This document shows, in pieces, positions 1 to 64,000 of a DNA stretch of 64,000 nucleotides. The notes below the pieces were generated by a model. It was not told the DNA's origin. It saw nothing but the letters and a program-made list of their open reading frames with translations, and did not search any database. The position numbers were made by a program, and so were the translations under genes. The DNA lies in the NCBI RefSeq assembly GCF_014647595.1, contig NZ_BMPM01000006.1, positions 62,001 through 126,000 of the forward strand, in the 5' to 3' direction. Each line of letters opens with the position of its first letter. Position 1 is the first letter of the stretch. This DNA is from Paenarthrobacter histidinolovorans (GTDB taxonomy: Bacteria > Actinomycetota > Actinomycetes > Actinomycetales > Micrococcaceae).

Positions 1-179
1 TGGGTCCCGTTCAAGCCCGGAAGATGGCGGCACGGATGCAGGCCATGGGGATTCCGAATGTTTGGTTCCACGAGGCATTGGAAGGTGGGCATGCGGGAGC
101 CTCGGACAACCGGCAGGCTGCGGCGTTGCAGGCAAGGAGCAACCACTTCCTGTGGCTTTCGCTGGCCGGGAGTAACTGA
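1..179 (+). CDS. prolyl oligopeptidase (S9A), 3' end only
   Basis: The window opens inside a reading frame (first complete codon at base 3) that ends at TGA 177-179. The 58 visible residues contain ARKMAARMQ, then EGGHAGASDN and a final FLWLSL. These match the C-terminus of the S9A prolyl oligopeptidase family: the catalytic-His-bearing GGHxGxxDN segment and the closing hydrophobic helix. The family cleaves short peptides after proline or related residues in the cytosol. The catalytic Ser and Asp would lie upstream, outside the window. A +1-frame ORF over the same bases looks like a shadow. The family call is fairly secure from the motif; substrate is unknown. Confidence 0.75.
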   Translation, partial: GPVQARKMAARMQAMGIPNVWFHEALEGGHAGASDNRQAAALQARSNHFLWLSLAGSN

Positions 180-321
180 CGCCCGATTCGGGGGTTCGCT
201 GCGTAGTGAGCCATGCGCATGGCCTGTCCCGCAGCGGACCAACGAATCGGGTGACTGAACTGCCGCGTTTTGCGCTGGAAGCCCCGTTCTGCGTATCCTT
301 GGTGGGCTAGCAATAGCAAAG

Positions 322-409
322 GGAGACGTGCCAGAGCGGCCGAATGGGCTTCACTGCTAATGAAGTGTGGGGCACAACTCCACCGGGGGTTCAAATCCCC
401 CCGTCTCCG
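322..409 (+). tRNA. tRNA-Ser(GCT)
   Basis: The 88-nt sequence folds as a class II tRNA. The acceptor arms GGAGACG and CGTCTCC pair, the discriminator is G, the D arm has GAGCGGCCGAATGG, and the anticodon loop CTGCTAA gives anticodon GCT. A long variable arm and the T-loop GTTCAAAT follow. CCA is not encoded. It decodes AGC/AGU serine codons. Confidence 0.97.
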
Positions 410-415
410 CGAACA

Positions 416-443
416 GGTCCCGGTTTTCGAACCGGGGCCTTTT
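416..443 (+). terminator. tRNA-Ser terminator hairpin
   Basis: A 10-bp stem (416-425 with 430-439, one G-T pair) closes a TTCG tetraloop and is followed by TTTT. It sits 7 bases after the tRNA and is the obvious transcription stop for it. Confidence 0.75.
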
Positions 444-506
444 GCGTTTAACCGGGGCCTTTTGCGTTTAAGGGTGCCGTGGCGTTTTGCGTTTAAGGGT
501 GCCGTG
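431..506 (+). repeat. tandem repeats downstream of tRNA-Ser
   Basis: The 20-bp unit ACCGGGGCCTTTTGCGTTTA occurs twice in perfect tandem (431-450, 451-470). A 22-bp unit beginning TTTTGCGTTTAAGGG occurs at 460-481 and 485-506. The terminator tail has therefore been duplicated at least twice, as replication slippage or repeated insertion would do. A diverged relative of the hairpin plus tail recurs at 1656-1690, after the next gene. The remaining bases to 600 show no gene. Confidence 0.8.
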
Positions 507-627
507 AGCGGCCTCAGTGTGGCCTCCGTCCGGCCTCCGTGCGGCCTGAAGGCGCGGATGACTTTCCCTGCGGCGGCCATTAGTACCGGGCCCGGGTGGC
601 TTGCCTGCTCGGGTATCGTGTATTTAT

Positions 628-1632
628 ATGACACGTCATGAACAGCAGTCACGTTCGTCAAATGTAGCCCGAGTCGACTCGTTCTCGAGGGACACGAGGG
701 AATTCGTTGAAGCGTCGATGCGCGGTGATGGGTGTCTGGTGCGCGTTACGCACGCGTCGGTCGGCTCGACAGACATTATGGCCCGGCGGGGTGACTACCT
801 GCTGCATCCCTTTCCGGGCTTCGTGTCCGGCTACGACTTCATCGGCATTGTCGAGTTCATCGACCGTCCTGCACAAAGCCTTGGTTTATCTGTTGGCGAT
901 CGGGTGGCGGGGGTTCTTCCTGGGATGGGTGCACACGCAACCAGGCTGCGGGTTCCATCATCGTTACTCGTGCCCGTGCCGGACGGTTTGGCCTCGGAAG
1001 ATGCAGCGACGCTCCCACTCGACGGCGTCACCGCGAGACACGCATTGGACCTGCTCAAGCCAAGTCCCAGGGCGCTCTTCATCAATGGCGTGAGCGGTGC
1101 GGTGGGTCTTCTCGCTGCGCAACTCGCTGCTCTTGACGGTGTTCGCGTCTCGGGCACAGCATCCCCGGCTTCTGCGGCACTCGCCATGCAGTACGGCGCC
1201 GCATCGTTCGACTACGGCGACACACAATGGCCACGACAACTACTTGACCAAGTAGGCAAAGTCGATGGGGTGATCGACCATACAGGATCTCGAACCCTGA
1301 ATTCTGTCGTCAAGCGAAACGGACGGATCGTGCGGACGGCATTTGGCGGACCCGTCGGCCATCAGAAAGCTGCGACGGCTGCGGGATTCGCCAAGACGCT
1401 CGTACGGCGTTTCGCGCAACCGTCCGAGGTTGTTTGCTCGACCCCAATGTATGTTGCAATGAAGCGCCGCTCCTACCGGCGCGACCTCACTAAGGTCCTC
1501 GAGCTCGCTGACAGTGGCCAGCTGAAACCACTCGATCCGGTGGTCTACGACGTCAGCCACTACCGTGAAGCCCTTGATGCTGCGGGACAGCCGGCATCGG
1601 GCAAGAAAGTCGTCCTCACGTTCGGCGAATGA
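628..1632 (+). CDS. zinc-free MDR alcohol dehydrogenase / quinone oxidoreductase family protein
   Basis: 334 residues from ATG 628; TTG 601 in frame is an alternative and neither has a clear ribosome site. The protein shows the MDR two-domain plan: an N-terminal GroES-like part (HASVGSTD, then GYDFIGIVE and GDRVAG) and a Rossmann domain with NGVSGAVGLLAAQLA near residues 150-165. Structural-zinc cysteines are absent, so it belongs to the quinone oxidoreductase side of MDR, likely NAD(P)H-dependent with unknown substrate. It stands alone between repeat-flanked borders, with visibly more A/T in codon choice than its neighbours, which suggests acquisition. AT-rich GTATTTATATGACACGTCAT immediately precedes or overlaps the start, so a leaderless start is possible. 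Confidence 0.8.
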   Translation: MTRHEQQSRSSNVARVDSFSRDTREFVEASMRGDGCLVRVTHASVGSTDIMARRGDYLLHPFPGFVSGYDFIGIVEFIDRPAQSLGLSVGDRVAGVLPGMGAHATRLRVPSSLLVPVPDGLASEDAATLPLDGVTARHALDLLKPSPRALFINGVSGAVGLLAAQLAALDGVRVSGTASPASAALAMQYGAASFDYGDTQWPRQLLDQVGKVDGVIDHTGSRTLNSVVKRNGRIVRTAFGGPVGHQKAATAAGFAKTLVRRFAQPSEVVCSTPMYVAMKRRSYRRDLTKVLELADSGQLKPLDPVVYDVSHYREALDAAGQPASGKKVVLTFGE

Positions 1633-1655
1633 ACACTCTTCGGCGGCGAATGTGC

Positions 1656-1690
1656 CCCGGTTTTAGAACCGGGACTATTTGCGTTTGAGG
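1656..1690 (+). terminator. terminator-like hairpin, diverged copy of the tRNA-Ser terminator
   Basis: CCCGGTT (1656-1662) pairs with AACCGGG (1667-1673) around TTAG and is followed by ACTATTTGCGTTTGAGG. Stem, loop size and tail match the tRNA-Ser terminator region (CCCGGTT-TTCG-AACCGGG, then TTTTGCGTTTAAGG) with a few changes. It ends the MDR gene and may also stop the convergent MFS gene. Confidence 0.6.
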
Positions 1691-1729
1691 AGTTTGTGCT
1701 GGGCGTACCGTGTCGCCCGCTGGCCGGGC

Positions 1730-3169
1730 TCAGGCGCGCTTTGCCCCTGCTGACGTGCCGCTGACCTCGGCTCCTGCATGACGATGGAGGGTCAGGCTGT
1801 CCACGGTACTGATCAGCATCAGGACGGCCATGGCGATGAGGGCTCCCTTGTACGCCCCCAGCTGCTCTGGCCCGAACAGGCGGGTGGCGTCAAAGAGCCG
1901 CAGGAACAAGGCCCCGACCGCGATCCCCGCCGCCGCTGCCAGCTGGACGAGGGTTGCCGAGATCGCATTGGCCGATGGCAGCTGCCCCGGGACGATGTCC
2001 GCATATTGCACCGATGCGTAAGCGGAGAAGCCAATGGACCGGAACGCGCCGCTGAACAGCAGCAAAGCGAAAATCAGCGGTTCCGGTGTTTGGGCGTCCA
2101 GGAAAGCGCACAAAGCGAACGTCACGGCGGAAGCGAACGATGCGAAGACAAGCACGGTCTTGAACCCGAACCGCCTGATAAGTGGCGTGGTGGCAGGTTT
2201 GATCCCGATGTTGCCCACGAAGACTGCTGCGACCATGACGCCGGCCTTCAGCGGATCCCAGCCAAATCCGTCCTGGAACATCAAAGGCAGCAAGAAGGGG
2301 ACCGAGCTGATGGTCAGCCGGTAAATGAAGCCTCCGGTGGAGGTGGCCCGGAAGGTCCTCGTGCCAAAGACACTGAGGTTGAACAGCGGGACTGTGGCCT
2401 TGCCCATCCACCAGACCGCCCCCGCCAGGGACAGCACTCCAGCGGTTACCACTACGACAGCCAGCACGTTGGACGCCTGGCCGCCGAGGGTTTCCAGTCC
2501 CACCACCAACGCCCCGACGCCGAGGGTGGTCAGCATCAGCCCGAACCAGTCAAGGCGACGCTTCCCGTCGAACTGCGTCGGCGGCACCAGCCGCAGCGCA
2601 GCGATGAAGGCCGCCAGGCCCAGCGGGACGTTGATGAGGAAGATCCAGTGCCATGAAAGGAACGTCGTGAGGGCTCCACCCACCATCGGCGCAAGAACCG
2701 GGGCGAGGAGCCCTGGCCACACCAGATAGGCGGTTGCCCGGAGGAGCTCGGATTTGGGCGTTCCCCGCAGGACCACCAGTGTCCCGACCGGAACCATCAT
2801 GGCCCCGCCCATGCCCTGGGCCACCCGGCTGAGCGTGAGCATGGTCAGGTCGGTGCTTACAGCGCAGAGCAGGGAAGCGATGGTGAAGACCGAAATGGCC
2901 AAGCAGAAGATCCTGCGCGCGCCGAATCGTTCAGCGAGCCAACTGCTCAGTGGGATTCCCATCGCGACCGTCACCAAGTAGGCCGTCATGGTGATGTTGA
3001 TGTCGGCCGGGGCGACCCTGAAATCGGATGCGATGCTCGGAATCGCGGTGATCAGGATTGTCCCGTCCAGGAACTCCATGAAAAATGTCGCGGCCACCAA
3101 CAAGGCCAAGCGTGGGCGCCAACTGCTTTGGCTGGCTTCAGCGAGGCCTGCGCTAGGTCTTGTGGTCAT
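1730..3169 (-). CDS. MFS drug:H+ antiporter, DHA2 (EmrB/QacA) type
   Basis: 479 residues from ATG 3169; the open frame continues upstream but the extension is not membrane-like. The sequence is a succession of hydrophobic helices. It carries DHA2 markers: FMEFLDGTILITAIPSI in helix 1 (motif D1-like), WLAERFGARRIF (motif A) after helix 2, and LSRVAQGMGGAMMVP (motif B/C region). The length fits a 14-helix exporter. It probably expels a drug or toxic metabolite with proton exchange at the cytoplasmic membrane. It lies 110 bp downstream of recQ on the same strand. Substrate cannot be read from sequence, and no adjacent regulator is present. Confidence 0.88.
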   Translation of the reverse strand: MTTRPSAGLAEASQSSWRPRLALLVAATFFMEFLDGTILITAIPSIASDFRVAPADINITMTAYLVTVAMGIPLSSWLAERFGARRIFCLAISVFTIASLLCAVSTDLTMLTLSRVAQGMGGAMMVPVGTLVVLRGTPKSELLRATAYLVWPGLLAPVLAPMVGGALTTFLSWHWIFLINVPLGLAAFIAALRLVPPTQFDGKRRLDWFGLMLTTLGVGALVVGLETLGGQASNVLAVVVVTAGVLSLAGAVWWMGKATVPLFNLSVFGTRTFRATSTGGFIYRLTISSVPFLLPLMFQDGFGWDPLKAGVMVAAVFVGNIGIKPATTPLIRRFGFKTVLVFASFASAVTFALCAFLDAQTPEPLIFALLLFSGAFRSIGFSAYASVQYADIVPGQLPSANAISATLVQLAAAAGIAVGALFLRLFDATRLFGPEQLGAYKGALIAMAVLMLISTVDSLTLHRHAGAEVSGTSAGAKRA

Positions 3170-3279
3170 GACTCCGGTCCAAGTTCGTCGCTGGTGCTCC
3201 GCGAAGGCAGCAGGGCGTTTCCTCGATCCTATAGACCTGATGTGGGAGCGATCACAAAATGACGCTTTTCTACTTCCGG

Positions 3280-5445
3280 CTACCCCGCCTGTGCCAACGC
3301 AAGAGGGAGGACCGCGGCAGCACCTGCCTGCCGCAAAGCGCGCGCCGAAACCGTCATGGTCCATCGGCTGTCAACCAGATCGTCCACCAACAACACGGGC
3401 TGGCTCCCCATTCCAGCCAGGGCTTCAGAAAGTTCCGGCCCAACAACCAGCCGTTCCCAAACCCCGGCGAGCCTGTAGGCGCTGTTTCCGCCCCGCGCTC
3501 CGGTTGGACCACCGTGAGCAGGCTGTAGTGGCCCCAGGTACGGCATCCTGCCTATTTCAGCTATTCCCCGGGCCAAGGAATCAACCAGTTGCGGTTTGCT
3601 TCGGGACGGAATGCTGACGACGGCCACCGGGCGACCGACGCCACTCCACGGCGTTCCGCCCTCGGCACCTGACCATTCCCGCAGTACCTGAACGCATGCC
3701 TGCAGCATCCCGGTATCCACGGCACGGTCCTGTGCGCCGGCAGCAAACAGTTCACGGAGGGCGCCGCCCCAGCCAAGGTCGGTCAGCCTGGCCAGAACAC
3801 GTCCCTCGGCGACGCTTTCGTCGGGCTTGATCTTTCCCTTGACTGTGACACCGAGCCGGTCCATTCCGCTGGGCCATTGAAGGCGGGGCTCTACCGCGAT
3901 TCCTGCCCAGCGGAGGGTCTGGCCCGCCGCCTCCACAGCCGAGTCCGCCACGTCCACGGGGAACCATCTGCCCGCACAGTTGTCACAGCGGCCACAGGCG
4001 GCAGCAGTTTCGTCGTCAAGCACCGAGGTGATGTACTCCATCCGGCAGCCGGCCGTGTCCTGGTAGACCACCATAGAGTCCTGCTCGTCCACCCGCGCCT
4101 CGGCAATGCGGGCATAGCGTTCGGCGTCGTAGTGCCATGGCCGACCGGTTGACCGCCAGCCGCCGCCGACGCGTTCGACGGCTCCATCCACCGCCAAAAC
4201 CTTCAAGAGCAATTCCAGTGGTGTCCGGCGAAGGTCTACCCGGGCCTCCAACGCGACGGTGGACATGGCTGAACCGGCATCGCCGAGGACAGCCAGCACA
4301 GCGGCTGCCTTCTCCTGCGACGGCATGGACGCTGTGGCGAAGTACTGCCAGATCTCACGGTCTTCCGACCCCGGAAGCAGCAGCACATCCGCGTTGGCGG
4401 CGCCACGGCCGGCGCGGCCGACTTGCTGGTAGTAGGCGACAGGTGATGACGGTGCCCCGAGGTGGATGACGAAGCCGAGGTCAGACTTATCGAAGCCCAT
4501 GCCCAAAGCTGAAGTTGCCACGAGCGCCTTCACTTGGTTGTCCTTGAGCAGTTGTTCTGCCCGCTCGCGGTCAGCGGGGTCGGTCCTGCCTGTGTAGGAG
4601 AGCACGTTGTGCCCGGCCCCGGCAAGCAGCCGGGCAGTGTCTTCGGCCGCAGAAACGGTGAGGGTGTAGATGATGCCGCTCCCCGGCATGTCCGCAAGAT
4701 GGGTCAGCAGCCAGCCCAGCCGGTCCCGGGAGTCGGCGAGGTTGAGGACACCCAGACGCAGCGACTCCCGCCCCAGGCCGCCGCGGATGGTCAGCACTCC
4801 GGAGCCGAGCTGCTCTTCAATGTCATGGACCACCCTGGAGTTGGCGGTAGCTGTCGTTGCCAGGACGGGGACGGTCTCCGGGAGCTGGGCGATGAGGTCG
4901 GAGATACGGCGGTAATCAGGCCGGAAGTCGTGTCCCCAGTCGGAAATACAGTGGGCTTCGTCGATCACCAGAAGCCCTGTCCTCCGGATCAGCTCCGGAA
5001 GCTGGTTCTCCCGGAAGGACGGATTGGTGAGTCGCTCTGGAGACACGAGGAGAACATCGACTTCGTCCGCCGCCAACTGGGCCAGGACTGTGTCCCATTC
5101 AAGGGCATTTGCGGAGTTGATGGCCACAGCGCGGACGCCTGCCCGAGCCGCCGCGGCCACCTGGTCACGCATGAGAGCCAGCAGCGGTGAGACGATCAGG
5201 GTTGGCCCGGCTCCCCTGCGCCGCAAGAGCAAGGATGAAACGAAGTAGACAGCGGACTTTCCCCAGCCGGTGCGTTGGACCACGAGTGCCCTGCGGCCGG
5301 CATCCACCAACGCCTCGATCGCTTCGAACTGACCATCATGGAACTGCGCGCCGGGATGGCCAACCAGTTCGCGAAGGCAAGCCAGGGCCTCCTGTTGGGT
5401 TGTTGATTGCACGGGAACGGCAGTGTTTGGGGAGTTGTTGGCCAT
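3280..5445 (-). CDS. recQ: RecQ-family ATP-dependent DNA helicase with C-terminal phosphoribosyltransferase-like region
   Basis: 721 residues. The SF2 helicase core is clear: Walker A QRTGWGKS (about 57-64), DEAH (162-165) followed by the RecQ-typical CISDWGHDF, LATTATA, and motif VI QQVGRAGRG. A zinc-binding cluster (CRMEY... CGRCDNC, about 468-491) follows. No HRDC domain is evident. The last ~100 residues instead hold VVSIPSRSKPQLVDSLA and VLLVDDLVDSRWTMT, a PRPP-loop-like motif of type I phosphoribosyltransferases, so the tail is PRT-like. The likely role is DNA unwinding in recombination or repair. The gene is divergent from the phosphohexomutase across a palindrome carrying DnaA-box-like arms. 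Helicase call firm; function of the PRT-like tail unknown. Confidence 0.9.
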   Translation of the reverse strand: MANNSPNTAVPVQSTTQQEALACLRELVGHPGAQFHDGQFEAIEALVDAGRRALVVQRTGWGKSAVYFVSSLLLRRRGAGPTLIVSPLLALMRDQVAAAARAGVRAVAINSANALEWDTVLAQLAADEVDVLLVSPERLTNPSFRENQLPELIRRTGLLVIDEAHCISDWGHDFRPDYRRISDLIAQLPETVPVLATTATANSRVVHDIEEQLGSGVLTIRGGLGRESLRLGVLNLADSRDRLGWLLTHLADMPGSGIIYTLTVSAAEDTARLLAGAGHNVLSYTGRTDPADRERAEQLLKDNQVKALVATSALGMGFDKSDLGFVIHLGAPSSPVAYYQQVGRAGRGAANADVLLLPGSEDREIWQYFATASMPSQEKAAAVLAVLGDAGSAMSTVALEARVDLRRTPLELLLKVLAVDGAVERVGGGWRSTGRPWHYDAERYARIAEARVDEQDSMVVYQDTAGCRMEYITSVLDDETAAACGRCDNCAGRWFPVDVADSAVEAAGQTLRWAGIAVEPRLQWPSGMDRLGVTVKGKIKPDESVAEGRVLARLTDLGWGGALRELFAAGAQDRAVDTGMLQACVQVLREWSGAEGGTPWSGVGRPVAVVSIPSRSKPQLVDSLARGIAEIGRMPYLGPLQPAHGGPTGARGGNSAYRLAGVWERLVVGPELSEALAGMGSQPVLLVDDLVDSRWTMTVSARALRQAGAAAVLPLALAQAG

Positions 5446-5493
5446 GACCCCAGTATTCCAGTCGCCCCTGACAGCAAGAACGGGCAGACCCTG

Positions 5494-5535
5494 CTATGTG
5501 GATAACAGCTGAGTGGATGACAACTATCCACATAG
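5494..5535. promoter_or_regulatory. palindrome with two DnaA-box-like arms between recQ and phosphohexomutase
   Basis: CTATGTGGATA (5494-5504) and TATCCACATAG (5525-5535) form a perfect 11-bp inverted repeat with 20 bp between. The left arm contains an exact DnaA box on the minus strand (TTATCCACA, 5497-5505); the right arm contains CTATCCACA (5524-5532, one mismatch). It lies 49 bp from each start codon, in a shared divergent promoter region. Confidence 0.65.
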
Positions 5536-5584
5536 GACCGCCCCGGTTCATGCCGCGCCGGGCAGCCACAGTAGGATTGAGCCC

Positions 5585-7003
5585 GTGACTAGCGAGCAGA
5601 ACAAGACATTCGACCTCTCGGCATCCTTCAAGGCGTACGACGTCCGGGGCATCGTAGGTGAATCCATCACGGCTGAAATCGTCGAGGCAGTCGGCGCTGC
5701 CTTCATCGACGTCCTGGGCCTTGAGGGCGAAACTGTCCTCGTTGGAGGCGACATGCGTCCTTCGTCACCGGAGTTCAGCCAGGCCTTCGCCAACGGCGCC
5801 GCAACCCGTGGAGCCAACGTCCAGCTCTTGGACCTGATCTCCACCGACGAGCTCTACTACGCGTGCGGCGCCCTGAACGCCGCCGGCGCCACTTTCACCG
5901 CCAGCCACAACCCCGCCGAATACAACGGCATCAAGATGGCCAAGGCCGGCGCCCAGCCCATCTCTTCCGAAAGCGGATTGAAGGAAATCCAGGCACTCGC
6001 CGAGCAGTACCTGAACGCAGGGACCATCCCGTCCGCCGCGACGCGCGGTGAGATCGGTGTCCACGATGTCTTGAAGGACTACTCCGAATACCTGCGCAAG
6101 CTGGTGGATCTTTCAGGTTCCCGGCCGCTGAAAATCGTGGTCGACGCCGGCAACGGTATGGCAGGCCTCACCACTCCGGCAGTCCTGGGCGACAAGTTGC
6201 TCCCGGCGCTGCCCTTCGAAATCATCCCGCTCTACTTCGAACTGGACGGTTCCTTCCCGAACCACCCCGCCAACCCGCTGGAACCGGAAAACCTTCGCGA
6301 CCTCCAGGCGGCTGTCGTCAAGCACGGCGCGGACATCGGCCTCGCTTTCGATGGCGATGCAGACCGCTGCTTCGTGATCGATGAAAAGGGCGAGCCCGTG
6401 TCCCCGTCGGCCATCACAGGCATGGTTGCCCGCCGCGAGATCGCCCGGGCCCGGAAGTCCGGGGAAGAAACCCCGGTCATCATCCACAATCTGCTGACGT
6501 CAAAAGCTGTTCCGGAACTCGTAGCAAAGGACGGCGGCCGTGCCGTCCGGACCCGTGTGGGGCACTCCTTCATCAAGGCCGTCATGGCGGAGGAAGGGGC
6601 AGTCTTCGGCGGGGAGCACTCGGCGCACTTCTACTTCAGGGACTTCTGGAACGCAGACACCGGAATGCTCGCAGCCATGCACGTACTTGCTGCCCTCGGT
6701 GAGCAGGACGGACCCCTCTCGGAGCTCGGCCGCCAGTACGAGCCCTACGTATCCTCGGGCGAGATCAACTCCGAGATCGAGGACAAAGCCGGTGCCGTGG
6801 AGCGTGTCCGGGTGGACTTTGAAACCGAAGACATCGAGATCGACCACATGGATGGCAGCACCTTCACTGCGAAGGACGGCAGCTGGTGGTTCAACCTCCG
6901 CCCGTCCAACACCGAGCCCTTCCTGCGCTTGAACGCCGAGGCCAAGGACCAGGCCACCATGGAGAAGGTCCGCGACCGCGTCCTGGCACTGGTACGAGGC
7001 TAG
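5585..7003 (+). CDS. manB: phosphomannomutase/phosphoglucomutase
   Basis: 472 residues from GTG 5585, chosen because TAGGA lies 8 bases upstream and the family N-terminus (FKAYDVRGIVG) follows within 20 residues. Alpha-D-phosphohexomutase signatures are intact: TASHNP with the phosphoserine (105-110), the metal loop DGDADR (256-261), the sugar-binding GGEHSAH (342-348), and the C-terminal phosphate-binding RPSNTEPFLR. It interconverts hexose 6- and 1-phosphates, feeding GDP-mannose or glucan and cell-wall sugar synthesis in the cytosol. The two genes after it follow by 10 bp and by overlap, so they form a transcription unit. Mannose versus glucose preference is not decided by these motifs. 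Confidence 0.93.
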   Translation: MTSEQNKTFDLSASFKAYDVRGIVGESITAEIVEAVGAAFIDVLGLEGETVLVGGDMRPSSPEFSQAFANGAATRGANVQLLDLISTDELYYACGALNAAGATFTASHNPAEYNGIKMAKAGAQPISSESGLKEIQALAEQYLNAGTIPSAATRGEIGVHDVLKDYSEYLRKLVDLSGSRPLKIVVDAGNGMAGLTTPAVLGDKLLPALPFEIIPLYFELDGSFPNHPANPLEPENLRDLQAAVVKHGADIGLAFDGDADRCFVIDEKGEPVSPSAITGMVARREIARARKSGEETPVIIHNLLTSKAVPELVAKDGGRAVRTRVGHSFIKAVMAEEGAVFGGEHSAHFYFRDFWNADTGMLAAMHVLAALGEQDGPLSELGRQYEPYVSSGEINSEIEDKAGAVERVRVDFETEDIEIDHMDGSTFTAKDGSWWFNLRPSNTEPFLRLNAEAKDQATMEKVRDRVLALVRG

Positions 7004-7013
7004 GCGCACAGCC

Positions 7014-7925
7014 ATGACGCAGCTTCCGCCCGAGGTACGGACCTCGCCTGAATCCGAATTGGCTGCCGTTGTGGCCGAGGCCTTGAAACTGGCAGAGGCC
7101 CAGCTGGTCCTTAACAAGAGCTTCGCCCCGTTCGTCTTCATGCTCGACGCCGAGGGCACTGTCCAGAACGGCGAGGTCCCCCAGGAAATCCGGGGGACCA
7201 TGCCCCCGGACCCAGTGGTGGCCGTGAAGCTGACAGTCGACCTCTTCGCTGGATACGCACAGAACCTCCACGCCATGGTGGCTGTACTGGATCCGCTGTC
7301 GGCCAAGGCCGAGGACACGCTTCACCTTTGGGCTGAACACCGCAGTGGCATTGCCCAGCTCATCCGGGTGGACTTCACCCGCAAGAAGTTCCTCAAGCAC
7401 CCCACTTTCAGCGAACCCCGGGTCGAGACCCAGCCCGCCCACCTGTGGAACGGTGAAGCGCCGGCCCCCGCGCAGGAATGGTGGCACGAGGGACTTTCGG
7501 AACAGGCCATCCAGGATGTCTTTAAGCTTGTGGGAGTCGCAGTTCCGTTCGCCGAGGATCAGCTTTCCAGGAACGGCGGCCTGGCCCCCTACGGGATCAC
7601 CACCGACCTCGCCGGCGAGTTGGGGCATCACATGGCCTACCAGGAGGCCAACGCAGACGGCGAAGTAGATTCTGCGGAGTCCGTTCTGATGATGGCCGAT
7701 GGCTTCCGCAACAAAAAAGACACGCTCAGGGGAACCTGCATCCTGTCCGATGTTCTCGTTCAGGTTGAAGACGGGGCCGTGGACGCAGTCAGGCTGCACA
7801 TCGAACATTCCGAAGGACTGTCCATGAACATCTTGAAGCCGTACGAGATTGACGGGCAATCCCGAGCGGTCGTCTTCGGAGATTCAGCAGTTATTCCTGC
7901 CGACGCACATGTGTGGTCAGCATGA
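7014..7925 (+). CDS. uncharacterised protein with two copies of an internal repeat domain
   Basis: 303 residues from ATG 7014, 10 bp after the phosphohexomutase. I do not recognise a named family. Two segments resemble each other: residues ~15-110 (AEAQLVLNKSFAPFVFMLDAEG, then a helix and LHAMVAVLDPL) and ~170-265 (AEDQLSRNGGLAPYGITTDLAG, then a helix and LRGTCILSDVLV). Each copy reads as helix, an apolar xPFxxxxD/G strand pair, an acidic loop, helix, and a strand ending in V-D/S-D. The next gene carries a third copy. No signal peptide, membrane span or catalytic motif is visible, so it is probably a soluble cytosolic protein. It ends in a 4-bp ATGA overlap with the next gene, implying coupled translation. 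Confidence 0.85.
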   Translation: MTQLPPEVRTSPESELAAVVAEALKLAEAQLVLNKSFAPFVFMLDAEGTVQNGEVPQEIRGTMPPDPVVAVKLTVDLFAGYAQNLHAMVAVLDPLSAKAEDTLHLWAEHRSGIAQLIRVDFTRKKFLKHPTFSEPRVETQPAHLWNGEAPAPAQEWWHEGLSEQAIQDVFKLVGVAVPFAEDQLSRNGGLAPYGITTDLAGELGHHMAYQEANADGEVDSAESVLMMADGFRNKKDTLRGTCILSDVLVQVEDGAVDAVRLHIEHSEGLSMNILKPYEIDGQSRAVVFGDSAVIPADAHVWSA

Positions 7926-8428
7926 GTGGACAAAGCTCCAGCGCCGTCCCAGAAGACTCAGTGCCCGAAGACTCAGTGCCGGGAGACTCAGTGCAGGGAG
8001 AATCAGAAGAATCAGCCCAGGCCCGCGAGCTCCGGGAGACCCTGGGCACTGGCCTTGGGACCGCCCAGGAACATCTCCAACAGAATGGCGGCTTCTTCCC
8101 CTTCGGAATCACGCTTGGGAGTGATGGCGAACTCCGGATCGTCATGGTGACTCCCGGTGAACCTGACGAGGATGGCGAGGTCGACGCCGGTCAAATGCTG
8201 ACCGATCTCCACGAACTGTTGCGCCAAGGCCGGGACGAGTTCCGTGCGGTGGCTATCGTCAGCGACGTCAGCCTACCCGAGCACGGTTCCGACGGCATTC
8301 ATGGCGCGGCGGAGCACCGTGATGGTGCTGTGCTGGCCGCCATCATTCCTTATGTCCCCGGAGCCGAGGGTTTCATCTTCGCTGCCATGGAACCGGATAC
8401 CCACGAGCCATCCATCTGGGTGGACTAG
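7922..8428 (+). CDS. uncharacterised single-domain paralogue of the upstream protein
   Basis: 168 residues from ATG 7922 (ATGA overlap with the upstream stop; an in-frame GTG 7913 is less likely). Residues ~40-150 repeat the upstream domain: AQEHLQQNGGFFPFGITLGSDGEL, an acidic GEPDEDGEVDAGQ loop, a helix, and FRAVAIVSDVSL. A low-complexity acidic N-terminus (PEDSVPEDSVPGDS) precedes it and comes from a 15-bp DNA repeat. The tight overlap suggests the two proteins act together, possibly as partners made in stoichiometric amounts. Function unknown. Confidence 0.85.
   Translation: MSGQSSSAVPEDSVPEDSVPGDSVQGESEESAQARELRETLGTGLGTAQEHLQQNGGFFPFGITLGSDGELRIVMVTPGEPDEDGEVDAGQMLTDLHELLRQGRDEFRAVAIVSDVSLPEHGSDGIHGAAEHRDGAVLAAIIPYVPGAEGFIFAAMEPDTHEPSIWVD
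7952..7996 (+). repeat. 15-bp tandem repeat x3 inside the gene
   Basis: GAAGACTCAGTGCCC (7952-7966) is followed by two copies with one and three changes (7967-7981, 7982-7996). It encodes (P/Q)xDSV repeats in a disordered N-terminus. The period is a multiple of three, so copy-number change would keep the frame. Confidence 0.85.
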
Positions 8429-8450
8429 ACCCACCGCCTAGACTGATCCC

Positions 8451-8918
8451 ATGAAAATCAACGCCTTCGCAGATGTGAGCCTTCGGGCCATCATGGTGTT
8501 GGCTGCGGCTCCTGAGGGTGCACTGCTGACCACCCAGGCAGTGGCAGATGCCGTGGGAACTCCCTACAACCACGTCAGCAAAGCTATGGTCCGTTTGCGT
8601 TCCCTCGGGCTCATCGACGTCGAACGCGGCAGGCTGGGCGGATCCCGGTTGAGCGAAGCCGGGCGGAGAGCCACCGTGGGTGAGGTGCTGCGCCATCTGG
8701 ACAGCCGGCAGGACCCGGCGGAGTGCCAGTCTGCCACCAAGAACTGCCCGCTCATCACCGAGTGCGGACTCCGTCACGCCATGACCCGCGCCAGGGAGGC
8801 GTTCTACCGTGAACTCGACACAGTGGTTATCTCGTCCCTCCCCCACGCCCGGCAGATGGACCCGGTATTTCAATCGATCGGGCTTCGGCCTGAGATCCGG
8901 ATGCCGGCAGCGCAGTAA
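8451..8918 (+). CDS. nsrR: Rrf2-family nitric-oxide-sensing repressor NsrR
   Basis: 155 residues. The Rrf2 winged helix occupies the first ~80 residues (ALLTTQAVADAVGTPYNHVSKAMVRL as helix-turn-helix). Three cysteines follow (C92, C99, C105), the number and region used by NsrR to hold an NO-sensitive Fe-S cluster. It is followed directly by the flavohaemoglobin gene, whose promoter carries a near-perfect NsrR-type palindrome, which supports the identity strongly. TAGACT lies 7 bases before the ATG, so the mRNA may be leaderless. Loss of the cluster on NO exposure would release hmp. Confidence 0.9.
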   Translation: MKINAFADVSLRAIMVLAAAPEGALLTTQAVADAVGTPYNHVSKAMVRLRSLGLIDVERGRLGGSRLSEAGRRATVGEVLRHLDSRQDPAECQSATKNCPLITECGLRHAMTRAREAFYRELDTVVISSLPHARQMDPVFQSIGLRPEIRMPAAQ

Positions 8919-8980
8919 CGGCCTGCCGCACCGCAGAAGCGCTCCCTTCCCTTTCATCCCCCGTGCGATTTGCACATGAA

Positions 8981-8997
8981 TTCTACGAGGTGTAGAA
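8981..8997. promoter_or_regulatory. inverted repeat upstream of the hmp -10 region
   Basis: TTCTAC and GTAGAA are separated by 5 bp, 11 bp upstream of the NsrR-type operator. It differs from that operator in sequence. It overlaps where a -35 element would sit relative to TATAAA (9005-9010). Confidence 0.45.
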
Positions 8998-9007
8998 CTT
9001 GGGGTAT

Positions 9008-9036
9008 AAATACACGCATTTCAAATGCTTGTATTT
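9008..9036. promoter_or_regulatory. NsrR operator of hmp
   Basis: A 29-bp palindrome centred on C9022 with 13 of 14 pairs matching (TACACGCATTT / AAATGCTTGTA core). It fits the published NsrR consensus of the form ATGCATTT-N-AAATGCAT. It starts inside the putative -10 element TATAAA, so occupancy would block polymerase. It ends 42 bp before the hmp start. Confidence 0.88.
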
Positions 9037-9078
9037 TCCGGCCGGACAAAAAGCCCAGCCCAAACCGCCAGGAGAAAC

Positions 9079-10236
9079 ATGCTCTCGGAAAAATCCCGCC
9101 CCGTCATTGAAGCCACGCTGCCCCTGGTGGGATCGCGGATAGGCGAAATCACCACGGATTTCTACAACCGCCTCTTCGCAGCACACCCCGAGCTCCTGGA
9201 CGGCCTGTTCAGCCGCTCCAACCAGCGTTCGGGAGAACAACAGAAGGCACTCGCCGGGAGCATCGCCGCTTTCGCGACACACCTGGTCAACAACCCCGCC
9301 ACGCTTCCCGAGAAGGTCCTGTCACGCATCGCGCACAAGCACGCTTCCCTGGGCATCGTCAAAGAGCAGTACGGCGTGGTGTACGAACACCTGTTCGCGG
9401 CCATCGCTGCTGATCTGGCTGACGTCATCACTCCGGAAATCGCCGAGGCCTGGACTGAGGTCTACTGGCTCATGGCAGACGCCCTGATCAAACTTGAGAA
9501 GGACCTGTACGCTTCCCAGGCAAACAGCCGGATGTGGATGCCGTGGCGGGTGGTGGCAAAGGATGCGGCGGGCAAAGACGCGATCACTTTCACTTTGGAA
9601 CCTGCGGACCACACCCCCGTCACCGAAGCTACGCCCGGCCAGTACGTCAGCGTCAAAGTAACGCTCGCTGATGGCCTGCGCCAGGTCCGGCAGTATTCAT
9701 TGTCCGGCGATGCCGGCACCAAGCGGGTCTTTACCACCAAGCTGAACGACGGCGGCGAGGTCTCCACCGCACTGCACGCCGCCGTCGAGCCCGGCGACAT
9801 TCTGGAAATTTCGAATCCCTACGGTGAGATCACCCTCAAGGACGGCGATGGTCCTGTGATCCTCGCTTCGGCCGGCATCGGTTGTACTCCCACGGCCTCC
9901 ATCCTGCGTTCGCTCGCGGAATCCGGTACAGACCGCCAGGTCATGGTGCTGCACGCAGAAAAGGCTATGGATCACTGGGCACTGAGCGGACAGATGACAG
10001 AAGACGCAGCGAAAATCGACGCCGAACTCCGGCTGTGGCTCGAAACCCCGCACGCCGGCGCCAACGACGGCTTCATGTCATTGCGTGAAGTGGATTTGCC
10101 GGCCGATGCGTCACTGTACCTCTGCGGCCCGCTCCCCTTCATGAAAAAGATCCGTGACGAAGCAATCGACGCCGGGATTCCGGCCACCCGGATCCACTAC
10201 GAAGTTTTTGGACCGGACGTCTGGCTCGCCAGCTAG
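9079..10236 (+). CDS. hmp: flavohaemoglobin, nitric oxide dioxygenase
   Basis: 385 residues from ATG 9079, with AGGAGAA just upstream; an upstream in-frame ATG at 9025 lies inside the operator and is rejected. Domains in order: globin (1-~145, proximal His in AHKHASLG, about H88), FAD-binding barrel with RQYSLS (204-209), and an NAD(P)H-binding module with ASAGIGCTP and CGPLPFMK. It oxidises NO to nitrate using O2 and NAD(P)H in the cytosol. It is controlled by the adjacent NsrR and ends at a strong bidirectional hairpin. Length and motifs are standard. Confidence 0.96.
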   Translation: MLSEKSRPVIEATLPLVGSRIGEITTDFYNRLFAAHPELLDGLFSRSNQRSGEQQKALAGSIAAFATHLVNNPATLPEKVLSRIAHKHASLGIVKEQYGVVYEHLFAAIAADLADVITPEIAEAWTEVYWLMADALIKLEKDLYASQANSRMWMPWRVVAKDAAGKDAITFTLEPADHTPVTEATPGQYVSVKVTLADGLRQVRQYSLSGDAGTKRVFTTKLNDGGEVSTALHAAVEPGDILEISNPYGEITLKDGDGPVILASAGIGCTPTASILRSLAESGTDRQVMVLHAEKAMDHWALSGQMTEDAAKIDAELRLWLETPHAGANDGFMSLREVDLPADASLYLCGPLPFMKKIRDEAIDAGIPATRIHYEVFGPDVWLAS

Positions 10237-10290
10237 CCACGAACCACCAAGGCAAGGAACCGCCAACGCCAGGAACCCCCAACGCCAGGC

Positions 10291-10340
10291 ACGACGGCGG
10301 CCCGCCACCTTTCAAGAGAAAGGTGACGGGCCGTCGTCGT
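10291..10340. terminator. bidirectional terminator between hmp and pckG
   Basis: A 23-bp stem (10291-10313 with 10318-10340; one mismatch, one G-T pair) closes an AAGA loop between convergent hmp and pckG. There is no long T-run, but stem length and position make it the shared stop. Confidence 0.75.
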
Positions 10341-10371
10341 TCACTTAAGAACGCCGTTGTTCCTAAGAGGT

Positions 10372-12198
10372 CTAGCCCAGACGGGTTTTGAGTCCGTCCA
10401 GCTCCGACTGGAGCGCCGCCGGGAGGGATTCGCCGAAGTTCGCGAACCATTCCTCGATGGACGCCAGTTCGGTTGCCCACTCGTCGGCGTCGACGCGCAC
10501 AGCGGCTTCAACCTCGGCCGGGGTCATGTCCAGGCCCTCGAGGTCGATGGACTCGCCGGTCGGGACGAAGCCGATGGGGGTTTCCACGGCGTCGGCCTTG
10601 CCCTCGAGGCGCTCGATGGCCCACTTGAGCACACGGGCGTTGTCCCCGAAGCCAGGCCAGGCGAAGCCGCCTTCAGCCGTGCGACGGAACCAGTTCACCA
10701 GGAAGATCTTGGGCAGACGCTCCGGGTTGGCCTTGGCGGACAAGTTCACCCAGTGGTTCAGGTAATCGCCTGCGTCGTAGCCGATGAACGGCAGCATGGC
10801 CATGGGGTCGCGGCGAACAACGCCAACTGCACCGGCGGCAGCAGCCGTGGTTTCCGAGGACAGCGTGGAGCCCATGAAGATACCGTTGGACCAGCTGCGG
10901 GCTTCGGTCACCAAGGGGATGGTGGTTTTGCGGCGGCCGCCGAACAGGATCGCGGACAGTTCCACGCCCTCCGGGCTGAAGTACTCCTCGGCCAGCATGT
11001 CGATCTGGTCGATCGGCGTGCAGAAGCGGGAGTTGGGGTGTGCTGCCGGGGCGTCGGAGTCCGGGGTCCAGGACTCGCCACGCCAGTCGGTCAGGTGCGC
11101 CGGAGTGTCCTCCGTCATGCCTTCCCACCACACACCGCCGTCGTCAGTCAGTGCGACGTTGGTGAAGATGCTGTTGCCCTTGGCGATGGCGCGCATGGCG
11201 TTGGGGTTGGTGCCCCAGCCAGTGCCGGGCGCGACGCCGAACAGGCCGGCCTCAGGGTTGACGGCGCGAAGTTCGCCTTCCTTGCCGAAGCGCATCCAGG
11301 TGATGTCGTCGCCGAGGGTCTCCACCTTCCAGCCCTTGATGGTGGGATCCAGCAGGGCGAGATTGGTTTTACCGCAAGCAGACGGGAACGCAGCGGAGAC
11401 GTAGTAGGTCTTCTGCTCCGGGGACGTCAGCTTCAGGATGAGCATGTGCTCGGCGAGCCAGCCCTCGTCGCGGGCCATGACGGAGGCGATACGCAGTGCG
11501 TAGCACTTCTTGCCCAGGAGGGCGTTTCCGCCGTAACCGGATCCGAAGGACCAGATGGAGCGCTCTTCGGGGAAGTGGACGATCCACTTGTCCGGGTTGC
11601 AGGGCCAAGCGACGTCGGCCTGGCCGGCTTCCAGCGGTGCGCCCAGCGAGTGGAGGGCGGGAACAAAGAATGCGTCGGTCTGGGTGATGCGGTCCAGCAC
11701 GTCCGTGCCGATGCGGGCCATGATGCGCATCGAGGCTACGACGTAGGCGGAGTCGGTGATCTCAACGCCAAATTTGGGGTCTTCCGCGTCAAGGTGGCCC
11801 ATGACGAACGGGATGACGTACATGGTACGGCCACGCATGGAGCCGGCGAGCAGGCCGCGCAGCTTCTGCTTCATCTCAGCCGGAGCCATCCAGTTGTTGG
11901 TGAAGCCTGCGTCGCGCTCGTTCTCGGAGCAGATGAAGGTCTGCTCTTCCACGCGGGCAACGTCAGCGGGGTCCGAGAACGCCGCGAAGGAATTCGGGAA
12001 CGTTTCCGGGTTGAGGCGCTTCAGTGTGCCGGCCTCGACCAGTTCATCGGTGAGCTTCTTGTTTTCTGCTTCGCTGCCATCAACCCAGTGGATGCGGTCC
12101 GGCTGAGTCAGCTCGGCAACTTCCTCAACCCAGGCCAGCAGGCGTGCATGCGTAGTAGGTGCCTTCTCAAGCAGCGGCAGTCGCGCCAGATCGCCCAT
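10372..12198 (-). CDS. pckG: phosphoenolpyruvate carboxykinase (GTP)
   Basis: 608 residues, the usual length of the GTP-dependent enzyme. The P-loop [11 protein letters not shown] with the reactive cysteine lies near residues 270-281, followed by [12 protein letters not shown] and [13 protein letters not shown], all family hallmarks. It converts oxaloacetate to PEP with GTP, the gate to gluconeogenesis. AGGAAGG lies well placed before the ATG. Upstream are a perfect GTGA-N6-TCAC (CRP/GlxR-type) site at 12349-12362 and a sequence matching the operators of the neighbouring sialic-acid cluster at 12275-12285, so carbon-source regulation is likely. Confidence 0.97.
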
Positions 12199-12274
12199 TG
12201 CGGTTCCCTTCCTCGGGTTCAGTGGTGTGTCCTAAACGATAGGGGCCGCGGACCAGACCATTCCGCTGTCAGAC

Positions 12275-12285
12275 ATCGGACATCC
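12275..12285. promoter_or_regulatory. possible FCD-GntR half site upstream of pckG
   Basis: ATCGGACATCC followed by ACC resembles ATCGGATGTCCCACC at 13610 and ATCGGACGTCC at 13783, both near the sialic-acid regulator. The minus-strand pckG start is 77 bp away. Confidence 0.35.
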
Positions 12286-12348
12286 ACCTTGCCGAAAAGT
12301 AAAAACCCCTAGAATTCAACGTTCCCGATTCCCGAGGAAGGAATTTAA

Positions 12349-12362
12349 GTGACTAAGGTCAC
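12349..12362. promoter_or_regulatory. CRP/GlxR-type site between pckG and tRNA-Arg
   Basis: GTGACTAAGGTCAC matches the GTGA-N6-TCAC core of cAMP-receptor-type regulators exactly and lies 151 bp upstream of pckG. A second perfect palindrome TAGACCGGTCTA follows at 12364-12375 with no assigned binder. Confidence 0.5.
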
Positions 12363-12400
12363 GTAGACCGGTCTAGTTGCGCAGATTACAGCTTTTCGAT

Positions 12401-12429
12401 TTGGAACTTCCCATGAACTTCTGTAAAGT
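12401..12429 (+). promoter_or_regulatory. tRNA-Arg promoter
   Basis: TTGGAA (12401-12406) and TAAAGT (12424-12429) are separated by 17 bp, about 53 bp before the tRNA. The spacing and sequences fit a sigma-70-type promoter. Confidence 0.5.
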
Positions 12430-12482
12430 TTATTGAGGTTCGAGGGGGTCAGAGAAACAGACCGCCGGAAACCACACGAAAT

Positions 12483-12556
<74 letters not shown>

Positions 12557-12562
12557 CAAATC

Positions 12563-12599
12563 AAGACCCGCACCGGATCACCGGTGCGGGTCTTTTGTT
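12563..12599 (+). terminator. tRNA-Arg terminator
   Basis: A perfect 14-bp stem AAGACCCGCACCGG / CCGGTGCGGGTCTT closes an ATCA loop and is followed by TTGTTTG, 6 bases after the tRNA. Confidence 0.9.
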
Positions 12600-12624
12600 T
12601 GTCCGGCCGTCCCAAACTAAGTAG

Positions 12625-12663
12625 CACTTCAGGCCGTTGTGAGCCTCAGAACGGCCTGAAGTG
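12625..12663. repeat. inverted repeat in the tRNA-Arg / GntR spacer
   Basis: CACTTCAGGCCGTT (12625-12638) and AACGGCCTGAAGTG (12650-12663) pair perfectly over 14 bp with an 11-bp loop, and weaker pairing extends outward (AACTAAGT with GACTCAGTT). No T-run follows and no gene is within it. Confidence 0.6.
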
Positions 12664-12711
12664 CGACTCAGTTGGGCCGGCGCGCGGCGGCAGGTGACCG
12701 GCACGCAGAAA

Positions 12712-12764
12712 ACGCAAGGGCCGCCGTCGTACTTCTGTTGAAAGTACGACGGCGGCCCTTGCGT
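12712..12764. terminator. terminator of the GntR regulator gene
   Basis: A perfect 23-bp stem (12712-12734 with 12742-12764) with a 7-nt loop lies 9 bases beyond the regulator stop codon. Confidence 0.75.
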
Positions 12765-12772
12765 GCAGCGCG

Positions 12773-13501
12773 TTACTCGCCGACGGCCTCGCTGATGCGG
12801 CGACGAATGCCATCGAAATGCCGGTTGAGCAGCTCAGCGGCCGCCACCTTGTCTCCAGCAGCAACTGCGGCGTAGATGTCGCGGTGCATCGCTGCTGTCT
12901 TGACCAGGTCCTCGTTTCCGGGGCCAATCTCCACGTGGATCTTGCGGTAGACCTTCCAGAAGACGCCCATGAGGTTGATGAGGAGCTCGTTGTTGAGGGG
13001 TTCGAAAAGACGGCGGTGGAATTCGGCGTCGGCGGCCACGAAGTTCTCGCCGGCCGCTGCCAGTTCCTCCATCTGCTTGACCGATTCTTCGATGGACGCC
13101 AGCTGCTCTTTAGTCATCACGTCCATGGAGGAACCGATCAGCCCCGACTCAAGGGCCTGGCGCACGTCCACCAACTGCAGCGCCTCGAGGCCCTGGTGAC
13201 GCAGCGAAAGCCTGCCGCGGAAGGTCAGCCCATCGGCGAGCGCATCGAAGTTGCTCGGCGCGACGAACATACCGAACCCGTGACGGATTTCGATGACGCC
13301 CAACGCCTGAAGCACCTTCAGTGACTCGCGGAGGGTGTTGCGCCCTACGCCGAGAGCCACTGACAGTTCGCTTTCCGTGGGCAAGGGATCGCCGGCTTCG
13401 AGCTCGCGCTCAAGGATCAATTCCATAATGTCCGACTGCAATGCACGCAGCCGGGCCTGTGCGCTGAACCGCGCCTGCGGAACCACACCGGAAGTTGTCA
13501 T
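12773..13501 (-). CDS. nanR: GntR-family (FCD) regulator of the sialic-acid cluster
   Basis: 242 residues from ATG 13501, chosen because AAGGAG lies about 9 bases upstream; an in-frame start 21 bases further up is possible. An N-terminal GntR winged helix (ILERELEAGDPLPTESELSVALGVGRNTLRESL) is followed by an all-helical FCD ligand domain with the metal-binding Asp/His pattern (FVAADAEFHRRLFE, then MHRDIYAAV). It is divergent from the ABC importer and sialic-acid genes. The sites at 13610-13620 and 13783-13803 share the ATCGGA-TCC sequence and are good operator candidates. Identity as NanR rests on context: FCD regulators also control other sugar-acid pathways. Confidence 0.78.
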   Translation of the reverse strand: MTTSGVVPQARFSAQARLRALQSDIMELILERELEAGDPLPTESELSVALGVGRNTLRESLKVLQALGVIEIRHGFGMFVAPSNFDALADGLTFRGRLSLRHQGLEALQLVDVRQALESGLIGSSMDVMTKEQLASIEESVKQMEELAAAGENFVAADAEFHRRLFEPLNNELLINLMGVFWKVYRKIHVEIGPGNEDLVKTAAMHRDIYAAVAAGDKVAAAELLNRHFDGIRRRISEAVGE

Positions 13502-13609
13502 GGCTTTCTCCTTGCCGTGCACCGGCCCCCAAGGGTTTGGGGTGGTGCGGTGTTAATATTGAGGCGAGCTTAGCGCTCACCACAGGATGAGTAGCTCGCA
13601 ACATACAAT

Positions 13610-13620
13610 ATCGGATGTCC
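13610..13620. promoter_or_regulatory. operator half site near the nanR promoter
   Basis: ATCGGATGTCC lies 109 bp from the nanR start and shares ATCGGAnrTCC with 13783-13803. It probably mediates autoregulation. The rest of the 13502-13834 spacer holds the importer promoter and operator and no gene. Confidence 0.45.
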
Positions 13621-13740
13621 CACCTCCTTGATAGACATGGTGGGTGATTTCCCCGGATATCCCTGAGATCTCCGCCACGGACCGGCCGTAGCCGGGTAAC
13701 CGCAGGGCGTGCGGATTGCGCCCAGGCCACTGAATCTCAC

Positions 13741-13770
13741 TTGACGTTCCGCTGTGACGGCCCTTACAGT
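13741..13770 (+). promoter_or_regulatory. promoter of the sialic-acid importer operon
   Basis: TTGACG (13741-13746) and TACAGT (13765-13770), 18 bp apart, precede the importer gene. The palindrome at 13783-13803 follows just after the expected start point. Confidence 0.55.
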
Positions 13771-13782
13771 TTCCATACGAGC

Positions 13783-13803
13783 ATCGGACGTCCTACATCC
13801 GAT
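13783..13803. promoter_or_regulatory. palindromic operator upstream of siaE
   Basis: ATCGGACGT-CCT-ACATCCGAT is a 9-3-9 inverted repeat with one mismatch, placed where a bound repressor would block early transcription of the importer. The adjacent FCD-GntR protein is the obvious binder. Confidence 0.6.
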
Positions 13804-13834
13804 AACCCACGAAACTCGAATGGTGAGGCACCCT

Positions 13835-15457
13835 ATGAGCAAGACGATCCAAAGCCTGCCGCTGGTCAACGATGCCAGCCGCCGGAACTTCCTGAAGCTG
13901 AGCGGCGCAGTTGGTGCAGCAGCCGCCTTCACGGCAACCCTTTCTGCGTGCGGCGGCGCTGCCAGCACCACCACAGGCAACACAACGAACACCGCTGCAG
14001 TGAACAAGGACCTCATCATCGAGGCGGGCATCTCCTACGCACTCTCCACAGGCTTCGATCCCCTGAGCTCCTCGGGCGCAACGCCGATGGCAGCAAACCT
14101 GCACATCTTCGAAGGCCTCATCGAACTCCACCCGGCAACCCGCCAGCCCTACAACGCCCTGGCGGCAGCGGACCCGAAGAAGGTCAACGACACCACCTAC
14201 CAGGTGACCATCCGCGAAGGCGCGAAGTTCCACGACGGTTCCCCGGTCACCACGGAAGACGTTGCCTTCTCGTTCACCCGCGTCATGGACCCGGCCAACA
14301 AGTCCCTGTTCTCCCAGTTCATCCCCTTCATCCAGGACGTCAAGCCGCTGGACGCGAAGACGGTGGAATTCACCCTTAAGTACGCCTTCCCCGGCTTCGG
14401 ACCGCGCATCTCCGTAGTGAAGATCGTCCCCAAGGCACCTGCCACGGATTTGAAGGCTTTCGACGCGAAGCCGGTGGGCTCCGGCCCCTACAAGCTGGTC
14501 TCCGCCGTCAAGGACGACAAGATCGTCTTCGAGGCATTTGCCGACTACAACGGCCCCAAACCTGCACTGGCCAAGGGCATGACCTGGCTGCTCCTTTCCG
14601 ACGCCGCAGCCCGCGTCACCGCAGTCCAGTCCGGCCGCGTCCAGGCCATCGAGGACGTCCCCTACCTTGATGTTGACGGCTTGAAGTCAAAGGTAAAGGT
14701 CGAATCCGTACAGTCCTTCGGTCTTCTGTTCCTCATGTTCAACTGCGCCAAGGCACCGTTCGACAACAAGCTGGTCCGCCAGGCCCTGCATTACGGCCTG
14801 GACAAGGAAGCCATCATCAAGAAGGCACTGTTCGGCAACGCCAAGGCAGCCACGTCCTACTTCCAGGAAGGCCACCCGGATTACGTCAAGGCCAAGAACG
14901 TCTACGGCTTTGATACCTCCAAGGCCGCGGACCTGCTGAAGCAGGCCGGCGTCACCAACCTCGAATTCGAGCTGCTCACCACGGACACCGCCTGGGTCAA
15001 GGATGTGGCCCCGCTGATCCTCGAATCGTGGAACAAGATCCCCGGTGTCAAGGTCACGGTCAAGAGCCTCCAGTCCGGCGCTTTGTACAGCGACCGGGTG
15101 GGCAAGGGCGACTACTCCGTGGTCGCAGCACCTGGCGATCCATCAGTCTTTGGCAACGACGCGGACCTCCTCCTGAGCTGGTTCTACTCAGGCGCAACCT
15201 GGATGGACAAGCGCGCCTTCTGGACCACCCCTGAGCGCACCAAGCTGCAGGACCTCATGGACAAGGGCTCCCAGGCATCCGGTGACGACGCCAAGAAGAT
15301 CGTGGGCGAAATCGTGGACATGGTCTCCGATGAAGTTCCCCTGTACCCGGTCTTCCACCGCCAGCTCCCCAGCGCCTGGGACGAGAAGAAGCTCAACGGC
15401 TTCCAGCCGCTGCCCACCACCGGCCTGTCCTTCATCGACGTCGGACGCACGGCCTAA
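13835..15457 (+). CDS. siaE: ABC importer substrate-binding lipoprotein (peptide/opine/sialate SBP_bac_5 family)
   Basis: 540 residues from ATG 13835 (GGTGAGG upstream). The N-terminus has a twin-arginine motif [10 protein letters not shown] and a lipobox LSAC (Cys39), so it is probably a Tat-exported lipoprotein on the outer face of the membrane. The mature part is a family 5 solute-binding protein (HIFEGLIEL, then [25 protein letters not shown] split over the usual region). It begins an operon with two permease and two ATPase domains and then nanA-nanK-nanE. I recall the same order in the Corynebacterium glutamicum SiaEFGI importer, so the predicted ligand is N-acetylneuraminate. Ligand is inferred from context only. 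Confidence 0.82.
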
Positions 15458-15468
15458 GCACCCCTCGC

Positions 15469-15529
15469 GTTGTGGGGCCCGCTCTGCGGCTTGAATCCCC
15501 CAAATAGCCCGCAGAGCGGGCCCCGCAAC
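15469..15529. repeat. dispersed palindromic element, copy 1
   Basis: GTTGTGGGGCCCGCTCTGCGG (15469-15489) and its near-exact complement (15509-15529) form a 21-bp stem with one G-T pair and a 19-bp loop. It lies inside the operon, between siaE and siaF, where a hairpin could protect the upstream mRNA or reduce downstream expression. Relatives lie at 22436, 23390, 28795 and 29556. Confidence 0.85.
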
Positions 15530-15557
15530 CAGCACCACCAACCAACCGGAGAACAAA

Positions 15558-16514
15558 TTGGTCACGATATTGCGTCTGCTTGGCCGCAGGCTTGCAGCAT
15601 TGCCATTGATGATCCTGGGCATTACGTTGCTCGTCTTCCTCGTCCTGCAGGCCGCTCCCGGAGACCAGGCAAGCTCAGCCCTCGGTGACGGCGCCAGCGA
15701 AGAAGCGAAGCAGCAGTACCGCCAAGACAATGGCCTCAACGATCCACTGGTCCTGCAGTACTTCCGATTCCTCGGCAAGCTCCTGCAGTTCGACCTCGGT
15801 ACCACCACCCCGCCGGCCAAATCCGTGGCTTCCATGATCGGCTCGGCATTCCCCCTGACGCTCCAGCTCACTTTCCTGGGCGTCCTCATCGCCATCGTGC
15901 TGTCCCTGGCCTTCGGCATCCTCGGCGCGCTCTACCGGGACAAGTGGCAGGACCAGCTGGTTCGTGTCTTCTCCATCGCCGCGATCGCCACGCCGTCGTT
16001 CTGGCTGGGCATCCTGCTCATCCAGTGGTTCGCCCTGGGTGAGAACCCGATGTTCCCCTCAGGCGGTATTGCGACGCCGGAATCCGGCTTTGGCGGTTGG
16101 CTCAACTCGATGGCCCTCCCGGCTTTGGCCCTCGGCATCCCCGTTTCAGCCTCGCTGATCCGGGTGGTCCGCACCTCGATGGTTGAAGAACTGGACCGCG
16201 ACTACGTCCGCACCGCCATCGGCAACGGTGTCCCGTACCGCGAGGTCGTCTCCAAGAACGTCCTCCGCAACGCGCTCGTCACCCCGGTGACCGTGCTGGG
16301 CCTCCGCGTCGGCTACCTGCTGGGCGGCGCCGTCGTGATTGAAATGATCTTCGCCCTGCCCGGCATGGGCCAGCTGATCCTCAACGGCATCACCAACCTG
16401 GACGTCAACCTGGTCCAGGGCGTGGTGCTCACCATCTCGGTCACCTTCGTTCTGGTGAACATCGTGGTGGACCTTCTCTACCTGCTCATCAACCCCCGAA
16501 TCAGGACGGTATAG
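15558..16514 (+). CDS. siaF: ABC importer permease (DppB/OppB type)
   Basis: 318 residues, starting at TTG 15558 with GGAGAA four bases upstream. It shows the DppB pattern: an N-terminal helix (LPLMILGITLLVFLVLQ), an extracytoplasmic loop, then five helices with the EAA-type coupling segment (TAIGNGVPYREVVSKNVLRNAL). It forms the membrane channel with the permease domain of the next gene, 3 bp downstream. The importer context points to sialic acid, as for siaE. Confidence 0.88.
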   Translation: MVTILRLLGRRLAALPLMILGITLLVFLVLQAAPGDQASSALGDGASEEAKQQYRQDNGLNDPLVLQYFRFLGKLLQFDLGTTTPPAKSVASMIGSAFPLTLQLTFLGVLIAIVLSLAFGILGALYRDKWQDQLVRVFSIAAIATPSFWLGILLIQWFALGENPMFPSGGIATPESGFGGWLNSMALPALALGIPVSASLIRVVRTSMVEELDRDYVRTAIGNGVPYREVVSKNVLRNALVTPVTVLGLRVGYLLGGAVVIEMIFALPGMGQLILNGITNLDVNLVQGVVLTISVTFVLVNIVVDLLYLLINPRIRTV

Positions 16515-16517
16515 CTC

Positions 16518-18638
16518 ATGCGCAGCAAGCTCGCAGAACGGCTAAGTGCCCCGGGCATTCGTTTCAAAGCCCTGCCCTGGGGCTCCCGTATCGCCCTGCT
16601 CTTCCTCATGGTGATTGTCCTGGCCGCCATTTTCGCGCCGGTCATCGCACCGCACGATCCACTGGAAACGTTCATTCCGGCCACGCCGCCGGGTGCCGAA
16701 CACTTCTTCGGCACTGACCGCCTGGGCCGTGACATCTTCTCCCGCCTCCTGTTCGGCGCGCAGTCGTCGCTGATGATCGGCCTCGGCGCGGTTGGCCTGG
16801 CGATCCTGGCCGGTGCGCTCCTGGGCTCCTTCGCAGCGACCTCCAGCAAGTCCGTGAACGAAATCATCATGCGGCTCATGGACATCCTCATGGCATTCCC
16901 GGGCATCGCTCTGGCCGCCGTGCTGCTGGCAGCTTTCGGCAATTCGGTCCCGACCATCATCATCGCGATCGCCATTATCTACACCCCGCAACTGGCCCGC
17001 GTGGTCCGTGCCAACGTGCTGGCCCAGTACGGCGAAGACTACGTCCGTGCCGAGCGCGTGATCGGTGCCGGCCGCTTCTACATCCTGGTCAAGCACATCG
17101 TCCGCAACACCGCGGCCCCTGTGCTGGTGTTCGCCACGGTCATGGTGGCCGACGCCATCATCCTCGAAGCGTCCCTGTCCTTCCTGGGCGCCGGTGTGCA
17201 GGACCCTGCCCCCTCCTGGGGCAACGTGATTTCCTACGGTCGCAACCTGGTCCTGTCCGGCGGTTGGTGGGCCACCACCTTCGCCGGCCTGACCATCCTG
17301 CTGACCGTGCTGTCCCTGAACATCCTGGCCGAGGGCCTTACCGACGCCATGGTGAATCCGAAACTCCGCCGCGCGCCGGTAGTGAAGGACGACGACGGCA
17401 GTGCTTCGTCAGTAGCAGCGGTGGCCGTTGACACTGAGGTGGCAACCTCAGTTGCCCAGCCCTCCGTTATTGAGGAACACGAGCTCGACGGCGTCCGTGC
17501 GGCTTCCGCTGACGGGGTCGCTTCACAGGCGGGAACCTCAGCCGTCCTCACCGACGTGAAGCTGGCCGCCGCGAACCCGCACCTCCTGCTGGACCGGGAG
17601 CTGGAACTCCTGGCAGCCATCGAAGCGAAGCGCACCGACCGCCTCCCGCAGGTTTCAGCCGACGCACGCAACGTCCTCGAGGTAAAGAACCTGTCCATCC
17701 GATTCCCGGCCCGCTTCGGCGACATCGCGATCGTGGACAATGTGTCCTTCACCGTCCGCGAAGGCGAAACGATGGGCCTGGTGGGCGAATCCGGTTGCGG
17801 CAAGTCCATCACCTCGCTGGCCGTCATGGGGCTGCTCCCCAAAGCCGCACAGGTCACCGGTTCCATCATGTTTGACGGCAAGGAACTCCTGGACGCCAGG
17901 ACGCAGCACAGCAACCCCAAAGCCTACGAGGGCCTCCGTGGTGAGCAGATCGCCATGGTCTACCAGGATGCGCTGAGCTCCCTGAACCCGTCCATGAAGA
18001 TCAAGGACCAGCTGGAGCAGCTCACCAAGCGCGGTGGCCGCAAGACCCCCACCGAGCTGCTGGAAATGGTGAAACTGGACCCCGTCCGGACACTTGCCAG
18101 CTACCCGCACGAGCTCTCCGGCGGCCAACGCCAGCGTGTGCTGATCGCCATGGCCCTGTCCCGCTCGCCGAAGATCGTGGTCGCCGACGAGCCCACCACC
18201 GCTTTGGATGTCACAGTCCAGAAGCAGGTTGTGGACCTGCTCAACGAACTCCGCGAACAGCTCGGCTTCGCCATGGTGTTCGTTAGCCACGACCTCGCCT
18301 TGGTGGCGTCTTTGGCCCACCGCATCACGGTCATGTACGCCGGCCAGGTAGTGGAATCGGCCCAGGCTTCCGAGCTCCTGCAGAACCCCAAGCACGAGTA
18401 CACCCGCGGCTTGCTGGGTGCGGTGCTTTCCATTGAGGCCGACGCCGTCCGCCTGCACCAGATCCCCGGCACCGTCCCGTCCCCGCGGGACTTCGCCACG
18501 GGCGACCGCTTCGCGGCCCGCTCACTAAGGCCCGACGCCGATCCCCACCAAAAGCTGGTACTCACCACGGTTTCCTCGTCGAACGGTGACGATGCCGACC
18601 ACTACTGGGCGAGCCACTTGAAGGAGGACGCGAAATGA
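16518..18638 (+). CDS. siaG: fused ABC permease-ATPase (DppC-DppD fusion)
   Basis: 706 residues. Residues ~1-280 are a DppC-type permease (FGTDRLGRDIFSRLLFGA is the family motif, then five helices and the EAA loop). Residues ~285-385 are an acidic, Ala/Val-rich linker (VAAVAVDTEVATSVAQPS). Residues ~390-690 are an ATPase with Walker A GESGCGKS, signature LSGGQRQR and Walker B IVVADEP, plus the oligopeptide-type C-terminal extension. Separate genes are usual; this fusion is shared, as I recall, with C. glutamicum siaG. Its stop overlaps the next start by ATGA. It provides one channel half and one ATPase half of the importer. Confidence 0.9.
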   Translation: MRSKLAERLSAPGIRFKALPWGSRIALLFLMVIVLAAIFAPVIAPHDPLETFIPATPPGAEHFFGTDRLGRDIFSRLLFGAQSSLMIGLGAVGLAILAGALLGSFAATSSKSVNEIIMRLMDILMAFPGIALAAVLLAAFGNSVPTIIIAIAIIYTPQLARVVRANVLAQYGEDYVRAERVIGAGRFYILVKHIVRNTAAPVLVFATVMVADAIILEASLSFLGAGVQDPAPSWGNVISYGRNLVLSGGWWATTFAGLTILLTVLSLNILAEGLTDAMVNPKLRRAPVVKDDDGSASSVAAVAVDTEVATSVAQPSVIEEHELDGVRAASADGVASQAGTSAVLTDVKLAAANPHLLLDRELELLAAIEAKRTDRLPQVSADARNVLEVKNLSIRFPARFGDIAIVDNVSFTVREGETMGLVGESGCGKSITSLAVMGLLPKAAQVTGSIMFDGKELLDARTQHSNPKAYEGLRGEQIAMVYQDALSSLNPSMKIKDQLEQLTKRGGRKTPTELLEMVKLDPVRTLASYPHELSGGQRQRVLIAMALSRSPKIVVADEPTTALDVTVQKQVVDLLNELREQLGFAMVFVSHDLALVASLAHRITVMYAGQVVESAQASELLQNPKHEYTRGLLGAVLSIEADAVRLHQIPGTVPSPRDFATGDRFAARSLRPDADPHQKLVLTTVSSSNGDDADHYWASHLKEDAK

Positions 18639-19441
18639 GCGAATCCACCGGTAAGCCGGTCATCGAGCTCAAGGACGTCAAGGTCCATCACCACGCACGG
18701 ACGGGTGGCCTGTTCCGGCCGAACATCGTCAAGGCCGTGGACGGCGTGGACTTCACCATCAGCCGCGGCGAAACCGTCGGCATCGTGGGCGAGTCCGGCT
18801 GCGGCAAGTCCACGCTCGCTTCAGTCCTCGTGGGACTGCAGCCGCCGACGTCGGGCAAGGTCTTGTTCCACGGAAAGCCGGCCATCAAGCGGAACGCGGC
18901 CATGCGCAAGCAGTTCGGCCGCTCCGTCTCTGTGGTCTTCCAGGATCCGGCGACGGCATTGAACCCCCGCATGACCATCCAGGACATCCTGACGGATCCG
19001 CTGCAGATCCATGGGATCGGCAACGCTGCTTCCCGCGCTGCCAAGGTCAAGGAACTGTTGGCGCTGGTTGGCTTGCCGCAATCCGCGGCCGAAGTGACGC
19101 CGTCGCAGGTTTCCGGCGGCCAGCGCCAGCGTGTGGCGATCGCCCGCGCACTGGCTCTGGACCCGGACATCATCGTGGCGGACGAGCCGACGTCGGCGCT
19201 GGACGTTTCCGTCCGCGCACAGGTCCTGAACCTGTTGTCCGACCTGAAGACCCAGCTGAACCTCGGCATGGTGTTCATTTCGCACGATATCCAGACTGTC
19301 CGGTACGTCTCTGACCGTATCTGCGTCATGTACTTCGGCAAGATCGTCGAGCAAGGCTCCGCCTCGCAGGTCTTCGACAACCCCAGCAACGACTACACCA
19401 AGAAGCTGCTGGGCGCCGCGCCGAGCCTGCTCCACATCTAG
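18635..19441 (+). CDS. siaI: ABC importer ATP-binding protein (DppF/OppF type)
   Basis: 268 residues from ATG 18635, translationally coupled to siaG by the 4-bp overlap. Walker A GESGCGKS, Q-loop FQDPATALNPR, signature VSGGQRQR and Walker B IIVADEP are intact, and the H-loop is ISHD. It is the second nucleotide-binding subunit of the heterodimeric importer motor. The C-terminal extension of the oligopeptide subfamily (YVSDRICVMYFGKIVE) is short, giving a compact protein. Confidence 0.9.
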   Translation: MSESTGKPVIELKDVKVHHHARTGGLFRPNIVKAVDGVDFTISRGETVGIVGESGCGKSTLASVLVGLQPPTSGKVLFHGKPAIKRNAAMRKQFGRSVSVVFQDPATALNPRMTIQDILTDPLQIHGIGNAASRAAKVKELLALVGLPQSAAEVTPSQVSGGQRQRVAIARALALDPDIIVADEPTSALDVSVRAQVLNLLSDLKTQLNLGMVFISHDIQTVRYVSDRICVMYFGKIVEQGSASQVFDNPSNDYTKKLLGAAPSLLHI

Positions 19442-19478
19442 TTTTTCCCTTCACACGCTACAAACAACGGAGAATTCT

Positions 19479-20396
19479 GTGTCCACTCAGTTCCAGGGCG
19501 TCATTCCCCCGGTCATCACCCCCCGCCACGCCGACGGCAGCATCGACACCGCGTCGCTGAAGAACGTCACCAAGCACCTGATCAACGGCGGTGTGTCCGG
19601 CCTTTTCGTCCTGGGCTCCTCCGGCGAAGTCCCCTACATGACCAACGACGAGCGTGAGCTGGTGGTCTCCACCATCGCCGACGCCAACGCCGGTGCGGTC
19701 CCGCTGATCGTGGGCGCCAACGAACAGACCACCAACCGCGTGATCGAGGAAGCCCGCAAGGTGGTCGACCTCGGCGCCGACGCGATCGTAGTCACGTCCA
19801 TGTACTACGCCATTGGCAACGCCGCGGAGACGGAAACCCACTTCCGCAGCATCCATGCCGCCATCGAAAAGCCGATCTTCGCTTACGACGTCCCGGTCCG
19901 CACGCACTTCAAGCTGCCCACTGATCTCCTGGTCCGGCTGGGCCGCGACGGCGTCATTGCCGGCGTCAAGGATTCCTCGGGTGACGACGTTTCCTTCCGC
20001 CAACTGCTCCTCGCAGCCAAGGACATCCCCAACTTCGACATCTTCACCGGTCACGAAGTTGTAGTGGACGGCGCCCTCCTGGGCGGCGCGCAGGGCGTTG
20101 TTCCGGGCCTCGGCAACGTTGACCCGGCCGGCTACCGCCGCCTGTTCGACGCCGCCCAGGCTGGCGACTGGGCCGGCGCTGCCCGCGAGCAGGACCGCTT
20201 GGCCGACGTCTTCGAGATCGTCTACACCCCCAACGGGCGCGTCTCCGGAGGCGCTGCGGGCCTGGGCGCCTTCAAGACCGCGCTGCAGGTGATGGGCGTC
20301 ATCGAGTCCAACACCATGAGCTCGCCGATGCTGTCCTTGAATGAATCCGAGACGGCTGCGATCCGTTCGATTCTGGAGCGGAACGGGCTGGTCTAG
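19479..20396 (+). CDS. nanA: N-acetylneuraminate lyase (DapA/NanA superfamily)
   Basis: 305 residues from GTG 19479 with CGGAGAA upstream. It is a TIM-barrel aldolase of the DHDPS/NAL family: GSSGE (47-51) binds the keto-acid carboxylate, Y136 (YDVP) is the proton relay, and K164 (AGVKDSSG) forms the Schiff base. These positions match Tyr137 and Lys165 of E. coli NanA. The expected reaction is N-acetylneuraminate to N-acetylmannosamine plus pyruvate. The downstream ROK kinase and NanE make NAL far more likely than dihydrodipicolinate synthase. It is 37 bp from siaI and 5 bp from nanK. Confidence 0.85.
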   Translation: MSTQFQGVIPPVITPRHADGSIDTASLKNVTKHLINGGVSGLFVLGSSGEVPYMTNDERELVVSTIADANAGAVPLIVGANEQTTNRVIEEARKVVDLGADAIVVTSMYYAIGNAAETETHFRSIHAAIEKPIFAYDVPVRTHFKLPTDLLVRLGRDGVIAGVKDSSGDDVSFRQLLLAAKDIPNFDIFTGHEVVVDGALLGGAQGVVPGLGNVDPAGYRRLFDAAQAGDWAGAAREQDRLADVFEIVYTPNGRVSGGAAGLGAFKTALQVMGVIESNTMSSPMLSLNESETAAIRSILERNGLV

Positions 20397-20401
20397 CTCC
20401 C

Positions 20402-21385
20402 ATGACCCACGTGATCGGCGTTGACCTCGGCGGCACCAAAACCGCCGCCGGGGTTGTTGCACCTTCCGGCGAAGTGCTGATGTCAGAGACCATTCCGACA
20501 TTGAACCGGGACGGTGGCGAAGCGATCCTCGACGCCACCGCAGCGCTGATCGCGGGCTTGGTTGGGCGCGCTGCCGACGCCGGAATTTCGGTTTCCGGCG
20601 TCGGCATCGGCTCCGCTGGGGTTATTGACGCTGCTACCGGGTCCGTTGTGGCTGCGACCGACGCCATCCTCGGTTGGGCCGGGACGGAGCTTGTTCCCGG
20701 GCTTTCTGCCCGTCTTTCGCTTCCTGCTTCGGCTGTGCGCGCCGTCAACGACGTTCACGCCCACGCCCTCGGTGAGGCTTGGCTCGGTGCTGCCAAGGGT
20801 TCCTCTAGTTCGCTCATGGTGGCGTTCGGAACCGGCGTTGGGGGGAGTTTCGTCTTGGACGGCGCTCCCGTTCTGGGGCACCGCTTTGTGGGCGGGCATG
20901 TGGGGCATTTTGCTTCTCCTCATGCCTATTCCGACGGTGTTCCACTGCCGTGTGTGTGCGGCGGATCCGGACACGTGGAGGCCATCGCTTCCGGGCCCGC
21001 CCTGTATGAGGCGTATCTGCGCTTTGGCGGTTCCGCCCGGGAGGCTTTGGATACGCGGGGCGTTTTTGCGCTGGCCTCTGCTGCGGAAGCGCTCGACGGC
21101 GGTGCTGACACGGGTTCTGCGGACAACCCCGCGGCTGCCCTGTGTGCCATAGACGTCGGCGCAGCCGCCGCAGGGCAAGCCGTGGGCGGACTCATCAACA
21201 TTCTTGACCCCGAAACCGTGGTGATTTCCGGCGGCTTGGTTGATGCCGGAGACCTCTGGTGGAAGCCCATGGAGTTTGCCTTGCGTCAGGAACTGCTCTT
21301 GCCCCTGGCTTCCGTGCCGGTGGTCAGGGCGGCCCTCGGCAACAGCGCTGCCATTGTGGGCGCAGCGAAACTCGTCCTTAAGTAA
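20402..21385 (+). CDS. nanK: ROK-family kinase, predicted N-acetylmannosamine kinase
   Basis: 327 residues. The ATP loop DLGGTKT (8-14) and the ROK segment GHVGHFASP with downstream CVCGGSGHVEAIASGPAL are present. The ROK zinc motif normally has three cysteines; here the third position is His (CVCGGSGH), which still offers a metal ligand. It would phosphorylate ManNAc to ManNAc-6-P, the step between NanA and NanE on either side. GC content in this gene is slightly lower in places (GTT/CTT codons). A glucokinase-type role cannot be excluded from sequence alone. Confidence 0.82.
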   Translation: MTHVIGVDLGGTKTAAGVVAPSGEVLMSETIPTLNRDGGEAILDATAALIAGLVGRAADAGISVSGVGIGSAGVIDAATGSVVAATDAILGWAGTELVPGLSARLSLPASAVRAVNDVHAHALGEAWLGAAKGSSSSLMVAFGTGVGGSFVLDGAPVLGHRFVGGHVGHFASPHAYSDGVPLPCVCGGSGHVEAIASGPALYEAYLRFGGSAREALDTRGVFALASAAEALDGGADTGSADNPAAALCAIDVGAAAAGQAVGGLINILDPETVVISGGLVDAGDLWWKPMEFALRQELLLPLASVPVVRAALGNSAAIVGAAKLVLK

Positions 21386-21395
21386 GGAAGACAAC

Positions 21396-22082
21396 TTGAT
21401 CCTCACCCCAGAAGGCCTCGAAGCCCTCCGCTCCCAGCTCATCGTCTCCTGTCAGGCGTACCCCGACGAGCCCATGCGCGATCCCCGGACCACGGGCCAG
21501 GTAGCGGCGTCTGCCGTGATCGGTGGCGCCGCGGCGATCCGTGTCCAAGGGTTGGCCGACGTGCAGTTCACGCGTGCCGCCGTCGAGGTCCCTGTCATTG
21601 GGCTCTGGAAAGACGGGCACGAGGGTGTCTTCATCACTCCCACCCTTCGGCATGCCCTTGCGGTAGCGAACGCGGGTGCGCACGTTGTGGCCGTTGACGG
21701 GACGCGGCGGGCTCGCCCGGATGGGTTTTCACTCGCAGCGACCATTGCCGGGGTTCACAGGGATTCCCACGCGTTGGTCATGGCTGACTGTGGTTCGTTT
21801 GAGGATGCCTGCTCAGCCGTTGAAGCGGGCGCAGATCTGATCGGCACCACCCTGGCCGGCTATACGGGCGAGCGCCCGAAGACCGATGGGCCGGACCTGG
21901 ATTTGCTGGAGCAGATCGCTGCTGCGGAGCTGGGAAGGCCCTTGATCGCCGAAGGCCGCATCCACACTCCCGTCCAAGCCCGCCAAGCCTTGGACGCGGG
22001 AGCCTTCGCCGTGGTTGTGGGCACCGCCATCACGCACCCGGCCAGCATCACGGGCTGGTTCAAGGGTGCGATGCACGCTTAG
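21396..22082 (+). CDS. nanE: N-acetylmannosamine-6-phosphate 2-epimerase
   Basis: 228 residues from TTG 21396, chosen because AGGAAG lies 5 bases upstream and the family N-terminus follows; the longer open frame overlaps nanK. Family motifs include LIVSCQAYPDEPM (active-site region near the start), VIGLWKD, GADLIGTTLAGYT and LIAEGRIHTP. It converts ManNAc-6-P to GlcNAc-6-P. The later steps (NagA, NagB) are not in this window, so the product must join a separate amino-sugar pathway. It is the last gene of the cluster. Confidence 0.9.
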   Translation: MILTPEGLEALRSQLIVSCQAYPDEPMRDPRTTGQVAASAVIGGAAAIRVQGLADVQFTRAAVEVPVIGLWKDGHEGVFITPTLRHALAVANAGAHVVAVDGTRRARPDGFSLAATIAGVHRDSHALVMADCGSFEDACSAVEAGADLIGTTLAGYTGERPKTDGPDLDLLEQIAAAELGRPLIAEGRIHTPVQARQALDAGAFAVVVGTAITHPASITGWFKGAMHA

Positions 22083-22102
22083 GCCCTTCGAGGGTGCATT
22101 TC

Positions 22103-22184
22103 TGCTGGATCATCGGAACCTCGCCGTGCTTTAAACCCAGCTCTGGCGCGGGCTGCCCCCGGTCAGGTAAGCGATGATCCAGCA
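22103..22184. repeat. 13-bp inverted repeat downstream of nanE
   Basis: TGCTGGATCATCG (22103-22115) and CGATGATCCAGCA (22172-22184) are perfect complements 56 bp apart. They could form the base of a long terminator stem or mark ends of a small inserted segment. There is no T-run. Confidence 0.5.
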
Positions 22185-22435
22185 AATTTGCCGCTCTCCA
22201 ACGCGCGGGAAGCCAAGCTGAGCCGCTGTCCTACGATTTCTTTGTTTACGGGTCTGAAGCCATCGGCCATGATGATGTGGCTAACCGCCTTACCAACATT
22301 CGCGGGCCGGGCTTCGACCCTTCTGAAAGTGGCCCCACCGAGGACCACGCCTGGGGCTTCTTGTCCGCCGGGGCATCCGACGAAGTTACAGTTTCACCAT
22401 CGACGGTGGCTCTCAGCCGTCACGCGGAGGAAACA
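22178..22435 (+). pseudogene. possible 5'-truncated gene remnant, family unknown
   Basis: The spacer between nanE and the sulfurtransferase has one plus-strand frame that reads like protein. It runs from just after a TGA at 22175 and includes EPLSYDFFVYGSEAIGHDD and, further on, GPGFDPSESGPTEDHAWGF. It has no start codon with a ribosome site near its beginning and runs into the palindromic element at 22436, where protein character is lost. I recognise no family. Codon positions are moderately GC3-biased. It may be a decayed gene fragment or chance. Confidence 0.3.
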
Positions 22436-22492
22436 GGCCGCCTACTCTGCACCGCAAGACCCCCTGCAAGTCCGCAGAGTAGGCCTCACAAG
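22436..22492. repeat. dispersed palindromic element, copy 2 (degenerate left arm)
   Basis: GGCCGCCTACTCTGC and GCAGAGTAGGCCTCACAAG face each other with a 23-bp spacer. The right arm matches the half-units of the array at 23390 and contains the stop codon of the sulfurtransferase gene. Confidence 0.7.
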
Positions 22493-23325
22493 CTGCAGTC
22501 AGGCCAGATTTTCGTCTCCACGGGCCTGTCCAGTGCATGGCCATATTGGGACCATCCGCCGACGAACAGCTTGCCGGTACCCATTCCCAGGTGCTCCATC
22601 ATCAGCAGGTTGTGGCACGCAGTAACTCCGGATCCGCAGTAGGAGATGGTGCGGTCCGCGGACGCAACGCCGGCACGTTCGAAGTTCGCACGGATGTGCG
22701 GCTCCGGGAGCAGGTTTCCCGAGGCATTGAGGTTCTCCCGGCAGGGGACGTTCACAGCACCAGGTATGTGTCCGGGGCGGGGATCGATAGGGTCTTGGCG
22801 GCCTTCGAATCGGTCGCGATTCCTTGCATCCATGGTGAGGAAGGCGTCGGAGGAGGCCTCCGAAATGTCCGCCAGGAGGTCTGCGGGCCAGGCTTTGGCA
22901 GCGAAGCTCCCGGTCCGGCGTAGCGGCGTTTCCGTGGAGAGATCCCCAGGATAGTTGCCGATACCTCCGTCCAGGATCGCGGCGCGGTGTCCTGTCGACC
23001 GGAGCATCCAGACCAGCCTGGCCGCAATGACTCCCCCGGCGTCGTCATAGACAACCACTGTGTCAGCATCGCTGATGCCGGCTTCCCGCATCCCTTGGGC
23101 AAAGACCTCGGGATCGGGCAACGGGTTCCGCCCCGCTTCCGGCGACGCTGGTCCAGACAAGCAGTTGTCCAGGTCGACGAACACGGCATCCGGGATGTGT
23201 CCGGCGTCGTAGGCGTCTTTTCCGGAGGAGCCGTCGAGATACCAGCGGGAATCTACAAGAACGAATTTCCCCAGATTATCCGCGCACCAGCTCCAGTCGA
23301 CAAACGGCTTCAGTTCTTCTTCCAT
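22486..23325 (-). CDS. sseA: two-domain sulfurtransferase, 3-mercaptopyruvate type
   Basis: 279 residues from ATG 23325; an ATG 27 bases upstream is an alternative. Two rhodanese domains: an inactive N-terminal one (VLVDSRWYLDGSSGKDAYDAGHIPDA split in the usual way) and an active C-terminal one with the nucleophile in SYCGSGVTA (Cys230). The loop CGSGVT resembles mercaptopyruvate sulfurtransferases rather than CRKGVT of thiosulfate enzymes. It moves sulfane sulfur to a thiol acceptor or cyanide in the cytosol. The final residues and stop (SL, then TGA within TTGTGAGGCC) are provided by a dispersed palindromic element. The 5' side faces the tandem array. Confidence 0.88.
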   Translation of the reverse strand: MEEELKPFVDWSWCADNLGKFVLVDSRWYLDGSSGKDAYDAGHIPDAVFVDLDNCLSGPASPEAGRNPLPDPEVFAQGMREAGISDADTVVVYDDAGGVIAARLVWMLRSTGHRAAILDGGIGNYPGDLSTETPLRRTGSFAAKAWPADLLADISEASSDAFLTMDARNRDRFEGRQDPIDPRPGHIPGAVNVPCRENLNASGNLLPEPHIRANFERAGVASADRTISYCGSGVTACHNLLMMEHLGMGTGKLFVGGWSQYGHALDRPVETKIWPDCSL

Positions 23326-23389
23326 GCACAGCAGCCTAGACAGGCTTTCCATATTTTGAGATAGACATCCCACTATTTGGATGCTCCGA

Positions 23390-23744
23390 AACTTGTGAGG
23401 CCCACTCCGCACCCCAAAACCCACCCAAACCCCGCAAAGCAGGCCCCACAACGCACGGGCACAACTTGCGAGGCCCGCTCTGCACCCCAAAACCCACCCC
23501 AACCCCGCAAAGCAGGCCTCACAACGAACGGGCACAACTTGCGAGGCCCACTCTGCACCCCAAAACCCACCCCAACCCCGCAAAGCAGGCCTCACAACGA
23601 ACGGGCACAACTTGCGAGGCCCACCCTGCACCCCAAAACCCACCCAAACCCCGCAAAGCAGGCCTCACAACGAACGGGCACAACTTGCGAGGCCCACCCT
23701 GCACCCCAAAACCCACCCAAACCCCGCAAAGCAGGCCTCACAAC
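23390..23744. repeat. tandem array: five 73-bp units of the palindromic element
   Basis: Units start at 23390, 23463, 23536, 23609 and 23682; the last lacks the 10-bp spacer GAACGGGCAC. Units differ by only 1-7 bases. Each unit carries arms related to the dispersed element (TTGCGAGGCCCGCTCTGC and GCAAAGCAGGCCTCACAA) around a C-rich centre (CACCCCAAAACCCACCCC). ORFs through it on either strand are repeat artefacts. It fills most of the 447-bp divergent spacer between sseA and the flavoprotein gene and so displaces or separates their promoters. Confidence 0.95.
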
Positions 23745-23772
23745 GCTGAGGGAGCGGTTGTAGGCTGTCCCC

Positions 23773-25230
23773 ATGACTGCCGAGAGCTCCCGTGAATACG
23801 ACGTAATAGTGATCGGCGCGGGCGCCGTTGGGGAAAACGTGGCGGACCGCGTGGTTCGGGGTGGCCTGTCGGCAGTGATCGTTGAAAGCGAATTGGTTGG
23901 TGGCGAGTGCTCGTATTGGGCCTGCATCCCATCCAAAGCCCTCCTTCGTCCGGGCAGCGTCCTCCATGCCGCCCAAGGCATTCCGGGTGCCGCAGAGGCC
24001 ATCACCGGCACCATTGACGCAGACGCGGCGCTGAAGCACAGGGACTGGTTCACCAACAACTGGCAGGATGGCAGCCAGGTTGAATGGCTGGACAGCGCCG
24101 GCATTGACCTGATCCGCGGACGCGGCCGGATAACGGGTCCCCGCGAGGTTCATGCGGAGGGGCTCGACGGCAACGGCTACGTCCTCAAAGCCCGGCACGC
24201 CGTAGTGGTCGCCACCGGCTCAAAGCCCACCGTCCCGGAGATAGAAGGCCTGGCGGACATACCTTTCTGGACCACGAGGGAGGCTACGGCAGCCAAGGAA
24301 GTTCCGAACCGGTTTGCGGTGCTCGGCGGGGGCGTGGCTGGCGTCGAACTGGCCCAGGCGTTTGCCCGCCTGGGTTCCAGCGTCACGCTGGTGGCTCGGG
24401 GTCGGCTGCTGAGCAGCTACGCAGAGGAAGCCGCGGACCTGGTTCTGGCCGGGCTTCGGGCCGATGGCGTCGCCGTGCACCTTCATACCGATGTCCACAA
24501 GGTGGAGAAGAACGACGACGGTTCCGTCACCGTGGCACTCGACGGCACGACCCTCGTTGCCGACCAACTGCTGGTCGCCTCCGGACGGCATCCCGCGTTG
24601 GCCGATCTGGGCTTGGAAAGCGTTGGCCTCGAAGCTCAAAACAGCAAGCCACTCCGGCTCACGACGGATGCCAGCGGGCTCGTCGAAGGTCCATCCAGCG
24701 ATGACTTCCGCAGCCCGTGGCTTTACGTGGCCGGGGACGCCGCCGGAAAGGTACTCCTGACGCACCAGGGCAAGTACGAAGCCAGGGCAACGGGTGATGC
24801 GATTGTGGCCAGGGCCAAGGGCGAGCTGAAAGGCAGCCCGCAGCCGTGGAGCGCCTGGGCGCATACCGCCAATAATCATGCCGTGCCCAGCGTCGTTTTC
24901 ACCGACCCTGAGGTGGCGTCCGTGGGGCAGGGCCTCGAGCAGGCGCTCCTGCAGGGCAAGAACGTCACGGGTGTTGAACTTCCCATCAACGTCAGTGGCT
25001 CACAGCTGTACTCCCCGGACTACAAGGGGTGGGCCCAAATTGTGGTGGACGAAGACCGGAAGGTCATCCTGGGCGCAACGTTTGCAGGCCCCGGTGTCTC
25101 AGAGCTCCTCCATTCAGCAACGATCGCAATCGTCGGCGAGGTTCCGCTTGACCGGCTCTGGCATGCAGTTCCGTCCTATCCGACCATCAGCGAGGTATGG
25201 CTCCGGCTCCTGGAGAAGTACGGCCTTTGA
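23773..25230 (+). CDS. FAD-dependent pyridine nucleotide-disulfide oxidoreductase
   Basis: 485 residues. FAD dinucleotide fold VIVIGAGAVG (11-20), redox-active pair in GGECSYWACIPSK (C46, C51, CX4C), ATGSKP, a second nucleotide fold VLGGGVAGVELAQAFARLG, the second FAD contact YVAGDAAG, and a C-terminal dimer domain. In dihydrolipoamide dehydrogenase or glutathione reductase the C-terminal motif is HPT-x-x-E. Here it reads YPTISE (Tyr469, Glu474), so the catalytic base His is absent. It is therefore unlikely to be an Lpd and more like mercuric-reductase-type or transhydrogenase-type relatives. Substrate unknown. It starts 28 bp after the repeat array. Confidence 0.85.
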   Translation: MTAESSREYDVIVIGAGAVGENVADRVVRGGLSAVIVESELVGGECSYWACIPSKALLRPGSVLHAAQGIPGAAEAITGTIDADAALKHRDWFTNNWQDGSQVEWLDSAGIDLIRGRGRITGPREVHAEGLDGNGYVLKARHAVVVATGSKPTVPEIEGLADIPFWTTREATAAKEVPNRFAVLGGGVAGVELAQAFARLGSSVTLVARGRLLSSYAEEAADLVLAGLRADGVAVHLHTDVHKVEKNDDGSVTVALDGTTLVADQLLVASGRHPALADLGLESVGLEAQNSKPLRLTTDASGLVEGPSSDDFRSPWLYVAGDAAGKVLLTHQGKYEARATGDAIVARAKGELKGSPQPWSAWAHTANNHAVPSVVFTDPEVASVGQGLEQALLQGKNVTGVELPINVSGSQLYSPDYKGWAQIVVDEDRKVILGATFAGPGVSELLHSATIAIVGEVPLDRLWHAVPSYPTISEVWLRLLEKYGL

Positions 25231-25238
25231 TTTCTATT

Positions 25239-25258
25239 TGAACTGACCAGTCAGTTCA
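25239..25258. promoter_or_regulatory. TetR-type operator of the YhgE unit
   Basis: TGAACTGAC-CA-GTCAGTTCA is a perfect 9-2-9 palindrome 42 bp before the first gene of a unit whose third gene encodes a TetR protein, so autoregulation is likely. Confidence 0.75.
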
Positions 25259-25300
25259 GTTAGACTTTCAGCAGACAACAGTTCTGCGAAAGGCTTCATT

Positions 25301-26122
25301 GTGCTGTCCGTACAGCAACTCCAGATCAACGGCCGCCGGGACGATCTCCTCCCGGCAACGTCGCTTCAGGTCCACCGCGGCGAACTCCTCCTGGTTGCAG
25401 GGGAAGGCCAGGACCAGCGGACTGCCCTGGCTTTGGCCCTGAGCGGCCGCATGAAGCCCAGCAACGGCGTCCTCAGCTGGGACAACACCACCAAGACCAA
25501 GAAGATCAGGCTTGCCAGCGCCCTGGTGGACTCCCCCGGAGTCAACGAACCGGAACAGCATCTCAGCGTCCGGGACCTCGTCACTGAAGACCTGTCCCTC
25601 ATTCCCCGCCGCTACCGTGGCGCACTGCTGAGCAAGCCGTGGCTGAAGGTCAACAGCTTTGAGGACATCGCGGGCCTCTGGATCGAACAGCTTCCCGCCG
25701 GCCGACGCCTTGAGCTGCTGACCGCCCTCGCCCTGGCAGACCCCGCCACCGACCTCCTGGTCATCGACTCCCCCGATCGCCACAGCGCGGATCCCGAAAC
25801 CTGGCTGCCCCGGCTTCAGGCATTGGCGTCCGACGCCGGGCGGCCGCTTGCCGTCGTCGCCGTCGTCAGTGCCCTCCCGGACTACTGGAAGGGCGCCGCG
25901 GCCGTAATCGGCAACTCCGTCACCCATCCCCCTGAACCGGAAGCGGAGCCGACACAGGCACCGGCGCCGGCCGAAGCGGCCGCCGTCGTCGAACCCGCCG
26001 TCGTCGAACCCGCCGTCGTCGAACCCGCCGTCGTCGAGCCCAAAGCCAAACACGCCGCAGACGCAACGCCGGACGTGACTGAAGAACCTGAATCCGAAAA
26101 CCTCCAAAGGACTGCAAAGTGA
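25301..26122 (+). CDS. degenerate ABC-ATPase-like protein partnered with YhgE
   Basis: 273 residues from GTG 25301. The first ~210 residues follow an ABC ATPase layout but have lost catalysis. The P-loop reads GEGQDQRT (34-41), lacking the GxGK core with Arg for Lys. The signature region is LPAGRRLELLTALALA in place of LSGGQ, and Walker B TDLLVIDSPD lacks the catalytic Glu. The C-terminal ~60 residues are low-complexity, with three to four VVEPA repeats from a 15-bp DNA repeat. The stop overlaps the next start as GTGA. It is probably a regulatory or scaffolding pseudo-ATPase for the YhgE membrane protein. Confidence 0.78.
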   Translation: MLSVQQLQINGRRDDLLPATSLQVHRGELLLVAGEGQDQRTALALALSGRMKPSNGVLSWDNTTKTKKIRLASALVDSPGVNEPEQHLSVRDLVTEDLSLIPRRYRGALLSKPWLKVNSFEDIAGLWIEQLPAGRRLELLTALALADPATDLLVIDSPDRHSADPETWLPRLQALASDAGRPLAVVAVVSALPDYWKGAAAVIGNSVTHPPEPEAEPTQAPAPAEAAAVVEPAVVEPAVVEPAVVEPKAKHAADATPDVTEEPESENLQRTAK

Positions 26123-28155
26123 CTGTTCTGCGGCTAGCCCGCTCCGAACTCAAGCGCATGACCGGCGGGCTCCTGCCCAAGCTGACCATCCTCGCCCTGA
26201 CCATGGTTCCGTTGCTGTACGGCGCCGTGTACCTGTACGCGAACTGGGATCCGTACGGCAACCTGAACCAGATCGACGCCGCCTTGGTGGTCGAGGACAC
26301 CGGAGCCACATCGAAGGATGGCACCCAGCTGCAGGCCGGCAAGAAGGTGGCCGACAGCCTGGAAGAAGGCCACGTGTTCAACTGGAAGCAGGTCTCCAGC
26401 GCGGAAGAAGCTGACGCCGGCGTCCGGACGGGTGAGTACGCCTTCGCGTTGCGCATTCCCAAGGACTTCTCGTCGAACCTGGTCTCGCCCGGCAGCTTCG
26501 ACGCCGCCAACCAGGCCATGCTCCACGTCACCACCAACGACGCCAACAACTACCTCCTGAGCACCATCGTGGACAAGCTCACCACGGCCGTGCACTCGAC
26601 AGTGGCCAAGGAAGTGGGCGAAGAAACAGCCAACCAGCTCCTCACCGGCTTCGGTACCATCCACGCGTCGATCGTGAAGGCAGCCGACGGTGCATCGGAG
26701 CTGGCCACGGGCGTCGGGAAGCTCAGCGACGGCGCCGCCACCCTCCACATGGGCACCGGCCAGCTGGTCACCGGCGCGGACCAACTCGTGTCCGGGCAAA
26801 CCCAGCTGCGGGACGGCGCCGTGCAGCTGAAGACCGGCGCCAGCCAGCTGAGCTCCGGCCTCACGGAATTGAAGAACAAGACCGCTACCTTGCCTGCTGA
26901 TTCGCAGAAACTCGCGGACGGCGCAGCCCAGGTGGCAGCAGGAAACGCGGAACTGAACGCCAAGGTACAGGAGGTCGTCGGGCAGTTGGACGCCGCTGAC
27001 AAGGGCCTGCGCAACCGCGTGGTGGAGTCCAACGCGCGGCTCGTGACGGCGGGTGTGCTGACACAGGAGCAGGCCGACAAGGTCCTGGCTGATTTCGATG
27101 CCGCAGCAGCATCCAGCCCGGTGACCGACGCCAAGGCGAAAATCTCCGGTGACGCGGCCAAGATCCAGCAGCTCTCGGACGGTTCGGCAGCTGTGAGCGC
27201 AGGCGCCCAGAAGCTTGCCGGTGCCACGCCAACCCTGACCGACGCCATCTCGCAGGCCGCCGCCGGTGCCGGGCAGTTGAATTCCGGCTCAGCAACCCTG
27301 GCCGCCGGCCAGCAGACCGCTTTGGACGGCGCAGTGAAGCTCGACGACGGCGCCCGCCAACTCGACGACGGTGCGGGGCAACTTGCCAGCGGTGCAGTGA
27401 CCGCTTCCGACGGTTCACACACCTTGGCCACGGAGCTCGCCAAGGGTGCCGGAGAGATCCCCAACCCGAACGATGAACAGAAGAGCAGCGTCTCCAAGGT
27501 CATCGCGGATCCCGTTGCAGTGAACAACGTGTCCCAGGCGAAGGCCGGTTCCTACGGCGCGGGCCTGGCGCCCTTCTTCCTGACCTTGGCCCTTTGGATC
27601 GGCGTGTTCATGCTGGTGCAGGCCATGCGGCCCATCACCCAGCGGGCCCTGGCGTCGAATGCCCCCGCCTGGAAAATCGCCGTCGGAGGCTGGCTGCCGT
27701 TCTTCGTGGTCTCGGTGCTGCAGGCCACCATCCTCACGCTGGTGGTGGACCTCGGACTGGGCTTGAATCCGGCCCACCCGATCGGGATGTGGCTGTTCAT
27801 GCTGGCCGCGGTGATGGCGTTCAGCGCGATCATCCAAGGCATTGTGGCGCTCATGGGTACGCCCGGCAAGTTCGTGGTGCTGATCCTGCTGGTCTTGCAG
27901 CTGGTGTCCTCCGGCGGCACCTTCCCCTGGCAGACCACCCCCATGCCACTGCACGTCGTGCACGAAGTACTGCCCATGGGCTACGTCGTCACGGGCATGC
28001 GACACCTGATCTACGGCGGTGAGCTCAGCATGATCTGGCCTACCGTGCTCGGCCTGCTTGGATACACTTTGCTCGGAGCGGCGCTGTCAACGCTGGCCGT
28101 CCGCAAGCACAAGATGTGGACCTTGAAGACCCTGAAGCCGGAGATCGCAGTATGA
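26119..28155 (+). CDS. YhgE/Pip-family membrane protein
   Basis: 678 residues from GTG 26119. One N-terminal helix (about 18-40, TILALTMVPLLYGAVYLYA) is followed by the YhgE N-domain with NWDPYGNL and AALVVEDTG. A ~250-residue repetitive extracytoplasmic stretch of G-A-x-Q-L-x-x-G heptad-like units follows (GTGQLVTGADQLVSG and similar), then about five C-terminal helices of the ABC-2 permease kind. The family includes the phage infection protein Pip and relatives of type VII-associated EsaA. Substrate or receptor role is unknown. It is flanked by the pseudo-ATPase (GTGA overlap) and TetR (ATGA overlap), so the three are one unit. Confidence 0.9.
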   Translation: MTVLRLARSELKRMTGGLLPKLTILALTMVPLLYGAVYLYANWDPYGNLNQIDAALVVEDTGATSKDGTQLQAGKKVADSLEEGHVFNWKQVSSAEEADAGVRTGEYAFALRIPKDFSSNLVSPGSFDAANQAMLHVTTNDANNYLLSTIVDKLTTAVHSTVAKEVGEETANQLLTGFGTIHASIVKAADGASELATGVGKLSDGAATLHMGTGQLVTGADQLVSGQTQLRDGAVQLKTGASQLSSGLTELKNKTATLPADSQKLADGAAQVAAGNAELNAKVQEVVGQLDAADKGLRNRVVESNARLVTAGVLTQEQADKVLADFDAAAASSPVTDAKAKISGDAAKIQQLSDGSAAVSAGAQKLAGATPTLTDAISQAAAGAGQLNSGSATLAAGQQTALDGAVKLDDGARQLDDGAGQLASGAVTASDGSHTLATELAKGAGEIPNPNDEQKSSVSKVIADPVAVNNVSQAKAGSYGAGLAPFFLTLALWIGVFMLVQAMRPITQRALASNAPAWKIAVGGWLPFFVVSVLQATILTLVVDLGLGLNPAHPIGMWLFMLAAVMAFSAIIQGIVALMGTPGKFVVLILLVLQLVSSGGTFPWQTTPMPLHVVHEVLPMGYVVTGMRHLIYGGELSMIWPTVLGLLGYTLLGAALSTLAVRKHKMWTLKTLKPEIAV

Positions 28156-28784
28156 GCACCAACGAGCCGGCCCCTTCCGGCACTGCGGAGAAGAAGCTGC
28201 GCCCGGGGCGTACCAACGCCACCAAGCAGCGCCTGTTCGAGGCCTCCATGGAACTGATCGGCGAACGTGGCGCTGCGGGAGTGACCGTGGACGAAATCGC
28301 GGCAGCCGCAGGAGTGTCCAAGGGCACGGTGTACTACAACTTCGGCAGCAAGTCGGACCTGATCGCGCAGCTTCTGCGGCACGGCGTGGACATCATGCTG
28401 GTCAGGCTCCAGGACGTGCAGGGGCAAAGCAGTGATCCGCTGGAATCCATGAAGAACATGGTGGCCCAGGCCATGGAATTCATGGACGACTACCCGTCCT
28501 TCGCCCGGCTCTGGGTCAGCGAAAACTGGCGGACGCCCGGCGAGTGGAGCGCTGTTTTCACGGAACTCCGCGCAGAGCTGTTGGCCGTGATCGGTTCCGC
28601 GGTGGAACGCGTCGCCGCCGGCTACAAGGTTGACCAGAACATCGTCCGGGGCAGCCTGGAAGCAGCCATCTTCGGGGCCATCTTCGTAGTGGGCCTGGAC
28701 CGGCAAACGTACAACCCGGAGCGGACCCGTGAGCAAAGCGTGGCCGCGGTGATGACCATCATGCACGGGTACGTCATCAAGTAA
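28152..28784 (+). CDS. TetR-family regulator of the YhgE unit
   Basis: 210 residues from ATG 28152 (ATGA overlap with yhgE). The N-terminal helix-turn-helix is clear (VTVDEIAAAAGVSKGTVYYNF, split at the recognition helix GVSKGTVYYNF). The C-terminal part is a variable all-helical ligand domain with a TetR_C-like WRTPGEW segment. It most likely represses its own unit through the 20-bp palindrome at 25239-25258. The inducing ligand is unknown. Confidence 0.9.
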   Translation: MSTNEPAPSGTAEKKLRPGRTNATKQRLFEASMELIGERGAAGVTVDEIAAAAGVSKGTVYYNFGSKSDLIAQLLRHGVDIMLVRLQDVQGQSSDPLESMKNMVAQAMEFMDDYPSFARLWVSENWRTPGEWSAVFTELRAELLAVIGSAVERVAAGYKVDQNIVRGSLEAAIFGAIFVVGLDRQTYNPERTREQSVAAVMTIMHGYVIK

Positions 28785-28794
28785 CTTCAAGCAC

Positions 28795-28855
28795 GTTGTG
28801 AGGCCCAGTCTGCGGGGTATGGCGTGCTCATAGCCTGCTCAGCGGGCCCCGCAAC
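28795..28855. repeat. dispersed palindromic element, copy 3
   Basis: GTTGTGAGGCCCAGTCTGCGG and CCTGCTCAGCGGGCCCCGCAAC face each other 11 bp after the TetR stop. Pairing is imperfect (about 16 of 21 positions), suggesting an older copy. It may act as a terminator. Confidence 0.75.
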
Positions 28856-28916
28856 GGTATGCAACTGCAATGTACGACGGCGTGGCGTGGCCGCTTGGTC
28901 GGCGATGATTAACCTC

Positions 28917-29546
28917 ATGCGTCACATGGGGAACAGCGGGAAGCTTGCGGTAGTGGCGGCCTTCGTGTCCTTGGGACTGCTGGTGATGGCTGCCGTGGTG
29001 CTTGAGGAATTGGTGTTGTACCTGTTCCTGGGAAGCGTGCTGCTCTGCTACCTGGCTTCCCTGGTCCAGGTCTTCAACCGGCGGCGGTACCTGGTGATTT
29101 TTCTCGGCGCCATCGGAACCAGCCTGTTCATCGGTTGCAGCATCGCCTTCCTGCGGATGTGGGGCATCGCGTTCACCCAGGATGCCAACGCTTTGGGCAG
29201 TGCGGTAAGCACCAAGGACTCCGACATCTACTTCTACCTGGCGGCCCTTGCTGGGGTGGGAACACTCGCCGTGTTGTTCCTCGGAGCCGTGGTGCCGTCG
29301 TTCGGTTCCAGGGCAGCTGCTCCCGCGAAACGGCCCGCCCCTGCGGCAAAGAAGCGGCCGGCGCCGCGCACGCCCGCTTCCCGCCCCGCGCAGGCCAGGC
29401 GCCCGGTTGCCACGGCTCAACGTCCTGCCGCCACTGGAAAGCCGCCTGCCGCGAAGCGCCCCGCACCCTCCCGCACGCCAGCCACCGCAGCCAAGCGGCC
29501 GGCGTCGAACGCTCCCGCCCAACGCAAGGCAGCCCCCAAACGCTAA
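28917..29546 (+). CDS. small membrane protein with basic Pro/Ala/Lys-rich tail
   Basis: 209 residues from ATG 28917; ATG 28905 is also possible and neither has a clear ribosome site. Residues ~8-70 form two or three helices (LAVVAAFVSLGLLVMAAVVL; YLVIFLGAIGTSLFIGC) and another lies near 115-135 (YLAALAGVGTLAVLFLG). The last ~75 residues are a disordered RPA/KRP-rich tail (PAAKKRPAPRTPASRP). Such tails often bind DNA, RNA or cell-wall polymers, but nothing identifies a function. Palindromic elements flank it on both sides. Confidence 0.7.
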   Translation: MRHMGNSGKLAVVAAFVSLGLLVMAAVVLEELVLYLFLGSVLLCYLASLVQVFNRRRYLVIFLGAIGTSLFIGCSIAFLRMWGIAFTQDANALGSAVSTKDSDIYFYLAALAGVGTLAVLFLGAVVPSFGSRAAAPAKRPAPAAKKRPAPRTPASRPAQARRPVATAQRPAATGKPPAAKRPAPSRTPATAAKRPASNAPAQRKAAPKR

Positions 29547-29555
29547 CGCCCCTGC

Positions 29556-29616
29556 GTTGCGAGGCCCGCTCTGCGCGCTTGCGCCAGGTTTAGACGCGCA
29601 GAGCGGGCCCCACAAC
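29556..29616. repeat. dispersed palindromic element, copy 4
   Basis: GTTGCGAGGCCCGCTCTGCG and CGCAGAGCGGGCCCCACAAC form a near-perfect 22-bp stem (29556-29577 with 29595-29616). The minus-strand EamA gene ends inside it: its last six residues and TAA stop come from the element. Confidence 0.88.
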
Positions 29617-30501
29617 GGGCGCGTCCGGGCGTTTTCGTGAGACACCCAGCACCGCCGTCGCGACGCCGAGCAGCAGGATGAAGCCACCGGTGATTTCGGC
29701 GGGGGTCGGGATTTCGTTCAGGACAAGCCATGCGGCCGTCATGCCCACCACCGGGACCAACAGCGTGAAAGGCACGACGTCGGAACTCGGGTACAGCGAC
29801 AACAGCCGGTTCCAGATGCCGTAACCGACCAATGAAGCAAACACCGCCGTATAGATCGCGCTCAGGACGGTGGCCGGTTGGAGGTCGGTGAGCGTGCTCC
29901 ACACGACTCCGGGCCCGTCCGCCAGCAGCGACAACCCGGCCAGCGGCAGCGGCACCACAGCGCCTGACCACACCACCAGCCCCAGGCCCGAGGCCGCTTT
30001 GGAATGGCGCGCCACCACGTTTCCCACGGCCCAGGACAGCGCGGCCGCGAGCACAATCATGAGCGGCAGCACGGGTGCCACAGCACTGCGGCCCAGCGCC
30101 ACGACGGCCAGGCCGGCGATCCCAAGCGCAACACCGGCCATTTGCCTCCGGCTGGGCTTCTCACCGAGGAAGCGCGCCGCGAGCAGCACCGTGAACAGCA
30201 CCTGCGCCTGCAGCACCAAGGACGCCAGGCCTGCCGGCATCCCCAACGCCATGCCGAGGTACAGGAGACCGAACTGCCCGGCACTCATGAACAGCCCGAC
30301 GCCGACGATCGGTTTCCAGCCGACGTCCGGTTTCCGGATGAAGAAGATGAAAGGAAAGACGACCAGCAGGAAACGCATGGCCACGAAGAGCAGTGGGGGG
30401 ACGTCCCTGCCGTTCGTGTGCAGGCCAAGGTCGATGGCGACGAAGTTGATGCCCCAGAGAATGGCGACCAGCACGGCAAGGAAGGAATGGCGAAGGTTCA
30501 C
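29590..30501 (-). CDS. EamA/DMT-family transporter
   Basis: 303 residues from GTG 30501 (first residues NLRHSFLAVLVAILWGIN). Ten hydrophobic helices in two EamA repeats are visible; the first repeat opens with AILWGINFVAIDLG and the second with AALSWAVGNVVARHS. Family members export amino acids or metabolites across the cytoplasmic membrane. It is divergent from a LysR regulator, a usual pairing for an exporter and its ligand-sensing activator. Its C-terminus (GPALRV and stop) is encoded by the palindromic element at 29556-29616. Confidence 0.87.
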   Translation of the reverse strand: MNLRHSFLAVLVAILWGINFVAIDLGLHTNGRDVPPLLFVAMRFLLVVFPFIFFIRKPDVGWKPIVGVGLFMSAGQFGLLYLGMALGMPAGLASLVLQAQVLFTVLLAARFLGEKPSRRQMAGVALGIAGLAVVALGRSAVAPVLPLMIVLAAALSWAVGNVVARHSKAASGLGLVVWSGAVVPLPLAGLSLLADGPGVVWSTLTDLQPATVLSAIYTAVFASLVGYGIWNRLLSLYPSSDVVPFTLLVPVVGMTAAWLVLNEIPTPAEITGGFILLLGVATAVLGVSRKRPDAPVVGPALRV

Positions 30502-30524
30502 AAGTACACTCTGACGCCCATTGC

Positions 30525-30576
30525 CATGAAGCACCAGCGTTGAATTCAGCAATAAACCAAGTAGATTTGCTTCATG
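30525..30576. promoter_or_regulatory. inverted repeat in the EamA/LysR divergent spacer
   Basis: CATGAAGCA (30525-30533) and TGCTTCATG (30568-30576) are perfect complements 34 bp apart; the second overlaps the LysR start codon. It is a candidate pair of LysR contact sites. Confidence 0.4.
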
Positions 30577-31485
30577 ATCGATATCTCGGCTCTGCGGGCA
30601 TTGGTAGCGGTTGAACAGCATGGTTCCGTAGTGGCTGCCTCGGACGTCATGGGCTACAGTCCCTCGGCGGTTTCCCAGCAGATCAAGAAGCTGGAGAAGC
30701 AGACCGGCGTGGCTGTCCTGGAGCGAAACGGCCGCGGCGTTCTGCTGACAGAGCGGGGGCTGGCGCTGGCAGGATACGGCCGGCGGATCATGGGCGAACT
30801 CGAGGAGCTCCAGGCAACCCTCCTGGCCGATCCTGCGAAACCATCCGGGCTCCTGCGGCTGGTGGCTTTCTCCACTGCCTGCCGTGGCCTGGTGGGGCCG
30901 GTGCTGGGGCGGATGGCAGCCATGCACTCCGCGCTGGACATCACCGTACTGGCGGAGGATCCGCGTGAAGCTGTGCAGCGGGTGGCCTCAGGCGAGGCCG
31001 AACTGGCCGTGGTCCACAACTGGAACTCGGTCCCACTGGTCATACCGGAGAACCTCGTGCACGAGGACCTCTGCATCGACCAGGCCGATGTCCTCGTCAA
31101 CAGCACCCACGCACTCGCGGCGCGTTCCGCCGTCGAGCGCGAAGACCTGCTGGACGAGACCTGGATCAGCACTCCGGCGGGAGCCATCTGCAATGAGGCG
31201 TTGCTGCAGATCTTCGCAGGACTCGGCCGTGTGCCAAACATCCGCGTTTACGACCCTGATTTTTCCACCCATGTGGCCATGGTCGAACAGGGCGTGGCGA
31301 TCGCGCTGGTCCCCCGGCTGGGCCGGCCCGCCCTGCCTCCCGGCGTGGTGGCCATACCCGTGGTCAGACCCACCCAGCAGCGCTCCGTGGGAATCGTGTA
31401 CAGAAAGACCATGACGGCCAGCCCCAACATCCGGCACGTTGTCCGCCTGCTGCGTGAAGTGGCTGCTGAGGAACTTCCCGGATAG
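30574..31485 (+). CDS. LysR-family transcriptional regulator
   Basis: 303 residues. The N-terminal HTH (SVVAASDVMGYSPSAVSQQIKKLE) and linker helix are followed by a periplasmic-binding-protein-like effector domain (LLRLVAFSTACRGLVGPVL... LVPRLGRP). It is transcribed away from the EamA transporter 72 bp apart, so it most likely controls that gene and itself. ATG 30574 fits the usual short N-terminus before the HTH (MIDISALRALVAV). The ligand is unknown. Confidence 0.9.
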   Translation: MIDISALRALVAVEQHGSVVAASDVMGYSPSAVSQQIKKLEKQTGVAVLERNGRGVLLTERGLALAGYGRRIMGELEELQATLLADPAKPSGLLRLVAFSTACRGLVGPVLGRMAAMHSALDITVLAEDPREAVQRVASGEAELAVVHNWNSVPLVIPENLVHEDLCIDQADVLVNSTHALAARSAVEREDLLDETWISTPAGAICNEALLQIFAGLGRVPNIRVYDPDFSTHVAMVEQGVAIALVPRLGRPALPPGVVAIPVVRPTQQRSVGIVYRKTMTASPNIRHVVRLLREVAAEELPG

Positions 31486-31491
31486 CAGGAG

Positions 31492-32016
31492 CTAGTGGCG
31501 GGGCACCGTGAAGTGCGTTAGCCGGGCATCCTGCCCGTCGAGCTCGGCCCAGGACTTTTCCGTTTCCATGACCGTCAACGCACTGGTTGGGTAGCGGGTA
31601 GCCGCATCCATGTAGGCGTCATGGTCGGAATCGCGAGAGGCCAGGTGCATGGCAAGGTCCTGCACGCCCGGCATATGCGAGATAACCATGAGCGTTGTGA
31701 CGGTGTCCGGAACGTGATTGATGACCGTCAGCATGCGGTTGGCGGAAGCGGAATAGAGGCCGTCTTCGAGTTTGGGCGTGGGCGCCTTCTCCCCCAGCTC
31801 GTCGCACACCCAAGTGCAGGTCTGGCGCGTCCTCAGGGCTGATGAACAGAGGATGAAGTCCGGAACCACACCGTGCTTGAGCAACCACTTGCCGGCGAGC
31901 GGCGCCTCGCGGTGTCCACGCTCCTCCAGCGGACGCTCATGATCCGGCACGCCTGTGGGCCAGTCGGCCTTGGCATGGCGCATTATCACAAGCCGCTTGA
32001 TGTGATGGTCACTCAT
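31492..32016 (-). CDS. sixA: SixA-like histidine phosphatase
   Basis: 174 residues. The RHG motif is MRHAKADWP (R13, H14 nucleophile) near the start, with the second Arg in SSALRTRQT and the second His in ISHMPGV. Length and motif match SixA phosphohistidine phosphatases, which remove phosphate from His-phosphorylated proteins. It ends 6 bp from the convergent LysR stop. The real substrate in actinobacteria is not established. Confidence 0.85.
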   Translation of the reverse strand: MSDHHIKRLVIMRHAKADWPTGVPDHERPLEERGHREAPLAGKWLLKHGVVPDFILCSSALRTRQTCTWVCDELGEKAPTPKLEDGLYSASANRMLTVINHVPDTVTTLMVISHMPGVQDLAMHLASRDSDHDAYMDAATRYPTSALTVMETEKSWAELDGQDARLTHFTVPRH

Positions 32017-32177
32017 GCAATAACCCTATCCGGAGCAGGCCCCCGTGGCTTCCCGACCTTCTTTGGAAGCAGAACAGCCGTGGGGCAACCTGATGCGGTT
32101 GCCAAGGGGTTTTCCGCACATCAAAGAGGGTCAGCAGCCCACGCGCCGTCGCCGAGGAATCGTCCCGCTAAAGCAAA

Positions 32178-32211
32178 AAGCGCCCGCCTCCTCACCGGAG
32201 ACGGGCGCTTT
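32178..32211. terminator. terminator downstream of the orphan winged-helix gene
   Basis: AAAGCGCCCG (32178-32187) pairs with CGGGCGCTTT (32202-32211), with an inner CTCC/GGAG pair. It is flanked by A-rich sequence on the left, which gives a U-run for minus-strand transcripts. It lies 46 bp past the winged-helix gene stop. Confidence 0.75.
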
Positions 32212-32224
32212 CGACGCTGTACTG

Positions 32225-32268
32225 CTTAGATGCAGTGCTACTTAGATGCAGTGCTACTTAGATGGAGT
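32225..32268. repeat. 16-bp tandem repeat spanning the winged-helix gene stop
   Basis: CTTAGATGCAGTGCTA occurs at 32225-32240 and 32241-32256, with a third partial copy at 32257-32268 that contains the gene's stop codon (TAA on minus, 32258-32260). Slippage has copied the stop-codon neighbourhood. Confidence 0.85.
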
Positions 32269-33124
32269 ATTCCGGAGCAGCCCAGACGATGACCTCGGGG
32301 TGCTCGTAGAAGCGGTAACCCTGCCCACGGACGGTGCGCACGGTGTTGGCCAGGCGGCCCAGCTTGGAGCGGAGGCGGCGGATGTGGACGTCGATGGTGC
32401 GCTCGTTCGGCACCTCTTCGGCGTTGCGCCACAGTCCTTCAAGCAGTTCGTCGCGGCCCACGGTGCGGGTGCCGTTTTCGACGAGGTAGTTCAGAAGCTC
32501 GAATTCCTTGAACGTCAGGTTCAACGACTCGCCATCCAGGTGCACTTCGCGCCGGGCAAGATCAATCAGCACACCTGAAGGGCGGGCTTCCTGCTGCGGT
32601 GCCGGCCGTGCCGCTTCCGCACGCTGGCGGGAGGCCACGGTGGGGTCGCCGAAGGTGGAACGCACGACGTCGAGCGCGGACCCGGGTGCCCCGGCGGGGG
32701 CCACGGCGACGGCCGCGTAGCTCTCGGCACCGGTCACGAGTGACTGCGCGTACGCCCGGATTTCCTGGGCAAGCTTGGCAATGGAGGTTCCAGCCGCAGC
32801 TGCGGTCTCTTCGTCAATACCCATGTACAGCACGAAACCGCGGGCCACGTTGTCGTTGGCTACGGGGCGGAGCCTGTCCGACTGGGCGATCACCGGGGTG
32901 GGCGCAGTCATGGGTGCCGGCTCGGCGGTGGGTACTGCACGCAACTGGCCGTAGGAGTTGGGGTTGTAGCCCTGCGGCACGTACCCGGGAGCCTGCTGGC
33001 CGGCGCCTTGCTGGGCGGGGGCGTAGCCGGGGCGGTTGCCAAAACCGGGGCGGAGCCCGGCGTTCGACGCGGCCTTGTTGGCGTTACGGACGGAGATGTG
33101 GACGTATCCGGATGCAACTGACAT
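32258..33124 (-). CDS. orphan winged-helix regulator (OmpR-type DNA-binding domain, no receiver)
   Basis: 288 residues from ATG 33124 (GAGGTAAG upstream). Residues ~1-80 are Pro/Gly/Gln-rich and probably disordered. Residues ~85-150 form an unassigned alpha/beta segment (VARGFVLYMGIDEETAAAAG) where a receiver would normally be, but no phospho-Asp pocket is visible. Residues ~185-280 are a Trans_reg_C winged helix (FKEFELLNYLVENGTRTV; NERTIDVHIRRLRSKLG; VRTVRGQGYRF). With no kinase next to it, control is probably not by phosphorylation. Three CGAATGC words upstream may be its own sites. Confidence 0.82.
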   Translation of the reverse strand: MSVASGYVHISVRNANKAASNAGLRPGFGNRPGYAPAQQGAGQQAPGYVPQGYNPNSYGQLRAVPTAEPAPMTAPTPVIAQSDRLRPVANDNVARGFVLYMGIDEETAAAAGTSIAKLAQEIRAYAQSLVTGAESYAAVAVAPAGAPGSALDVVRSTFGDPTVASRQRAEAARPAPQQEARPSGVLIDLARREVHLDGESLNLTFKEFELLNYLVENGTRTVGRDELLEGLWRNAEEVPNERTIDVHIRRLRSKLGRLANTVRTVRGQGYRFYEHPEVIVWAAPEYSI

Positions 33125-33165
33125 GGAGTGCTTACCTCAAAAGTGAATAGCCGTCATCGCGGCTT

Positions 33166-33270
33166 CGAATGCTGAATGTCCCCGCAATGAGTTTGGGGAG
33201 GGGCGCCCAACGCTGGGCTAGGGGGCGAATGCCTGAAACTTCTTGGGGTGGAAAGTTAGGCTTGCATTCG
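33166..33270. promoter_or_regulatory. three CGAATGC words upstream of the winged-helix gene
   Basis: CGAATGC at 33166-33172 and 33226-33232 and its complement GCATTCG at 33264-33270 lie 42-146 bp upstream of the start. OmpR-type domains bind short repeated words, so autoregulation is possible. Confidence 0.35.
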
Positions 33271-33430
33271 ACAACAGCGGTCATCATGGCCAGCGGGTGT
33301 GCTGGACCAGGTTGCTGCGGCTGCAGGTGCTGTTGAGTTCTTGTTCACATTGGAAGTGTGCAACGTAACAATGGCAACACGCAAGTAACAAAGCGTCGAA
33401 CCGTCCACATTTTGAGACGTAGAGGTCTAT

Positions 33431-33446
33431 TGTGCTGCAAATCACA
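33431..33446. promoter_or_regulatory. CRP/GlxR-like site
   Basis: TGTGC-TGCAAA-TCACA matches TGTGA-N6-TCACA with one mismatch. It is 307 bp upstream of the winged-helix gene. Confidence 0.4.
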
Positions 33447-33597
33447 ATTCCGCAGGGCCCTAAAATGAACGTCCTTTCATTCGCCGGAATGAAGAAATAT
33501 AGGCCTTCCAGTGAATTTTCTTCGGCTGATCGGGCATGATTCGCACACTCACGGACGTGATCGCAGCTGATGCGGAATCTCACGTTCTGAAACAGTT

Positions 33598-33635
33598 GTT
33601 GTCCAATCGCCGCCGGACAACCGCTCGAATTTTTT
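33598..33635 (+). terminator. plus-strand terminator-like hairpin with no assigned gene
   Basis: GTTGTCC (33598-33604) pairs with GGACAAC (33615-33621), and a run of six T at 33630-33635 follows. No plus-strand gene precedes it within 2 kb. Confidence 0.45.
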
Positions 33636-33671
33636 GCCCGGAATCTGGTAGTGACAGCGAAACCGACGGTT

Positions 33672-34496
33672 TCAGGACGACGTGCCGCCGGACGTTGAAC
33701 CCTGGCTGGACGTCCCACCCTGACCCGTCGTCGATGTCAGCCGAATGGATTCCGCGGTGTAGTTGTCGCCGTCCTTCGAGGCCGTCACACGGACAGCGGA
33801 GCCGGCAGCTACGTCGGCCAGAGTCAGCGGGCTCGCGGCGGTTCCACGCTGGCGGACCCCTTGTGCAACCGCGGTTTCGGAGCTCACGGCGTAGCTTCGG
33901 GTGAATCCGTCAGCGCTCTTCACCGTCAACGACGCCGATGAGACGTCAGTGACGGTGCCCAGCTGATCAGCCATGGCCACGTAGGCTCCATCGCGGAGAA
34001 CTACGTATTCCGAGTGGACGGCAGCACCGGGTCCGCCAGCCAAGCCAAGACCCTCCGGCGGCATGTTTCCGCCCATCTGCCCCTGCCCCGGCCGGCCCAT
34101 GCCATCCTGGGTCACGCCGTCCTGGCCCGCGCCACCCTGGCCTGGCACGGCCTGGCCTCCAAGCCCACCGGCATCGGTCTGGCCCGGTGGTACGTTTGCG
34201 GCGTCCGCCGATCCGGCGCTGCCCAGCGAGTAGAAGCCGGCCGCCGTCCCGGCAACCACCACTACCGCAATTCCAGCCACCATCAGGACCCGCTTCACCG
34301 CACGGCCGCTCCGGGCAGCCGTCGGCAGCTCGTGTTGCTGTTTACCCCACCCTTGGGAAGCTGACGACGGCGGCGCTCCCCACCCGGCATAAGGCTCGGC
34401 AGCTGTGCTCGGACTTCCAGGCTGCCCGGCGGTTTCCGGCTCGCTTTCCGGGACCGGTCCGGGCTGGGGAGCTGCGGGACTGTTGTGCTCGTTCAT
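33672..34496 (-). CDS. membrane-anchored DUF5666-like protein
   Basis: 274 residues from ATG 34496 (TGGAGAAG 6 bases upstream). A disordered Pro/Ser/Gly-rich cytoplasmic part is followed by one helix at about 70-88 (VLMVAGIAVVVVAGTAAGFY) and a Gly/Gln-rich linker (GQGGAGQDGVTQDGMG). The exported C-terminal domain of ~100 residues has LGTVTDVSSASLTVKSADG and LADVAAGSAVRVTAS, the alternating beta pattern of DUF5666. It is divergent from a two-component system and is probably an envelope-stress or cell-surface target of it. The gene ends in a Ser/Thr/Gly tail. Function unknown. Confidence 0.75.
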   Translation of the reverse strand: MNEHNSPAAPQPGPVPESEPETAGQPGSPSTAAEPYAGWGAPPSSASQGWGKQQHELPTAARSGRAVKRVLMVAGIAVVVVAGTAAGFYSLGSAGSADAANVPPGQTDAGGLGGQAVPGQGGAGQDGVTQDGMGRPGQGQMGGNMPPEGLGLAGGPGAAVHSEYVVLRDGAYVAMADQLGTVTDVSSASLTVKSADGFTRSYAVSSETAVAQGVRQRGTAASPLTLADVAAGSAVRVTASKDGDNYTAESIRLTSTTGQGGTSSQGSTSGGTSS

Positions 34497-34634
34497 GGTC
34501 TTCTCCATTGACGTGTGCCGTTGTACGCCCCCAGCCTCAGACCCGTTGCTGTGCGCAGCCTGTGCCGCCATGAAGACCCGGCTGTGACGTGCAACAACGC
34601 GTGTTTCCGGACTCCTACCTCGCTAGTGTTGACT

Positions 34635-34651
34635 TCACAGCGTCCTCACAG
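34635..34651. promoter_or_regulatory. direct repeat upstream of the response regulator
   Basis: TCACAG occurs at 34635-34640 and 34646-34651, an 11-bp period on one DNA face, as OmpR/PhoB-type dimers require. TTGACT (34629-34634) immediately precedes it. It lies in the divergent spacer, so it could control both directions. Confidence 0.45.
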
Positions 34652-34695
34652 GACCGGCAAAGCGCTGGCAAACCAGCAGAACGGAGAGTTGTCCC

Positions 34696-35436
34696 ATGGC
34701 CTCCTCGCACTCCATGACCAACAACCTTCCCCAGCTCACCCATCCCGACGGGTCCCCCATCCGTGCGTTGGTGGTGGACGACGAACCCAGCCTTGCCGAA
34801 CTCATGAGCATGGGCCTTCGCATGGCCGGCTGGTCGGTAGCTGTGGCCGCCGACGGTCCCGGTGCGGTGAAACTTGCCAAGGAATTCCGACCCGACGTCC
34901 TGGTGCTCGATGTCATGCTGCCCGGTTTCGACGGCGTCGAGGTCCTCAACCGCATCCGTGCCTTCGCCCCGGAAGTTCCCGCCCTGTTCCTCACGGCAAA
35001 GGACGCCGTGCAGGACCGCATCGTTGGATTGGCCGCCGGGGGCGACGACTACGTCACCAAGCCCTTCAGCATGGAGGAAGTACTCCTCCGCCTCCACCGG
35101 CTGGTCCAGCGTTCAGGCGTGGCCGCCATGGACACAGCCGAACTGGTGGTGGGAGACCTGACCTTGAACGTCGATACGCGCGAGGTGACCAGGGCCGGTG
35201 AAGACATCGCCCTCACCGCCACGCAGTTCGAACTCCTGCGCTACCTCATGGAAAATCCCAAGCGCGTCGTCAGCAAGGCCCAGATCCTGGACCGCGTATG
35301 GGACTACGACTTCGGTGGACAGGCCAACATCGTGGAGCTCTACATTTCGTATCTCCGCAAGAAGATCGAAGCGAACCACCCACCCATGATCCACACCATC
35401 CGTGGTGCCGGATACGTCATCAAACCCGCGGACTAG
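34696..35436 (+). CDS. OmpR/PhoB-family response regulator
   Basis: 246 residues (GGAGAG upstream of ATG 34696). The receiver has the acidic pair DD (28-29), phospho-acceptor D72 in LVLDVMLPGFDG, and K122 in TKPF. A Trans_reg_C winged helix follows (LTATQFELLRYLMENPKRVVS; NIVELYISYLRKKIE). It pairs with the kinase gene 3 bp downstream and resembles the MprA/TcrA group of actinobacteria. Targets probably include itself and the divergent DUF5666-like gene. Confidence 0.95.
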   Translation: MASSHSMTNNLPQLTHPDGSPIRALVVDDEPSLAELMSMGLRMAGWSVAVAADGPGAVKLAKEFRPDVLVLDVMLPGFDGVEVLNRIRAFAPEVPALFLTAKDAVQDRIVGLAAGGDDYVTKPFSMEEVLLRLHRLVQRSGVAAMDTAELVVGDLTLNVDTREVTRAGEDIALTATQFELLRYLMENPKRVVSKAQILDRVWDYDFGGQANIVELYISYLRKKIEANHPPMIHTIRGAGYVIKPAD

Positions 35437-35439
35437 GCA

Positions 35440-36939
35440 TTGGGCACACTTTCAGGAGTTGCCAGAAACCCGCAGCGCAGCTGGCTCAATCCGTCCACCT
35501 GGCATCTGCGTACCCGGCTGGTGCTGGTAGCCATGGCTTTGCTGATAGCAATCTGCAGCGCTGTCGGAATCGTCAGCTACGCCTCCATGGACACCGTGTT
35601 CAACAAGCAACTCGACCAGCAGCTTCAACAGGCCTCCAGCCGCGCGAACGAGTTCGGCAGGCCGCCGTCGAGCTTTCCCAACGCACCGTCCGGAAGGCCG
35701 GACCCGCTGGAGGCACGCGGTCAGGCGGCCGGGACCCTGAACGCGCGGATCGATGGATCAAGTGTTCGCAGTTCAGGACTGATCGACGCCCAAGGCAACA
35801 GGGTCTCCCTTTCGGACGCCGACGAGCAGGTCCTTCTGGCACTCCCCCGGGACAGCCGCGCCGTGGACCGCTCCCTGTCCAACGGCGACTACCGCCTGGT
35901 GGCAGTGACCACCAACTATGACGACGTGATCGTGACAGGCCTTCCGCTGGCGGACAAGCAGACCGCCGAAGCTTCGCTGGTCTGGACCATGGTGCTGGTA
36001 TCGCTGGGCGGCCTGGTGGTGATCGGCCTGGTGGGCACAGTGATCATCCGGCGAACAATGCGGCCGCTGGAGCAACTCTCCGAGGTCGCCACCAAGGTTT
36101 CACGCCTGCCTCTCGACGCCGGCGAGGTAGCACTTGCGGTGCGGGTACCGCCGTCGGCCTCCCATCCAGGAACTGAAGTAGGCAGCGTCGGTTACGCCCT
36201 GAACCAGATGCTGAACAACGTGTCCAGTGCGCTGGAAGCCCGGCAGGAAAGCGAAACCAAAGTGCGGCAGTTCGTAGCCGACGCCTCCCATGAACTGCGG
36301 ACGCCGCTGACAGCCATCCGGGGCTACACCGAGCTGCTGCGCATGACCGAAAGCTTCACCGACGACGGCAGGAAGTCCCTGGCCAGGGTCCAAAGCCAGT
36401 CCGAACGCATGACCACACTGGTGGAGGACCTCCTGTTGCTTGCACGGCTGGACGAAGGCCAACCGGTAAAGGTCACGGACGTGGACCTGACCCAGCTTGT
36501 GGTCGAGACAGTGAGTGACGAGAAAGTCATGGCCCCGGACCATATCTGGCAGCTCTCGTTGCCGGATGAACCCATCACTGTCCGCGGCGATGCCACGCAG
36601 CTGCACCAAGTGCTGGCCAATCTGCTCTCCAACGCCAGGAAGCATACGGATCCAGGCACTACCGTGGTCACGGGCGTGATGCTCTCTGCAGACGGCAGCG
36701 CAATAGTGACAGTAACGGACAACGGGCCAGGGATTCCCGACGATTTCCAGGGCCGGATCTTCTCCCGGTTTGCCCGTGCCGACGCGGCACGATCAGGGTC
36801 CGAAGGGACGTCGGGCCTGGGGCTGTCGATCGTGGAATCCATCGTCGAGGCGCACGGTGGAAGCGTTGAAGTAACCTCCCGCCCGGGACGTACGGAGTTC
36901 GCCGTCAGACTCCCGACGGTCAACGGCAGAGAACTGTAA
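35440..36939 (+). CDS. sensor histidine kinase partner of the response regulator
   Basis: 499 residues from TTG 35440, with no clear ribosome site, suggesting coupling to the regulator stop 3 bp upstream. Order: helix 1 (LVLVAMALLIAICSAVGIV), an extracytoplasmic sensor of ~130 residues, helix 2 (MVLVSLGGLVVIGLVGTVI), HAMP (RRTMRPLEQLSEVA), H-box HELRTPLTAIRGY (His about 284), N-box LLSNARKH, G1 DNGPGIP and G2 GTSGLGLSIV. All catalytic boxes are present. The signal is unknown; the extracytoplasmic loop argues for an envelope cue. Confidence 0.93.
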   Translation: MGTLSGVARNPQRSWLNPSTWHLRTRLVLVAMALLIAICSAVGIVSYASMDTVFNKQLDQQLQQASSRANEFGRPPSSFPNAPSGRPDPLEARGQAAGTLNARIDGSSVRSSGLIDAQGNRVSLSDADEQVLLALPRDSRAVDRSLSNGDYRLVAVTTNYDDVIVTGLPLADKQTAEASLVWTMVLVSLGGLVVIGLVGTVIIRRTMRPLEQLSEVATKVSRLPLDAGEVALAVRVPPSASHPGTEVGSVGYALNQMLNNVSSALEARQESETKVRQFVADASHELRTPLTAIRGYTELLRMTESFTDDGRKSLARVQSQSERMTTLVEDLLLLARLDEGQPVKVTDVDLTQLVVETVSDEKVMAPDHIWQLSLPDEPITVRGDATQLHQVLANLLSNARKHTDPGTTVVTGVMLSADGSAIVTVTDNGPGIPDDFQGRIFSRFARADAARSGSEGTSGLGLSIVESIVEAHGGSVEVTSRPGRTEFAVRLPTVNGREL

Positions 36940-37015
36940 CGACTCCGGCAAGCCGACTCACCGGCATCGTGATCTCTGTTACCTAAATGTGACTTCTACC
37001 GAAACCTCCTGTACC

Positions 37016-37230
37016 GTCGAAAGGGTGGGTCGCCCCCAACTGGCCCACATCCGGGATGCGCCGAGCTCTGCCACTTCCCGGAGTCCGATCTTTCTCCGAG
37101 GCAGAGACGGGGGACCCAGAGTCTCCGGGCCCAGGCTTTTATTGCCGGCCCTTGGGGTGAAGCCGCAGCGTGATGCGCGGCCGGATGACCTCATCCGAAC
37201 CCGACAGCTAACTCCGCAGGCGCTGAGAGG
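37016..37230 (+). ncRNA. c-di-AMP riboswitch (ydaO/yuaA class)
   Basis: The leader before the transglycosylase gene has the conserved landmarks of this class in order: GAAAGGGTGGGTCGCCC, GGGGGACCCAGAG, CCGGGCCCAGGC, GGGGTGAAGCCGCAGC, GGCCGGATGACCTCATCC, then CGAACCCGACAGCTAAC and CCGCAGGCGCTGAGAGG. Its 3' end overlaps the AGAGG ribosome site. In actinobacteria this class precedes cell-wall hydrolase and resuscitation-factor genes and turns them off on binding c-di-AMP. The downstream gene fits exactly. Boundaries are approximate. Confidence 0.9.
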
Positions 37231-37239
37231 TAATCACAC

Positions 37240-38097
37240 ATGTCTGAATTTAACGATCAGACGCGCCCTTCCGCGCGTCACCGCGACCAGAACGACGCCC
37301 CGTTGACCAAGTCGCAGTCCGTCCTCAAGAAAGCTGCCCGCGACGGCAAGTCCGGTGCCCGCATGTCCGTAGTAGCCGGCGTTATCGCCGCTGCACTGGG
37401 CGTCGCATCGCTTGGAACCGCCGCCAACGCCGCTCTTACGCTTCCCGAGGCAAGCCGCGTGGCTGAAGCCCGGACCGCTGCCGAGGCCAGCAACAACAAG
37501 GCCGCCGAGGAAGCCGCAGCAGCCAAGAAGGCCGCAGCTGAGAAGGCTGCCGCCGAAAAGGCAGCAGCTGATAAAGCCGCAGCAGAAAAGGCTGCAGCCG
37601 ACAAAGCCGCCGCCGATAAAGCAGCTGCCGATGCCGCCGCCGCCGCACAGGCAGCAGCCGACCAGGCCGCAGCAGAAAAGGCTGCAGCCGAGAAGGCCGC
37701 CGCTGACGCTGCCGCAAAGCAGGCAGCCGACGCCGCTGCTGCCGCCGCCGCCGAAGCTGCAGCCGCCGCAGCTGCACCCAAGGCCGTGGACGACCCCGCT
37801 GCTGCCAAGGCCTACGCCGCCAGCATCCTGGGCAGCTACGGCTGGAGCGCCGCTGAAATGACAGCCCTGAACACTCTGTGGGAGAAGGAATCCAACTGGA
37901 AGACCACTGCCACCAACGCGTCCAGCGGCGCCTACGGCATTGTCCAGTCCCTGCCTGCGTCCAAGATGGCATCTGCCGGCGCTGACTGGCAGACCAACTA
38001 CCAGACCCAGATCAAGTGGGGCCTGGACTACATCAAGGAACGCTACGGATCCCCGTCGGCAGCCCTGGCCTTCCACCTGGCCAACAACTGGTACTAA
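37240..38097 (+). CDS. secreted lysozyme-like transglycosylase with Ala-rich coiled coil
   Basis: 285 residues from ATG 37240. A ~50-residue N-terminus ends in a hydrophobic segment (VVAGVIAAALGVASLGTAANAA), a probable signal sequence. Residues ~75-185 are a continuous (A)AAEKAAADKA heptad-rich helix, like envelope-spanning stalks. The last ~90 residues are an SLT/lysozyme fold: WEKESNWKTTATNASSGAYG carries the catalytic Glu (second E), and SAALAFHLANNWY closes it. It cleaves peptidoglycan glycan strands during growth or resuscitation. It is controlled by the c-di-AMP riboswitch directly upstream and has its own terminator. Confidence 0.92.
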   Translation: MSEFNDQTRPSARHRDQNDAPLTKSQSVLKKAARDGKSGARMSVVAGVIAAALGVASLGTAANAALTLPEASRVAEARTAAEASNNKAAEEAAAAKKAAAEKAAAEKAAADKAAAEKAAADKAAADKAAADAAAAAQAAADQAAAEKAAAEKAAADAAAKQAADAAAAAAAEAAAAAAAPKAVDDPAAAKAYAASILGSYGWSAAEMTALNTLWEKESNWKTTATNASSGAYGIVQSLPASKMASAGADWQTNYQTQIKWGLDYIKERYGSPSAALAFHLANNWY

Positions 38098-38113
38098 ACC
38101 AGACGGCTCGATG

Positions 38114-38179
38114 GCCGCTCCGGTTTCCGCCGTTCGCATCAGTTCCACTGGTGCAAACAGCGGAACCGGGGCGGCTTTT
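38114..38179 (+). terminator. terminator of the transglycosylase gene
   Basis: GCCGCTCCGGTTTCCGC (38114-38130) pairs with GCGGAACCGGGGCGGC (38160-38175), followed by TTTT (38176-38179). The loop has its own small hairpin. Confidence 0.85.
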
Positions 38180-38266
38180 GCCGTTTCACAGCTGCACCCA
38201 CGGCTTCACAGTAGGGTCACAGCTTCCACTTAAAGCCCTCATAACCGGGTCCTTCATTCTGGATCC

Positions 38267-39328
38267 ATGACCATTACGGATCCCAGAACGGTAGTCCAGC
38301 ACCGGCAGCCTTTGCTTGCGGACGCCCCTGCGCTGGTCCCCGTCCTGGACCTCACCATCCCCGTCTACAACGACGAAGCCCGGCTCGAGGCAAGCCTCCG
38401 CCGGTTGCACAGCCATCTCATGGAGTCGCTGCCGCACGCGTTCCGGATCACCATCGCGGACAACGCCAGCACCGACGCTACGCTCCGGATTGCCGAGCGG
38501 CTGGCACGGGAACTCCCTGAACTGTGGGTGGTCCGGTTCCAGGACAGAGGCCGTGGGAATGCGCTCCGCCAGGTCTGGCAAACCTCGCCGTCGCCAATTC
38601 TGGCCTACATGGAAGCAGACCTGCCCGCGGACCTATCCGCCCTGGCTCCCCTTCTGGCACCACTGTTCTCCGGACACTCGGACGTAGCTGTCGGCACCCG
38701 CCTCGCCCCGGCATCGCACTCAAACCTGAGCCCACTGCGCCAGTTCATTTCGCGCAGCTACAACGCCCTGCTGCGGACCCTCATGGGCGCCCACGTCTCC
38801 GATGCCCAGTGCGCTTTCAAAGCCATCCGCGCGGACGCCGCACGCAAGCTCCTCCCCTACATCAAAGACGACCGCTGGTTCTTTGACACGGAACTCATGA
38901 TCGACGCTGAACTGTGCGGTTTGCGCGTCCATGAAGTCCCCGTTGACTGGACTGACGATCCCAACTCAAGCGTCGACGTCGTACGAACCGCCTTTGCCGA
39001 TCTGCGGGGCGTGGCGCGGCTGATGCGCGACCTCGCCGGCGGGCGGGTCCCCGTCCGCAAGCTTCGGACGGAACTCGGTGCGGCGGCGGCCACCGGAAGC
39101 GGCATTCCCGGCAGGGTGCTTCGGGCCCTGGGGTGGGCTGCGGTCTGCGTCGCGGCTTTCTTGCTGTGGTGCAATCTCCTCGGCGCATTCCCGGCTGCCT
39201 TGACCGCGCTGGTCCTGACGGCGTTGGCTGCCCGTGTGGCCGGAGGGTTTCGCACTCTCCTTCACGGGCAGAACTCCGTCCACCGTCCCCACAACAATGA
39301 GCTGCCACAGCACTTGCACCTGACGTGA
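38267..39328 (+). CDS. family 2 glycosyltransferase, dolichol-phosphate-mannose-synthase-like
   Basis: 353 residues. The GT2 nucleotide-sugar fold begins at DLTIPVYNDEARLEASL; ITIADNASTDATLRIAERL and YMEADLPADLSAL (the DxD-like metal site) follow, then DAQCAFKAIRADAA and the catalytic-region DDRWFFDTELM. Two C-terminal helices (about 275-320) anchor it in the membrane. It would transfer a sugar from a nucleotide donor to a polyprenyl phosphate for cell-envelope glycan synthesis. The donor is unknown. It stands alone. Confidence 0.88.
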   Translation: MTITDPRTVVQHRQPLLADAPALVPVLDLTIPVYNDEARLEASLRRLHSHLMESLPHAFRITIADNASTDATLRIAERLARELPELWVVRFQDRGRGNALRQVWQTSPSPILAYMEADLPADLSALAPLLAPLFSGHSDVAVGTRLAPASHSNLSPLRQFISRSYNALLRTLMGAHVSDAQCAFKAIRADAARKLLPYIKDDRWFFDTELMIDAELCGLRVHEVPVDWTDDPNSSVDVVRTAFADLRGVARLMRDLAGGRVPVRKLRTELGAAAATGSGIPGRVLRALGWAAVCVAAFLLWCNLLGAFPAALTALVLTALAARVAGGFRTLLHGQNSVHRPHNNELPQHLHLT

Positions 39329-39351
39329 CGTGAGGATCTAGCGTTGTACGC

Positions 39352-40107
39352 ATGACGGGAGATACAGGGCGGCAGTGGAGTGTGGGCGAACTCGCCAGGG
39401 CCTGCGGCGTCAGCGTGCGGACGCTGCACCACTACGACGGGATCGGCCTGCTCTCCGCCAGCGGCCGCACCGCATCCGGTCACCGGCGCTACGGGGAAGA
39501 CGACCTTCGCAGGCTGTACCGGATCAGGGCGCTCCACATGCTGGGGATTCCGTTGGCCGCCATCCCGGATGTCCTGGCGGCCTCCGGTGACGATGACCTG
39601 CAGTCCATGCGTACCCTCTTGTACGAGCAGCTCCGACAGGTCCAACAACACGCCCGGCACGTCCAGGCCCTGCAAGAGCGGCTCATCACTCTGGTCAGCC
39701 GCCTTGATACTCCCTCCATGCCAACGCCTGAACAATTCATGTCGACTTTGGAGATGATCACCGTGTACGAAAAGCACTTCACCGACGAACAACGGCAGCA
39801 ACTCGCTGACAAGCGCCAGGAACTGGGTGCCGAAAGGGTCGAGGACGCCAAACAGAAATGGGCCGCCCTGGTTGAGCAAGGACTGGCCCATGTTCGTGCC
39901 GGGACGCCTGTCACCGACCCTGCCGTGCGGGAATGGGTGGACTCATGGGATGGAATAGGCAACATGTTCCATTCAGCCGAGGACACCAAGGCAGCAGCCC
40001 GGGCCGCCTGGCAGGAGAACAGCCAGCAAATCACTGCAGACCTGCCGTGGAGTTCCGAAGACCTGGCAGGACTCATGGGTTACCTGGCAAAGGCGAGGGC
40101 GCAGTAA
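39352..40107 (+). CDS. MerR-family regulator with TipAS antibiotic-recognition domain
   Basis: 251 residues. The N-terminal MerR HTH is clear (WSVGELARACGVSVRTLHHYD; then SGHRRYGEDDLRRLYRI) with a dimerising coiled coil to about residue 125. The C-terminal ~120 residues match the TipAS globin-like fold (MITVYEKHFTDEQRQQL; WVDSWDGIGNMF). TipA-type proteins bind thiopeptide or other cyclic peptides and activate their own promoter. It ends 7 bp from the convergent decarboxylase gene. Confidence 0.9.
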   Translation: MTGDTGRQWSVGELARACGVSVRTLHHYDGIGLLSASGRTASGHRRYGEDDLRRLYRIRALHMLGIPLAAIPDVLAASGDDDLQSMRTLLYEQLRQVQQHARHVQALQERLITLVSRLDTPSMPTPEQFMSTLEMITVYEKHFTDEQRQQLADKRQELGAERVEDAKQKWAALVEQGLAHVRAGTPVTDPAVREWVDSWDGIGNMFHSAEDTKAAARAAWQENSQQITADLPWSSEDLAGLMGYLAKARAQ

Positions 40108-40114
40108 GGACCGG

Positions 40115-41506
40115 CTACTCTTCCGGTTCCGCCTCCACGGCACCACGGACGGCTGCCACGGACGCTGCAACGTCGCCGGCGTCCGTGGTCCAGTTGCTCA
40201 CCGAGATCCTGAGGATCTCGCGGCCACGCCAGGAAGATCCGGACATCCACACCGCACCTTCGGCCATGAGCCGCTGCGTGATCCTGTGGGTGCGGTTGTC
40301 GCTGCCGAAGCTCACGGAAACCTGGGTGAACACCACATCATTGAGAATTACAACCCCCGGGATCCCAGCGAGACCATCAGCCAAAGCGCGGGCATTGGCC
40401 GCGAGCCGCTCCACCATGGCAATCACACCGTTCCGGCCCAATTGCCGCAGGGCCGCCCAGACCGGGATGCCGCGAGCCCGGCGGGACATCTCAGGAACCT
40501 TCTCCAACGGATCTCCCAAGCCTGTTTCCGTAGCGATCAGATAGCTGGTGTGGACGCTGAAAGCGCGGCGAAGGGATTCCGGCCTGGAGACGATCGCCAG
40601 GCCGCAGTCATAAGGGACGTTCAAGGTTTTATGGGCGTCCGTCGCCCAGGAATCGGCCTCCTCGACGCCGGCCAGCCTGGGCCTCAGGGCCGGACTCACC
40701 GCAGCCCACAACCCAAATGCCCCATCAACATGGACCCACGCCCCGCGGTCATGCGCCACGGCGATGGCTTCTTCCATGGGGTCGAAAGCGCCGGAGTGCA
40801 GGTTGCCTGCCTGCAGGCAGACCAACGAAGGGCCGGGCTGCTCATCCATGGCTGCTGCCAACGCTTCGGGAATTATCCGGCCTTGCCGGTCCGCGTCAAC
40901 AGGGACACAGGCGCCCAACCCCAAGTAACGAAGCGCCAGGTCCACTGCGGCATGGCGTTCCCTGCCTGCAAAAGTTGTAATGCGTGGCCCACCGTTCAGT
41001 CCCAACGATTCCAGGTCCCAGCCTGCCTCATCCATCAGATACTGGCGACCAGCTGCCAGGCCTACGAAGTTCGCGGTGGTGGCACCGGTGGTGAATCCGA
41101 CGTCGGCCGTTGCAGGAAGGTGGAGAAGGTCCAGCAGCCAGGCAGCCGCGGATTCCTCAATGGCAGCTGCCGCTGGCGTGGCGAAGCGGAGCCCGGTGTT
41201 TTGGTCCCACGCCGAAACGAGCCAATCGGCGGCCATGGCGGCGGGCAAGGTCCCACCCATGACCCATCCGAAGAACCGGCCTGACTGAATGGCCATGAGG
41301 CCCGGCTCAGCCAAGGCGGCGAGTTCGTCCACAACCTCGGCGGCATCAGTGGCCTCATCAGGGAGCCGCGGCAGGATGCTTTTGGCCACCTGGTCGGCGT
41401 CGGACGAAGGGCGGACAGGGCGGGTAGGCACTGAGGTGAGCCAGGCACCGGCGTGGACCATGGCCCGTTCCAATGCAGCACCGTAAGCCTCCGGCATCGC
41501 AGACAT
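40115..41506 (-). CDS. group II PLP-dependent amino acid decarboxylase
   Basis: 463 residues from ATG 41506 (GTG 41512 is an in-frame alternative). A fold type I PLP enzyme of the aspartate/aromatic decarboxylase family: TTGATTANFVGLAAGR binds the PLP phosphate, HVDGAFGLWA holds the ring-nitrogen Asp, and DAHKTLNVPYDCG carries the Schiff-base Lys (about 292). It decarboxylates an L-amino acid (Asp, Glu, Tyr or Trp type) in the cytosol; specificity is unreadable. No transporter or catabolic partner is adjacent. Confidence 0.9.
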   Translation of the reverse strand: MSAMPEAYGAALERAMVHAGAWLTSVPTRPVRPSSDADQVAKSILPRLPDEATDAAEVVDELAALAEPGLMAIQSGRFFGWVMGGTLPAAMAADWLVSAWDQNTGLRFATPAAAAIEESAAAWLLDLLHLPATADVGFTTGATTANFVGLAAGRQYLMDEAGWDLESLGLNGGPRITTFAGRERHAAVDLALRYLGLGACVPVDADRQGRIIPEALAAAMDEQPGPSLVCLQAGNLHSGAFDPMEEAIAVAHDRGAWVHVDGAFGLWAAVSPALRPRLAGVEEADSWATDAHKTLNVPYDCGLAIVSRPESLRRAFSVHTSYLIATETGLGDPLEKVPEMSRRARGIPVWAALRQLGRNGVIAMVERLAANARALADGLAGIPGVVILNDVVFTQVSVSFGSDNRTHRITQRLMAEGAVWMSGSSWRGREILRISVSNWTTDAGDVAASVAAVRGAVEAEPEE

Positions 41507-41555
41507 GCGCACAGCCTACGCCCGGTTCGCGGGCTGGAACAGTACGGGATGAAAG

Positions 41556-42245
41556 CTAGAGGGTCAGCGTCAGGAGGTGGCCGCCGTCGGCGTTCTTCAC
41601 AGCCGTGACCGTCACGGCTGAGTAGTCCGCGATCTGCCACATGCCCTCCTCAAGGTGGACACCGGCGTCGCCCACCACAACCGTCCGCATGCCTGCAGCG
41701 CGCGCCGCAGCTACGCCTGCCGGCGCATCTTCGAAAACCACGACGTCGGCAGGATCGGCTCCCAGCAACCCCGCCGCTTTGAGGTATCCCTCCGGATGCG
41801 GCTTGCCCCGGGTGACGGACTCGGCTGTGACGGTGGTGGACGGCATGGTCAGCCCGGCGGCCTGCATGCGGATCTCTGCCAGGATGCGGTCTGCGGAGGT
41901 AACCAAAGCAATGGCCTCATCAGGCAGCCCCGCCAACAGGGCTTCGGCGCCGGGAAGCGCGATGACGCCATCCGTCCGTGAGCGCTCCATCTCACCGAGC
42001 TCGGCGGTCAGAGCTTCCAGATCAGCGCCCGCCGGCGCATAACGGCGAACGGTATCGCCGGCCTGGACGCCGTGGGAAGTGCGGAGGATTTCGTTGTAAT
42101 CCAAACCGTAGCGTTCGGCGAACTCCAGCCACACCTGTTCCACGATGGCCGTGGAATCGACCAGGGTGCCGTCCATGTCGAAGAGGACGGCACGGACGGT
42201 GAGTACTGGCGGTTCGATGGAAGCTTGGGCGGCAGGATGGCTCAT
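41556..42245 (-). CDS. HAD-superfamily sugar-phosphatase-like hydrolase
   Basis: 229 residues from ATG 42245. HAD motif I FDMDGTLVDS (nucleophile first Asp), motif II in LVTSADR, Lys motif III in RGKPHPEGYLKAA and motif IV FEDAPAGVAAA are all present with a cap domain between I and II. This is the phosphoglycolate/2-deoxyglucose-6-phosphate phosphatase-like IA group. It dephosphorylates a small sugar phosphate. It lies 45 bp from the VOC gene upstream, same strand. Confidence 0.88.
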   Translation of the reverse strand: MSHPAAQASIEPPVLTVRAVLFDMDGTLVDSTAIVEQVWLEFAERYGLDYNEILRTSHGVQAGDTVRRYAPAGADLEALTAELGEMERSRTDGVIALPGAEALLAGLPDEAIALVTSADRILAEIRMQAAGLTMPSTTVTAESVTRGKPHPEGYLKAAGLLGADPADVVVFEDAPAGVAAARAAGMRTVVVGDAGVHLEEGMWQIADYSAVTVTAVKNADGGHLLTLTL

Positions 42246-42290
42246 GGTTCCATCCTGCCGCACCCGCGGGATGTGGTGCAGCTGTGTGAC

Positions 42291-42668
42291 TCAGCCGTTG
42301 GGACGCTGAGGCAAGTACTGCAGCGCCCACTTGTTGCCGTCCGGGTCCGCGAAGTACACGAAGTGGCCCCAATCCTGGATGTCGACGTCACTGACGTCCA
42401 CGCCGTTGGCCTTGAGCTGCTCGTGCGCTCTGTTGATGTCGCTGACCACCACCTGCAGGTTCGGGGCAGTGCCTGGAGGGGCATCGCTGAGCCCTTCACC
42501 AATGGCGATGGAGCAGGCGGAACCAGGCGGAGTCAGTTGCACGAAGCGGATGCCGTCCATGGGACGCTCGTCAAAGTCGGCGTTGAAACCGACCTTGTTG
42601 ACGTAGAAATCCTTCGCGCGGTCAACGTCGGACACAGGGACAAATACCAGTTCAAGTTTCCAGTCCAT
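42291..42668 (-). CDS. VOC-superfamily (glyoxalase/bleomycin-resistance fold) protein
   Basis: 125 residues from ATG 42668. Two beta-alpha-beta-beta-beta units: LELVFVPVSDVDRAKDFYVNKVG opens the first and LQVVVSDINRAHEQL the second, ending in YFADPDGNKWALQYLPQ. It may be a metal-dependent lyase or dioxygenase, or a drug-binding protein. The upstream 196 bp hold only an inverted repeat. Confidence 0.85.
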   Translation of the reverse strand: MDWKLELVFVPVSDVDRAKDFYVNKVGFNADFDERPMDGIRFVQLTPPGSACSIAIGEGLSDAPPGTAPNLQVVVSDINRAHEQLKANGVDVSDVDIQDWGHFVYFADPDGNKWALQYLPQRPNG

Positions 42669-42730
42669 TCGCCACAGGCTAACGGGGCGGACCGGAAACC
42701 GGTAGGGGCAATCGTTCCGCGCGGTCCTGA

Positions 42731-42846
42731 ACGTTCCTTCCCGGTTGCTTCCGGCTTTCACCCGTCCAGCCGGCGCGGTTCCGCCGAGTAGCCGGTATTC
42801 CGGCCCAATGGCAGAGGTCCACGCACAACAAAGTGGGAAGGAACGT
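42731..42846. repeat. 12-bp inverted repeat between upp and the VOC gene
   Basis: ACGTTCCTTCCC (42731-42742) and GGGAAGGAACGT (42835-42846) are perfect complements 92 bp apart. The right copy lies 18 bp past the upp stop. No hairpin with a T-run results. Confidence 0.45.
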
Positions 42847-42864
42847 CGTGAAGGGGGTTTCCCT

Positions 42865-43500
42865 TTAGCCTGCCACGCCGTAGAGGCGGTCGCCGGCGTC
42901 GCCCAGGCCGGGAACGATGTAGGACTTTTCGTTGAGTTTCTCGTCGATCGAGGCCAGCACAATGTTCACGTTGGCGTCCGAAAGCTCTTCTTCCAGCTTG
43001 GCCAGTCCTTCCGGAGCAGCCAGCAGGCAGATGCAGGTGACGTCGGAGGCGCCGCGCTTGAAGAGGAACTTGATGGCCTCGCGCAGGGTGCCGCCGGTGG
43101 CGAGCATGGGGTCAAGGACGAAGATCTGGCGGCCGGTGAGGTCCTCGGGGAGGCGCTCGGCGTAGGTGATGATGTCCAGGGTTTCTTCGTCGCGGGCCAT
43201 GCCCAGGAAGCCGACCTCGGCGGTGGGGACCAGCTTGGTCATGCCCTCCAGCATGCCCAGGCCCGCACGCAGGATGGGGACCACCAGCGGAGTGGGTTTG
43301 GTGAAAGCCGTACCGATGGTCTTGGTGACCGGGGTCTCGATCTCGACCGGCTGCGTCTTGACCTCGCGGGTGGCTTCATAAGCCAGGAGGGTGACGAGTT
43401 CTTCAGTGAGTTGCCGGAAGACCGGTGAAGGGGTGTTCTTGTCCCGCAGAACGGTGAGCTTGTGAGCGACCAGCGGGTGGTCCACGACGAGTGTGCGCAT
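42865..43500 (-). CDS. upp: uracil phosphoribosyltransferase
   Basis: 211 residues, standard length. PILRAGLGM and the PRPP loop [12 protein letters not shown] (129-139) plus the C-terminal uracil-binding [15 protein letters not shown] are intact. It converts uracil and PRPP to UMP in pyrimidine salvage. It is divergent from tadA with only 22 bp between start codons, so at least one promoter must be leaderless or overlapping. Confidence 0.97.
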
Positions 43501-43522
43501 CCCCCAAAACTATCATTGAGAC

Positions 43523-44056
43523 ATGAGCGCCACCGAGCCGTATCACGCAGATCACCTGGCCTGGATGGGCCTTGCCCTGGAGGAAGCACGGCTGGCGTTG
43601 AAAACGGACGACGTGCCGATCGGCGCAGTGGTGTTGGGGCCCGACGGCGGCGTGCTGGGTTCCGGACGCAACGAACGGGAAGCGCATGGGGATCCAACCG
43701 CCCATGCGGAGGTGGTGGCGATCCGCCAGGCGGCCGCCTCACTGCGGCAACGTGCCCTGGATTCAGGCTCGGACGACGACGGTTGGCGGCTCGAGGACTG
43801 CACGTTGGTGGTCACTCTGGAGCCGTGCGCCATGTGTGCCGGGGCGATTGTCCTGGCCCGTATTCCCCGCGTCGTTTTTGGCGCGTGGGACGAGAAAGCG
43901 GGAGCGGTGGGATCTGTATTCGATATCCTCCGCGAGCGCCGTCTCAATCACTGGGTGGAGGTTTACGCAGGGGTCAGGGAGGACGAGTGCTCAGCGCTCC
44001 TGAAGGACTTCTTCGCCTCGCACCGCGCCCCGGCAGTGGAGCACCGCCCAGCCTGA
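43523..44056 (+). CDS. tadA: tRNA-specific adenosine deaminase
   Basis: 177 residues. Zinc and catalytic motifs HAE (61-63) and PCAMCAG (C102, C105) are in the TadA order, with DDVPIGAVV and FGAWDEKAGAVGS. It deaminates A34 of tRNA-Arg(ACG) to inosine; that tRNA is encoded at 12483. TATCAT 9 bases before the ATG suggests leaderless transcription. Confidence 0.92.
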   Translation: MSATEPYHADHLAWMGLALEEARLALKTDDVPIGAVVLGPDGGVLGSGRNEREAHGDPTAHAEVVAIRQAAASLRQRALDSGSDDDGWRLEDCTLVVTLEPCAMCAGAIVLARIPRVVFGAWDEKAGAVGSVFDILRERRLNHWVEVYAGVREDECSALLKDFFASHRAPAVEHRPA

Positions 44057-44080
44057 TCCCTTCCTTCATGGGAGCAAGCC

Positions 44081-44461
44081 ATGACAGTTTCTTTCAATCA
44101 CACCATCGTCCATGCCAGGAACAACCAGGCTTCAGCGGAGTTTATGGCCCGTATTTTTGGGCTTCCCGCGCCGCAGGCCATGTGGTCGTTCGTCACCGTT
44201 TCCCTCGATAACGGCGTCACGCTGGACTTCATGGAGGCCCCGGGCGAAATCGCCCCGCAGCACTACGCCTTCCTGGTCAGCGAAGAGGAATTCGACCAGA
44301 TCTTCCTTAGGATCACCGCCGGGCAGGTGCCCTATTGGGCCGATCCTGCCCGCTCCCGGGCACAGCAGATCAACCATAACGACGGTGGCCGTGGCATTTA
44401 CTTCGCCGATCCCGACGGACATTTCCTGGAGGCCATCACCAGACCATACGGTTCGGGCTGA
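44081..44461 (+). CDS. VOC-superfamily protein
   Basis: 126 residues from ATG 44081, with GGAG 7-8 bases upstream. NHTIVHARNNQASAEFMARI opens the first half, and GRGIYFADPDGHFLEAITRPY closes the second. It resembles the glyoxalase family with possible metal ligands at His (second residue of NHT), His in QHYAF and Glu in LEAIT. It follows tadA by 24 bp. Function not assignable. Confidence 0.85.
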   Translation: MTVSFNHTIVHARNNQASAEFMARIFGLPAPQAMWSFVTVSLDNGVTLDFMEAPGEIAPQHYAFLVSEEEFDQIFLRITAGQVPYWADPARSRAQQINHNDGGRGIYFADPDGHFLEAITRPYGSG

Positions 44462-44479
44462 CGGGGTTCGTCCCTGGCG

Positions 44480-45694
44480 TCAGCGTCCGGCCGCCTCGTC
44501 CAATGCGTCAATCCGGATTTGGCGTGATGCCGGTGAATCCAGGCTGAACGACCGGAAGTCACCGAGCTCGTCCCGGATCCACGCCTCAATCTCGGCGATC
44601 CGTGTGGTGACCGCTGACGTGGGCTTGGCAAATGTCCAGGCAACGATCCGCTCCTTGCCGGGGTCGTACTGCCATAGCCCGATGATCCTTCCCCGGTCCA
44701 GGATCGGATGGTCCGGCAGGTCGGCCTGAAGTGCCAGCGTGGTGTCCAGGACCTTCTTCCCCTTGTCCTCATCAGCAAACATATCCGCCGAATTGCGCCT
44801 GTGGAGGACCAGTGAATCCGTGCCTGCCAACAGCTGGATCTGCTCGTCACCGGGCTCTTGGAAGTCCGCCAAACGTTCGACGTCGGCGGGCAGCATCCAG
44901 AGCACGTCGCCACTGGCCGTGGGCACCTCCACGGCGCCCAGGGTGGCGAGCGCTGCCTGGCTTTGGGCCACGGTGAATGCGGTGAACCACTGGGTCTGCT
45001 TGAGCGTTGCTCCCCCAGTCCAGCGCAAGTAGCGTTCCAGCAGCAGCCGGCGGGCGCCGTCGTCGTCGAGGCCGCTGGGCGCAAGGTCCCAAGCGGTGTA
45101 GGCGTAACGCTGCTGGTCGAGGCGGCCGTTGACCGGGACGCGGCGAATGCGGCCGTCCGCCTGGAGCAGTCCCAAGGCCGTCGGAAGCGTAGTGGAAGCG
45201 CCCTTCTTCTTGCCTTCCTCACCCAAGCTGCGGACCGAATCGCCCAGCACGTCCCGGAGTTGTTTGGGGTCCATGGGGCCGCCGGCTTCCTTGAGTGCGT
45301 GCTCCACCTCGTCCTCAAGGAGGGTGATCTCGCCGCGTTCCACGCCGAGCCTCGCCAGGACTTTGAAGGGGGCAATCGCTGCGTCGCGGCCTATCTGGAG
45401 GGCCCATGCATAGTCGGCCTGGCCCAGGACATAGGTGCAGCCGCGGGCGGTGGGGAGTTCGTGGATTCTGAGGGCTTTGGCGTCGCTGTCCGCTTGTTCG
45501 CGGCTGATTCCTGCCCGGGCGAAGAGCGTGAGATAAGGGTTGGCGCCACCTACCGAGCGGGCCCACCCTGCGTGGTCCAGGACTTCCGCTGATGTCTTGC
45601 CGGTCAGTGAGCCGTCGAGGCCTTGCTTGTGCCACGCCCAGGCCCTGAGACGTTCGGGGGTCAGAATGGCGGATGCCGGTGCGGTGCTGGTCAT
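44480..45694 (-). CDS. winged-helix AlkZ/YcaQ-like DNA glycosylase family protein (HTH_42)
   Basis: 404 residues from ATG 45694 (an in-frame GTG lies 15 bases upstream). The N-terminal LTPERLRAWAWHKQGLDG, internal ALGLLQADGRIRRV winged helices and C-terminal ILDRGRIIGLWQYDPGKERIVAW match the HTH_42 family, whose member AlkZ excises bulky DNA adducts and azinomycin crosslinks. The catalytic QxQ pair of AlkZ is not evident, so activity is uncertain. It begins 19 bp after the glycosyltransferase stop and may be the last gene of that operon. Confidence 0.8.
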   Translation of the reverse strand: MTSTAPASAILTPERLRAWAWHKQGLDGSLTGKTSAEVLDHAGWARSVGGANPYLTLFARAGISREQADSDAKALRIHELPTARGCTYVLGQADYAWALQIGRDAAIAPFKVLARLGVERGEITLLEDEVEHALKEAGGPMDPKQLRDVLGDSVRSLGEEGKKKGASTTLPTALGLLQADGRIRRVPVNGRLDQQRYAYTAWDLAPSGLDDDGARRLLLERYLRWTGGATLKQTQWFTAFTVAQSQAALATLGAVEVPTASGDVLWMLPADVERLADFQEPGDEQIQLLAGTDSLVLHRRNSADMFADEDKGKKVLDTTLALQADLPDHPILDRGRIIGLWQYDPGKERIVAWTFAKPTSAVTTRIAEIEAWIRDELGDFRSFSLDSPASRQIRIDALDEAAGR

Positions 45695-45713
45695 GGCCCC
45701 ATTCTGCACCCGG

Positions 45714-46709
45714 TTATCCCGGCAGGCCGGTCATTGCTTTCAGAACAATGCCCGCTGTGGTCTCCCAGCCGGGGAGGTGTTCGCGGGCTTGGAGGGCGTT
45801 GCTGCGCCAGCGCTTTTGGAGTGCCGCGTCCGTGAGCCAGCTTCGGATAACTTCCGCGAGTGCTTCCGCGGGATCCCACACCGCGCCCGGGTCACTTTCG
45901 CCCAGGGCTTCTACCGCGCCGGTCCCCTGCCGGACGATCACCGGAACTCCGTGAGCCAACGACTCCCCTACCACCAGACCATAGGCCTCCGATGTGGAAA
46001 TCAGGACGCTGAGGTTTGCTGTGTGCCACTGCTCTTCCAGAGCATCGCCGGTCAGCTCGCCAGTGACGCTGATGCGGTTCTGGAGGCCGTGACGTTCGAC
46101 GGCGGCCCTCACCTCGGCCGCGTACGCCGGGTCTGCGTCCATGGTCCCTATCAGGGCAGCAGTCCACGGAAGGTCCCTGACCTGGCTGAGGGCTTCCAGC
46201 AAGAGAGTCTGATTCTTGTTCGGCAGGAGGGCCGCGACGGCGAGGATGTGCGGGGGCACTGATCCTTCGGCGATCTGCGCACGATCCACGCCGGGGCGGG
46301 CCACGTGGATGGTCAGCGATCCGTGTTTGGCCTTCAATTCAGCTGCGGAGTGGGCGCTCGGGCAGATGACCGCGGTGGCGGACGCCAACGCACTCGCCTC
46401 AAGATCCTGATGATCCGCCAATGCCATGTGCGAGATGATCCAGACCTTGGTTCCGGCCTGCACCGCGGCGGCGATTTCTTCCGGCGCCCCGCTCGCCACC
46501 AGGCCGTCGGCAATCACGGTAGTGCCGCCGTCGAGCGCTTGCGCCAAACGTTGGCGGTCCGCCGGGCTGCCAACCGGCCAATCGCCGTCGACGGTCAGTG
46601 TCTCAACCGTGGCGCCGAGGGCCGTCAGGTGTTCGGCGAGTTTGGCGTTGTATTTGTTGCCGCCGGAGCCGTGCCTGACGTTCCCCGGGACCAGGAAGCG
46701 GATGTGCAC
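45714..46709 (-). CDS. family 4 glycosyltransferase
   Basis: 331 residues from GTG 46709, which directly abuts the stop of the upstream gene. GT-B fold: N-terminal FLVPGNVRHGSGGNKYNAKL, inter-domain HMALADHQ, then VAALLPNKNQTLLLEAL, ISVTGELTGDALEEQW and the donor-site motif STSEAYGLVVGESLAHGVPVIV containing the family E-x7-E pattern. It would add a sugar from a nucleotide donor to a small acceptor. The neighbours suggest the acceptor is a pterin- or deazapurine-like compound. Same-strand neighbours abut on both sides. Confidence 0.87.
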   Translation of the reverse strand: MHIRFLVPGNVRHGSGGNKYNAKLAEHLTALGATVETLTVDGDWPVGSPADRQRLAQALDGGTTVIADGLVASGAPEEIAAAVQAGTKVWIISHMALADHQDLEASALASATAVICPSAHSAAELKAKHGSLTIHVARPGVDRAQIAEGSVPPHILAVAALLPNKNQTLLLEALSQVRDLPWTAALIGTMDADPAYAAEVRAAVERHGLQNRISVTGELTGDALEEQWHTANLSVLISTSEAYGLVVGESLAHGVPVIVRQGTGAVEALGESDPGAVWDPAEALAEVIRSWLTDAALQKRWRSNALQAREHLPGWETTAGIVLKAMTGLPG

Positions 46710-47108
46710 TTACTTGGCCGGAAGCTCCAGCGAATAGCCCGCCCAGGCGTCGGGGTTTTCGCGAAGGACGACGTCGATGCCGGCGAGGGCGGGGCCGTCT
46801 TCGGTGTCCTGGATCCGGGTGGCCATGGCGTCTGCGATGTGCTTTGCGAGTGCCTCTGTGGTGGAGAGTTTGCCCTTGAAAGCGGGGTGTTCGTCGAGGT
46901 TCTTGTAGTTCAGGTCCTCGAGGATTTCCTCGAGGATGCCGCCGGCGGCTCCGATGTCGAGGACGATTGCGTCGTCGTTGAGATTCTGGCGACGGAAGCT
47001 GACTTCGGCAACGAACGTTGCACCGTGGAGGCCCTGCGCGGGGCCGAAGGCTTCACGGGGAAGGCTGTGGGCGATCATGAAATGGCGTCGGACGGTCAGG
47101 CTGAACAT
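46710..47108 (-). CDS. 6-pyruvoyl-tetrahydropterin synthase-like (T-fold) protein with altered active site
   Basis: 132 residues. The T-fold pattern is recognisable: FMIAHSLP with His14, LHGATFVAEVSF with His28, YKNLDEHPAF, STTEALAKHIAD and a C-terminal ENPDAWAGYSLE. Canonical enzymes read C-x3-HGH. Here the second His is Ala30 and the Cys position is Ala24, so one zinc ligand and the catalytic Cys are missing. I recall actinobacterial homologues with the same GPAQ-LHGATF sequence, so this is probably a conserved variant, not a mutation. It is sandwiched between the MDR dehydrogenase (3 bp) and the glycosyltransferase (0 bp). The reaction is unknown. Confidence 0.8.
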   Translation of the reverse strand: MFSLTVRRHFMIAHSLPREAFGPAQGLHGATFVAEVSFRRQNLNDDAIVLDIGAAGGILEEILEDLNYKNLDEHPAFKGKLSTTEALAKHIADAMATRIQDTEDGPALAGIDVVLRENPDAWAGYSLELPAK

Positions 47109-47111
47109 GTC

Positions 47112-48113
47112 TTAATCCTCCGGGTTTGGGTACGCGACCACATGGCAGAAACCGCCGGGCCGTTCGAATAGGTTGACGAGTGTAGTGGGCAGGTTTTGGA
47201 ACTGGCATTCGCTGGTCAGAAACGTGTCGAACAGCGGATCTTTGAGCTGGTTTACTGCTTCCTGCAGCCGCTGGGCGTTGGTACGCCGGTGCCTCCTGGG
47301 CAGCGCAACGGCGCCCACCTGGCTGGAGCGGATGTTCAGCCGGCGGGCGTGGAAGTCCTCGCCAAGGGGCAGGGTGACTTCCTTGTCCGCGAACCAGGAA
47401 AGCTCGATGACGTCCGAATCATCACCGGCCAGTTGCAGGCTCAGCTTCAGGCCGTCGTTGGAGGCGGAGCAGTGGAAGACGATGTCGTTGTCGTTTGCCG
47501 CGTCGTCGGGTTCGGCGAATTCGATGCCTAGCTTTTCGGCGAGTTGCCGCTTCTCCGGGTCGGCATCCACCAATTGGAGCCGCCCGAGCGGGTACTTCCG
47601 CAGGAGCGTCGCCAGGACGCCGCCCACCAGTCCACCACCGACGACGGCGACCCGGTCTCCCAGCCTCGGTCCGGCTTCCCAGAGGGCATTGATGGCTACC
47701 TCGACGATGCCCGTAAGTACGGCGCGGCGGGCCGGGACGTCCTCCGGGATTGCGGTGAGCTGGCTCGTGGGGAGCACGTAAAAGTCCTGGTGCGGGTGGA
47801 GGCTGAAGACCGTTTTCCCGCGCCATTCGTCCGGGCCATCTTCGACAGTGCCGACGCTCAGGTATCCGTACTTCACCGGGCCGGGGAAGCCCCCTTCCTG
47901 GTGCGGGGCCTGCATCAGATCGGCAACCCGCTCCGGGACACGGCCTTCATGGACCACACGTTCGGTTCCGCGGCTGACGCCGGAGTAGAGGGTCCTGACC
48001 AGTGCTTCATCTTCTTGCAGTGGCGGCAGGGATTCAGGGCGCAGTTCGCCATCGCCTGACTTGGTGACCCAGTAGGCGTGGGCTTCGTGCACGTGATCGC
48101 GAGGAATAGTCAT
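47112..48113 (-). CDS. MDR-superfamily zinc-type dehydrogenase
   Basis: 333 residues. N-terminal catalytic domain with LYSGVSRGTERVVHEG and GGFPGPVKYGYLSVG; Rossmann motif VAVVGGGLVGGVLATLL; C-terminal RPGGFCHVVAYP. It uses NAD(P) to oxidise an alcohol or reduce a carbonyl. It is the promoter-proximal gene of a compact minus-strand unit with the PTPS-like protein and GT4 gene. That set recurs, as I recall, in many actinobacteria near other pterin-type enzymes. Transcription begins near tRNA-Ser(CGA), on the opposite strand. Confidence 0.85.
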   Translation of the reverse strand: MTIPRDHVHEAHAYWVTKSGDGELRPESLPPLQEDEALVRTLYSGVSRGTERVVHEGRVPERVADLMQAPHQEGGFPGPVKYGYLSVGTVEDGPDEWRGKTVFSLHPHQDFYVLPTSQLTAIPEDVPARRAVLTGIVEVAINALWEAGPRLGDRVAVVGGGLVGGVLATLLRKYPLGRLQLVDADPEKRQLAEKLGIEFAEPDDAANDNDIVFHCSASNDGLKLSLQLAGDDSDVIELSWFADKEVTLPLGEDFHARRLNIRSSQVGAVALPRRHRRTNAQRLQEAVNQLKDPLFDTFLTSECQFQNLPTTLVNLFERPGGFCHVVAYPNPED

Positions 48114-48252
48114 GATGCTTACGAATCTATCCGTGGGTCGCTTCGGATGGAAGTTGGCCCCGTTTCGTGGTGGGCTTTGGGCGGTTGTGCCCGCGGCTCC
48201 GAGCGGGCACGTTTTGGGGAACCGGGCCCAACTCCGGTACCCTATTTCAGTT

Positions 48253-48342
48253 GGTGACGTGTCCGAGCGGCCGAAGGTGCAACACTCGAAATGTTGTTTG
48301 GTGTAAAAGCCAACGTGGGTTCAAATCCCACCGTCACCGCCA
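48253..48342 (+). tRNA. tRNA-Ser(CGA)
   Basis: A class II tRNA: acceptor GGTGACG with CGTCACC, discriminator G, encoded CCA (48340-48342), D arm GAGCGGCCGAAGG, anticodon loop CTCGAAA (anticodon CGA), long variable arm and T loop GTTCAAAT. It reads UCG. Confidence 0.97.
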
Positions 48343-48347
48343 ATGAG

Positions 48348-48372
48348 AACCCCCGGGAAACCGGGGGTTTTC
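48348..48372 (+). terminator. tRNA-Ser(CGA) terminator
   Basis: AACCCCCGG / CCGGGGGTT stem with a GAAA loop, followed by TTC, 6 bases after the tRNA. Confidence 0.88.
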
Positions 48373-48475
48373 TGCATTCTCAGCGCCTTTGTGGTGTATT
48401 TTTTCGAGCAGTGGTCATCCACCAATAGGCCGTTTCGGAAAGGCCACCGCCGCCATCCAAATAGGGGGAATCCAC

Positions 48476-48967
48476 ATGCGTCGACGCATCGTGTTGGCCT
48501 CATTGGCCGTCATCTGCGCGGGAATGGCAACATCCTGCGCCGGCTCTGCTCCTCTTCAGTTGGATGCCGGCACAACCACGGTCGAGTACAGCTTCCGTGA
48601 CAGCTCCGTCCCGCCTCAGTACCACCGCAGCTACGTGATCAAAGCTTCGAAAAACGACGCCTCCATCACCGTTGACTCATATGGCGACGTGCTGGCCCAG
48701 GAAACAATTGTCATGCCGGCCGATACGTGGACCAAGGTCTTGGAGTCGGCAAAAACCTTGCCCGCCCGTGCCGGCAAGATCAGCGAACCCAAGCCCGGTT
48801 GCACGGGAGGCACGGGTTCGAAGATCACCATCCGGGATGGCGGTGCGGAGCGCTACTCCAAGTCGGCTGAAAACTGCGGTGGCCGATCCGACCAACCTCT
48901 GACCGAGACCGCGGGCCCCCTTGAAGCCCTGTTCGACATGGACGAACTGCTGAAAACCGGCAAATAA
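48476..48967 (+). CDS. secreted lipoprotein of unknown function
   Basis: 163 residues from ATG 48476 (GGGGGA 8 bases upstream). The signal peptide MRRRIVLASLAVICAG ends in lipobox ATSC (Cys21), so the mature protein is anchored outside the membrane. The mature part has paired cysteines (PGCTG and ENCGG) that could form a disulfide and a beta-rich pattern (VEYSFRDSSVPPQYHRSYVI). I do not recognise the family. It stands alone after tRNA-Ser(CGA). Confidence 0.85.
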   Translation: MRRRIVLASLAVICAGMATSCAGSAPLQLDAGTTTVEYSFRDSSVPPQYHRSYVIKASKNDASITVDSYGDVLAQETIVMPADTWTKVLESAKTLPARAGKISEPKPGCTGGTGSKITIRDGGAERYSKSAENCGGRSDQPLTETAGPLEALFDMDELLKTGK

Positions 48968-49102
48968 CGCGTCGAGGGGCAAGGTTTCGGCACTTTCGCG
49001 AAGGCAAAGAGCCGGGATCTAACCCTTCGCCGCAGCCAGGAGTAGATTTAGGCCGGATGCCGCATGGCACCCTCGGAACCATCACGGACCGTGGAGGCGG
49101 CA

Positions 49103-49675
49103 ATGGCCAGGTCGGCACAACAAACAGGCAAAAGCACCGACTACGAATTCGTCACCGTCTGGCGCGTGGCGGGGACGCGTGAGGAAGTGGTTGATGTCCT
49201 GGGAGATGCCGGGACACTGAAACAGTGGTGGCCATCGGTCTACCTGGACGTTACGAGAGTATCCCCGGGCGGCCCCGAGAGAGTGGGCGCTTCTTTCGAT
49301 CTCCACACCAAAGGCTGGCTCCCCTACACCTTGCGCTGGCGGCTCACTGTCACGGAACCGGTGACCCTGGATGGCTTCGCACTCACAGCCAAAGGCGACC
49401 TCAACGGTACGGGACGCTGGACTTTCACAACGGATGGCCCCGAAACAGTCATCACCTACGACTGGCGGGTCAACACCGCCAAACCTCTCCTGCGCAGACT
49501 GAGTTGGCTCCTCAAACCAGCGTTCTCGGCGAACCACCACTGGGCCATGGCCCAAGGTGAGGAAAGCCTTAAACTTGAGCTCCGCCGTCGTAGGTCCGGT
49601 TCGGCGGGCAGCGTACCGGCGCCGCCGGGTCCAACCTTCACTGCGCGGCGCAAACTTACGCAGGAAGGACGCTGA
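49103..49675 (+). CDS. SRPBCC-fold (polyketide cyclase/START-like) protein
   Basis: 190 residues from ATG 49103, chosen because GGAGG lies 6 bases upstream; an open frame upstream has no ribosome site. The helix-grip pattern is visible: FVTVWRVAGTREEVVDVLGDA, LKQWWPSVYLDV, then strands to VITYDWRVNTAKP and a final long helix HHWAMAQGEESLKLELRR. Such folds bind lipids, polyketides or hydrophobic ligands. A tail rich in Arg/Pro follows. It is 2 bp from the next gene, and that gene overlaps the antiporter, so it may be co-transcribed with them. Confidence 0.82.
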   Translation: MARSAQQTGKSTDYEFVTVWRVAGTREEVVDVLGDAGTLKQWWPSVYLDVTRVSPGGPERVGASFDLHTKGWLPYTLRWRLTVTEPVTLDGFALTAKGDLNGTGRWTFTTDGPETVITYDWRVNTAKPLLRRLSWLLKPAFSANHHWAMAQGEESLKLELRRRRSGSAGSVPAPPGPTFTARRKLTQEGR

Positions 49676-49677
49676 AC

Positions 49678-50085
49678 ATGCCGGAGGCCTCCAAGAACAG
49701 TGTCCTGTGGCTCCCGGAACCGGAGGAACAGGACTACCCGGCCGCAGCGGACTACTTGTCCTTTCTGGGTTCCGACCATGCCGTGAACCAACTGGTGAAG
49801 GCCCTGCGAAACGCCAGGATTGTCCATAGGAAAGCAAAAGACATCCTCCGCGCATCCCGGCTGGCCCTGCTTCCGGAGGACAACGCACACGTGGCGTCTG
49901 ACCTGCGCAAGATCAGGAGCGGCAAACGGCTTTCACCTGTGCTCGTGGTGCGCGGGGACCTGGCCCGTGGAATCCCGGCCCAGGTAGTCGATGGGTACCA
50001 CCGCGTCTGCGCCAGCTACTACACGGACGAGAACACCGATATCCCGCTCAAATTGGCGGACCTCCCGCCCGGGCAAAGCAGGTGA
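49678..50085 (+). CDS. small ParB/Srx-fold-like protein
   Basis: 135 residues (AGGAAGG upstream of ATG 49678). The N-terminal part is helical; residues ~85-120 read SPVLVVRGDLARGIPAQVVDGYHRVCAS, reminiscent of the ParB-N/sulfiredoxin motif V-x-D-G-x-H-R in which the Arg contacts phosphate. No HTH is present. The stop overlaps the antiporter start as GTGA, so translation is coupled. A nucleotide-binding regulator of the transporter is one idea; the sequence does not prove it. Confidence 0.75.
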   Translation: MPEASKNSVLWLPEPEEQDYPAAADYLSFLGSDHAVNQLVKALRNARIVHRKAKDILRASRLALLPEDNAHVASDLRKIRSGKRLSPVLVVRGDLARGIPAQVVDGYHRVCASYYTDENTDIPLKLADLPPGQSR

Positions 50086-51254
50086 CCTTCCTTCAGCTCT
50101 CCCTGATCTCGGCAGTGGCCCTCCTGGGGCCACTGCTTGCGTTGCCCCGGAAATGGCATCTGCCCGTTGTCCTGGGCCAACTGCTGGCCGGCATCGTGAT
50201 TGGCCGGACGGGACTCCATGCGGTGGACCCTGGGGACCCTGCCTTTACTTTGATGGCCGATGTCGGCTTCGCGCTGATCATGTTCGTTGCAGGCACGCAC
50301 GTCCCAGTGCGGGACAAAGCGATCCGGGCAGCCCTGGGAGGCGGCGCAGCCCGGGCCGGGGCCGCGGCGGTACTGGCCGTCGGGACGGGTTTGGGGATTG
50401 CTGCCGTTTTCGGGACAGGCCACGCGCCCATGTACATCGTGCTGCTGGCCTCGTCGTCGGCTGCCTTGGTGCTGCCGATCGTCGATTCCTTGGGACTGCG
50501 CGGATCCAAGGTACTGACCATGACCGCCCAGGTAGCGATAGCCGACATAGCCTGCATCGTGGCACTCCCGCTGGCGGTTGATCCGCCCAACGCGGGCCGC
50601 GCAGCTCTGGGGGCGGCCGCGGTAGCGGTCAGCGCGGTGCTTCTGTTCTTCATCCTCCGGGCCTTGGAACGCCGCGGCACACGCGGCCGCCTGCACGACG
50701 TTTCCGAAGACAGGAAGTTCGCGCTGGAATTACGGATCCAACTGGCCTTGTTGTTTGCCTTGGCAGGTTTGGCCGTTCTGGGGCACGTCTCCGTGATGCT
50801 GGCCGGGTTCTCCTTTGGCCTTGTCGTGGCAGCTGTGGGTGAACCCCGGCGGCTCGCCCATCAGCTTTTCGCGGTGAGTGACGGTTTCCTGGGACCGGTC
50901 TTCTTCGTCTGGCTCGGCGCTTCCTTGAACCTGAACGACCTCGGATCGAACCCCCAAATGATTCTCCTGGGCCTCTGCCTTGGCGCGGGTACCCTCTTGG
51001 TTCACGCCGCCATGCGTGTCCTCGGCCAGCCCCTGCCGCTGGCCGTCCTCTCGGCATCCCAACTGGGCGTGCCCGTGGCCGCCGTGACCATCGGCGAACA
51101 ATTGCACCTGCTCCAACCCGGCGAAGGCGCGGCGATGGTCTTAGGTGCTCTCATCACCATTGCAGCCAGCGCCATCGCGGGGCGGACCGCCGCGGCCACA
51201 CAAGAGGCCGCGGCGAACCCATCCGGGGCCAGACCTGCACCGAACTCCCGATAG
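50082..51254 (+). CDS. CPA2-type cation:proton antiporter
   Basis: 390 residues from GTG 50082. About 12-13 helices, opening LQLSLISAVALLGPLLAL and LPVVLGQLLAGIVIGRTGLH (family entry segment), with AQVAIADIACIVALPLA carrying the acidic centre of KefB/NapA-type exchangers and GFLGPVFFVWLGASLNL late in the chain. It exchanges Na+ or K+ for H+ across the membrane. No TrkA-N/RCK domain is fused. The small ParB-like protein overlapping it may substitute as a soluble regulator. Confidence 0.88.
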   Translation: MTFLQLSLISAVALLGPLLALPRKWHLPVVLGQLLAGIVIGRTGLHAVDPGDPAFTLMADVGFALIMFVAGTHVPVRDKAIRAALGGGAARAGAAAVLAVGTGLGIAAVFGTGHAPMYIVLLASSSAALVLPIVDSLGLRGSKVLTMTAQVAIADIACIVALPLAVDPPNAGRAALGAAAVAVSAVLLFFILRALERRGTRGRLHDVSEDRKFALELRIQLALLFALAGLAVLGHVSVMLAGFSFGLVVAAVGEPRRLAHQLFAVSDGFLGPVFFVWLGASLNLNDLGSNPQMILLGLCLGAGTLLVHAAMRVLGQPLPLAVLSASQLGVPVAAVTIGEQLHLLQPGEGAAMVLGALITIAASAIAGRTAAATQEAAANPSGARPAPNSR

Positions 51255-51301
51255 AATCAAGACGCCGACGAACAGCCAACGCAAGAAGAAAGGGAGGACC
51301 C

Positions 51302-51922
51302 GTGCGCACTTCACAGCCCCGGGCACCCTTCCATGCCTTGCGGTCAGGAGCCATCGCGCTGGTCATTGTCGTTCTGGCCGCCGGAGCGCACGTGATCGGC
51401 GGCGGATCGCTACCCATGGCACCAGTCCTTTTGGCGCTCGTCGCGCTGACGGCGCTGGCAACCACGTTGGCAACCCGGTTCAAGCTGAACGCCGTCACCA
51501 TGGCAGCGCTCCTGGGCTCGGGACAATTGGCACTCCACGAGGCCTTCACTGCCTTGGGGCCGGTTGCCGCCGGCACGCAGGGAACCGCCCACCACCTGGG
51601 CAGCGAACCGTTGAACCCTGCGCTGAACACCGTCAGTGAACACACTCACCAGCTTGGCACCACCTTTGGGGCCCTGATGCTGATCGCCCACGTCGTAGCC
51701 ACCCTGGGGTCGGCCCTCGTCCTGGCCAAGGGCGAGGATGCGCTGTGGCAGCTTGCCGCGTGGCTCCGACCATTGGTTTCCCTTCCAACGCTTCTGTTCA
51801 GGCCCGACGCCGGCGCGTCACCTGTCGCAGTTGGCGCACCCGAGGTTTTCATCCCCCGCCCCTGGCGGAACCTGAGGCAAGACAGCCGCCGCGGCCCGCC
51901 CGCCGTCGTCGTACTTAGCTAG
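51302..51922 (+). CDS. multi-pass membrane protein adjacent to ycnI
   Basis: 206 residues from GTG 51302 (GGGAGG 4 bases upstream). About four helices (AIALVIVVLAAGAHVIGG; MAPVLLALVALTALATTLA; MLIAHVVATLGSALVLA), His residues in the middle loop (GTAHHLG, SEHTHQLG), and a basic C-terminal tail. The His-rich loops and the position before ycnI suggest a metal-related role. Family not recognised with confidence. Confidence 0.72.
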   Translation: MRTSQPRAPFHALRSGAIALVIVVLAAGAHVIGGGSLPMAPVLLALVALTALATTLATRFKLNAVTMAALLGSGQLALHEAFTALGPVAAGTQGTAHHLGSEPLNPALNTVSEHTHQLGTTFGALMLIAHVVATLGSALVLAKGEDALWQLAAWLRPLVSLPTLLFRPDAGASPVAVGAPEVFIPRPWRNLRQDSRRGPPAVVVLS

Positions 51923-52030
51923 TTCCGCCCGGCACCAAAGCTGCAAAGCCAGTAATAGCCTTTGCAAGGTGACGGGCTCCCAAACCCGTACCCCAGCGCC
52001 CCTCATTTTGGCGCCCCGAAAGGCAACCCC

Positions 52031-52768
52031 ATGAACAAGTCCTCGCTCCGTCGTACCCTGTCCGCTACCGCCGTTGCTGGCGGAACCGCTGCCCTGATGA
52101 TGGCCGGGATCGCAGGCGCATCGGCCCACGTCGGCGTAGATCCGAACAAGACCGCAGCAAACTCCTACGCACTGTTGACGTTCAGCGTCCCCCACGGCTG
52201 CGGCACGTCCGGCACCACCAAGATTGCCATCAGCCTCCCCGAGGAACTGACCGACGCAACCCCCACCGTGAACCCGAACTGGAACGTGGAGAAGGTGACA
52301 GAAAACCTGGCTGAGCCCAAGAAGCTGGACGATGGCACGTCCATCACCAAGCGGACCAGCCAGATCGTTTACACGGCCAAGGCGCCACTGGATCCGCACA
52401 TGCGCGATGCCCTGGTCCTCTCGGTCAAACTGCCGGACGCAGCGGGCAAGACCATCTACTTCCCCACGTACCAGACCTGCGAAACAGGCAAGACGGACTG
52501 GATCGAGATCCCCAAGGACGGCCAGAGCGAGGATGACCTGAAGTCGCCCGCACCGGCCATCGCCATCACCCCGGCGGATGCTGCGGGAGACCACCACGCT
52601 GCCGCCAGCGTGTCCACCGAGCAAGCCTCCTCGGTAAACGACGACGGGTCACAGGCCCGGAGCTGGGCCGGCCTGATCGCCGGCATCGCGGGCCTTGGGC
52701 TCGGCGGCGCGGCGTTCTTCCGCAGCCGCTCGGCCAAGCCCGCCGCCGTGAAGGCAGACGCCAAGTAA
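52031..52768 (+). CDS. ycnI: YcnI-family (DUF1775) exported copper-binding protein
   Basis: 245 residues from ATG 52031. The signal peptide ends ASA-HVGVDPNK, leaving His33 as the mature N-terminus, as in YcnI where it forms the copper-binding histidine brace. The DUF1775 beta domain follows (LLTFSVPHGCGTSGTTKIAI; WIEIPKDGQ). One C-terminal helix (SWAGLIAGIAGLGLGGAAFF) plus a basic end anchors it in the membrane. It probably delivers or sequesters copper outside the cell. A partner CopCD-type gene is not in this window. Confidence 0.92.
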   Translation: MNKSSLRRTLSATAVAGGTAALMMAGIAGASAHVGVDPNKTAANSYALLTFSVPHGCGTSGTTKIAISLPEELTDATPTVNPNWNVEKVTENLAEPKKLDDGTSITKRTSQIVYTAKAPLDPHMRDALVLSVKLPDAAGKTIYFPTYQTCETGKTDWIEIPKDGQSEDDLKSPAPAIAITPADAAGDHHAAASVSTEQASSVNDDGSQARSWAGLIAGIAGLGLGGAAFFRSRSAKPAAVKADAK

Positions 52769-52870
52769 TCAGCGCAGGTGGCGCCCGGAAGATCACGATC
52801 CGGGCGCCAATCCGCGCTGTAACCCGTGGCTGAATTGACTAGTGCCACCCCCGAAGCAAGGCTGGTGCCC

Positions 52871-53518
52871 ATGTGGACTCAGCGCATCAAAACCGGTCTT
52901 GTGACGACGACGGCGGCCGCCTCGCTGCTGCTTCTTGCGGCTTGTGGACCAAGCCCCAGCCCGGCGGAATCGAGCAGTGCCCCGCCAAGTTCTTCCACTC
53001 CCTCGGCATCGTCAACATCGGCCTCCCCCTCGGCGACGGCCACCACGACGCCCTCGCAGTCCCCCACTCCCACAACCACCTCCGCGCCACCGGCAGCTGT
53101 TGGCCAGTGCAAGGCGTCGAGCCTGACCGCTGCCACCGATTCCACTGGTGGCGGAGCAGCCGGCAGTGTCTACGAGAAGCTGATCCTGACCAACTCCGGA
53201 ACGGCCCCGTGCATTGTTGAGGGTTTCGCCGGGGTGTCCCTGACGGCAGATGCCAACGGTGAACCGATCGGTGAACCGGCGACCCGTGAAACCACCACCC
53301 CGGTCACCAAGATTGAGCTTGCCCCGGGCAAGTCCGCGTGGGCTGAGATCCGGTACACGCAGGCAGGCAATTACGGCGACTGCACCAAGGTCCCCGCGGC
53401 CGGGCTTCGCATCTACCCGCCAAATGACACTGCCTCACTGTTCGTCGCCGAACAGCACGATGCGTGCAGCAACGCCGGCATCAAGCTGCTGACCATCACT
53501 GCATTCCAGGCTGTTTGA
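52871..53518 (+). CDS. DUF4232 lipoprotein
   Basis: 215 residues from ATG 52871 (an ORF extends 45 bases upstream without ribosome site). The signal ends LLLLAAC (Cys25 lipobox). A Ser/Thr/Pro linker of ~65 residues follows, typical of a flexible or glycosylated spacer. The C-terminal ~130 residues show the DUF4232 pattern: YEKLILTNSGTAPCIVEGFAG, WAEIRYTQAGNYGDC and a final Cys-containing QHDACS. It is displayed on the outside of the membrane; role unknown. Confidence 0.87.
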   Translation: MWTQRIKTGLVTTTAAASLLLLAACGPSPSPAESSSAPPSSSTPSASSTSASPSATATTTPSQSPTPTTTSAPPAAVGQCKASSLTAATDSTGGGAAGSVYEKLILTNSGTAPCIVEGFAGVSLTADANGEPIGEPATRETTTPVTKIELAPGKSAWAEIRYTQAGNYGDCTKVPAAGLRIYPPNDTASLFVAEQHDACSNAGIKLLTITAFQAV

Positions 53519-53573
53519 CCAGTCCCCCACGGTTCCGTCTTATTCTGTCGGAGCCGTGGGGCATGATGGATGA

Positions 53574-56500
53574 ATGCAGGAGCCGCAGACGTCCGTTGGC
53601 GCCATCAGCCGTTTCAGCCAGGCAACCAGGGAATGGTTCCTCGGCGCTTTTTCCGAGCCCACGCCTGCTCAGGACGGCGCTTGGAACGCGATCTCCTCGG
53701 GTTCCCATGCCCTGGTCGTAGCGCCTACGGGGTCCGGCAAAACACTGGCTGCCTTCCTTTGGGCTTTGGACAGGCTGCACTCCACGCCCCGTGACACGTT
53801 GCCGGGGCTTGAGACCCTGCCAGCGAACGGCAAGGGACGAGCAAAGCGCCCCAAAACCAAAACACGCGTCCTCTATATCTCACCGCTCAAAGCATTGGGT
53901 GTGGACGTTGAACGAAACCTCAGGTCACCGCTGATCGGGATCACCCAGACAGCCAAGCGTTTGGGCTTGCCGGCACCTTTGGTGACTGTCGGAGTCCGTT
54001 CGGGAGATACGACGGCGGCGGATCGCCGAACGCTGTTGACCAACCCGCCCGATATCCTCATCACCACCCCGGAATCCTTGTTCCTTATGCTGACGTCCCG
54101 TGCGCGGGAAACCCTCAGCGAAGTGGACACCATCATCATCGACGAAGTGCACGCCGTTGCGGGCACCAAGCGTGGTGCGCACTTGGCCGTCTCCCTTGAG
54201 CGCTTGGATGCGCTCCTGCCGAAACCTGCCCAGCGGATCGGACTCTCGGCCACGGTCCAGCCCCGCGAGTTGGTGGCCCAGTTCCTCGCGGGTCAAGCTC
54301 CCGTCGAAATCGTCGCTCCACCGTCCAAGAAGAACTGGAACCTCACGGTCACGGTACCTGTGGAGGACATGTCAGACCTGCAGGGTGCGGCAGGGGCCTT
54401 CGATTCCGGCCCGGCGTCCGGGCTGCAACCACAGGCGTCCATCTGGCCGCATGTGGAGGAGCAGATCGTGGATCTGGTTCTGTCCAAGCAGTCCACCATT
54501 GTCTTTGCGAACTCGCGGCGCCTTTCGGAGCGCCTGACCGCCCGCTTGAACGAGATCTATGCCGAGCGTCAATTGATGGCAGCGGGCGGCGGGGAGTGGG
54601 CAGCCCCCGAATCGAACGTGGGCGATCCCACCCCGGCCCTTCCCTCCTCCACAGCAACGCCCGCGCACATGATGGCCCAAGCCGGCAGTACCACCGGCGC
54701 AGATCCTGTGCTTGCCCGAGCGCACCACGGATCGGTGTCCAAAGACCAGCGCGCCATGATCGAAGACGACCTCAAATCCGGCAGGCTGCGTTGCGTCGTT
54801 GCCACGTCCTCCTTGGAACTGGGCATCGACATGGGCGCCGTGGACCTGGTGATCCAGGTGGAGTCGCCGCCTTCAGTAGCCAGCGGTCTGCAGCGCGTGG
54901 GACGTGCCGGACACCAAGTGGGCGAGATCTCCGAGGGCGTGCTGTTCCCCAAGCACCGGGCTGACCTCCTGCACACCAGCGTCACCGTTGAGCGAATGCT
55001 CAGTGGCCAGATCGAGCGGCTGAGCATACCCACCAACCCGCTGGACATCCTGGCCCAGCAGACGGTCGCGGCCACGGCGTTGGGAAGTATCGACGTCGAG
55101 GAGTGGTTCAGTACGGTGCGTCGATCGGCTCCGTTCGCGAGCCTTCCCCGCTCTGCGTTCGAGGCCACCCTGGACCTGTTGGCTGGACGATACCCCTCCG
55201 ATGAATTCGCTGAACTCCGTCCACGCATCATTTGGGACCGGCACGCAGGCACCATCGAAGGCAGGCCGGGTGCGCAACGGCTGGCGGTCACTTCCGGCGG
55301 CACCATCCCGGACCGTGGTTTGTTCGGCGTCTACATCATCGGCACCGAAGTTGAAGGCTCGTCCTCCCCGGCCAGTTCGGACGGCAGTGAACCAACAGCC
55401 TCTGCCCGCGCCGCGAAGGGCGGACGCCGGGTGGGCGAGCTCGACGAAGAAATGGTCTACGAGTCCCGGGTGGGCGACGTCTTTGCCCTCGGAGCCACCA
55501 GCTGGAAAATCGAGGACATCACCCACGATCGCGTGTTGGTCTCCCCCGCTTTCGGCCAGCCCGGCAAACTCCCGTTCTGGAAGGGTGATTCCCTGGGACG
55601 TCCTGTTGATCTTGGCAGGGCGTTGGGGGCCTTCATCCGGGAACTCTCCGCTGCGGATGAAGCTCCCGCCATGGAACGCTGCCAAGCCAGCGGCCTGGAC
55701 GCCTTCGCCGCAAGCAACCTGATCCAATACCTCAGGGAACAAAAGGAAGCCACCGAGATTGTCCCCAGTGACCGGACCTTGGTGGTGGAGCGTTTCCACG
55801 ACGAACTCGGCGACTGGCGGGTAGTCCTCCACAGTCCCTTCGGCATGCCGGTCCATGCTCCGTGGGCACTCGCCGTCGGGCAACGCCTGCAGCAACGCTA
55901 CGGTCTGGACGGTTCAGCCATGGCCGCTGACGACGGGATTGTGCTGCGCGTACCCATGATGGAGGACGAACCACCCGGAGCTGAGCTGTTCCTCTTCGAC
56001 CCCGAAGAACTCGAACAGATTGTCACGGCAGAGGTCGGCGGCAGCGCACTGTTCGCTTCCAGGTTCCGCGAATGCGCAGCCAGGGCCCTGCTCCTCCCGC
56101 GGCAGAATCCTGCAAAACGGCAACCCCTGTGGCAACAACGCCAGCGTTCGGCGCAGCTGCTGGATGTCGCCAAAAAGTACCCTTCCTTCCCCATCGTGCT
56201 CGAAGCCGTCCGGGAGTGCCTTCAAGATGTTTACGATCTCCCCGCGCTGAAGGACATCGCCGCGTCCGTGGAGCGCCGTGAGCTCCGGATTGTGGAAACC
56301 ACCACCCAGCAGCCCTCGCCCTTCGCCAAGTCCTTACTGTTCGGTTACGTGGCCCAGTTCCTGTATGAGGGCGACTCGCCCCTGGCCGAACGCCGCGCAG
56401 CTGCCCTGGCCCTGGACTCCACACTGCTCAACGAACTCCTGGGCAGGGTGGAACTTCGCGAGCTTCTGGACGCAGCCGTCATCGACTCCACCGAAATGGA

Positions 56501-58562
56501 GTTGCAGCGGCTCGCGCCGGACCGCCGGGTGCGTGGGATGGAAGGCATCGCTGATCTTCTGCGTCTACTCGGCCCGCTCAGCGTCGACGAGGTAGCCGAA
56601 CGGCTTCAAGGGATGGAACAGCCGGAGCCTGCCCTGCAGCCCGAAACGCTGGACCAGCCACTGGACCCTGAGGATCCGGACCACGTGGAGGAAAGGCCTC
56701 CGGCCGCGCCGCACGGCACAGAGTCCGACGCCGAATCACACCTTGCTGCACTGCAGAAAGCCAACCGCGCACTCAAAGTGACAATCGGCGGCGTCGAGCG
56801 TTTTGCTGCCATTGAAGACGCGGCGCGGCTCCGCGATGCCATCGGTGTTCCGCTGCCAATGGGAGTACCGCTTGCTTTCATTGAGCCCGTCCATGATCCC
56901 CTGGGTGACCTCGTTTCCCGGTACGCCCGGACCCATGGACCGTTTACCGCGGCCGAGGCGGCAACCCGTTTGGGACTCGGCGTGGCTGTGGTCAATACGG
57001 CCCTGAAGCGACTGGCCGGAGACGGCCGCGTGGTGGAAGGAGAGTTCCGCCCCCACGCTGTGGCTGAGCAGCCCACAGAAGCGGTTGAACCGGAACTCAT
57101 GAGCCTGGACGCCCCGCCGTCCAGCGAGTGGTGCGATGCCGAGGTTTTGCGGAAGCTCCGGCGTCGTTCGCTTGCCGCGCTTCGGGCAGAAGTGGAGCCC
57201 GTCGATACTGCCGCTTATGGCAGGTTCCTCCCCGCCTGGCAAAACGTGACCGCGCCGGGTAAGCCCAGAAGCCAAGCACTGCGGGGACTCGATGGCATCA
57301 TCACGGCAGTGGACCAACTGTCCGGAGTTCCCATCCCGGCCTCCGCGTGGGAACCACTGGTGCTCGCAAGCCGTGTGGCGGACTACAAGCCAGCAATGTT
57401 GGACGAACTCATGGCTGCCGGCGAACTCCTTTGGTCCGGGGCCGGGTCCTTACCCGGCAACGACGGCTGGATCAGCCTGCACGTGGCCGATTCCGCCGAA
57501 CTGACTCTCAACCCGGATCCGGAGTTCGAACCCGGCGATGCCCAGCAGAGGCTCCTCGAGCACTTCAGCGCAGGGGGTGGCTATTTCTTCCGGCAACTTA
57601 CGGAAGTGGCAGGCGGCATGGACGCGGTCCTCAGCGACGACGCCGTCGTCACCGCATTGTGGGATCTGGTGTGGGCCGGACGCGTCACCGGCGATACCTT
57701 CGCCCCCGTCCGGGCCATGATCTCGGGCGGCAAGACAGCCCACCGGCAGGTTGCCAAGGCCCCCAGGGCCAGGGCTCCGCGGATGAGCAGGCTCGGCCGC
57801 TCGCATGGAACCGGCTTGCTGGGATCGCCTGGCCTCACCGGCGGGCGGTACGGCTCGGTGGGCGGCGGCATTGCACCGGCGCCGCCGTCGGCAGTAGGCC
57901 GCTGGTCTGCTTTGCCTGCGCCCGAACTGGACCCCACCATCCATGCCCGGGGCACGGCTGAGCTTCTGCTGGACCGCTACGGTGTGGTGACCCGCGGTTC
58001 GGTCATGGCGGAGAACATCATCGGCGGCTTCGGCCTCATGTACAAAGTCCTGGCCCGGCTCGAAGAAGCCGGTCGATGCCGCCGCGGCTACTTCATCGAG
58101 CACCTTGGGGCGGCCCAGTTCGCCGTCCCGGCAACAGTGGACCGACTGAGATCCTTCACCGAAGACGCCCGCATCGCCAAGGCGGAACCCGTCGCGCTTG
58201 CACTCGCCGCCACGGATCCGGCCAACCCGTACGGCGCGGCGCTGCCCTGGCCTGCGCTGTCCGTCGACGCCGGTTCCGGTCACCGACCGGGGCGCAAAGC
58301 CGGAGCGTTGGTGGTGATGGTCGACGGCGCACTGGTCCTTTACGTCGAACGCGGCGGTAAGACGCTGCTTACCTTCAACCAGGACGACGCCACACTGACA
58401 GTAGCGGCGCAGGCGCTGGTGGACGTGGTGCGTCGCGGAGCCGTAGACAAGCTCTTCATGGAGAAGGTCAACGGCCACGATCTCCTGGAAACTCCCATCG
58501 CCGTTGCCCTCGCGGCCGCGGGGGCCTACTCCACTCCGAAAGGACTAAGAATCCGTGCCTGA
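53574..58562 (+). CDS. lhr: Lhr-type ATP-dependent helicase (long form)
   Basis: 1662 residues, as expected for actinobacterial Lhr. SF2 motifs: Walker A APTGSGKT (50-57), LYISPLKALGVD, DEVH (about 190) in IIIDEVHAVAGTKRG, motif III SATV, VATSSLELGIDMG and motif VI QRVGRAGHQ (about 440). A winged-helix and Lhr-core region follow, and ~750 further residues include the C-terminal Lhr-specific domain. It unwinds DNA or RNA:DNA hybrids 3'-5' in repair. Its stop overlaps the start of nei by 8 bp, pointing to a shared base-excision or crosslink repair role. Confidence 0.95.
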   Translation: MQEPQTSVGAISRFSQATREWFLGAFSEPTPAQDGAWNAISSGSHALVVAPTGSGKTLAAFLWALDRLHSTPRDTLPGLETLPANGKGRAKRPKTKTRVLYISPLKALGVDVERNLRSPLIGITQTAKRLGLPAPLVTVGVRSGDTTAADRRTLLTNPPDILITTPESLFLMLTSRARETLSEVDTIIIDEVHAVAGTKRGAHLAVSLERLDALLPKPAQRIGLSATVQPRELVAQFLAGQAPVEIVAPPSKKNWNLTVTVPVEDMSDLQGAAGAFDSGPASGLQPQASIWPHVEEQIVDLVLSKQSTIVFANSRRLSERLTARLNEIYAERQLMAAGGGEWAAPESNVGDPTPALPSSTATPAHMMAQAGSTTGADPVLARAHHGSVSKDQRAMIEDDLKSGRLRCVVATSSLELGIDMGAVDLVIQVESPPSVASGLQRVGRAGHQVGEISEGVLFPKHRADLLHTSVTVERMLSGQIERLSIPTNPLDILAQQTVAATALGSIDVEEWFSTVRRSAPFASLPRSAFEATLDLLAGRYPSDEFAELRPRIIWDRHAGTIEGRPGAQRLAVTSGGTIPDRGLFGVYIIGTEVEGSSSPASSDGSEPTASARAAKGGRRVGELDEEMVYESRVGDVFALGATSWKIEDITHDRVLVSPAFGQPGKLPFWKGDSLGRPVDLGRALGAFIRELSAADEAPAMERCQASGLDAFAASNLIQYLREQKEATEIVPSDRTLVVERFHDELGDWRVVLHSPFGMPVHAPWALAVGQRLQQRYGLDGSAMAADDGIVLRVPMMEDEPPGAELFLFDPEELEQIVTAEVGGSALFASRFRECAARALLLPRQNPAKRQPLWQQRQRSAQLLDVAKKYPSFPIVLEAVRECLQDVYDLPALKDIAASVERRELRIVETTTQQPSPFAKSLLFGYVAQFLYEGDSPLAERRAAALALDSTLLNELLGRVELRELLDAAVIDSTEMELQRLAPDRRVRGMEGIADLLRLLGPLSVDEVAERLQGMEQPEPALQPETLDQPLDPEDPDHVEERPPAAPHGTESDAESHLAALQKANRALKVTIGGVERFAAIEDAARLRDAIGVPLPMGVPLAFIEPVHDPLGDLVSRYARTHGPFTAAEAATRLGLGVAVVNTALKRLAGDGRVVEGEFRPHAVAEQPTEAVEPELMSLDAPPSSEWCDAEVLRKLRRRSLAALRAEVEPVDTAAYGRFLPAWQNVTAPGKPRSQALRGLDGIITAVDQLSGVPIPASAWEPLVLASRVADYKPAMLDELMAAGELLWSGAGSLPGNDGWISLHVADSAELTLNPDPEFEPGDAQQRLLEHFSAGGGYFFRQLTEVAGGMDAVLSDDAVVTALWDLVWAGRVTGDTFAPVRAMISGGKTAHRQVAKAPRARAPRMSRLGRSHGTGLLGSPGLTGGRYGSVGGGIAPAPPSAVGRWSALPAPELDPTIHARGTAELLLDRYGVVTRGSVMAENIIGGFGLMYKVLARLEEAGRCRRGYFIEHLGAAQFAVPATVDRLRSFTEDARIAKAEPVALALAATDPANPYGAALPWPALSVDAGSGHRPGRKAGALVVMVDGALVLYVERGGKTLLTFNQDDATLTVAAQALVDVVRRGAVDKLFMEKVNGHDLLETPIAVALAAAGAYSTPKGLRIRA

Positions 58563-59385
58563 AGGCGATTCCATCTGGCGGGCAGCTCATCGCCTGAACG
58601 AGGCCTTGGCGGGGCAGGTCATCACAGCTTCCGACTTCCGCGTCCCTCGTTTCGCCACCCTCAACCTGGCCGGTTGGACCATGACCGAGGTGGTCCCCAA
58701 GGGCAAGCACTTGCTCATGCGCCTGGCCGGCCCTGTTGACGAAGATCCAGGTGCCAGCAGGAAACCCCGGGCACTGACCATCCACTCCCACCTCAAAATG
58801 GAGGGCAACTGGATGATCTATCCGCCAGGTGGTCGTTGGACCAAACCCGGCCACACGGCAAGGTGCGTGCTCCGCACATCCGTAGCCGACGCCGTCGGAT
58901 TCTCGCTGGGCATTCTCGAGGTAGTGCCCACAGCGGAGGAAGCGAAGATCGTGGGACATCTGGGGCCGGACCTCCTGGGGCCCGATTGGGACGAAGAGGA
59001 AGCCCTGCGCAGGCTCAGGGCCGAGCCTGACGTCACCGTCGGTTTCGCCCTGTTGGACCAGCGGAAACTGGCAGGTATCGGCAACATCTATCGCTGTGAA
59101 GCCTGCTACCTTTCGGGCATCCATCCGGCCCTGCCAGTCGGCGAAGTCCCGGATCTGGCCAAGACGGTCAACGATGCCAAACGCCTTCTCGGCGAGAACC
59201 TTGGGCCTGGCCGCCGGTCTACCCTGGGCCCACGCGCCTTGCGTCCCGGTTACTGGGTTTATGGCCGTGAACGCCAACCCTGCAGGCGCTGCGGCGCCAC
59301 GATCCGTCGAGGCCTGCTGGCAGGACCGGACGGGACCGAGGAACGCGACATCTACTTTTGCCCGCGCTGCCAGCCGGCTCCCTAG
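58555..59385 (+). CDS. nei: endonuclease VIII-like DNA glycosylase (Fpg/Nei)
   Basis: 276 residues from GTG 58555, inside the end of lhr. The mature N-terminus PEGDSIWRAAHRL carries the catalytic Pro and Glu; PEGD (not PELPE) is the Nei-type version. The helix-two-turn-helix (DQRKLAGIGNIYRCE) and C4 zinc finger (CRRCGATIRRG to CPRCQ) are intact. It removes oxidised pyrimidines and nicks the DNA. The 3' end is directly followed by an IS-like terminus (GGGCGCGTCTCCTAAG). Confidence 0.93.
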   Translation: MPEGDSIWRAAHRLNEALAGQVITASDFRVPRFATLNLAGWTMTEVVPKGKHLLMRLAGPVDEDPGASRKPRALTIHSHLKMEGNWMIYPPGGRWTKPGHTARCVLRTSVADAVGFSLGILEVVPTAEEAKIVGHLGPDLLGPDWDEEEALRRLRAEPDVTVGFALLDQRKLAGIGNIYRCEACYLSGIHPALPVGEVPDLAKTVNDAKRLLGENLGPGRRSTLGPRALRPGYWVYGRERQPCRRCGATIRRGLLAGPDGTEERDIYFCPRCQPAP

Positions 59386-59403
59386 GGCGCGTCTCCTAAG
59401 TTT

Positions 59404-59605
59404 TCAGCCAGATGCTGATCGCCCGGCGGACTGCTCCTCCGCGATGGGTGGGGGCGGGTTTCGTCGTTTCCGATGGCCGATTTGATCGGACGGTTCCGGG
59501 ATGACGGCCACAATGCCGCCGTCGCGCCGGTGACTCCTGACTGCCCTGGATGAGTATGCCTTGTCACCACGGCCCGGATTCGCTATTGACTCCAGTCGGG
59601 CACTA
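59404..59605 (-). pseudogene. IS5-family transposase remnant
   Basis: One minus-strand frame between nei and the amidohydrolase translates as GRGDKAYSSRAVRSHRRD, then GGIVAVIPEPSDQIGHRKRR before degrading and ending at a TGA. DKAYSSRA and AVIPEPxDQIxxRKR are signature segments of the C-terminal DDE half of IS5-group transposases common in actinobacteria. There is no start, the upstream half is missing, and the sequence after HRKRR no longer fits the family. GGGCGCGTCTCCTAAG at 59385-59400 may be one terminal repeat and CTTAGCCTGAAGCGC near 59607-59622 a poor partner. It is a dead fragment that marks an insertion border. Confidence 0.72.
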
Positions 59606-59727
59606 ACTTAGCCTGAAGCGCATATCTATATTTGAGTCCATATATGTACTTTAATACAGATTCCAATCATCACTGGCACAGGCTCGGCATTCTGCAGGAG
59701 CCCCACGTAGGAGGATGCGCATCAATC

Positions 59728-61101
59728 ATGGCAACTGTTATCGAGAACGGACTCATACTTTCAATGCGCGCTGGCGCCGAGCCGGAAATTGGCTCCATAC
59801 TGATCGGAGATGACGGACGGATCGTCGCTGTCGGCGCCGAAGTGTCACCGCCTCCAGGCGCTGTCATCATTGATGCGGAACGCTGCATCGTCATGCCCGG
59901 CATGATCGACGCGCATCGTCATAGTTGGTTGTCCAGCACCCGGACTTCGGCATCCGGTTGGACCTCGTACAACTTCTTGAAGCACATTCGCGGCAAAGCG
60001 ATGCAGGACTACCGGCCGAAGGACCTGTACATCTCAGCCCTTGTCGGCATGCTCGACGCCCTCGAAGGCGGGGTAACGACGGTTCTTGACTACGCCCACT
60101 GCTTGAATTCGCCGGAGCACGTCGACGCCAACATGGAAGCGTTGGAGCACTCGGGAGGCCGTGCTGTCTACGGAATCGGTTTCAATGAAGTACCTGGTAA
60201 GCGAGGAGGATTCCGCTCGCTCGAGGAGCGCTTCGACAACCTCCGGAACATGGTTGCGAAAGGAAGCAGCAACGAGCTCGTGACGCTCTGGACCAGCGCG
60301 TCGGACCTTCCTTTTGAAGGCGCGCAGACCTTGGTGGAGCAAGTGCGCGCTTCACGAGCGCTTGGAGTGCCGATCACCCTGCACGGCTGTGTGGTTCAGC
60401 TGCCGAATCTGCCAACCGAGGTGGAGGCGCTCAATGCCGAAGGTCTGCTCGGTCCGGACATCCTGTGGGCTCACATGGGGTTGGCGACAGACGAGGAATT
60501 GAAGCTTGTCCTGGACAGCGGCGGCAAGATCGTGTCGTTGCCGGCCGCCGAGATGCTCGGCGCCTTCATCCCCCCGGTTATCGCACGCTGGTCCGCGCTG
60601 GGCGGTCGTCCCGCCATCGGGGTCACGATGGTCACCGGGGCGCCACGCGATCTGTTCACCACGATGTTCGCCGGTATGGTTTCCTATCGCCTGGACCACC
60701 CCGATACAGTCCCCGATGATCCGGGAACATTCGAGGTCGGGATGAGGGAAGCTGTGGAGTGGGCCACCATCAATGGGGCAGAGGCCGTGGGGCTGGCTGA
60801 TCGGATCGGATCACTCGAGCCCGGCAAGGATGCCGACATCATTATTTTGCGTCCAGGTCTGGTCGCCGAGCCTGTCATCAATCCTTGGGGAACTGTTGTC
60901 AGCCAACTCGGCACCGGCAACGTCCACACCGTACTCGTCAAGGGCAAGGTCGTGAAACGGGATGGCAAACTTCTGGCCGACACGTCGCGGATCGCCACCG
61001 ACTTCCGGTCAACCATGGATCACCTGGCGCACGCGAACCCGGTATTGCGGGGGCCATGGGTAACCGGCAGCGGCTGCGGCTGCAATGAGTGCTCCAGCTA
61101 G
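59728..61101 (+). CDS. amidohydrolase of the TrzN/AtzB-like metal-dependent hydrolase family
   Basis: 457 residues from ATG 59728; AGGAGG lies 13 bases upstream, further than usual. Metal ligands: DAHRHSW (HxH), HGC, WAHM and the late Asp region ATGAP. N-terminal MATVIENGLILSM and C-terminal GKVVKRDGKLL complete the composite barrel/sandwich fold. It would hydrolyse a C-N or C-halogen bond of a cyclic compound. GC is lower than its neighbours, the 5' region is AT-rich (ATATCTATATTTGAG) and an IS5 remnant borders it, so horizontal acquisition is likely. The Cys-rich end (GCGCNECSS) is unusual. Confidence 0.85.
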   Translation: MATVIENGLILSMRAGAEPEIGSILIGDDGRIVAVGAEVSPPPGAVIIDAERCIVMPGMIDAHRHSWLSSTRTSASGWTSYNFLKHIRGKAMQDYRPKDLYISALVGMLDALEGGVTTVLDYAHCLNSPEHVDANMEALEHSGGRAVYGIGFNEVPGKRGGFRSLEERFDNLRNMVAKGSSNELVTLWTSASDLPFEGAQTLVEQVRASRALGVPITLHGCVVQLPNLPTEVEALNAEGLLGPDILWAHMGLATDEELKLVLDSGGKIVSLPAAEMLGAFIPPVIARWSALGGRPAIGVTMVTGAPRDLFTTMFAGMVSYRLDHPDTVPDDPGTFEVGMREAVEWATINGAEAVGLADRIGSLEPGKDADIIILRPGLVAEPVINPWGTVVSQLGTGNVHTVLVKGKVVKRDGKLLADTSRIATDFRSTMDHLAHANPVLRGPWVTGSGCGCNECSS

Positions 61102-61157
61102 AAGACAATAGCCGCCGGAGCACGCGAAGGTGCGCGCCGCCGTCGGACGTTCCACCA

Positions 61158-61193
61158 CGCCAACGCCACCACTTCTGGTTGGCGGCGTTGGCG
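61158..61193. terminator. hairpin between the amidohydrolase and yczE
   Basis: CGCCAACGCC (61158-61167) and GGCGTTGGCG (61184-61193) pair perfectly with a 16-nt loop, between convergent genes. No T-run. Confidence 0.5.
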
Positions 61194-61275
61194 CCTGAAT
61201 ACCCCGAGCCTCTGATATTTCCCTGCGTCGTTACTGGCAGTCGGGCCTCTCGATGGGAGCCATCAAGGACTAGCC

Positions 61276-61905
61276 TCAAGCAGCGGGCGCGGCCTCCACG
61301 GCTTCCGTGGGGGCCGTTGCCTTTGACCGTTCCGGGACCATGAACTTCGGCAGCAGAACCTGCACGATCGGCCCGATTGCCAAGGCGTAGACCACGGTCC
61401 CCACGCCGACGGAGCCGCCCAGCAGGAAGCCGACTGCCAGAACCACTACCTCGATGCCGGTGCGGACCAGTCGCACGGACCACCCGGTGCGCCGGACGAG
61501 ACCTGTCATGAGCCCATCACGCGCGCCGGGACCCAAGCGGGCTCCGATGTAGCAGGCGGAGGCGATGCCATTGAGGATCACGGCACCAGCCAGCATGGCG
61601 ATCTGTCCGCCGAGGTGTGTCACGTCCGGTATGAGCCACAGACCGAGATCTGCGAAGAGGCCCACCAGAACCGCGTTGGCGATGGTCCCGATGCCAGGCA
61701 TCTGCCGCAGCGGGATCCACAGCAGAAGGACCAGGAAGCTGACCGCGATCACAACAACGCCCATGCTGAAGCCGGTCTTTTCCGACAGGCCCTGGTGGAA
61801 TACGTCCCAGGGGTCCAGGCCCAAGCCGGCCCGGATGAACACGGCCAGCGAGATGCCGTACATTGCCAGGCCGATCAGGAGTTGTGTGATTCTTCGGGTC
61901 ATCAT
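61276..61905 (-). CDS. yczE: YczE/YyaS/YitT-family membrane protein
   Basis: 209 residues from ATG 61905 (GGAT upstream; ATG 61917 is an alternative adding four residues). About five helices, starting RRITQLLIGLAMYGISLAV, with the YczE entry segment RAGLGLDPWDVFHQGLSEKTG and GARLGPGARDGLMTGL. Members are putative integral-membrane transporters of unknown substrate. It is divergent from yczR across an inverted repeat, the usual pairing. Confidence 0.88.
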   Translation of the reverse strand: MMTRRITQLLIGLAMYGISLAVFIRAGLGLDPWDVFHQGLSEKTGFSMGVVVIAVSFLVLLLWIPLRQMPGIGTIANAVLVGLFADLGLWLIPDVTHLGGQIAMLAGAVILNGIASACYIGARLGPGARDGLMTGLVRRTGWSVRLVRTGIEVVVLAVGFLLGGSVGVGTVVYALAIGPIVQVLLPKFMVPERSKATAPTEAVEAAPAA

Positions 61906-61934
61906 GAGATCCATCATCCAAGAGAACTGGCCTT

Positions 61935-61959
61935 GTATTCCATAGCCAGTTTGGAATAC
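61935..61959. promoter_or_regulatory. YczR operator between yczE and yczR
   Basis: GTATTCC-N11-GGAATAC is a perfect 7-bp inverted repeat, and ACTGGYCT recurs as direct repeats at 61926-61933 and 61958-61965. MocR regulators use such direct and inverted repeats. Confidence 0.6.
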
Positions 61960-61966
61960 TGGTCTG

Positions 61967-63415
61967 ATGGCACCCTCGCTGAATCCCACCGCACTCCTTC
62001 GCCTCCTCGGCTCTTGGAACACCGGCGCCCTGCCCGCCTACCGTGAGCTTGCCGACGTCGTGCGTCTATTGGTGATGGATGGCCGAATTCCGTTGGACGT
62101 CGCGCTGCCCAGCGAGCGGGCGCTGGCCCAGTCGCTGGGCGTCAGCCGCACGACAGTGACGGCCGCGTATGCGAGTCTTCGCGAACAAGGATTTCTGACC
62201 GCCGGCCAGGGCAGCCGGGGGCGGACCTGCATCCCGCATCGCTCCGTACCGGCGAGCATGCCGGGGCTTGCCGCGCCGGAAGGGCTCCTGGATTTGGCCT
62301 ATGCGTCCTTGCCTGCGGCAGGAGAAGCAGTCCACCGCGCGTTCGCGGACGCGCTGACCGAACTCCCCGCCCTCCTGCCGGGCTTCGGTTACGACGCCAT
62401 GGGCGTAGCAGCCCTGCGCGAAGCGATCGCGGACAAATACACGGCGGACGGCGTACCCACCGCTCCCAGCCAGATCCTGGTCACGTCCGGAGCGCAGCAT
62501 GCTCTCAACATTGTGTTGCGCACCCTGGCGGGAAAGCAGGACCGGGTGATGGTGGAACACCCCACCTATCCCAACGCGTTGGATGCCATCCGCGCCGCCG
62601 GATGCAGGGTCCTTCCGGTGGCCTTGCCGGCGGGCACCTCACCGGCCTGGGACATCGACGCGATGGTGACGGCCATGAGCCAGCAACGACCCGCAATGGC
62701 GTACTTGGTGCCGGATTTTCATAACCCGACGGGGCGCATCATGTCTGATCTGCAGCGACGGCGACTCGCCCGCGCGGCCGCGTCAGCCGGGACGGTACTG
62801 GTAGTGGATGAGACGCTGCGCGGCTTGAATCTCGACGGCGTCCGCACAGCTCCGATGTCGGCTTTCAGTCCCGCTGTGGTTTCCATCGGCTCGCTGAGCA
62901 AGTCGCATTGGGCGGGCCTGAGGACCGGCTGGATCCGGGCAGACGAGGACCTGGTTACCCGATTCATAGCGGCCCGTACCGTCATGGACCTGGGTGGCCC
63001 CGTGGTTGAGCAACTGGCGGCGGCGCGCCTGATCAGGTCGTTTTCCGATCCCCTGGACGCCCGCCTTGAGGAGCTTCGCCACAACAGGGAGTCCCTGCTG
63101 CGCCTCTTGGAGCAGCATTTGCCGGAGTGGGAGGTGGAGATGCCCAAGGGCGGGCTGACGGTTTGGTGCCGGCTGCCAAGCCCGTGCAGCACAGCCCTTA
63201 CAGTGTTGGCGCCCGACTTTGGTGTGCGGTTGGCCGCCGGTCCGCGCTTCGGCGTCGGCGGGGCTTTTGAGCACTACCTGCGCGTCCCGTTCACTTTGCC
63301 GCCGGAGCAACTGGACGTTGCTGTGCGGGCCCTGCGCACCGCGCAGTACAAGCTCGACACGTCCCCGCAACTGCGCCGGACCCTCAAACCCGAGCGGCCG
63401 GCCGCCGTCGCCTAA
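61967..63415 (+). CDS. yczR: MocR-type GntR regulator with aminotransferase-like domain
   Basis: 482 residues. The GntR winged helix (LPSERALAQSLGVSRTTVTAAYASL, split) is joined to a fold type I aminotransferase domain: ILVTSGAQHALNIVL, YLVPDFHNPTGRIM, and the PLP-Lys segment SIGSLSKSHWAGLRTGWI. PLP is thus probably bound through the Lys in SKSHW. YczR regulates the neighbouring YczE transporter in other genomes. ATG 61967 fits well with the short N-terminus before the HTH. Confidence 0.92.
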   Translation: MAPSLNPTALLRLLGSWNTGALPAYRELADVVRLLVMDGRIPLDVALPSERALAQSLGVSRTTVTAAYASLREQGFLTAGQGSRGRTCIPHRSVPASMPGLAAPEGLLDLAYASLPAAGEAVHRAFADALTELPALLPGFGYDAMGVAALREAIADKYTADGVPTAPSQILVTSGAQHALNIVLRTLAGKQDRVMVEHPTYPNALDAIRAAGCRVLPVALPAGTSPAWDIDAMVTAMSQQRPAMAYLVPDFHNPTGRIMSDLQRRRLARAAASAGTVLVVDETLRGLNLDGVRTAPMSAFSPAVVSIGSLSKSHWAGLRTGWIRADEDLVTRFIAARTVMDLGGPVVEQLAAARLIRSFSDPLDARLEELRHNRESLLRLLEQHLPEWEVEMPKGGLTVWCRLPSPCSTALTVLAPDFGVRLAAGPRFGVGGAFEHYLRVPFTLPPEQLDVAVRALRTAQYKLDTSPQLRRTLKPERPAAVA

Positions 63416-63500
63416 TACCGCAAGTACCCCGGCTCCCTGTTCAGCAACAGATCACGCGCTCGCCCAATCGTGCCCAGACGATCGCCATGCATGGACAGGG

Positions 63501-64000
63501 TCACTCCTTGAAGGTGGCGCCCATGCGGACTGCAAGCTTGCCGGTGGTTTCGCCGCGTTCCAAGGTCGCGAGGAGATCCGAAATCTGGTCGACCTCGCCC
63601 ACCCTCGTAAGATCGACGCGTATCAGGCCCTGGGCAGTGGCTTCGAGCGCCCATTTCAGGGAGGTCGTCCCTTGCCCGGGGTGCTCGGCCAGCCACGCGC
63701 CGACGTTGAACCCTGCAGTGGTTTTGTTCTCTATCCAGTGGGCCATGGAACTGAGGGCGACGTCCGGGGCTTGCGATGCGTTCCCTACGCGGACCAACCG
63801 GCCGCCTCCACGTAAGAGGCGGAATCCGGCCTCAGTGGCGGCACCCCCAACGGGGTCAACAACGATGTCGTAGGTACTTGATGGAATTGATTCCAATTCA
63901 CTGCGCAAATAGCTGTGATCGTATCCAAGCTCGCGGGCGATGTTTTGTTTGGCGGACGTACCAACAACGGCGTCCACGCGGCCCGCGCCAAGTGCTCGTG
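63501..64000 (-). CDS. zinc-binding/quinone-type MDR oxidoreductase, 5' end beyond window
   Basis: The C-terminal part of a gene running off the right edge on the minus strand; about 166 codons visible. ALGAGRVDAVVGTS, IVVDPVGGAATEAGFRLLRGGGRLVRVGN and ATLERGETTGKLAVRMG match the nucleotide-binding and C-terminal segments of MDR quinone oxidoreductases. It differs from the MDR gene at 628. Function not assignable. Confidence 0.82.
   Translation of the reverse strand, partial: RALGAGRVDAVVGTSAKQNIARELGYDHSYLRSELESIPSSTYDIVVDPVGGAATEAGFRLLRGGGRLVRVGNASQAPDVALSSMAHWIENKTTAGFNVGAWLAEHPGQGTTSLKWALEATAQGLIRVDLTRVGEVDQISDLLATLERGETTGKLAVRMGATFKE

Follow-up and report, generated by a model that had tools for sequence, protein, structure and literature searches.

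A dehydrogenase, PTPS-IV and glycosyltransferase gene trio as the candidate core of a pathway to a glycosylated pterin-like compound

PTPS-IV is an already known subfamily (COG0720), of which one member, SCO6650 of Streptomyces coelicolor, has been solved (PDB 3d7j, released in 2008). The structure paper on SCO6650 reportedly describes a pterin-like pocket in a protein that has neither zinc nor the triad and lacks PTPS activity, and a catalytic role of this T-fold protein is therefore not assured. Part of the gene neighbourhood has also been published: in 2017, PTPS-IV genes were reported to be accompanied by PF00925 and the RibD C-terminal domain PF01872 (PMC5445326), and the same paper calls PF00925 GTP cyclohydrolase I/FolE2, the Pfam name being GTP cyclohydrolase II. 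SCO6655 is listed as a GTP cyclohydrolase II in PMC2853524, and BrbF of Sinorhizobium, a creatininase-annotated protein, is a proven AFRPP formamidase (PMC9478397). The excerpted text of PMC13118837 makes no mention of tetrahydropterin or GTP cyclohydrolase, and no description of a PTPS-IV product or function was found in searches of openly licensed papers.

The trio in the window

The window (the whole analysed stretch of 64,000 nucleotides of Paenarthrobacter histidinolovorans DNA) carries, head to tail, genes for an MDR dehydrogenase, a PTPS-like protein and a GT4 glycosyltransferase (GT). ORF calls give intergenic gaps of 3 and 0 bp, which confirms the three-gene operon with this spacing proposed in the initial annotation. 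The trio and the features next to it are:

47112..48113, minus strand: MDR-superfamily dehydrogenase, 333 aa, trio gene 1 (ORF; AF2 model and Foldseek MDR matches)
46710..47108, minus strand: PTPS-IV T-fold protein (SCO6650 ortholog), 132 aa, trio gene 2 (Pfam PF01242; phmmer and Foldseek matches to 3d7j)
45714..46709, minus strand: GT4 glycosyltransferase, 331 aa, GTG start, trio gene 3 (PF00534 and ortholog alignment)
44480..45709, minus strand: AlkZ-like protein, judged to lie outside the system (PF06224; locus counts)
48253..48342, plus strand: tRNA-Ser(cga), divergent, upstream boundary of the trio and not a member of it (ARAGORN)

A promoter/terminator scan gave no promoter-like sites and 4 terminator-like sites, against 3.8 in shuffles.

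The PTPS-like protein matches the Pfam PTPS family PF01242 with 85.5 bits (cut-off 22.4), and its closest solved relative is SCO6650 (phmmer 1.3e-32; Foldseek TM 0.91 to 3d7j at 50% identity). Judged by its sequence, it belongs to PTPS-IV, since it carries the signature FGPAQ (F21 G22 P23 A24 Q25). The QueD model TIGR03367 gives 37.1 bits, below its cut-off of 89.25, and the motif of catalytic PTPS/QueD proteins (CxxxHGH or CxxxxxHGH, with the Cys and the zinc His) is interrupted, with Ala24 in place of the Cys of CxxxHGH and Ala30 in place of its final His. The claim that these two residues replace the catalytic Cys and one zinc His while the fold is kept was thus correct. The earlier list of losses was, however, incomplete, as one more His normally found in the catalytic site is also gone: in the alignment to PH0634, HGH is changed to HGA and the LDH motif to LNY.

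Because 80 of the 145 residue-scored loci had been chosen by two peptide patterns, one of them containing FGPAQ, unbiased residue figures are those of 64 orthologs retrieved without that pattern. In this set, the F, G, P and A of the signature are present in 64/64 and the Q in 63/64, H14, A24, H28, D51, E85 and E117 in 64/64, A30 in 63/64 and Tyr68 in 61/64; Glu117 is what we take to be the pterin anchor of the T-fold protein. Comparison of the window with 8 loci of the genus gave dN/dS values of 0 to 0.10 for PTPS, 0.08 to 0.13 for MDR and 0.16 to 0.28 for GT. Since the change of the active site runs through the whole family and is maintained by purifying selection, these sequences argue that it is not a product of decay.

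The dehydrogenase reaches 17.1 bits against Pfam ADH_zinc_N (cut-off 31.8), ADH_N is absent from its matches, and the Cys and GHE zinc motifs of zinc-dependent MDR enzymes are missing. Its AF2 model (pLDDT 91.4) supports an MDR fold, with MDR dehydrogenases as top Foldseek matches, these being generic MDR and polyol dehydrogenases that are not diagnostic. Residues S47, G49, T50, E51 and Y84 are invariant in 23 orthologs, and S47 and Y84 presumably stand in place of the usual zinc motifs. The third protein matches Glycos_transf_1 (PF00534) with 85 bits and has the ExxxxxxxE motif, in which E241 is invariant and E249 nearly invariant among 22 orthologs; domain and motif together class it as a GT4 enzyme.

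Distribution of the trio and the larger cluster of relatives

The earlier proposal had been made dependent on co-occurrence of the three genes in relatives, and this was borne out. The order MDR-PTPS-GT is kept in all 58 first-fetched loci (the top-scoring genus and class PTPS-IV matches plus the window's own locus). Outside the Arthrobacter group, 65 loci were available, 11 of which were excluded for short flanks, and in all 54 that remained MDR and GT lie within the stretch. Departures are as follows: L134 has its MDR gene inverted and at a distance of 3.7 kb, in L151 RibD_C sits between MDR and PTPS, and GT, detected in 29/30 Arthrobacter-group loci, is absent in L086 (L215 was excluded from all counts, having no PTPS-IV). 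These gene arrangements support the view that the trio is a co-inherited unit.

PTPS-IV is present in 150/150 genomes drawn from the genus, 57/197 from the family and 45/296 from the class (two of the latter by weak matches alone). A phylum-level profile search matched 73/396 genomes, only 10 of them above 120 bits, and as the matches other than these top 10 look like generic PTPS/QueD proteins the figure is unfit for prevalence. A scan of 84,980 species genomes confirmed at least 579 stretches of 595 candidates; the best 80 of them come from Actinomycetota, Pseudomonadota, Gemmatimonadota and one Saprospiraceae metagenome-assembled genome.

Outside the Arthrobacter group, the trio is usually part of a larger cluster. 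Its partners in the 54 sufficiently flanked loci there are: (i) CDP-alcohol phosphatidyltransferase (CDP-alcohol PT; 48 loci), (ii) LPG_synthase_TM (45), (iii) methyltransferase (44), (iv) RibD_C reductase (42), (v) the GTP cyclohydrolase II RibA (38, and thus missing from 16), (vi) an LTAS/sulfatase-like protein (18) and (vii) a creatininase-family protein, called creatininase below (16). Their Pfam identity was taken from one representative each, the methyltransferase and sulfatase scoring under their Pfam cut-offs. None of the seven was found in the 30 Arthrobacter-group loci at the thresholds used, and the reported tendency of PTPS-IV to neighbour PF00925 plus PF01872 is accordingly seen in 0/30 of these loci, the window among them. 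Weak RibD_C matches (about 1e-8, under threshold) occur in L083, L088 and L090. A long RibA ORF of 437-644 aa was present in 7/95 loci, and the one that was scanned (L143) is a RibA-RibD_C fusion.

In a tree of the concatenated trio (quick method, midpoint root, 23/124 loci removed beforehand as near-duplicates), 20 of the 22 trio-only rows, that of the window among them, group as a single clade (99 SH-aLRT) that is nested within rows of larger clusters. L178 and L210 were scored as trio-only in this tree, their GT being weak and not adjacent. Because of this nesting, loss is the simplest origin for the short version, that is, the window's clade would keep just the core of a larger cluster whose accessories were lost from the locus.

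The idea that the missing accessories sit together at another, unlinked locus was also considered and, on genome-wide searches for the methyltransferase, CDP-alcohol PT and RibD_C, rejected: the cluster-type methyltransferase was found in 0/10 genus genomes (the window's included); as a positive control, the methyltransferase and CDP-alcohol PT queries were found in 6/6 family genomes with the larger cluster. Neither the window genome nor five others of these ten have a CDP-alcohol PT relative; in the remaining 4/10 one occurs away from the trio, and the 20 kb around the solitary copies gave no other cluster-profile match. The window genome has a single RibA, of the Tyr type (see below), and at a distance of 2 kb a RibD-like protein of 394 aa; the latter is the best of 7 RibD_C matches against the cluster profile (2.6e-38; next 1.1e-11). 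No creatininase was found in this genome. Given one Tyr-type RibA and neither creatininase nor cluster-type methyltransferase nor CDP-alcohol PT, the window's trio probably draws its precursors from general metabolism, via that RibA.

RibA residue and creatininase in the clusters

RibA was counted at matches below 1e-40, which gave 76 RibA proteins in 145 loci (RibA of L135 was left out as weak), and the position equivalent to Tyr105 of the Escherichia coli enzyme was taken from the alignment to GCH II 2bz0. The RibA/CREATININASE association over these 76 proteins is as follows: 43 have Tyr and no creatininase, and 31 have another residue (M in 22, H in 4, L in 3 and Q in 2) together with creatininase. 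The two exceptions are L110, with Tyr and creatininase, and L169, a partial RibA with a gap at this position and no creatininase. Creatininase thus accompanies 31/31 clusters with a non-Tyr RibA versus 1/44 with Tyr; in four further loci the stretch contains creatininase without RibA. The 31 non-Tyr RibA proteins form one clade (support 88/90; the partial row L169 lies apart), so the association amounts to a single evolutionary event, and an attempt to find independent replication of the pairing failed for the same reason.

SCO6655 is reported to be a GTP cyclohydrolase II that halts at the formamide because a Tyr is replaced by Met. The pairing is as expected if the altered RibA stops at the formamide AFRPP and the creatininase-family protein deformylates it, and it points to DARoPP (2,5-diamino-6-ribosylamino-4(3H)-pyrimidinone 5'-phosphate) as the putative entry compound. 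RibD_C is absent from 25/32 clusters without Tyr at the RibA position (gap row L169 included) and from the window's locus, and for this reason it is not an obligatory clustered step.

Proposed pathway, alternatives and comparison with known systems

The reading that we prefer, and to which we give about an even chance, is that a biosynthetic pathway branches from the product of GTP cyclohydrolase II and leads to a glycosylated pterin-like compound, with the trio as its conserved core. What was observed in its favour is the gene content and its co-conservation, the family-wide active-site change, purifying selection, the association of the RibA residue with creatininase and the nested trio-only clade, and from these the substrates, product and order of reactions are all inferred. 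In a full cluster, RibA would open GTP to DARoPP, or, in the absence of the Tyr105 equivalent, would stop at the N-formyl precursor AFRPP, to be deformylated by the creatininase-family protein; the RibD_C reductase would often act next. The zinc-less MDR enzyme may carry out a redox step on the side chain derived from the sugar. PTPS-IV may then bind the diaminopyrimidine and reshape it, most likely by cyclisation, so that a pterin-like ring arises without the Zn/Cys chemistry of classical enzymes, and a sugar would be added by the GT4 enzyme. In other bacteria, the methyltransferase, CDP-alcohol phosphatidyltransferase and LPG_synthase_TM protein may modify the product and either export or anchor it. 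The window's clade would have retained MDR, PTPS-IV and GT, presumably fed by the single Tyr-type RibA. Points that speak against this reading are the lack of RibA in 16/54 flanked clusters, the frequent lack of RibD_C, the origin of the RibA/creatininase association in one clade and the exception L110.

A more specific scheme, a pterin route independent of GTP cyclohydrolase I, is rather unlikely in our estimate. Here GCH II (with or without the deformylase) would yield DARoPP, RibD_C would reduce C1' and the zinc-less MDR oxidise C2' in an Amadori-like shift, and ring closure by PTPS-IV would give a dihydroneopterin-phosphate-like compound. From this, GT, methyltransferase, CDP-alcohol transferase and LPG_synthase_TM would make a pterin glycoside that is exported or linked to the membrane, the Arthrobacter group having a minimal, soluble three-protein version. 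The distribution of RibD_C given above disfavours the shift as an obligatory clustered step.

Of the glycosylated pterin- or deazapurine-like product suggested in the initial annotation, the pterin-like glycoside stays as the best reading, and the deazapurine is so far without support, no QueC/E/F-like family being recognised among the recurrent neighbour families. The dihydroneopterin triphosphate named there as a substrate is less likely, because the recurrent cyclohydrolase is GTP cyclohydrolase II. The expectation of an undescribed pathway held in that the product was not found in the openly licensed papers searched, but PTPS-IV had been named, one member solved and the neighbourhood partly published.

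Among the alternatives to the pterin-like glycoside, a flavin- or deazaflavin-like product has a small chance of being right. GCH II, the deformylase and RibD_C would then make a ribitylaminopyrimidine that is glycosylated and anchored, with PTPS-IV just binding or scaffolding. ArfC is the third archaeal protein of the comparison that follows. RibA, creatininase and RibD_C parallel the logic of archaeal GCHIII and ArfB (PMC9478397), and a 2016 paper states, as an unpublished result, a role of PTPS-IV in F420 synthesis (PMC5041015). Nevertheless, inspection of the recurrent neighbours by eye, and with Pfam on eight representatives, brought up no family of lumazine synthase, riboflavin synthase or F420 type, and the T-fold and invariant E117 suggest a pterin-like ring.

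It is quite unlikely that the clusters make a membrane or cell-wall glycoconjugate to which PTPS-IV and RibA provide a modified sugar or a regulatory pterin, and not the body of the product. The frequency of CDP-alcohol PT (48/54), LPG_synthase_TM (45/54) and LTAS-like proteins (18/54) in the flanked loci outside the Arthrobacter group would fit such a product, but the 30 Arthrobacter-group loci keep the trio with no membrane partner, which argues that the core product needs no clustered ones; the solitary CDP-alcohol PT relative in 4/10 genus genomes tempers this absence. That the window's trio is a relic, its PTPS-IV no longer catalytic and its genes persisting by linkage, would agree with the lost zinc ligand and catalytic residues and the accessories gone from the locus, but is very improbable given the identical active site in full clusters, the PTPS dN/dS of 0-0.10 and the presence of PTPS-IV in 150/150 genus genomes.

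The AlkZ-like protein (93.1 bits against PF06224) is encoded 3' of the trio. The spacing of 19 bp annotated earlier holds for the start at ATG 45694, but shrinks to 4 bp from an upstream GTG. AlkZ lies beside the trio in 15/30 Arthrobacter-group loci and in 0/115 others (short-flank loci included), and the suggestion that it protects against or acts on the product is not upheld; as a general feature, AlkZ was rejected as a functional partner, and the locus counts mark it as a lineage-specific neighbour. A stress- or DNA-damage-related operon with AlkZ, to which its position 4-19 bp after the window's trio and its recurrence in half of the Arthrobacter-group loci might point, is hardly credible against its absence beside the trio in all 115 others.

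Returning to the pathway from the GTP cyclohydrolase II product, the cluster is widespread and probably converts an early intermediate of riboflavin synthesis into a small pterin-like molecule that carries a sugar. The likely precursor of PTPS-IV thereby shifts from the product of GTP cyclohydrolase I to that of GTP cyclohydrolase II. As far as openly licensed papers show, the new elements are a wider set of partners that includes membrane enzymes, the association of the RibA residue with creatininase in the cluster and the minimal three-gene core. The survey supplies a consistent set of partners for SCO6650 and PTPS-IV, with a structure public for years and no function found, together with a residue-level clue (the change of RibA Tyr105 along with creatininase), and the soil bacteria of the Arthrobacter group offer a three-gene minimal version in which the product could be settled.

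Compared with known systems, the trio dehydrogenase has BchC-type MDR (TIGR01202) as its best NCBIfam match (26.2 bits), but is far under the cut-off of 291.25 bits; its SG-S-GTE motif is one that we take to resemble BchC-type MDR. PTPS-IV has the same T-fold as PTPS/QueD (PTPS-I and II), retaining two of the three zinc His and an invariant Glu117, but is family-wide without the Cys and the third His, and the LDH His is mostly Tyr (61/64). With SCO6650, the window protein shares orthology and FGPAQ, and its relatives have the neighbourhood with PF00925 and PF01872 given in PMC5445326; in contrast to PTPS-IV as published, the window's copy belongs to an operon of three genes that lacks PF00925 and PF01872. 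Like BrbF in bacteria and ArfB in archaea, the creatininase of the relatives adjoins a GTP cyclohydrolase expected to halt at the formamide; unlike them, the cluster's putative formamidase, missing from the window genome, accompanies MDR, PTPS-IV and GT.

Reduced and incomplete trio loci

Three loci from the neighbourhood survey (L173, L209 and L211) are reduced clusters of an intermediate kind, in which the accessories beyond the trio (MDR dehydrogenase, PTPS-IV and GT4 glycosyltransferase genes) are limited to the methyltransferase and the CDP-alcohol phosphatidyltransferase. In L178 and L210 the MDR and PTPS-IV genes are present and the glycosyltransferase matches are weak and non-adjacent; in the trio tree these are two family members placed outside the main trio-only clade. 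L086 (Arthrobacter sp. Hiyo8) has a short MDR match beside PTPS-IV, where no glycosyltransferase match was found, and this state is perhaps an assembly error or a true loss.

Distant from the trio, a relative of the cluster CDP-alcohol phosphatidyltransferase was observed in 4 of the 10 genus genomes searched:
L216, L217, L218 and L219, CDP-alcohol phosphatidyltransferase relative, at about 9.3-10.3 kb in each
Beside these four genes there were no further matches to the cluster profiles.

RibA variants

A long RibA ORF (437-644 aa) occurs in 7/95 loci:
L069, L070, L101, L102, L107, L143 and L152
The L143 ORF, the one scanned with Pfam, contains both GTP_cyclohydro2 and RibD_C, and therefore RibA-RibD_C fusions exist. 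The single clear exception to the pairing of the RibA residue with creatininase is L110, a gammaproteobacterial cluster in which creatininase occurs together with a Tyr105-type RibA.

PF00925 and the predicted precursor

In the published PTPS-IV neighbourhood, PF00925 is labelled GTP cyclohydrolase I/FolE2 (PMC5445326, section 19). The Pfam name of this family is GTP cyclohydrolase II, not I/FolE2, and the predicted precursor is therefore a different one.
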